Source: Candidatus Bathyarchaeota archaeon
GTDB lineage: Archaea > Thermoproteota > Bathyarchaeia > Bathyarchaeales > Bathycorpusculaceae
Reading direction: 5' to 3'
Assembly: GCA_003133625.1 (NCBI GenBank)
Contig: PKYH01000090.1
Coordinates: 1,752 to 34,520, forward strand
DNA: 32,769 nucleotides
Shown here: positions 1-32,769 of the stretch, one piece after another
Numbering within the stretch: the first letter of the stretch is position 1
Layout of the letters: each line of letters opens with the position of its first letter
Translations under genes and position numbers: made by a program
Notes under the pieces: model-generated
What the model was told of the DNA's origin: nothing
The model's input: only the letters and a program-made list of their open reading frames with translations
Database searches by the model: none

Positions 1-87
1 GGAAGAATTTTGTATTCTAAGCAGAAGACGGTTATAGCCACTAAGTACATTGCTGGGAAAAGAAGAGCGAAGAAACGGGAAGAATGA
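1..87 (+). CDS. 3' end of a protein truncated by the window edge (…GRILYSKQKTVIATKYIAGKRRAKKREE*)
   Basis: Open frame from base 1 to TGA at 85-87 with a basic C-terminal tail; too short to assign. Confidence 0.35.
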   Translation, partial: GRILYSKQKTVIATKYIAGKRRAKKREE

Positions 88-161
88 TAGTCAAAACTTT
101 TTAAATCAATCTTGAATCTTTTCTCTTCTTTTTTCTTTACCATTATGTAATCGTAACCAGC

Positions 162-217
162 CACTTAGCTTGTGTGCTTTTTAAATGTCACTTAGCTTAC
201 GTGCTGCTTTTTAAATG
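162..217. repeat. Short imperfect tandem direct repeat, 2 copies
   Basis: cacttagcttgtgtgctttttaaatg (162-187) and cacttagcttacgtgctgctttttaaatg (189-217). Confidence 0.7.
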
Positions 218-461
218 CTTTTTCCCAATTTGAACACAAAACAGCCGACCAATTACGTACGATTGGCACTAAGACCAAACAGCTATGCTCCTTTATCGGG
301 CAATTTTTGGTTTTGTCTATTTTTACGGGTTGCGAAAAAACTGAATACTCAGGTTAAGTTAGCGCTTTAAATACAGCAAAACATGGGTCTGCTAGTTCAA
401 CTTTATACAAACTATTGTTCCTCAATCAAAAATATAGCTTTTTTCCAGAGAACAAAAAACT

Positions 462-910
462 TTAGAAACCGCTTTTGTGGGTTGTTGCTTGTTTGTCTAT
501 TATTTCAAGTGCCTTATTTGTTGCTAAATAGTAACCGTGAATAATTGTGTTAGCATGAATCCCCAAAGATAAAAGCTCATCTGCTTCCTTTAACAGCGCC
601 GACAAGAACACAACAAAAGTGTCCACGCCATCGCCCGCTTCTTCTCGCTGCATTTTGGCTTATTCCGCAATTATAACTGCTGAGGATACTGAATTGCAAG
701 CTCATCCAAAATTGCAATTGCATCCTTCGTGATTTTAATAACCTGCTCCGGACCACGATTATACACAACCAGTTTATATGCGCCCTGTGGACCCAACGTG
801 CTCCGGATTTTGTCGGCTGCAAAAATGGCTAAGCGCAAATTTTCTCGCCAAACATCTTTTCCAGTTGTGCGCTTGTAGTTTAGAGAAATTATGGTTTCCA
901 TAGTTATCAT
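462..910 (-). pseudogene. Thermosome (group II chaperonin) N-terminal remnant, frameshifted and truncated
   Basis: 671-910: ...LAIFAADKIRSTLGPQGAYKLVVYNRGPEQVIKITKDAIAILDELAIQYPQQ. 462-653 in another frame: AKMQREEAGDGVDTFVVFLSALLKEADELLSLGIHANTIIHGYYLATNKALEII. These match consecutive thermosome segments (TLGPKGMDK..., ...EVGDGTTTAVVLAGELL...), separated by a frame change and a TAA. Confidence 0.75.
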
Positions 911-1086
911 TCTTTAATAATTAATCGTGCAGAACATATGCAACTGAAGTCTGCGCATACTTGCTTTGTTCTTGAAGCTCTTAAAACTAAGTGTTGTAGC
1001 AACACAGCAACAAGTGCCAGAAAAGCAACGGTGAATTCCACAAAGGCATTTAAGGAGCAACGTACGAAGCGTGGCAAGTGGGACAA

Positions 1087-2430
1087 ATGAATAAGCGTAC
1101 CTTGCTGTTTATCATATTAGGCTTGATTGCAGTTATAGTTGCATCCTCATTGATTATATACCAAAATAGCGTCCTCACACCTCAAGGCTCAGGCGTTGTT
1201 TGGAAGCGCCCTATTGAGAACTTTGCAACTGGCTTAGCGGCTGATACTGGAAAAGTGTTTACCATGGATATCTCAGGGAACGTAAACTGCTATGACATTC
1301 AAAACGGCAAATCCATATGGAACGGCAGTAGCGTAGGCGGTTATTTCGCTGCAGGACTCACAGTAGCAGAAGGGAGAGTTTATGGAGGCTCAGAGTATGC
1401 TTCAGTTGGCTGCTTAGATGAGACAACTGGACAGTTCCAATGGAGTTTCACAGGTGACATAGACCATCGTCAAGCCCCTGATAACATCATTGTTAAAGAT
1501 GGTCGAGTGTTTACAATTGCAGAAGGTGTTAGCGCAATTGTTAGTGCCCACAACGCAACCACTGGACAGCTTCTATGGCAAACACCGTATATATTTGGAA
1601 CTTTTGGAAATATAACTGACTTGAACACTTGGTGGGCAAGCGGCTTTCCGTTGGGAGGCGACCCATTTGAGGGCAACTCAGTTTATGCATTAGGTGGCAA
1701 CGAGTCAAGCCCATACATTTTTAAGCTAAACACCGACAACGGCAGTATTCTTTGGCGTGCTAATATTACTGTATTTAGTGGTCTTCCAAGTGTTCTGGCA
1801 ACCTATCAAGGGCAAGCCATCATACAGAACAGCAACCAAATCTTTAGTTTGAATGAGACTTCAGGCGACAGCCTTTGGAGCATTGATGTTGGCGCATCAA
1901 TCTACCAGCCAACCGTCTACAACGGTCTACTGCTTTTTGCAGCATCAGACGGCAACTTCTATGCGCTCAATTTGGCTGACGGCAAATTAGCATGGAAAAC
2001 TAAAGTTGACAACCAAAACCTACTCTCACAAGTTAACGAAACTAACACTCTCACGACTTATCCAATACAAGTCGACGCTCAAAACCAAAGAGTATATTGG
2101 AGTTTCGGGGTTACCCAACAACTTGGAACGACTAGCGAAAACAAACATGACCGATACACAGGAACTATATGCAGCCTCGACTTGGCAACTGGCAAAGTTA
2201 TTTGGACAAGGCAAATAGAAGACAGTGGCGTCTTCTACAGTCCGCCTGTCGGTTTAGTCTTCAATAAAGATGCTGTCTTTTTGACGGAAAACAATGTTCT
2301 TTGGATTTTTAGCGCATCAACAGGCAACTTAGCTAGGAATCAGCACTTCGACCACTATGTTTTGCCGCCAGTCGCATCAGATAATGAAGTGTTTGTGGCA
2401 GCAGACCTCAACCTTACCGCCTATGGATAA
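1087..2430 (+). CDS. PQQ-like beta-propeller repeat protein with N-terminal membrane anchor
   Basis: Hydrophobic N-terminus LLFIILGLIAVIVASSLIIY, then repeated GxxxWxx blades (DIQNGKSIW, DETTGQFQW, NATTGQLLW, NLADGKLAW, DLATGKVIW). ORF starts at GTG 1078; ATG 1087 is likelier. Confidence 0.8.
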   Translation: MNKRTLLFIILGLIAVIVASSLIIYQNSVLTPQGSGVVWKRPIENFATGLAADTGKVFTMDISGNVNCYDIQNGKSIWNGSSVGGYFAAGLTVAEGRVYGGSEYASVGCLDETTGQFQWSFTGDIDHRQAPDNIIVKDGRVFTIAEGVSAIVSAHNATTGQLLWQTPYIFGTFGNITDLNTWWASGFPLGGDPFEGNSVYALGGNESSPYIFKLNTDNGSILWRANITVFSGLPSVLATYQGQAIIQNSNQIFSLNETSGDSLWSIDVGASIYQPTVYNGLLLFAASDGNFYALNLADGKLAWKTKVDNQNLLSQVNETNTLTTYPIQVDAQNQRVYWSFGVTQQLGTTSENKHDRYTGTICSLDLATGKVIWTRQIEDSGVFYSPPVGLVFNKDAVFLTENNVLWIFSASTGNLARNQHFDHYVLPPVASDNEVFVAADLNLTAYG

Positions 2431-3030
2431 TTAAGCATTCTTTGAGCAGAGAAACAATCCTACTTCCGCAAACAAGTTTGGAAACAGCTTGACTGTGCTA
2501 TTTTTTCTAATAAAGGCTGAATCTTCGATGTGTATGTTTCTTTTTTTGCAGTAATCCTTGAAGTCGGCGATGCCTATGAAATGAAGGTTTGGTGTGTCAT
2601 ACCACTCGTAAGGTAGCGCTTTGGTTACTGGGACTCTTCCTTTGAAGAATATTTGGAGTCTGGCTGAGGCTTGCACAAAATTTGGAAAGCCAACAATAGC
2701 TTTTTTTCCCACTCTCAAAGCCTCTTTCAAAGCAAAGTCTGGTTTTTTTACTTGCTGTAGTGTTTGGTTTAGTATAACGTAATCGAATGAGCTGTCTGCA
2801 TATTCAGAGAGGCCTGTGTCTATGTCTTGTTGAAAGACGCTTAATCCCAAAGCGACACATCGATGGATGTCTGTTTCGCTTAGTTCTATTCCTTGAGCAT
2901 GCACCTGCTTTTCAGTTAAGAGGAGAGCTAAGAGTTCTCCGTCTCCGCATCCAAGGTCCAGCACCGATGCCTCTTTGGTTATCCAGTCTAGGATGATTTT
3001 GCACTCTGTTTTTATTGGCGCCTGCTTCAT
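2431..3030 (-). CDS. metW: Methionine biosynthesis protein MetW-like SAM-dependent methyltransferase
   Basis: VLDLGCGDGELLALL..., ...ILNQTLQQVKKPDFALKEALRVGKKAIVGFPNF...LPYEWYDTPNLHFIGIADF; directly follows metX. Confidence 0.88.
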   Translation of the reverse strand: MKQAPIKTECKIILDWITKEASVLDLGCGDGELLALLLTEKQVHAQGIELSETDIHRCVALGLSVFQQDIDTGLSEYADSSFDYVILNQTLQQVKKPDFALKEALRVGKKAIVGFPNFVQASARLQIFFKGRVPVTKALPYEWYDTPNLHFIGIADFKDYCKKRNIHIEDSAFIRKNSTVKLFPNLFAEVGLFLCSKNA

Positions 3031-4172
3031 TATGCACCACCGTTATATCCATTCGAAACTGTGTTCAGGAAATGCTTGATCAGGTGAGTTTCTTGTTCTG
3101 TTTCAAGAAGGAACGCGTCGTGCCCATAAGTGGAATTTATTTCACAATAAGTTGCGTCGACTCCTGCAAGCTTGCATGCTTTCACGATTTCTTGAGACTG
3201 ATACGCTGGGTAGAGCCAGTCGGATTTGAAGGCTATTACGAGCACTTTTGCCTTTAACCCGCTAAAGATGCTGGCGAGGCTTTTTCCGTTGAGAATGTTG
3301 AAGTAGTCTATGGCTTTTGTAATGTATATGTACGAGTTAGCGTCGAATCGTTTAACAAAGTTGTCGCCTCGATAACGCAAGTAGCCTTCAACCTCAAATT
3401 CCGCGCCAAACTTGAACGGCTCCTTATCTGGGCGGACGCGTCTTCCAAACTTTTCCGCCATTGAAGCATCGCTCATGTAGATTATGTGTCCAATCATTCG
3501 TGCTACGGCTAAGCCTTTCGCTGGAACCTGCGAGCCATAATAATGCCCCCTCTTCCAGTCGGAGTCAGCCATGATTGCTTGGCGGCCAACTTCGTTGAAG
3601 GCTATCTGCTGAGGAGTATGCTTCATGGTCGTTGCAATTGGTATCGCAGACCATATTCTGTCGGGGTAGGAGACCATCCACTGGAGAACTTGCATTCCAC
3701 CCATAGAGCCGCCGATGACCGCGAGGAGCTTCTCTATGCCTAAATGGTCAATTAAGCGAGCTTGCGCGTTCACCATGTCGCCAATCGTTACAAGTGGAAA
3801 GTCGCTACCGTAGGGTTTGCCAGTTTTCGGATTCGTGGAAGATGGACCTGTTGAGCCCCGGCAGCCCCCAATAACGTTAGAGCAGATTACAAAATACTTG
3901 TTTGTGTCTAAGCCTTTCCCGGGACCGATTAAGCTGTCCCACCAACCATTGGTTCCCGCGGCATGGGCGTCTCCTGAGAGCGCATGCAGGACTAGGATGG
4001 CGTTTTGTTTTTGCTTGTTTAGTGTGCCGTATGTTTCGTAAGCCAGCGTTATTGGACCAAGTTTTTCGCCTGACTCAAGCGCCAACTCGTTTGGCGGGTT
4101 TGCGAATGTGAAGTGTTTTTGCTCTGAATCTATGAGGGTTTGGTTAACTGTTGCTAAATGTGATGCCTCCAA
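3030..4172 (-). CDS. metX: Homoserine O-acetyltransferase
   Basis: [74 protein letters not shown]; alpha/beta hydrolase MetX family. Confidence 0.93.
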
Positions 4173-4186
4173 AAAATTGGTGATGT

Positions 4187-5565
<1,379 letters not shown>

Positions 5566-5590
5566 ACCCAACGCAACCAATTACTAAACC

Positions 5591-6145
5591 ATGTTCCCAA
5601 CCTTAGAAGACATCGCAAAACGCAGACGCCAACTAGGCCTAAAACAGTCAGAACTAGCCAAAATGGCTGGCGTAAGCCAATCCTTAATAGCCAAGCTGGA
5701 AGCAGGAACCATCGACTCCTCCTACACTAAAGTGAAAACAATATTTGATGTGCTTGAGCGGTTAGAATTTAAAACTAAAGTTCAAGCGGGCAAAGTGCTC
5801 CACAAAAACGTTGTTACTGTCCAGAAAAACGAGCCGCTTTCCAAAGTGGTGAAATTAATGAAGGAGCATGGTTACTCGCAGATACCTGTTTTCGAAGGCA
5901 AACACTCTGTTGGCAGCATATCAGAAAAAGCTATTCTGCGGCAAATCTTGGCAGGGAAGGATTTAGAGCAGATATCTAAATTGTCGACTGAGGCAATAAT
6001 GGAAGAAGCTTTCCCTCAAATAAACGAAGACGCCCCATTATCGCTAATATCAAACCTCTTGCAAACTTACTCAGCTGTTTTAGTTTCCAAAAAAGGCGAA
6101 GTAATAGGCATCATTACCAAAGCAGATTTACTAAGAATGATTTAA
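5591..6145 (+). CDS. XRE-family HTH transcriptional regulator with C-terminal CBS pair
   Basis: RRRQLGLKQSELAKMAGVSQSLIAKLEAGTIDSSYTKVKTIFDVLE (HTH), then two CBS motifs (VVTVQKNEPLSKVVKLMKEHGYSQIPVFE; INEDAPLSLISNLLQTYSAVLVSKKGEVIGIITKADLL). Confidence 0.9.
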   Translation: MFPTLEDIAKRRRQLGLKQSELAKMAGVSQSLIAKLEAGTIDSSYTKVKTIFDVLERLEFKTKVQAGKVLHKNVVTVQKNEPLSKVVKLMKEHGYSQIPVFEGKHSVGSISEKAILRQILAGKDLEQISKLSTEAIMEEAFPQINEDAPLSLISNLLQTYSAVLVSKKGEVIGIITKADLLRMI

Positions 6146-6244
6146 TCTATTTTCATCCCGTCCTAATTCGACGTTTCTGCTTATCAGATACTGCCCTTAT
6201 TTTGCTACTAAAACGATAAATCAAAATACGCCTACCCCTCCCTA

Positions 6245-6275
6245 CTTTTTAGCTCTAGTTTCACTAGCTAAAAAG
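6245..6275. terminator. Hairpin between convergent genes, possible bidirectional terminator
   Basis: CTTTTTAGCT (6245-6254) and AGCTAAAAAG (6266-6275): perfect 10-bp stem, 11-nt loop. Confidence 0.5.
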
Positions 6276-6282
6276 AGCCTAT

Positions 6283-6456
6283 TTAGCCCTCGCCGCAAGC
6301 TAGCCCAGTCATTGCTTTAACGTATCTTGAGGCTTCCTCTCTTGTTTTAAAGGGACCATAAACAAAATCGTATTGAGGATGCGTTTCTTTTGTGGGCTTA
6401 ATGTCGGATTCTATTATTTCGGGTCTTTTGTTTTCTTTAAACCCTAAGTAAATCAT
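6283..6456 (-). CDS. Small 57-aa hypothetical protein (not in ORF track)
   Basis: MIYLGFKENKRPEIIESDIKPTKETHPQYDFVYGPFKTREEASRYVKAMTGLACGEG*; GGAGGAG Shine-Dalgarno-like sequence upstream of ATG. Confidence 0.65.
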   Translation of the reverse strand: MIYLGFKENKRPEIIESDIKPTKETHPQYDFVYGPFKTREEASRYVKAMTGLACGEG

Positions 6457-6530
6457 TAAGCCGCTCCTCCAATGGAAAGTGTTCTACATCCAATTTATTA
6501 AGTATAATGCTGTTATAATGGCGAAACAAA

Positions 6531-6878
6531 ATGGGTGCTCGATGCGAAAGTATAGGAAAATTCGTGCTTCCTGTTTTCAGGTCCCTTGTCGCTAAAGAAC
6601 TCGTTAACACTTATCATTTAACACAGGTTGAAGCGGCAAAGAAACTCAAGACAACCCAGGCTGCAGTAAGCCAATACATAAACTCCAAACGCGCCATCAA
6701 AGGCACCGAACAATTCCACGACATCCTACCCAGAATCCAAGCCGTAGCCACGGAAACCGCTAAACGCCTCGCAAACCAAGAGACAACTTGGGACGATGTC
6801 ACACTTGATTTCTGCAAGCTTTGCTCATCTTTTTACGCGACGAAAGAAAACAAAACAGGCGACAACTACACAATATAA
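6531..6878 (+). CDS. XRE/Fis-type HTH transcriptional regulator (predicted archaeal regulator)
   Basis: VAKELVNTYHLTQVEAAKKLKTTQAAVSQYINSKRAIKG HTH and C-terminal FCKLCSSF. Confidence 0.8.
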   Translation: MGARCESIGKFVLPVFRSLVAKELVNTYHLTQVEAAKKLKTTQAAVSQYINSKRAIKGTEQFHDILPRIQAVATETAKRLANQETTWDDVTLDFCKLCSSFYATKENKTGDNYTI

Positions 6879-7061
6879 CGGAATTATGTTTTGTGAAGGT
6901 TGAGGCTGTTAGAAGCATTAGAAGGTTAAGACCAAACGTTTGGGGCATTAATTTTTTTAGTTGCAAACGGTATAAAAATATATCGTATTGCCTAAAGATA
7001 ATACCTAAACGATATAAAATTGTATATGATAGTCGATTTTTCAATAAATTTCCATTATTGT

Positions 7062-7202
7062 CTAGTCGTCAATTATTTCAATCATATGCTTACCGCAACA
7101 CTCAGGCGCTTTCTCCACGTTACGCTTGGCTTCACCTGTGCAGCAAATGTCATAATCCGACCGTTTTTTGCAACCGCATTTTGTACATTGAAATGTTGGC
7201 AT
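7062..7202 (-). CDS. Small Cys-rich (zinc-ribbon-like) 46-aa protein (not in ORF track)
   Basis: MPTFQCTKCGCKKRSDYDICCTGEAKRNVEKAPECCGKHMIEIIDD*; CxxCxC, CC and CC motifs. Confidence 0.55.
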   Translation of the reverse strand: MPTFQCTKCGCKKRSDYDICCTGEAKRNVEKAPECCGKHMIEIIDD

Positions 7203-7311
7203 AACCAGTTATTATTTTTATTATTCATTTTAATTTTCCTCTAAACATGCTTAAAATGCCATTTATCATAAGAGTGTCCATAGGACAATGTTTATGAGAA
7301 TGGAAAAGAAA

Positions 7312-7319
7312 TGTTTATA
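7312..7319 (+). promoter_or_regulatory. Candidate TATA box for the 16S rRNA transcript
   Basis: aaatgtttatatc; A/T-rich TATA-like element upstream of the structured leader. Confidence 0.4.
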
Positions 7320-7362
7320 TCAGTTGAATTCGCTTCTAAATGAATTCAGCTATAATTGCTAG

Positions 7363-7452
7363 CCCCGCAATTTTACATGGCGGCGGCTCAACCCCTACCG
7401 CAACGGCGAATTCGCCTTACAGGAATGAAGGAGTTGGCCTCCAATTGCGGGG
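7363..7452 (+). other. Structured 16S leader element
   Basis: CCCCGCAATT (7363-7372) pairs perfectly with AATTGCGGGG (7443-7452) and encloses the palindrome GGCGAATTCGCC (7405-7416). Confidence 0.5.
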
Positions 7453-7492
7453 ACACGAATGTGGACCTGATTAATTGCTCAGTTAGGTCTGA

Positions 7493-7508
7493 ATTGGGCT
7501 TTGACGTA
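7493..7508 (+). other. 5' strand of 16S pre-rRNA processing stem
   Basis: ATTGGGCTTTGACGTA is exactly complementary to TACGTCAAAGCCCAAT at 9177-9192. Confidence 0.8.
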
Positions 7509-7619
7509 TGAGTGGAATGTTTTTCCCTCCAAATCCAGTTAGGCACAAAAATGCGAAAAGTGCAGAACGTACCACACAAAAAACAATTAGATCCGCAGAC
7601 CAACAATGGAGTGTCACAA

Positions 7620-9114
<1,495 letters not shown>

Positions 9115-9176
9115 AAGTAAAAAAGCATGTATGTGCTTGATTGGAGGAGCAAGGAGAACATTAAGAACACACAGGA

Positions 9177-9192
9177 TACGTCAAAGCCCAAT
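9177..9192 (+). other. 3' strand of 16S pre-rRNA processing stem
   Basis: TACGTCAAAGCCCAAT, perfect complement of 7493-7508. Confidence 0.8.
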
Positions 9193-9322
9193 AAACATAG
9201 CAATCGTAGCCAAAAACGGGTTTTCATTTCTTATTTTTGTAGATGAGGTCTTTTTACATGCGGTTACGCATTTTTAGTTGCTGTTAGTTGCCGTTAATTA
9301 CTCAGAGAAGGTGGTTCTTCTA

Positions 9323-9508
9323 CTAATTATCGCATACTTTCATGCTGCTTTTGAACTTACTGAGCTCTTCTCCATCGTCAGGCTTACGAAAAACAAAAAG
9401 ATGCTCATAAGAAAGAAGTAAAAAGTCTGTGTAATTGCCACTATTCGATTGCTTGTTTATACCAACCCATTGTTCCTTCGCAGTGCTAGAGAGACCTACC
9501 CATTTCTC
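9323..9508 (-). pseudogene. C-terminal remnant resembling a site-specific DNA methyltransferase
   Basis: EKWVGLSSTAKEQWVGINKQSNSGNYTDFLLLSYEHLFVFRKPDDGEELSKFKSSMKVCDN*; the (S/H)YE-x-LFVFRKP tail is typical of N4/N6 DNA methylases. No start codon; preceded in frame by TAA. Confidence 0.45.
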
Positions 9509-9614
9509 TTAGTAGTTTTAGTTTTCCATTGGTACTGTGTATCGAAAAAACCATATACTTTTCATGTCAATATCAAAAATAAGTGACTAGGTAGAAGAAG
9601 ATGTGGGGTCAATT

Positions 9615-10385
9615 ATGAATTTATCCCTTGAGACAAAAATTGCTGACAAATACACAAGCCCTTCTCAAAAAATTCGGATACTAACCGAACACTGGGTTGG
9701 TAATCAAGTTTATTGTCCAAACTGTGGAAATTTAGATATTGATAAGTATAGCAACAATAAACCGGTTGCAGATTTTTTCTGCTCGAGTTGCAAAGAGGAT
9801 TATGAATTAAAAAGCAAGAAAAAACAGATAGGCACAAAAATTGTCGATGGCGCTTATCATACAATGATTGAACGACTGCAGGAAAGCCATAACCCGAATC
9901 TTTTTTTACTCAATTATGATTTGCAAACTTGGCAGGTAGTGAATTTTCTCGTTATCCCAAAACACTTTTTTGTCCCAGATATAATTGAAAAAAGAAAAGC
10001 ATTATCTCAAACTGCAGTGCGTTCAGGTTGGGTGGGTTGCAACATTCTTCTGCAAAGTATTCCAAAAACGGGTAAAATTTTTATAATAAAAAATAAAACT
10101 GTTGAATTGAAAGACAAAGTGCTTATGGAGTGGAAAAAGACGCTTTTCCTACGTGAGAAAAAAGATTTAGGCGCAAAAGGTTGGCTTTTAGATGTGATGC
10201 TGTGTGTTGAGAGAATAGGACACAAAGAATTTTCACTGGATGAAGTATATGGATTTGAAAATGTTTTAAGCCTAAAACATCCCGATAACCATCACGTCAA
10301 AGATAAAATTCGTCAGCAATTACAATTCTTGCGAGACAAAGGTTATCTTGAATTTGTTGAACGAGGACGTTATCGTCTTGCATAA
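9615..10385 (+). CDS. DpnI-like type IIM (methyl-directed) restriction endonuclease
   Basis: SQKIRILTEHWVGNQVYCPNCGNLDIDKYSNNKPVADFFCSSCKEDYELKSKKKQIGTKIVDGAYHTMIERLQESHNPNLFLLNYD and C-terminal VKDKIRQQLQFLRDKGYLEFVERGRYRL closely resemble DpnI. ORF track GTG 9603; ATG 9615 is likelier. Confidence 0.93.
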   Translation: MNLSLETKIADKYTSPSQKIRILTEHWVGNQVYCPNCGNLDIDKYSNNKPVADFFCSSCKEDYELKSKKKQIGTKIVDGAYHTMIERLQESHNPNLFLLNYDLQTWQVVNFLVIPKHFFVPDIIEKRKALSQTAVRSGWVGCNILLQSIPKTGKIFIIKNKTVELKDKVLMEWKKTLFLREKKDLGAKGWLLDVMLCVERIGHKEFSLDEVYGFENVLSLKHPDNHHVKDKIRQQLQFLRDKGYLEFVERGRYRLA

Positions 10386-10481
10386 ATTCAGGTAAGAACA
10401 ATTAAATACATTGAGGATTTGCGGCTGGTCCAAGCAAGCCTGGACTAAACTGTTTCTTCAAAAGTTATGTTGGCTGGTTTT

Positions 10482-10751
10482 TCATTTAGGAACATCTGTT
10501 ACAAATGATGAAGATATCGTTCCTTTCACGCTTGGTTTAAGCTTTGCCATCGCTTCTTCTTTGTTGCAGCCTTGGGCAAGTATTATGCACCAACTATTTC
10601 CTTCGTCCCCAGTGATTATAGTTTCGCCTGTTTTTGGGTTCTCCCATACCCAGATTCGGTTTCCAATATACTCACCAATGGGGTCATCCAAGCCTAGTTG
10701 CTTAAGGATGCTCTCGTCAGAGACAACCCTACCCTTGAAATAGAGGCCCAT
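10482..10751 (-). CDS. Hypothetical protein, 89 aa
   Basis: Protein-like composition (GLDDPIGEYIGNRIWVWENPKTGETIITGDEGNSW); GGGAG Shine-Dalgarno and ATTTATAAAG TATA-like element upstream on the minus strand. Confidence 0.6.
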   Translation of the reverse strand: MGLYFKGRVVSDESILKQLGLDDPIGEYIGNRIWVWENPKTGETIITGDEGNSWCIILAQGCNKEEAMAKLKPSVKGTISSSFVTDVPK

Positions 10752-10888
10752 CCGATTGCTTCTCCCTGTTATAGGAAAAATAATTCGTTATTGCTTTATA
10801 AATAGGATCATCGGTGATGCAACGAACAGATTAACAATATGAGAGAACAGTTAAAAAAGATGCAAAACTAAAATTATTGTTTCAGAGC

Positions 10889-11035
10889 CTATTTGGAGCA
10901 TATTTGAACATCTAGCAATTAAAGTCCATGTTAATAGTGCCAAAAAATACATGAAAGTATGTTGAAAAGTGCTGACATTTAATCTGTGCAGCTCTATGTT
11001 GAATTGTATTTGGGGCATATTAGAAGCATCTAGTA
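10889..11035. repeat. Imperfect ~28-bp direct repeat, 2 copies
   Basis: tatttggagcatatttgaacatctagca (10890-10917) and tatttggggcatattagaagcatctagta (11007-11035). Confidence 0.6.
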
Positions 11036-11262
11036 GACCGGAGAGGAGGCTGTTGCGCACACATAAATCTCTTAGGGCAAAGAGCCTTGTCCTTTGGATT
11101 TAGCGGTGTGGAGTGGTTTGGAATTTTTTTGTTTATTATTGTCTGCTTATTTAAGTTGCCTAAGAGCTAGAAAGTGGCGTGATTCAAAAAAATTGTTAAC
11201 TCTTTCTGTTGTGTTTCTCGTTTATTTCGTTGAACAGGGCTTGTTTCAGGCTCTGTTTAGAT

Positions 11263-11321
11263 GTCACGCATCAACATTGAAACTAGTCACGCAATAACAT
11301 AGAAACCTGTCACTCAATCTT
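11263..11321. repeat. Short 23-bp tandem repeat, about 2.5 degenerate copies
   Basis: gtcacgcatcaacattgaaacta / gtcacgcaataacatagaaacct / gtcactcaatctt. Confidence 0.6.
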
Positions 11322-11365
11322 AAACGCTTACCAGAGCTTTCAAAACAAGGTTATTCGGTTAGTGT

Positions 11366-11764
11366 TTATAGCCAGGTTCGTTTGGTTTCTTTTATAGAAT
11401 CAAAATGCGGGTCGTCTGAAATTATCTTTGCTTGGTTTCTGATGGCTGTGGCTGCTATGATGCAGTCGCCTATTGGTACGTGTTTGTATGTGCTTTTGAG
11501 AATGCCAGCTTCTTTGGCGATGGAGGGTGTTAGGCTCTCGATTTTTATTCCGCTTGCAGTAATTGAGAGATATATCATTTCCGCTTTCTCTTTGCCCTCT
11601 CTTGAGCAGATAAGCTGAATTGTTTCGCAGACAACTATGGTTGGGATTATTCCGTTGGAGGTTTGGGTTAATTCCTTCATTTTCTGATTAGCTTTCTGTC
11701 GTATTTCTCTGTCTTGGGAATAATAGTATTCTACAAGAAATCTGCTGTCTAAAACTTGCTTCAA
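11366..11764 (-). CDS. vapC: PIN-domain toxin (VapC-like)
   Basis: MKQVLDSRFLVEYYY..., IVVCETIQLI, ...HVPIGDCIIAATAIRNQAKIISDDPHFDSI; PIN acidic residues; next to an AbrB-type antitoxin. Confidence 0.88.
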   Translation of the reverse strand: MKQVLDSRFLVEYYYSQDREIRQKANQKMKELTQTSNGIIPTIVVCETIQLICSREGKEKAEMIYLSITASGIKIESLTPSIAKEAGILKSTYKHVPIGDCIIAATAIRNQAKIISDDPHFDSIKETKRTWL

Positions 11765-11767
11765 ATG

Positions 11768-11995
11768 CTAGTATTCCTCACGGAGCTTATCAAGTTCCTT
11801 TTTCAGTTCCGCCACATCTGCGTGTCCAGCAAAAATTCCTGCGCAATCCTCTATTTTAGGTACAGGCTTGAAAACCACTGTTTGGTCAACAGCTTCCACT
11901 GCCAAGTCGTCTCCTTCTTTTATTCCTAGTTTCTCTCTGATTTCCGCAGGAATGGTTGTCTGTCCTTTTCTAGTAACCTTAACTATTTTCTGCAT
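11768..11995 (-). CDS. vapB: AbrB/MazE-type antitoxin (VapB-like)
   Basis: MQKIVKVTRKGQTTIPAEIREKLGIKEGDDLAVEAVDQTVVFKP; SpoVT-AbrB swapped-hairpin motif. Confidence 0.92.
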   Translation of the reverse strand: MQKIVKVTRKGQTTIPAEIREKLGIKEGDDLAVEAVDQTVVFKPVPKIEDCAGIFAGHADVAELKKELDKLREEY

Positions 11996-12013
11996 TGGGC
12001 ATCCTTAAACAAC

Positions 12014-12063
12014 ATAAAAAATACTACCTATAAAAACCTTCCTAACAAAATAAAAAGTACTAC
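12014..12063. promoter_or_regulatory. Two direct-repeat copies flanking the vapBC TATA-like box
   Basis: ATAAAAAATACTAC (12014-12027) and ATAAAAAGTACTAC (12050-12063): 13/14 identical, flanking CCTATAAAAA. Confidence 0.5.
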
Positions 12064-12111
12064 AACAATACGACAACAACTTCAGCGGTAAACCTGGCGA
12101 TGGATACGTCA

Positions 12112-12615
12112 TTATTCAGTCAGTGTTTTGGTGTAGTCCCAGATTTTGTCGCTTACATAATGCAGCGTTTTAACTACTGGTCCTTTTTTGGTTTGCCTTG
12201 CCGCTTCTGCGTCGTAGAGGCTTTCGCCTAAAGCCAACGCTTTGCCAAACTTCATATCCACTACAAGGACGATGTCGCCTTTGCTGAATTCTCCTTCAAT
12301 GCGCACTATGCCTGGTGCCATAACATCTGCGCCCTTGCAAACATAGGGGACGGCGCCCATGTCAACAACTATTTTTGGCGCTTGAGCAGTGAACTCGGTG
12401 AAAAGCAGCGTGGGCAAAATCCTATCGCCAGCTTTGTAGAATAGTGGTTTTCCGCCTATTAGGTAAATTAAGCCTACGTCAGATTCAACAACTTCCACGT
12501 TTACTTTAGAACCGAAAAGTGCTTCCAGGTCGAGTTTTAGGTTTGTTGAGGCTTCGGTTAGAATTTGTTTTGCTTCTTTCGTTTTTAGGGAATATCTTCG
12601 TTGCTTTGTGGGCAT
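12112..12615 (-). CDS. PUA-domain RNA-binding protein (archaeal MCT-1/Tma20-like)
   Basis: ...KIVVDMGAVPYVCKGADVMAPGIVRIEGEFSKGDIVLVVDMKFGKALALGESL; PUA motif. Confidence 0.88.
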   Translation of the reverse strand: MPTKQRRYSLKTKEAKQILTEASTNLKLDLEALFGSKVNVEVVESDVGLIYLIGGKPLFYKAGDRILPTLLFTEFTAQAPKIVVDMGAVPYVCKGADVMAPGIVRIEGEFSKGDIVLVVDMKFGKALALGESLYDAEAARQTKKGPVVKTLHYVSDKIWDYTKTLTE

Positions 12616-12650
12616 AGTTTTCTATCTCGTAATCACTGCAAGGGTGAAAT

Positions 12651-13259
12651 TTAACTTTGCTCTCCTCTTATTTGTTTGTGAAATGGCAATCTTTTGAGGA
12701 TTTTATCTAACCACTTACCTACATCCACTTTAAACATTATAACTGTAACAATAACCGTTAAAACTATAGAGAGGACAATCATTGCTTCCTGACTAAACCA
12801 TGATGAAAATTGAGCTTCAGCCCAGTTGCCCAAAAACGCGCCAACAATCGTTATGGAAATCTTGCCGAGAAAGTAGGCTAAGAAAAACTTTGCAGGATTA
12901 TACTTCATGAGCCCGAGCGGTATAACTACAGGTTCATCAGGAATAGGTGTGGCAGCAGCTATATAGAGCAGCAAAAAAGCCCAACGTTTAACTTTCGCTC
13001 CATCAGCATCAAGCCGCTGGCGCCTTTTTTCGCTGAGATGTCCACTTACAAAGAAAGTAATCATGTAATGAATCCCTTTTGCTAATGCAGCAGCAAGCGC
13101 AACAAGAAAACCTATGGTAACTAGTGCGGTTGCGTCAGCGTTTGCCATGCCGATTGCTGCCGTTGAAGCTATGAAGAGGTTTGAGGGACCAAAGAAGGGT
13201 ATTAGGTTAAATCCAAAAGCGACTAAAAAAGTAATTATAAACTCAATGATAAACGCCAT
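12651..13259 (-). CDS. VTT/SNARE-associated (DedA-like) membrane protein
   Basis: Multiple TM segments; ATPIPDEPVVIPLGLMKYNPAKFFLAYFLGKISITIVGAFLG. Confidence 0.7.
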   Translation of the reverse strand: MAFIIEFIITFLVAFGFNLIPFFGPSNLFIASTAAIGMANADATALVTIGFLVALAAALAKGIHYMITFFVSGHLSEKRRQRLDADGAKVKRWAFLLLYIAAATPIPDEPVVIPLGLMKYNPAKFFLAYFLGKISITIVGAFLGNWAEAQFSSWFSQEAMIVLSIVLTVIVTVIMFKVDVGKWLDKILKRLPFHKQIRGEQS

Positions 13260-13519
13260 GCCCTGTTCCCTATTTTACCCCTTTAAAAATAAATCATTAA
13301 TACATACTTATAAGCACAAACAAATTGAAGGGAAAATAGCACCTTAATAAAATAAAATTAATCTAAAAATTCCCCTTTCTTAATTTAGAACAAGGGCTAG
13401 TTTTAGGTAGAAAGTTAAGTTGAGGTAATCCAGCTAAGAGAATCTCAATTCATGCTTAGATAGGTTTAAATGTGGAGAGTTCAAGTATAAAAGAGATAAA
13501 GATACATGAGGATTCCAAA

Positions 13520-13747
13520 ATGAGCGAAATGACAACCGAAATCCTTGAACAAAACCTTAGCAAAATCGTACTCGTACGATTGAAAGGCGGAAAAAGCCTC
13601 AGGGGAAAACTGAAGGGTTTCGACCAACACCTAAACCTAGTTCTAGAAGAAACAGAAGACACAACATCAGTTGAAAACCAAAAGAAACTGGGACTAATAA
13701 TCGTCCGCGGAGACAACGTAGTATTAATCTCACCACCGCCTAGGTGA
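13520..13747 (+). CDS. Sm-like archaeal protein (LSm)
   Basis: LEQNLSKIVLVRLKGGKSLRGKLKGFDQHLNLVLEETED...GLIIVRGDNVVLISPP; Sm1 and Sm2 motifs. ATG 13520 preferred over ORF-track 13472. Confidence 0.92.
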   Translation: MSEMTTEILEQNLSKIVLVRLKGGKSLRGKLKGFDQHLNLVLEETEDTTSVENQKKLGLIIVRGDNVVLISPPPR

Positions 13748-13941
13748 CCGCCGTGGGAAAAGGCACACCATCAATGGGCAAGCGCCAAGGCAAAGTTGAA
13801 CATATAAAATGCCGGCGCTGCGGAAGACGCGCGTACCACGTGCGCGATAAGCGTTGTGCAGCTTGCGGTTACGGAGAAACCACGACCCTAAGACGGTACA
13901 ATTGGCGAACAAAGACTCTGCAAAGACAAAGAGTAATTTAA
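13744..13941 (+). CDS. rpl37e: 50S ribosomal protein L37e
   Basis: KGTPSMGKRQGKVEHIKCRRCGRRAYHVRDKRCAACGYGETTTLRRYNWRTKTLQRQRV; overlaps the LSm stop. Confidence 0.95.
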   Translation: MTAVGKGTPSMGKRQGKVEHIKCRRCGRRAYHVRDKRCAACGYGETTTLRRYNWRTKTLQRQRVI

Positions 13942-14025
13942 TCGTCAAGTTTTTTCGTTATTTTATTTAGTAGTTACAAAAATATTTTAAAAACAAAAAT
14001 ATTAGAAAGGGCTGAGCCGGCTTTA

Positions 14026-14637
14026 TTAGCTTGGTGTATTGTAATAGCCCTTATCTATCTTAACAAAGATTAGTGGACCTTTACTTTGAGCCATCTCGCG
14101 AGCTTTCCTCAATGCGTCATTAACTGCAGTGAAAACTCTTTCTTTGTCGCTGGGATCTTGAACGCCTTTTTCTCCAAGCTCCATTTTTAGAAGATTTTCA
14201 GACAAGATTTCTGTTCCACATATCTCTCCATTCTTAATCAGAGTAGCCACTACAATCTCTAGGAGTTCTTGCTTGTTCTCAATTCTCTTCCATACCGGTT
14301 CAGCATTGCTGATGTTTTTTGAAATTTTACTCCATCTACTAGCGTTTTGGTCGCCTATGAGCAGTTTGACCCGTTCCTTCCATTTCTTGAACCAAATGCC
14401 AATCCAAACGGTTAAAAACCCGTCCAGTTCCGATGGATCTTCCCTGAAAAGATTCTCTAGTCTTTCAACTAGTTCGCATTGGCTTGCTTCTTTTCCAATA
14501 AGATTCCAGTGAAATTTAAGGTAATTAGTGAAGTCTTGGCAAGCAACCTGCAAAACTTTGCGGTCTGACCCCATAAGATCAAGGGCAGGATCCGCCTCCT
14601 TCAATTTCTCCCCTATCATTATTTCTACGAAGTTCAT
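14026..14637 (-). CDS. Hypothetical protein, 203 aa
   Basis: Long ORF with natural protein-like composition; family not recognised. Confidence 0.65.
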   Translation of the reverse strand: MNFVEIMIGEKLKEADPALDLMGSDRKVLQVACQDFTNYLKFHWNLIGKEASQCELVERLENLFREDPSELDGFLTVWIGIWFKKWKERVKLLIGDQNASRWSKISKNISNAEPVWKRIENKQELLEIVVATLIKNGEICGTEILSENLLKMELGEKGVQDPSDKERVFTAVNDALRKAREMAQSKGPLIFVKIDKGYYNTPS

Positions 14638-14772
14638 TCTGATTCCCGCTCCGAAGCCCTCTCCATTATTGACTTAAGACAAAGGTTTTAATTAAACTTT
14701 ATTTTCACGCGGGCATATAACTGCATAAGTCGGTTTCTATCAATATTACAAATTCCGATACGTCCCAGAGAA

Positions 14773-15429
14773 TTATTCAATAAACCCTGGGAGTGCAGTA
14801 ACATCATGTAAAATCAAATCAGGGCATTCCTTGACAAGTTCTTCACATCGAAACAACCCAGATAAAACCGCTACAGTTCTTGCACCCGCAGCCTTTCCAG
14901 CCCGCACATCATTAACAGAGTCTCCTGCAATGATGCAGTCGCATATTTCAACATCTAGGGCTTTAACACATTTTATTAATGCTTCAGGCGAAGGCTTAGG
15001 TTTAGACGTATCCAGAGCAGTCACAACATGCGTGAAATATTTTGATATGCCGAAGCAATCTAGCTCTTTTATGATGGCTTGTTTTGAGACTTGGCGCATG
15101 GTTATCAGGGCGAGTTTAGCTTTTTCCGAGAGGATTTCAATTGTTTCTGAAACGTTAGGTAAAAGCTTGGTTTTTTCTTGTGTTATTGAATAGTAAGTTT
15201 TCAAGTACACGCCTAGGAACTTTTTGGTATCGCCATTCATGATGTCGCTGATTGTGAGACCTTGTTCGAGCCTTCTCGGAATTTCCAAGGCAGTCTTCCT
15301 TTCTGGCGGTTTTTGCCCAACAGATTGAAATGCTATTCTTGCTGCTTCTATATAGGCTTCTTTGGAGTCAACTATTGTGCCGTCTAAGTCCAAGAAAATG
15401 CCTTTCACTTTGAATCCGTTTTCGTTCAT
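14773..15429 (-). CDS. HAD-superfamily hydrolase (phosphoglycolate phosphatase-like)
   Basis: GIFLDLDGTIVDSKEAY, KLALITMRQ, KPSPEALIKCVKAL, IIAGDSVNDVRAGKAAGARTVAVLSG; HAD motifs. Confidence 0.92.
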   Translation of the reverse strand: MNENGFKVKGIFLDLDGTIVDSKEAYIEAARIAFQSVGQKPPERKTALEIPRRLEQGLTISDIMNGDTKKFLGVYLKTYYSITQEKTKLLPNVSETIEILSEKAKLALITMRQVSKQAIIKELDCFGISKYFTHVVTALDTSKPKPSPEALIKCVKALDVEICDCIIAGDSVNDVRAGKAAGARTVAVLSGLFRCEELVKECPDLILHDVTALPGFIE

Positions 15430-15521
15430 TAACCGTGTCTCTTGCCCTTGAATGGTGATTCCTTATTTCTTAAACGTTTCTCATAAATTTGAAGGATTAA
15501 TCTTGCTGTAAATCTATTTTT

Positions 15522-15538
15522 TCTATATAGATTATGAA
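15522..15538. promoter_or_regulatory. Candidate Pho-regulon motif upstream of small Cys-rich ORF
   Basis: TCTATATAGATTATGAA, followed by AATCTCTATAGG; shared with sites near pstS1 and pstS2/AbrB-PhoU. Confidence 0.35.
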
Positions 15539-15601
15539 GCGAATCTCTATAGGCACCTGCGATTGCATATTACCTTGAATATGCGGAGAGGTGAAAAAAG
15601 A

Positions 15602-15775
15602 ATGATCTCAAGAGATTGCGATGGCTGCTCCATGCTTAAGGAATGCAGCAGACGCTATCAGAAAGCCATGAAAGGGGACAAAGTCTACTGCCCAGACGGA
15701 ACAGCTCACCTTATTGACAGTTACAGTATAAATCAAAGCCCCGATGTAATCTGTTTCTTAGAAGCTTTTCAATGA
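15602..15775 (+). CDS. Small Cys-rich hypothetical protein, 57 aa
   Basis: MISRDCDGCSMLKECSRRYQKAMKGDKVYCPDGTAHLIDSYSINQSPDVICFLEAFQ; GGAGAGGTG Shine-Dalgarno before ATG 15602. Confidence 0.65.
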   Translation: MISRDCDGCSMLKECSRRYQKAMKGDKVYCPDGTAHLIDSYSINQSPDVICFLEAFQ

Positions 15776-16006
15776 TTTAGACAGCCTTAACTTGCTTCGG
15801 CCCCCCTCAATAGGCGAGAGAGAAGCGGAAAAATAATTTAACATAGCTATTTTTAAATTTTAACAATAGCTCGCTGTTTATGCTTATTATGATTCATATA
15901 TGCGCATTTTTCTATATATTCTATATTCTCTATGAGTCAGTTTGTATTCTATGTTGGGCGAATATATTACCCTGTTTATCTATAAACCCCAAAACGAGGG
16001 AAAAAA

Positions 16007-17260
16007 ACGAATAAAACATATACAATCCTAAGCATAGCGACAATCGTAATAGTTATCGCAGCAGTTTTCAGCTACATGTACATAGTAAATTCAAGTTCAG
16101 TACAACAGCCCACACCAACTCCAACTCCCACCGCATCAACAAACCCTAATCCAACTGCAACACCAACATCCTCACCAACCAGTACTCCTACTTCGACAGC
16201 ATACCCAACTCCAACCCCAACAGCGACACCCAGTCCAACGCCAACTCCATCACCAGTATCATTGACTGGCGCAGGAGCAACGTTCCCCTATCCACTGCTT
16301 AACGCAATGATAACCAATTACACAACAAGCGTGAAACCTAATGTACAAGTAAACTACCAATCAATAGGCAGCGGCGGCGGAATCTCAGCAATGCAAGCAA
16401 AAACGGTAGATTTCGGAGCCTCTGATGCGCCATTAAGCGCCACCGACATGGCTAACGTACCTAACGCATTGCACATTCCAGAAACAATCGGCGCAGTAAC
16501 AATAGCCTACAACTTACCCGGCGTACAAACAGGCATTCACTTAACTGGCAAAGTTATTGCAGACATTTTCCAAGGAACAGTAACAATGTGGAACGACCAG
16601 GAAATCCAAAGCCTAAACACTAATGTTACACTTCCAGCAAAATCCATACTAGTAGTCCACCGCTCAGACAGCTCAGGAACCACCTTCATCTTCACCGGCT
16701 ACCTTAGCGCATCAAGCACAGCATGGAACAGTTCAATTGGACAAGGCAAATCAGTCTCATGGCCAGTAGGAATCGGTTCTAACGGTAACACAGGTGTTGC
16801 TTCGGTGGTTCAAGGACAACCATATGCTATCGGCTATGTTGAATTAGCTTATGCATTGCAAAATAGCATGACTGTTGCAGCAGTTCAGAATCCAGCTGGA
16901 AACTGGATCTTACCATCACTCGCATCAACAACAGTAGCGGCTCAATCAATAGCTTCAGCAGGTCTACCGGCAGGCAACGCTAGCTGGACAAGCGTAAACA
17001 TACTTAATGCGCCAGAACCAAACGCGTATCCAATTGTAAGTTTCACCTACTTACTGGTGTACAAAGAACTGAACGTGTTACCCGACATGACTCAAGACAA
17101 AGCAACAGCACTCGTGCAATTCCTCTGGTATGTAGTGCATGACGGTCAAAACTTGTCACCTGGATTAGCCTATGCTCAACTGCCACCAAACGTTGTCCAA
17201 ATAGACGAAACAACCATTAAGTCGATAACCTTCAATGGGCAAACATTACCCACAACCTAA
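16007..17260 (+). CDS. pstS: Phosphate ABC transporter substrate-binding protein PstS (copy 1), P/T-rich linker
   Basis: LTGAGATFPYPLLNAMITNYTT...INYQSIGSGGGI...DFGASDAPLS; PstS family. ORF track starts at ATG 16076, but in-frame NKTYTILSIATIVIVIAAVFSYMYIV upstream is the expected signal anchor, placing ACG 16007-16009 at the start position after GAGGG. Confidence 0.9.
   Translation, partial: TNKTYTILSIATIVIVIAAVFSYMYIVNSSSVQQPTPTPTPTASTNPNPTATPTSSPTSTPTSTAYPTPTPTATPSPTPTPSPVSLTGAGATFPYPLLNAMITNYTTSVKPNVQVNYQSIGSGGGISAMQAKTVDFGASDAPLSATDMANVPNALHIPETIGAVTIAYNLPGVQTGIHLTGKVIADIFQGTVTMWNDQEIQSLNTNVTLPAKSILVVHRSDSSGTTFIFTGYLSASSTAWNSSIGQGKSVSWPVGIGSNGNTGVASVVQGQPYAIGYVELAYALQNSMTVAAVQNPAGNWILPSLASTTVAAQSIASAGLPAGNASWTSVNILNAPEPNAYPIVSFTYLLVYKELNVLPDMTQDKATALVQFLWYVVHDGQNLSPGLAYAQLPPNVVQIDETTIKSITFNGQTLPTT
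16108..16257 (+). repeat. Low-complexity Pro/Thr-rich coding repeat (PstS1 linker)
   Basis: QPTPTPTPTASTNPNPTATPTSSPTSTPTSTAYPTPTPTATPSPTPTPSP. Confidence 0.9.
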
Positions 17261-17359
17261 AATAACCAAACCCCAACTTTTTATTTTTAATTTAAATTAA
17301 AAAAATACATCATTCTTAACCAATCGTCAAGTAAAAAGATAGGAAATAGATTAAAAAAA

Positions 17360-18445
17360 CTAGCTTAGAACTGAATCAACGTTTAAGTTAAGCACAACTT
17401 CGGAAATGTCGCTGGCGTATTCTGCTGTTCTCCTGACACTTTCGATAAGCAATCTTAAGTTAACGATTTCTTCGATCTTAGCGTTTTGCGAAAAAAGAAC
17501 AGCTTCTTTCTCCAGCTTATGTACCTGACTCAGCTTTTCAATAACACTTTCAGCCAAGTTAAAGTCATGCCTAAACAACGCGTCCATAGAATTTTCAAAC
17601 ATTGAATTAGCCAAACCGCTTAACTGACCTATCTTTTCTAAAAGCTCTTCATTGACTGGCTCTTTTAAGAGTAGCGTGTTTTCGGCGATTTTGGTTGCGT
17701 GATCTGCGGTTCTCTCAACCGCTTTCCCTATAAGTCTGTAACCTAAGCAGTCTTTTTGGCTGTTTAATCCGATTTCTTTTACGATTCTTTGGTTTGAAAC
17801 CGCCAGCTTCAGAAGCCTCACTATGTACAGGCCAAATCGGTTTACTTCCCGGTCGGTTTCAATAACCGCTTTAGCACTGGGATAATCCAGTTTTTTTAGT
17901 GCAACTATGGCTTCTTTATGCATAGACGAAGCTATTATCGACATTCGACTTAGCGCATTCTGAACAGTAAGCTCAGGATAATTAAGTAAAACTTGTAGTG
18001 TTAAATCTGTTGGGGTGTCAATTACGATTTCTGTTCCAACCAAGTAGTGTCTGGCAAAAGTTTTGAGGTGGTTTCGAAGTTTTGAGGAGAGCACTTTTTG
18101 TCCTTGCGCTCTAATATGCAGAATGTTGTACCCATCTAAATAGGCGGAAATTGCTGTCCTCATGACGGCATCAGGATTATCGTTTAAGGATGCTTTGATG
18201 AAGGCTTCATCTTGCTTCTCTTTTTTTACAAACTTTGAAGGCGCTATTGATAGTGAGCCATCGTCTTCCTCACGGACCACCATTGAGCTTCCTCTCTTAA
18301 GCTCATTTCGAATAGCCCAACCCTTAGGCAACGAGAGTATGAATGTTGATCCGCCTGTCACCTGAAGTTTGCGTTGCTCTTCATTTATTTTTTCTGCTTC
18401 TTTAGTCACATTTGACTCCAAGTTACTTTTTCTATGAGGCGTCAT
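17360..18445 (-). CDS. Phosphate uptake regulator: SpoVT-AbrB domain fused to PhoU domains
   Basis: KLQVTGGSTFILSLPKGWAIRNELKRGSSMVVREEDDGSLSIAP (AbrB-like), then helical PhoU-like repeats. Confidence 0.88.
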   Translation of the reverse strand: MTPHRKSNLESNVTKEAEKINEEQRKLQVTGGSTFILSLPKGWAIRNELKRGSSMVVREEDDGSLSIAPSKFVKKEKQDEAFIKASLNDNPDAVMRTAISAYLDGYNILHIRAQGQKVLSSKLRNHLKTFARHYLVGTEIVIDTPTDLTLQVLLNYPELTVQNALSRMSIIASSMHKEAIVALKKLDYPSAKAVIETDREVNRFGLYIVRLLKLAVSNQRIVKEIGLNSQKDCLGYRLIGKAVERTADHATKIAENTLLLKEPVNEELLEKIGQLSGLANSMFENSMDALFRHDFNLAESVIEKLSQVHKLEKEAVLFSQNAKIEEIVNLRLLIESVRRTAEYASDISEVVLNLNVDSVLS

Positions 18446-18541
18446 TATATTAGGTATATCTATATAGACTATAAATTTTATGGAGATTCACTATATAAAA
18501 AACATGAACTTCTTAGTTAAACAAAAACGAGGACCAAAAAT

Positions 18542-19666
18542 ATGAATACTAAATATGCAATCGTATTCGCAATAGCTGCAATCGCCATAATAATAGGCTC
18601 AGTAGCAGCATACGTTTACCTTTCATAACCAAGCGCAACCGCCCAATCGATCACTTTGAATGGCGCTGGAGCAACATTCCCCTACCCACTTCTAAACAGC
18701 ATCATCACAAAATACTCAACAAACGTGAAACCAAACGCGAAAATAAACTACCAACCAATCGGTAGTGGAGGAGGAATTTCTGACTTAAAAACCAAAACAG
18801 TTGATTTTGCAGCCTCAGACGCGCCACTAAGCGCCTCTGACGCGGCTGGTGCGCCAAACGCCGTTCATATCCCAGAAACTATTGGCGCTGTAACATTAGC
18901 TTATAACTTGCCTGGTGTTCCTTCTGGTCTTCACTTGACCGGCAAAGTCATCGCTGATATTTTCCAAGTAACAATAACAACGTGGAACGACCCAGCAATT
19001 CAAAGCTTAAACACTAATGTGACTCTTCCGTCAAAAGCTATAGTAACAGTTCACCGTTCGGACGGTTCAGGAACAACCTTCATTTTCACTGGCTACTTAA
19101 GCGCATCCAGCAGTTCATGGAATAGTTCAGTTGGACAGGGCAAAACAGTTGCTTGGCCTAATGCGCCCGGTGGAGCCATTGGTTCAAACGGCAACACAGG
19201 TGTTGCTTCAACGGTAAATGGTACACAGTACGCCATAGGATACGTTGAACTAGCTTATGCATTGCAGAACGGTATGACTGTTGCGGCGGTTCAGAATCCT
19301 GCTGGAAACTGGATACGACCAACTTTAGAATCAACACAACTAGCTGTCCAATCTGGCGCTGCAAGTGGCTTGCCAGCAGGCAACGAAAGTTGGACAAGCG
19401 TTAGCCTTCTTAATGCTCCAGATGCAAACGCGTACCCAATTGCAAGCTTCACCTACTTGCTAACATATAAGGAGCTTAACGTAATTCCTGGAATGACTCA
19501 GGAGCGGGCAACAGCACTTGTCCAGTTCCTCTGGTACGTAGTGCATGATGGTCAAGACTTGGCGCCAGGGCTTGCTTACGCAAAGTTGCCATCAAACGTT
19601 GTGCAAATAGACGAAGCAACTATTCGCTCATTAACATTCAACGGACAACAACTACCAACAACTTAA
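18542..19666 (+). CDS. pstS: PstS (copy 2) with in-frame TAA between signal peptide and mature domain
   Basis: ATG 18542: MNTKYAIVFAIAAIAIIIGSVAAYVYLS, then TAA (18626-18628), then PSATAQSITLNGAGATFPYPLLNSIITKYS... in the same frame to TAA 19664-19666. ORF track begins at TTG 18656, which removes export signals. Confidence 0.85.
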
Positions 19667-19678
19667 GGTGGATTAGCT

Positions 19679-20653
19679 CTGACCCAGCCCCACCCCCAAA
19701 AATTTTTTTCCAGTAAAATAAAACTAACAGGCGATAACTTATTCAAAACCATTGCTGCTATTGTTGCGGCTTCAGCAATGATCATCTTACTCATTACAGG
19801 ATACACCTTAACAACTGGTTCAGTGCCCGTCTTGCAAAGGTTCGGTTCAAACTTTTTCTTTGGCACAGCTTGGAATCCGGTTGAAGGTAGAGAACTCTTT
19901 GGTGCGCTCCCATACGTGATGGGAACGCTTGTTACCTCAGGCATCGCACTCCTCATAGGTGTTCCGTTAAGTTTGGGTATAGCGATTTTTCTTGTGGAAA
20001 TGGCTCCCCGAGCGCTCAGAGTGCCAGTCGGTTACCTTGTTGAGTTACTCGCAGCAGTTCCAAGCGTCATCTACGGGCTCTGGGGACTATTCATCTTCCG
20101 CTACTGGATGCTTCACTACATTGAAACACCAATATCCACCTATTTAGGCTGGATACCGATTTTCAGCGGAACACCCTTCGGCTTAGATATTTTCACCGCA
20201 GGAACAATCTTAGCAATCATGATAATTCCCACGGTAGCTTCTATCTCAAAAGAAGTCATAAGCGCGGTTCCTAACTCCATCCGTGAGGGCGCTTACAGCA
20301 TTGGAGCAACAAAATGGGAAGTTATCCGATACTGGATCTTAAGCTATGGTCGCTCAGGCATTTTTGGAGCAGTAATCCTCGGCTTGGGGCGGGCTGTGGG
20401 AGAGACAATGGCGGTCTCAATGCTTATCGGAAACGCTACTGGTCCAGCAGCCATACCAACATCACTTTTTAAACCCAGCCAAACTATGGCTTCACTTATC
20501 GCTAACGGTTTTCTCGAAGCGACAGGTTCGTTAGAGGTTGCAGCTTATATCGGTGTTGGATTAATCCTGCTCCTGCTCAGTCTGCTGATTAACGTGGTTG
20601 CGCACGTGATGGTGAGTCGCTTGTTAAAGGTTAAGGGAGGCGCAATCGAATAA
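19679..20653 (+). CDS. pstC: Phosphate ABC transporter permease PstC
   Basis: LTGDNLFKTIAAIVAASAMIILLITGYTLTTGSVPVLQRFGSNFFFGTAWNP... and permease EAA region. ORF track starts at ATG 19778 inside TM1; upstream in-frame sequence has no ATG/GTG/TTG, and CTG 19679 follows AAGGTGG. Confidence 0.9.
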   Translation: MTQPHPQKFFSSKIKLTGDNLFKTIAAIVAASAMIILLITGYTLTTGSVPVLQRFGSNFFFGTAWNPVEGRELFGALPYVMGTLVTSGIALLIGVPLSLGIAIFLVEMAPRALRVPVGYLVELLAAVPSVIYGLWGLFIFRYWMLHYIETPISTYLGWIPIFSGTPFGLDIFTAGTILAIMIIPTVASISKEVISAVPNSIREGAYSIGATKWEVIRYWILSYGRSGIFGAVILGLGRAVGETMAVSMLIGNATGPAAIPTSLFKPSQTMASLIANGFLEATGSLEVAAYIGVGLILLLLSLLINVVAHVMVSRLLKVKGGAIE

Positions 20654-21480
20654 TCTCCAATTACGGCTTCAGGAAATTCAAGAACAGACTTTTCTTTATT
20701 CTCTGCGCTGCATGCGTTGTTATAGCGATCACTCCTTTACTAAGCATACTATACGAGGTAATTGTGAGAGGGGCACCGCAAATTAGCCTCAATTTCTTGA
20801 CTCAAAGTACCTCTGGCGGCGGCATTGGACCAGCAATACAGGGCACGTTGATTCTGATTGGGTTAACAAGCCTCATTGGAATCCCCCTAGGAATACTATC
20901 GGGTGTTTACCTTGCCGAATTTGGAAACAACAAGTATGCAGCCACCATGCGCACAGTCAACGATATATTAACCGAGTTTCCGTCGATAGTTGTTGGAATA
21001 ACAGTTTACGGCGTAATAGTTATCGCGCTTATTGGGGAGTACTCGGCGATTGCAGGTGCAATCGCGCTTTCCTTCATCTTAATCCCCATAGTTGCCCGAA
21101 CAACAGAGGAATCCCTAAAGTTGGTGCCGAATAATGTACGAGAAGCCTCACTTGCTCTGGGGGTTCACAAGTGGCGAACTACCCTCAGCGTCGTATTACC
21201 AGCAGCTAAAAGCGGCTTGGTAACTGGTACACTGCTTGCAGTCGCCAGAATCGCAGGCGAAACCGCACCATTAATTATGACGATTTTAGGTAACAGGTAC
21301 TTCTTCCAAGGTTTAACACAGCCTATGGCTGCTTTACCGCTTGAAATCTGGCGGGACTCATTACAGCCACAAGTTAGTTTGCAGGCGCAGGGTTGGGGAG
21401 CAGCCTTAATTCTGATTCTTATAGTATTAAGCCTGAATATCGCAGTTAGAATAGCAAGCATAGGTCGACTTAAAAAATGA
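20650..21480 (+). CDS. pstA: Phosphate ABC transporter permease PstA
   Basis: In-frame upstream of GTG 20764: [49 protein letters not shown] (expected TM1), with GGGAGG at 20635-20640 and ATA at 20650-20652; downstream permease motif. Confidence 0.9.
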
Positions 21481-22289
21481 CAAGCATGAACAGCACTCAA
21501 GATAAAGCGGTAAACCAACAACCTATCGATTTAGACATGAAAATGCAGAGCATAGGCTTAAACGCTTGGTTTGGAGCAAAACAAGTTTTAAAAGACATAA
21601 ACTTAAACGTCAAAGCCAACGCAGTAACAGCCATAATTGGGCCCTCAGGATGCGGTAAATCAACGTTCATACGATGCCTAAACAGAATGCACGAACTTGT
21701 TTCAGGCGCCAAAACGTCAGGCCAAGTGCTATTAGACGGCAAAAACATTTACGAAAAACAGGTTGACCCGGTACAGATTCGCCGAAGAGTAGGCATGGTT
21801 TTTCAAAAGCCAAACCCATTCCCCACAATGTCTATTTACGATAACGTAGCGGCAGGATTAAGGTTAACTGGAACCAAGAAAGGAAAGAACCTGGATGAGG
21901 TAGTCAAGCGTAGCCTTGAGCAGGCGACCCTTTGGGCTGAGGTGAAAGACGATTTGAAGAAGCCGGGCACAAGTATTTCAGGAGGGCAGCAACAGCGGTT
22001 GTGTATTGCACGGGCTATTGCTTTGCAGCCTGAGGTTATTTTGATGGATGAGCCATGTTCAGCGTTGGACCCTATTGCCACCGCTAAAATTGAGAAGTTG
22101 GTGGTGGGGCTTAAGCGTGATTACACCGTTGTTATTGTAACACATAACATGCAGCAAGCGTCCAGAGTATCAGATTACACAGCTTTTTTCTACTTAGGTG
22201 CGCTTGTTGAGTTTGGGGCAACTAAAGACATTTTTGAGTATCCCAAGAACCCGTTAACAGAGAAATATATAACAGGAGAATTCGGATAA
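21477..22289 (+). CDS. pstB: Phosphate ABC transporter ATP-binding protein PstB
   Basis: [22 protein letters not shown] (Walker A), [45 protein letters not shown] overlap with pstA stop. Confidence 0.97.
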
Positions 22290-22303
22290 AGGAGAAAAAA
22301 GCT

Positions 22304-22948
22304 ATGAGCAGAATAATTGACATGGGCTTAGAAGAACAAGCAGTCCTACTGGTTAAGATGGGCGAATTAACATTTGAAACGCTTGCCCTATCAATACGCG
22401 GCTACCTCAATGGAAAAAGTGTTCACCCGCAAGTGCGTGAAATGTCAGATATGCTCGTTTCAATGGCGGATAAGGTTGAAGATAAAACCTTTGAGTTAAT
22501 CGTCCGGTTCCAGCCAGTCGCCTCTGACCTTAGAACAATAAAATCCTACATGAAAATAGGCTATGACTTTGCAAGATACGGAAGATACGCCCTTGACATA
22601 TCATACATTAACGACCAGCTAAACGGTTTAAAAGAATGCGAAGCTTGGGCAAAAGACTACATTGAAGAAATGAGCGAAAAAGTACTCATGATGGTTAAGA
22701 TAAGCGTTGATTCCCTTAGAAAACTCGACATAACCCTCGCCAAAACCATCTCCGAAACCGAACTTGAAGTCGACAAAATGTATTTTGATTATCTTCACAG
22801 GCTAATTGGTGCAGAGCAGGCTAAGAGTAAATGCGTAATTTCCAGCGCACTAATGACCCGGTATTTGGAGCGGATAGCTGACCACGCCACTTACGTTTGC
22901 GAATCAATCGTGTACATAGTAACAGGTGAAAAAATAACCCTAAGATAA
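22304..22948 (+). CDS. phoU: Phosphate signalling protein PhoU
   Basis: Helical repeats with ...RFQPVASDLRTIKSYMKIGYDFARYGRYALDI and ALMTRYLERIADHATYVCESIVYIVTG. Confidence 0.93.
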   Translation: MSRIIDMGLEEQAVLLVKMGELTFETLALSIRGYLNGKSVHPQVREMSDMLVSMADKVEDKTFELIVRFQPVASDLRTIKSYMKIGYDFARYGRYALDISYINDQLNGLKECEAWAKDYIEEMSEKVLMMVKISVDSLRKLDITLAKTISETELEVDKMYFDYLHRLIGAEQAKSKCVISSALMTRYLERIADHATYVCESIVYIVTGEKITLR

Positions 22949-22954
22949 CAAGCC

Positions 22955-24522
22955 TTAATCTCTTAATGGCATTTCAATGATGAAGGTTGTTCCTTTCCCA
23001 ACTTCGGTTTCAAAACTGATATGCCCGTTTAAAGCTTCTACCAGTTTCTTCACTACAGCTAAGCCGAATCCTTGACCTTTAGATTTAGTAGTGAATAATG
23101 GCTTGAAAATTTTCTCTTTACCCGCATCAGGAATTCCAACTCCAGTATCGGAGATTGCGATTATGACTGTTTTTGCTCTTGGAAAAGCATTTATTGTTAG
23201 TTCTCCGCCTTTTTCCTGCATGGCTTGGATGCCGTTAACAGTCAGGTTTGTCAGTATCCGCTGTATAAATGAAGGGTCAGTTTTAAGTGTTGGAAAAGGC
23301 TTCTCTACCAAGTAAGAAACTTTAATGTTATCTGGAAAATCTAATGCTGATATTAAACTTTGAATTATTTCTTCAAGGTTTGTTTCTTGGACGACAGGGG
23401 ATAGAGGTTTAGCGTAATCCTGCAAGTCAGTAACAATTTTGTTGATGTACATCGTTTGTTCTTCGATGCTGAGGATGCTTTCAGTGATTTTTTTCTTTTC
23501 TGCACTTTCAGGTAACGCCTTTAATTCTTCTTCTGCTAAGTATAATTCGCCGATAATGGATTGTAGAGGGTTACGAATGTCGTGACCTATCATTCCTGCA
23601 GTTTCTCCGATGGCGGCTAAGCGTTCAACGCCTTTTAGTTTTTCAGTGCGGATTTTAACTAGTTCTTCAAGACGTTTGGTGTACTGCTCCAATGTGCCTT
23701 GAAGTCTTTTGCGTTCTGTAATGTCCTTGGCAAATACTGAGATTCCATTTCCTGTTGGGTAAACCTGAATTTCAAAAATAGTGTTGCCATTAACTTTACG
23801 AAGCGTATCGATAAAAGTTCGAGATTTATGCGTCCTCATCACTTCAAGATATATCCCGACTGCTTTCCTTGTTGTCTTGTCCTTTCCAAATACTTCGTAA
23901 AAATGTTTTCTTATAGCGTTTTCAGCGCTGATTCCGGTGAATTTTTCGCTTGCTTTATTCCAATAGGTAAACTTCAAGCAGGAATCTAAAGCAAAGAAAG
24001 GATTAGTTATGCTGTTGGCGAGTTGTTTGTATTGCTTTTCGCTTTGCTTTAAGGCTTGTTCAGTTTTCTTGCGTTGAGTTATATCTTTGATTATCATGGC
24101 GAAATAGCCTTTCTCTGGGCAGTAAGCGTTAACTGCAAACCATTTGCCTAAAGTTTTGCAATACCGTTCAAATGTTAGATTTTTACCTGTCAGGGTGACT
24201 CTACCGCAGGTTCCTATCCAGTCAAAGGGGTCATTTTTTAAGCTTGGAATCACCTCGGTGATTTTTCTTCCAATACCTGGTTTGCCGTTTAACTTAGTGA
24301 GTCGCCTATAGGCTTCGTTTGCATCAGCGAAGATGTAGTCAACAGGTTTTCCATACTGGTCTAATATTACTTTGCAATAGGCAAAACCATCATTCATGTG
24401 CAAAAATAAACCGCCATATCTACTTTGATTTTTTGATAGAGGTTGCTCTCCTTTCTCAGGGTTAGAAACGGAATCAGCGCTTGGTTTTCCTTTTTTTGAA
24501 TGAGAATACCAGTATCTGTCAT
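22955..24522 (-). CDS. PAS-domain sensor histidine kinase; 5' end crosses an A7 run with -1 frame change
   Basis: PAS domains, H-box GETAGMIGHDIRNPLQSIIGELYLAEEE, ATPase motifs (TDPSFIQRILTNLTVNGIQAM; ISDTGVGIPDAGKEKIFKPLFTTKSKGQGFGLAVVKKLVEALNGHI). ORF track stops at 24403 inside the first PAS domain; upstream GKPSADSVSNPEKGEQPLSKNQSRYGGLFLHMNDGF joins ATG 24522 (MTDTGILIQKK) only by a frame change at 24491-24497. Confidence 0.88.
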
Positions 24523-24550
24523 TAATTATTCACTCTTCTCAATAAAGGGA

Positions 24551-24560
24551 CAATTTATAA
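24551..24560 (-). promoter_or_regulatory. TATA-like box for histidine kinase gene
   Basis: TTATAAATTG on minus strand, about 30 nt before ATG 24522. Confidence 0.45.
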
Positions 24561-24757
24561 CAATCAAGCCTACTTCGCAGTTTCCTGAAATTAACTGCGT
24601 CAGCTCATATTTCTTATGACGCAATGAGCTTCTTTAGCTTTTCTATCAAATGCAATTTTCAATTAAGTTAACTCAAGTTTTCACCATATTAATCGTTGTT
24701 TTTCTTACCAAAATGGCATAACGTTCAAAAGCAACACTTTAACCAAACATTAGAATA

Positions 24758-25381
24758 ATGATACCTATTCTGAATGTTAATTGGCAAAGCCCTCCAGCCA
24801 ACTATTACCTCAGCGAACGCGATGCTGATGTGTTAGCGCTAATAGAAAATGAAGACTTGGCTATATTCACATTCGATGGGATAAAACGGAGAACAGGACT
24901 GCATTCCGAAACGCTGTCTCGCATCCTAAGCCGACTGGAACAAGAGGGAATTGTGAAAAAAGAACCCGAAGGCTACCGCGTTACCCCAAAAATCACTAAA
25001 CTAAAACTTAACCAGGCGCGCAATGAAGAACCAACAACGCCTCTTATTCAAACTTTCCTTCCATCAGACCTCATGACGCAACAACTTATCTTGGCGCTTA
25101 AAGGCAAATGGTTCGGTTTGCTCCGTTGGCTGGGCATGTCAGAAAACAATCAAGGCGTCACTTTGAAGTGGATCACGGAAGACGGCGGAATCCAAATAGC
25201 CGCAAACATTCAAGGAACAGCGCTTAACATAGACGCCAAATTCTTAACAAACAACAACCTTAACTTGGCGTTGAAGGCTTCTTATCAGCTTATGGCGAAC
25301 ATCGGCAAGCTTTGCCAAGGCTCACATGCAGCAAGGAACGTGGCTTATTATGGCGGCTCAGGTTTTATGATGCCGACTTAA
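24758..25381 (+). CDS. Winged-helix transcriptional regulator
   Basis: LSERDADVLALIENEDLAIFTFDGIKRRTGLHSETLSRILSRLEQEGIVKKEPEGYRVTPK. Confidence 0.75.
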   Translation: MIPILNVNWQSPPANYYLSERDADVLALIENEDLAIFTFDGIKRRTGLHSETLSRILSRLEQEGIVKKEPEGYRVTPKITKLKLNQARNEEPTTPLIQTFLPSDLMTQQLILALKGKWFGLLRWLGMSENNQGVTLKWITEDGGIQIAANIQGTALNIDAKFLTNNNLNLALKASYQLMANIGKLCQGSHAARNVAYYGGSGFMMPT

Positions 25382-25443
25382 GTTTTTGTGACTAACTCCA
25401 GCTGTTCCTTAGTCAACAAATACCCTTTTGCTATAGTACCTTA

Positions 25444-26388
25444 TTGGTGAAAAACAAAATGAGTCAACTAGCTAATCCGTTAGAAGTTTTGAAATCACTC
25501 TCGGAAGCAACAAGCATGCTAATCAAGAAAATCTCAGAGTCAATTGTTAGCGTAAAAGCGCAAATGTCACGCGGCACAGGCGTCATCTTAACCAAAGACG
25601 GCTACATCGTCACCTGCAACCATGTTCTCGCAGGATGCAACGCGGTCAAAATAGGTCAAGGAGAAAAAACATTCAACACAAAAATTGTTGGAACAGACCC
25701 ATACAATGACCTTGCTTTGTTAAAGGCGGAGATAGGGGAATTTACACCCATAGAAATGGGCGATTCAGAAAAACTAAGCGTAGGCCAATACGTTTTGGCT
25801 ATTGCTAACCCATTCAATCGGCAGCAGCCAACTGCTACAACAGGCATCGTGACAAGCGTAAACAGCACGCTTAGAGGCTGGCGTGGAACACAAATGGAAA
25901 ACATAATCGCCACCGACGCACAACTTAATCCAGGCTTCAGCGGCGGACCACTTGTGGACGTGGAAGGCAGAATCATCGGCATAAACACGGCTTATGTTTG
26001 GCAAAGAGGCATCGCTATACCCATAAACAAGATAAAAGCAGTCGCTGATAGGCTAATGACTGGAAGAGTAGCCCAAAAAGGTTACCTTGGCATAATCGCT
26101 AACACCGTTGCCATCCCGCAGGAAATCGCTGAGCAAGCAGGCTTAGAACAAGAAAGCGGAGTAATGATCTTTTCAGTTGAACCAAGCTCACCGGCACGTA
26201 AAGCAGGCTTAGCCATGGGCGACGTACTAGTCAAATTCAACGGCAAACCCGTCACCGACTTCTACGACCTACCGAGATTACTCGCTGAAGACGTGATAGG
26301 TAAAGAAACCAAGCTAACCATCATCCGACGAGAAAACCTAATCGAATTAACAATTATCCCAACCGTTCACGGAGGCGAAGAAGAATGA
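25444..26388 (+). CDS. HtrA/DegP-like S1C trypsin-like protease with PDZ domain
   Basis: GTGVILTKDGYIVTCNHVLAG (His), NDLALLKAE (Asp), DAQLNPGFSGGPLVDVEGRIIGINTA (Ser), PDZ ...GVMIFSVEPSSPARKAGLAMGDVLVKFNGKPV. Confidence 0.95.
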   Translation: MVKNKMSQLANPLEVLKSLSEATSMLIKKISESIVSVKAQMSRGTGVILTKDGYIVTCNHVLAGCNAVKIGQGEKTFNTKIVGTDPYNDLALLKAEIGEFTPIEMGDSEKLSVGQYVLAIANPFNRQQPTATTGIVTSVNSTLRGWRGTQMENIIATDAQLNPGFSGGPLVDVEGRIIGINTAYVWQRGIAIPINKIKAVADRLMTGRVAQKGYLGIIANTVAIPQEIAEQAGLEQESGVMIFSVEPSSPARKAGLAMGDVLVKFNGKPVTDFYDLPRLLAEDVIGKETKLTIIRRENLIELTIIPTVHGGEEE

Positions 26389-26528
26389 TAAATCGTTCTC
26401 CACTAGAGCTTGAACCGCCAGAACCACTGCGACCGCCACCACTTCGGCGTTCACCTTACCCGATGCCACAAATAAACAGTGCAAGCGCTGTTGCTTCAAT
26501 GGCTCCTTTTCCTTCCGTTTTCGATTAG
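26385..26528 (+). CDS. Small proline-rich 47-aa ORF overlapping the protease stop (not in ORF track)
   Basis: MINRSPLELEPPEPLRPPPLRRSPYPMPQINSASAVASMAPFPSVFD*; GGAGG at 26371-26375, 9 nt before ATG; ATGA overlap. Confidence 0.5.
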   Translation: MINRSPLELEPPEPLRPPPLRRSPYPMPQINSASAVASMAPFPSVFD

Positions 26529-26548
26529 GCAAAGGAGCAATTTTTTTT
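26502..26548 (+). terminator. Intrinsic-like terminator hairpin with T-run
   Basis: GCTCCTTT (26502-26509) pairs with AAAGGAGC (26531-26538), then AA and TTTTTTTT (26541-26548). Confidence 0.6.
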
Positions 26549-26598
26549 ATTTTTTCTATAACGTCCTAACCAACATACATAGTTAAGCCTGAGCAAAT

Positions 26599-26626
26599 GC
26601 TCTGAGCATGAAATTTGTCTCAGAGC
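26599..26626. other. Inverted repeat upstream of AbiE-like pair
   Basis: GCTCTGAG / CTCAGAGC perfect 8-bp arms, 12-nt loop. Confidence 0.5.
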
Positions 26627-26637
26627 GCAAAGTTAAT

Positions 26638-26658
26638 TTATTACTATAATAGTAATAA
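26638..26658. promoter_or_regulatory. 21-bp perfect palindrome, candidate operator of AbiEi/AbiEii-like pair
   Basis: TTATTACTAT A ATAGTAATAA, ending 5 nt before ATG 26664. Confidence 0.65.
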
Positions 26659-26663
26659 TTTTT

Positions 26664-27290
26664 ATGTTATATCATGAATTATGGAATGTTCTGTGGAGTT
26701 GGAAGAAGGAGTTCACTGTGAAAGAATTTACTTCAACATTCGCTAGTCCTGATGCCAACAAAATTTTACATGACATGACCAAAAAGGGATTATTGGAGAG
26801 AGTTGGATGGGGCAAATACAAGGTCAATTCTTCAGAGGAGTATCTTGCTAAAAGAACCAACATAGCTGGTTCATACGATTTGTTAAAAGAAGCAAACATG
26901 CGTTATGCTTTGACTGGACCGGATGCTGTGTTCTTCTGGACCAAAGGCGGCTATCAAACTGATAGGTTTTTTGGTTTTTATCCGATCCATTTGAAAGTTG
27001 AGAAGCAGGATTTGAGCAAGTGGAAGAGGTTCTTTAATTGCAGAAAAAAGAGGTTTTACATTGAAGGCAAGCCTTCGAAGCAGACGTTGTTTGGAGTATT
27101 CTACGTGTTGTATTCCGAAGTTGGTTTTGAAGATGAAGAAGTAGGTGGCTTCTGTGTCACGCCGTTAAGAGAGACTGTTGAATTTTGCCAGAAGAATATT
27201 TACTCTTTTGAGCCAGCTTTGGAAATGTTGGACGAGATGTACAGACTGGGGTTAAATGTAAGGTATATGGAAGCAAAGACGAATGTATAG
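26664..27290 (+). CDS. AbiEi-like winged-helix antitoxin/regulator (putative)
   Basis: Winged-helix-like N-terminus (SWKKEFTVKEFTSTFASPDANKILHDMTKKGLLERVGWGKYKV), then an AbiEi-like region (YALTGPDAVFFWTKGGYQ); 9-nt gap to a nucleotidyltransferase-like gene. Confidence 0.65.
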   Translation: MLYHELWNVLWSWKKEFTVKEFTSTFASPDANKILHDMTKKGLLERVGWGKYKVNSSEEYLAKRTNIAGSYDLLKEANMRYALTGPDAVFFWTKGGYQTDRFFGFYPIHLKVEKQDLSKWKRFFNCRKKRFYIEGKPSKQTLFGVFYVLYSEVGFEDEEVGGFCVTPLRETVEFCQKNIYSFEPALEMLDEMYRLGLNVRYMEAKTNV

Positions 27291-27299
27291 TGATTTTGC

Positions 27300-27998
27300 A
27301 TGGAGTTTGTAAAGAGAGAGAATGAAATAATGCTGACCCTTAACAGATTCGTAGAGGAAGCGGTGGATTTTGTTGTGGTTGGGGGTTATGCAGTCAGTGG
27401 GTTGGGTGTCCACAGGTTTTCTGTGGATTGCGATGTTGTTATATCAAAAAGCGAGATGGGTAAGGTCGAGGGGTTCCTACAAAGATATGGTTTTGAGAGG
27501 AATGTTGAGAAAACAGGGTTTGATGAAACATACGCTGGTGAATTCTTTAGCTACCAAAAGAAAGTGGGAGAGCTTCCAGTCACTTTTGATCTTCTTGTAG
27601 GAAGTTTGGTCTGCAGAACTACTGGTGCCGCTTGGAGTTTTGATTATATAAAGAAATATTCGGTTGACACGGCTATCGCAGGAATTGAAACGGTTGTTAA
27701 CTGCAGAATTCCGGAGAAGGAATTGATGATTGCGTTCAAGATTCATTCAGCAAGAAGAACGGATGTGCGAGACATAATCATGCTGACGGAGACCGCAGAC
27801 TTGGAGAAGGTGCTGGCTCATCTGAAAAGAGGCAAAATGGAACTGTTGAAGATGCAGGTTAGCAACATAATGGAAATGATGAATGATGTTAAACTGATTG
27901 ACTCGTTGAAAGGTGTATTTAGGCTAACTGCTGATGTGAAAAAGCAAATTGAATGTGCTCAAAAGAATATTGAAAGTCTTTTGAAAAGGCTTAGCTAG
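27300..27998 (+). CDS. Nucleotidyltransferase-fold protein (AbiEii/MNT-like, putative toxin)
   Basis: FVVVGGYAVSGLGVHRFSVDCDVVI (GG...D-x-D core), FDLLVG, ELMIAFKIHSARRTDVRDIIML. Confidence 0.75.
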   Translation: MEFVKRENEIMLTLNRFVEEAVDFVVVGGYAVSGLGVHRFSVDCDVVISKSEMGKVEGFLQRYGFERNVEKTGFDETYAGEFFSYQKKVGELPVTFDLLVGSLVCRTTGAAWSFDYIKKYSVDTAIAGIETVVNCRIPEKELMIAFKIHSARRTDVRDIIMLTETADLEKVLAHLKRGKMELLKMQVSNIMEMMNDVKLIDSLKGVFRLTADVKKQIECAQKNIESLLKRLS

Positions 27999-28050
27999 TT
28001 GCTGACTGTAAATCACCTTATAAGCAGATTCTGACTATCCACTAGTCAAA

Positions 28051-28455
28051 GTGGTTCGCATGCATGCTTGGCTAGCCTTCCTTATTGGAGTTTTAGTAGC
28101 AATTGGGGCATTCCTCTTTTTTGCAGCCCTTTCAGGAACAACGTATTATGGGATAGCTATTCAGGTTGAAGTGACCCTTGCAGTAACCCTCTTTGTCATT
28201 GCGTTGATTGTAGGGTGGATATTCTATGTAGGAGTCAAGGCTCAGTATAGGCAGATAAAAACAGGCGAAGAAGCCTTAATCGGCGCCAAAGGCATAGCAG
28301 CAACTGACCTTAAACCTAAAGGTGAAGTCCGCGTTATGGGCGAGTTCTGGCAAGCCACCGCCAAAGACACAACAATAGCCGTCGGTCAAGTGGTGGAAGT
28401 CATGGGCATGGAAGGCATGTTCCTTGTAGTAAAACCAGCCGAGCAAAAAGCTTAA
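28051..28455 (+). CDS. NfeD-like membrane protein (short form, OB-fold C-terminus)
   Basis: Two TM segments, then EEALIGAKGIAATDLKPKGEVRVMGEFWQATAKDTTIAVGQVVEVMGMEGMFLVVKP; next to SPFH gene. Confidence 0.85.
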   Translation: MVRMHAWLAFLIGVLVAIGAFLFFAALSGTTYYGIAIQVEVTLAVTLFVIALIVGWIFYVGVKAQYRQIKTGEEALIGAKGIAATDLKPKGEVRVMGEFWQATAKDTTIAVGQVVEVMGMEGMFLVVKPAEQKA

Positions 28456-28494
28456 CTCTCCGGAATGCAGAATAGCTTATTGAGGGTGTGAAAG

Positions 28495-29358
28495 TTGGTT
28501 GACGTTCTAACTCCTATCATCGGTTTCATAGCTTTCGTAGTTGCAATTTTCCTGTTAAGCGGCATCCGCGTGCTAAAAGAATGGGAAAGGATGCCAGTTT
28601 TAAGGCTTGGACGATATGTAGGCTTGAAAGGTCCAGGAATCATTTATCTTATTCCAATAATTGACAGGGCACCCATGAAAATCTCCACGAGGCTAGACAC
28701 TATACAATTCCGCACAGAATCAACCTTAACCAAGGACAACGTTCCCGTAAACGTTGATTCAGTGTTATACATGAAGCCCGTGGATTTGGAGAAAGCTGTT
28801 CTGGCCGTTGAGAACTATTTTCAAGCCACACAGCTAGCTTCACAAACTACCCTCAGGGAAGTAATAGGCAAGGTCACACTCAACGAGTTACTCGCGGAAC
28901 GGGAAAAAGTTGGGGCCCACCTGCGCGAGATCATTGACGAAAAAACTGAGGCCTGGGGAATAAAAGCCACTGCAGTCGAAGTGAGAGACGTCATAATACC
29001 CAGCAACCTTCAAGACGCAATGTCCCGCCAAGCGCAAGCTGAACGAGAACGCATGGCAAGAGTAACCCTAGCTACAGCTGAATTTGAGGCAGCGGGAAAA
29101 ATGATTGAAGCAGCAAAAATGTATGAGGCAAGCCCAGAAGGCCTAAGACTTAGGTGGATGAACATACTCTACGAGCTAGGTCAGCAATCACAAACAAACA
29201 CCATAATGCTGATCCCGGCAGTCATGCCGGAAGCGGGCTGGCCTCCAGTTGGAACCTACGGCTTCAAAGACCTAACTAAGGCACAACAGGACATGGCGGC
29301 AAAGAAGAAACCAATGGCAAACCAAGAACTGCCACAACAACCCGAACAACCAGAGTAA
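28495..29358 (+). CDS. SPFH-domain slipin/stomatin-like protein
   Basis: SGIRVLKEWERMPVLRLGRYVGLKGPGIIYLIPIIDRAPMKISTRLDTIQFRTESTLTKDNVPVNVDSVLYMKPVDLEKAVLAVENY...LREVIGKVTLNELLAEREKVGAHLREIID. Confidence 0.95.
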   Translation: MVDVLTPIIGFIAFVVAIFLLSGIRVLKEWERMPVLRLGRYVGLKGPGIIYLIPIIDRAPMKISTRLDTIQFRTESTLTKDNVPVNVDSVLYMKPVDLEKAVLAVENYFQATQLASQTTLREVIGKVTLNELLAEREKVGAHLREIIDEKTEAWGIKATAVEVRDVIIPSNLQDAMSRQAQAERERMARVTLATAEFEAAGKMIEAAKMYEASPEGLRLRWMNILYELGQQSQTNTIMLIPAVMPEAGWPPVGTYGFKDLTKAQQDMAAKKKPMANQELPQQPEQPE

Positions 29359-29480
29359 ACAAACCTTTTTCTTTCTTTTCCTTTTTTGTCGGCAGACCCA
29401 GAAGCGTTTGAACTTATTGAATTTGTAACTGAAAAAGATGAGCTTTTGGCTTGAATCGGGAGCAAAAACAAGAAAAACAT

Positions 29481-30518
29481 TTATGTTAGCCTGGTCGGAG
29501 CTGCTTTTACTGCTTTCACCGTGTGCTCCAGCAAAAGTTGAGCCGCTTCTTGGCTAGGCCAGCCGCCTAAACCGCAGTCAGGACCCGTAAACGTCATCCT
29601 GTCGCCGTACTTTTCTTTGGCAAATTTGTATCTTTTCCTTATCGATTCCTCTGACTCAACCAATTGCTCCGCTGATGGCTTGGCGACGCCTTTCTCGTAG
29701 AGTTCAGCCAAAATACTGTCAATGTCTGTTCTGGAAACGCCTACTCTGATTTGCTTATCCGCTTTTTCAAGCATGCTTTTAGGAACTGCTTCAATGTTGC
29801 TTGGTGAAGCCGCGTACTCAAATGATAACACGTCAAGGTTTTTAACGCAAAGCAAATCATGAACTCCCGAAGCCGAGTGCAAGTGAATCTGCCTTACGGC
29901 GCCTTGGAAATCAAAGGCTTTCTCCAGCACTTCGCAAATCACGTCAGGTGTGGCTTGGATGTTGTTGAAGCCGAAGCTTGGCTCGTCAATCGAAACTACC
30001 TTGGTTTCGATGTATTTGTTGTTTAAGATGGAGTTTTTTGCGAAACGCCTAATTGTCTCAGCCAACGCGTCCAACACGTCTTGATAGGGGGTTTTTCCAA
30101 CCTCATGCAAATACTGCTCCAGAGGACCAAAAATTGATACGCGCAACTGGATTTTTTTGCCAAATTCCTCGCTGAGCGCTTTAGCCTCTTGATTGATTAA
30201 ATATACTTCTGGCAGAACAGCGTTTTTCTCCTCCACGAGGAATGAGCCTTTCTCCATCGCCACATGCACTGCGTCACCGACTTGTTTTATTCCATCGTAC
30301 TGCTGAGGAAAATTAACCACGTCTAAACCAGAAGCGACTTTTTTCCTAAAAGAACCAAGAATTATACTGCAGAAGTTATTTTTTAAAAAATCGTCCTTCG
30401 TTATATCCTTGCCTTGGAATATTGCTTCTCTTGCAAGCTGATACGCCTTGCTAAAGCTTTCTCTTCCAACCCCTGAAGGCAGCGGAAAACTGCCTATATC
30501 ATCAACTAAAGTGTCCAT
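29481..30518 (-). CDS. Cobalamin-independent methionine synthase-like protein (archaeal core-MetE type)
   Basis: DIGSFPLP..., VSIDEPSFGF, IHLHSASGVHDLLCVKNLDVLSFEYAASPSNIE, IRVGVSRTDIDSI, TGPDCGLGGWPSQEAAQLLLEHTVKAVK. Confidence 0.85.
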   Translation of the reverse strand: MDTLVDDIGSFPLPSGVGRESFSKAYQLAREAIFQGKDITKDDFLKNNFCSIILGSFRKKVASGLDVVNFPQQYDGIKQVGDAVHVAMEKGSFLVEEKNAVLPEVYLINQEAKALSEEFGKKIQLRVSIFGPLEQYLHEVGKTPYQDVLDALAETIRRFAKNSILNNKYIETKVVSIDEPSFGFNNIQATPDVICEVLEKAFDFQGAVRQIHLHSASGVHDLLCVKNLDVLSFEYAASPSNIEAVPKSMLEKADKQIRVGVSRTDIDSILAELYEKGVAKPSAEQLVESEESIRKRYKFAKEKYGDRMTFTGPDCGLGGWPSQEAAQLLLEHTVKAVKAAPTRLT

Positions 30519-30587
30519 GAAGTATTATTGACTGTAGAAATTCTATTAAAGCTATACCTACTTTTAAACCGCTTAAAGGTATGACTC

Positions 30588-30992
30588 ATGTCCGAATGTA
30601 TATTCTGCCAGATAATCCGTAAGGAAGCGCCTGCAAGCATAGTTTACGAGGATGAGCAAGTGGTTGCTTTTTTAAGTAATCGCCCAGTGAACGTGGGGCA
30701 TACGCTTGTGGCGCCCAAAAAGCATTACGTTAACATTTATGAGATTCCAGAGGAAGAAGCAGCTTACCTGTTTCGGATAGTCAAGAGGATAGCGCATGCG
30801 GTTAACGATGCAATAGGCGTTGAAGGCATCAGGATTGTGCAGAATAACGGGGAAGCTGCTGGGCAGGTGGTTTTTCACTTGCATGTGCATGTTATTCCAA
30901 TGAAACCTTACAGTCAGTTTCGCCATGAAAACGGTTTCCGAGCTCTTGACTTGTTAGAGAAAGATGCTGAAAAAATAAGGAAGCACCTTTAA
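30588..30992 (+). CDS. HIT family (histidine triad) protein
   Basis: CIFCQIIRKEAPASIVYEDEQVVAFLSNRPVNVGHTLVAPKKH ... GQVVFHLHVHVIPM. Confidence 0.96.
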   Translation: MSECIFCQIIRKEAPASIVYEDEQVVAFLSNRPVNVGHTLVAPKKHYVNIYEIPEEEAAYLFRIVKRIAHAVNDAIGVEGIRIVQNNGEAAGQVVFHLHVHVIPMKPYSQFRHENGFRALDLLEKDAEKIRKHL

Positions 30993-31108
30993 CAAAAGCA
31001 CAAAAAGCCCTGTATATGGATGTATAGTTAATTTCAAAACTGTTTTTAGAGGGCACACCTATAAAAGAGGGAAAAACAACATTGCTTCACATCAAAAGCT
31101 GGATAAAC

Positions 31109-31453
31109 ATGACTCAACAACCAAACGAACAAAACAACAATAGCCCATCAGTACCCCAAATAGAGAAACTTTTAATCGACGACCCCAATCACTTCCAGTT
31201 CCACGCTGCATACATCGTTTACTCAGAAACATTTGACAAAGTAACCGAGGCTGAAGCGAAAAAGGAACTGAACCAGAACATTGAAGATTTAAAATCAAAC
31301 AAAATAGATTACGAAACATTCTATGTAAACACTTCACACCACAGAAAACTAACCATGCCACGCCAAGAAAGGTTTTCCTTAACAACACAGAGAAAGAAAG
31401 ATTGGCGCAAGAAAACCCAAAGACAAGAAAGAATAAAAAGGCACAAAAAATAA
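31109..31453 (+). CDS. Hypothetical protein with very basic C-terminus
   Basis: MTQQPNEQNNNSPSVPQIEKLLIDDPNHFQFHAAYIVYSETF ... RFSLTTQRKKDWRKKTQRQERIKRHKK; CCTATAAAAG TATA-like box upstream. Confidence 0.6.
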   Translation: MTQQPNEQNNNSPSVPQIEKLLIDDPNHFQFHAAYIVYSETFDKVTEAEAKKELNQNIEDLKSNKIDYETFYVNTSHHRKLTMPRQERFSLTTQRKKDWRKKTQRQERIKRHKK

Positions 31454-31608
31454 GCCTCTATTTAATAGCTAAAGTCCTTCTTTTCCAAGCATCAAGCTCA
31501 AGCAAGCGGTTTTTTCACTTTTTAGTTTAATCATGTTTAAACGTTATATACGGAATGCTTAATTGTGCTTAATTAGCTTTTTTTAGCTTAACTTCAAAGG
31601 GATAACGA

Positions 31609-32373
31609 TTGGAAACGCAAGATATCGCCGTCATTGGTATATGCGCAGCACTTTATGCTGTAGTTGGACGCTTAACGGATTTAGGAATAACATTCTTGGG
31701 TGTGGCATTCTGGCCAGCCGTTGTAATACCTGCAGTTTTTGCCGTGTTGTTTGGACCTTGGGTAGGCGGTATTGGCGGCGCAATTGGCATTTTCATCAGG
31801 GATATGCTGTTTCATGGGAACCCTCTGCTAAGTCTCGCAGCTGGTGTTCCACCAAACTTCCTATTGTTCTTCCTCATCGGTTACTTAGCAAATAGAAACA
31901 TAGACATGAAAAAAACTGTTGCTGGCATAATATTAGCTGCTGTAGTAATCGTGGCTGGATTGCTAGTGCCTACTCTGATTTTTCCCGCTGAATTTGCAGC
32001 TCTAACTGGTTTGCCAACGGCAGAGATAATTATCGTGTTTTCTTTAACTGTAATAATTAGTCTAGTTGTTATTGCTGCAGTTACTGTTCGTTGGCGACAA
32101 TGGAGAAGCTACGCCGTTGCGGCTGTAATTGGACAAGCGGCAGGGGCTGCCTTACTTTCTGTCACAGTGTGGACTGTCAGTCCACTTTTTCTCTCGTACT
32201 TTAAATCGCCTATCGCGGCTTCGTTTATTCTTCCAATCTTTGTTTGGACTTTCGCCACTGAAATACCGTTCGTTTTGCTGGTGGGACCACCAGTGATTAA
32301 GGCGTGCTACAAGGCTTTTCCCTCCCTTAAGCAAAGACGAAGAAGCCAAGAAAAAGGCGAAGCCATTGAGTAA
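31609..32373 (+). CDS. ECF transporter S-component-like membrane protein
   Basis: IAVIGICAALYAVVGRLTDLGITFLGVAFWPAVVIPAVFAVLFGPWVGGIGGAIGIFIRDMLF...; TTG start after GGGATAA. Confidence 0.82.
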   Translation: METQDIAVIGICAALYAVVGRLTDLGITFLGVAFWPAVVIPAVFAVLFGPWVGGIGGAIGIFIRDMLFHGNPLLSLAAGVPPNFLLFFLIGYLANRNIDMKKTVAGIILAAVVIVAGLLVPTLIFPAEFAALTGLPTAEIIIVFSLTVIISLVVIAAVTVRWRQWRSYAVAAVIGQAAGAALLSVTVWTVSPLFLSYFKSPIAASFILPIFVWTFATEIPFVLLVGPPVIKACYKAFPSLKQRRRSQEKGEAIE

Positions 32374-32769
32374 GCCTGAAGTCAAAACTGCAAAAGCGTT
32401 TGCGCCTGCTGGCATTTCCAGTTTCTTTGAAATCTGCGACACCGTAAACGGTAAGCCAATTATCGATTTAGAGCGTGTTGGCGCTAGAGGCGGCGGTTTT
32501 GGGCTTCAAAAAGGCGTTTGGACACAGGTCACTGTTCAAGAAGCAAAAAGCTCAGGTATCACCGTCATTATTAATGGTAAACGTGCGCCGGAAGCTGAAA
32601 CAACCAGAACCGTCGTAGAAGCTTTGCTAAGTAAACTGGATAAATCTTACGTTATTATTGTTGACCATAAAGTTGAGGTTCCCATCGGTTCAGGGTTTGG
32701 GACAAGCGCTGGAGGAGCATTAACCACAGCTTTAGCCCTCAAAGAAGCACTCGATTTACCATTAACCTA
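32366..32769 (+). CDS. Pantoate kinase-like GHMP kinase, truncated by window end
   Basis: KAFAPAGISSFFEICDTVNGKPIIDLERVGARGGGFGLQKGVWTQV...VEVPIGSGFGTSAGGALTTALALKEAL; archaeal pantoate kinase-type N-terminus and GSGFGTSAGGAL GHMP motif. TTG 32366 overlaps the S-component gene. Confidence 0.82.
   Translation, partial: MSKPEVKTAKAFAPAGISSFFEICDTVNGKPIIDLERVGARGGGFGLQKGVWTQVTVQEAKSSGITVIINGKRAPEAETTRTVVEALLSKLDKSYVIIVDHKVEVPIGSGFGTSAGGALTTALALKEALDLPLT

Follow-up and report, generated by a model that had tools for sequence, protein, structure and literature searches.

An in-frame TAA between the export segment and the intact mature domain of PstS2 in a Bathyarchaeia genome: probably a young nonsense mutation, in a lineage with candidate near-cognate start codons

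The split pstS2 frame and its locus

The pst locus of a Candidatus Bathyarchaeota archaeon raises the question of why pstS2, a gene for the binding protein of the Pst ABC transporter, contains a stop codon immediately upstream of a mature domain that remains open to its normal end. The window analyzed here, a stretch of 32,769 nucleotides, belongs to contig C6 of a 2.5-Mb draft MAG (96.7% complete); the complete archaeal 16S rRNA gene at 7619-9114 is of use for placing this MAG. Reading of the pstS2 frame from the ATG at 18542 yields 28 codons (MNTKYAIVFAIAAIAIIIGSVAAYVYLS), then a TAA, and then, in the same frame, 345 sense codons up to the terminal TAA at 19664-19666 (Table 1). Thus, the frame reading bears out the initial annotation, which described this ATG, the in-frame TAA and an intact mature PstS2 frame, and which pointed to TTG 18656 as a start that would yield a PstS without export signal; this TTG is the first canonical start downstream of the TAA.

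The mature frame is identified as PstS by a match of its residues 4-301 to PF12849 (E=2.4e-41), and its position upstream of pstC-pstA-pstB-phoU is the same in G008, G017, G019, G020 and G021. The 28 codons that precede the TAA share homology with the N-terminal ends of uninterrupted PstS2 proteins in relatives (e.g., MNTKYSIIIAVIAIAIILGSIAAYIYLSQP in G008). Given this homology and the identity of the mature part, a chance arrangement of the two pieces can be ruled out. In its domain, in its operon (pstS-pstC-pstA-pstB-phoU) and in the possession of an N-terminal membrane/export segment, the gene is like other PstS genes of the Pst ABC transporter; it differs in that one in-frame TAA separates the export segment from the mature domain, so that the export signal is not continuous with the latter.

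The conserved gene order is pstS1, the AbrB/PhoU gene on the opposite strand, pstS2, pstC, pstA, pstB and phoU. The frames of the last four genes are open, and the tandem paralog pstS1 has an intact mature domain and is syntenic in the relatives.

Table 1. Features of the pst locus (positions in the window)
Feature	Position	Strand	Comment
pstS1, tandem paralog	16007..17260	+	start column ACG 16007-16009; GAGG 15996-15999
AbrB/MazE-PhoU domain regulator, located between pstS1 and pstS2	17360..18445	-	synteny conserved
pstS2, 5' part (28-codon N-terminal membrane/export segment)	18542..18625	+	homologous to N-termini of relatives' intact PstS2
pstS2, in-frame TAA	18626..18628	+	sense codon in relatives
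pstS2, mature domain (345 codons open up to the normal stop TAA)	18629..19666	+	
pstC	19679..20653	+	likely start CTG 19679-19681 behind AGGTG
pstA	20650..21480	+	probable ATA start at 20650-20652, which overlaps the pstC stop; GGAGG upstream
pstB, intact ATPase	21477..22289	+	
phoU, intact	22304..22948	+	

The TAA column in related genomes

The comparison set comprises 32 genomes of the genus, labeled Candidatus Bathyarchaeota or Bathycorpusculum, 28 of which contain a PstS match. None of these 28 carries a stop in the mature part of pstS, nor do stops interrupt the N-terminal segments in the relatives. The N-terminal segment of pstS2 can be aligned with them codon by codon, and this alignment, which the initial annotation had proposed as a check, reveals a sense codon throughout the relatives at the TAA column: CAG in G008 and G011, CAA in G021 and G015, and codons for Lys, Ala, Ser or Thr in others, such that the residue itself is not conserved. 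Given the CAG and CAA codons at this column, including that of the nearest relative (G008, with 79-80% identity to the mature PstS2 domain), CAA is the most likely ancestral codon, and a single C-to-T change would convert it to TAA. No further genome of this species was found among the searched genome contigs, from which records of the own genome may be missing, and the species is represented by one genome.

Age of the lesion and constraint on the mature domain

Substitutions unique to one lineage were counted in mature pstS2 with G008 as the sister and G019 as the outgroup. Their distribution over codon positions 1/2/3 is 23/11/50 in this genome compared to 21/20/51 in the intact sister, and the NG86 estimates for the two sequences are dN 0.13 and dS 1.34. 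There are 21 unique amino acid changes in this genome versus 32 in G008, indicating no relaxation of mature PstS2. Judging by these counts, selection has acted on the mature domain along practically the entire branch, so the stop must be of very recent origin, unless it is not real or does not disable the gene. The possibility that pstS2 is an old pseudogene is ruled out by the codon-position and relative-rate counts.

The best explanation, to which we assign a probability of roughly 0.6, appears to be a young nonsense mutation in an otherwise healthy, redundant pstS2. Under this scenario, one C-to-T transition in the sampled strain turned a Gln codon CAA into TAA at the junction of the export segment and the mature domain. 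Ribosomes would then terminate after a membrane peptide of 28 residues, and no PstS2 would be exported. The loss would be recent, and the intact transporter genes, together with pstS1 as a possible source of binding protein, would explain why it is tolerated. The facts that the stop is private to this genome, that the nearest relative and several others have Gln at this column, and that a 338-kb sample of the genome is not riddled with such stops all count for this explanation. The gene displays the traits of a recent nonsense pseudogene, namely a private stop, an ancestral sense codon and little decay, and resembles such pseudogenes that have a tandem paralog in the single transition, the lack of further decay and the redundant tandem copy, the sole difference being whether the pstS2 base is real. 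Most likely, then, this is an ordinary broken gene and not a novel mode of decoding, and a nonsense mutation here would have little significance beyond hinting at the redundancy of the tandem pstS genes.

The part of pstS1 in this scenario is less straightforward. PstS1 could cover the loss of PstS2, but its start column is ACG, in contrast to ATG in the relatives, with GAGG seven bases upstream, a feature absent from the initial annotation, and this makes the backup uncertain. The next canonical start, ATG 16076, lies past the membrane segment, which would be lost. The ACG is either a codon of near-cognate initiation or a lesion, the second in this gene pair; compensation by pstS1 would require that the ACG is used for initiation, as the CTG of pstC and the ATA of pstA seem to be.

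Consensus error

The main rival explanation, which we consider a serious but distinctly less probable one, is an error of sequencing, assembly or strain mixing, in which case living cells would have the sense codon and an intact PstS2. A single base in a MAG assembly may be a consensus error; this base is one step away from the expected codon, and the complete absence of decay in mature pstS2, the fragmentation of the draft (176 contigs) and the representation of the species by one genome are all compatible with this possibility. Against it, a codon-usage scan of the 338-kb sample from the same genome, in which a strong coding signal was demanded on both sides of a stop, identified under the strict threshold only the pstS2 site and one other place, which looks like two ordinary neighboring genes. 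Such stops thus are rare in the sample, with no other clear in-frame gene split, although the scan had a sensitivity of only about 0.6 at a less strict threshold and can easily overlook short N-terminal splits. The same scan, at that sensitivity, lends no support to a generally error-ridden assembly, pstS2 being the sole clear split. The initial annotation had offered a very recent lesion, read-through or an error as the three options; the absence of decay supports the first and the second is disfavored by the observations described below, whereas mutation and consensus error cannot be told apart by the assembly sequence.

Read-through and translation restart

Alternatively, the TAA could be read through, e.g., by a near-cognate Gln-tRNA, such that some full-length PstS2 is exported. 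Read-through would, as well as a young mutation, leave the mature domain constrained past the TAA as observed, and initiation in this lineage also looks relaxed (see below). Nevertheless, UAA read-through in pstS2 is unlikely, indeed quite improbable, because TAA is the main terminator, no UUA tRNA is seen and there is no special structure downstream. Specifically, TAA ends 68 of the 118 long frames in the sample, which speaks against genome-wide reassignment of this codon. Among the 42 tRNA matches in the incomplete draft genome, none is called with a UUA anticodon, a few intron-containing ones having no assigned anticodon. A search for a recoding element showed that the stretch of 120 bases starting at the TAA folds little better than shuffled sequences (z -1.05). 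Furthermore, the stop is common to no relative. In archaea, according to a review of recoding, read-through has been described only at UGA and UAG (PMC8211752). The selenocysteine (UGA) and pyrrolysine (UAG) cases resemble pstS2 in that an open frame under constraint continues past an in-frame stop; in contrast, the codon in pstS2 is UAA, no recoding element is seen and the relatives lack the stop.

A broader variant, in which the lineage would be relaxed at both ends, combining near-cognate starts (CTG, ATA, ATC, ACG) with partial UAA read-through that yields exported PstS2, seems slightly less probable still. A demonstration of UAA read-through would add a new type to the recoding described in archaea. 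Least probable of all is a restart of translation after the TAA, at TTG 18656 or a near-cognate codon, to produce a PstS that stays in the cytoplasm and serves a new role: the frame is open from 18629 and the lineage looks lenient in its use of start codons, but there is no Shine-Dalgarno-like motif upstream of TTG 18656 or ATC 18650, and no such form is present in any relative.

Near-cognate start codons in the genus

The start codons of this locus and genus are of more interest than the pstS2 stop and merit a study of their own. The pstC gene lacks an ATG, GTG or TTG start; the start column is CTG here and in six of seven close relatives, with GTG in the seventh, and is preceded by a GGTG-like motif in nearly all compared genomes. 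The start column of pstA, with a GGAGG-like motif before it, is ATA in this genome and in five relatives, and GTG or ATG in the others.

When about 200 coding frames of the genome sample were surveyed, two further candidates emerged, so that the pst operon holds three of the five candidate near-cognate starts of this genome. The strongest case is a gene for a SIS-domain (sugar-phosphate isomerase-like) protein (L138, G000:C17, near 11941, minus strand) that starts at ATC. In 20 genomes (L221-L240), its start column is ATC, ATA or ATT in 12, ATG in six, and GTG and TTG in one each, with 83-93% identity in the protein after this column. Several of the frames with ATC, ATA or ATT open merely five to seven codons upstream, without a canonical start. 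The other candidate, an Lrp-like regulator (L135, 15146, minus strand), has a likely CTG start, the N-termini of its relatives being too different to confirm it. In the G020 sample, one clear near-cognate case, pstC, was detected among 150 frames.

Taken together, these comparisons make it quite probable that near-cognate starts (CTG, ATA, ATC, ACG) are used in this Bathyarchaeia lineage, and near-cognate initiation in the genus seems genuine, if rare. Start switches from AUG to CUG and from AUG to AUU were counted at about 1e-5 across 36 triplets of prokaryote genomes (PMC5622118). The open-access papers searched contained no description of near-cognate starts in Bathyarchaeia. Gene callers limited to ATG, GTG and TTG would truncate such proteins, with pstS1, pstC and pstA losing N-terminal segments. 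The alternation of AUG with AUC, AUA or AUU at one start column across a genus also offers a ready-made test of the strictness of codon choice in archaeal initiation. The pstS gene of G018 (L019, G018:C18) also lacks a canonical start, with CTG AAA AAT AAC near the start column.
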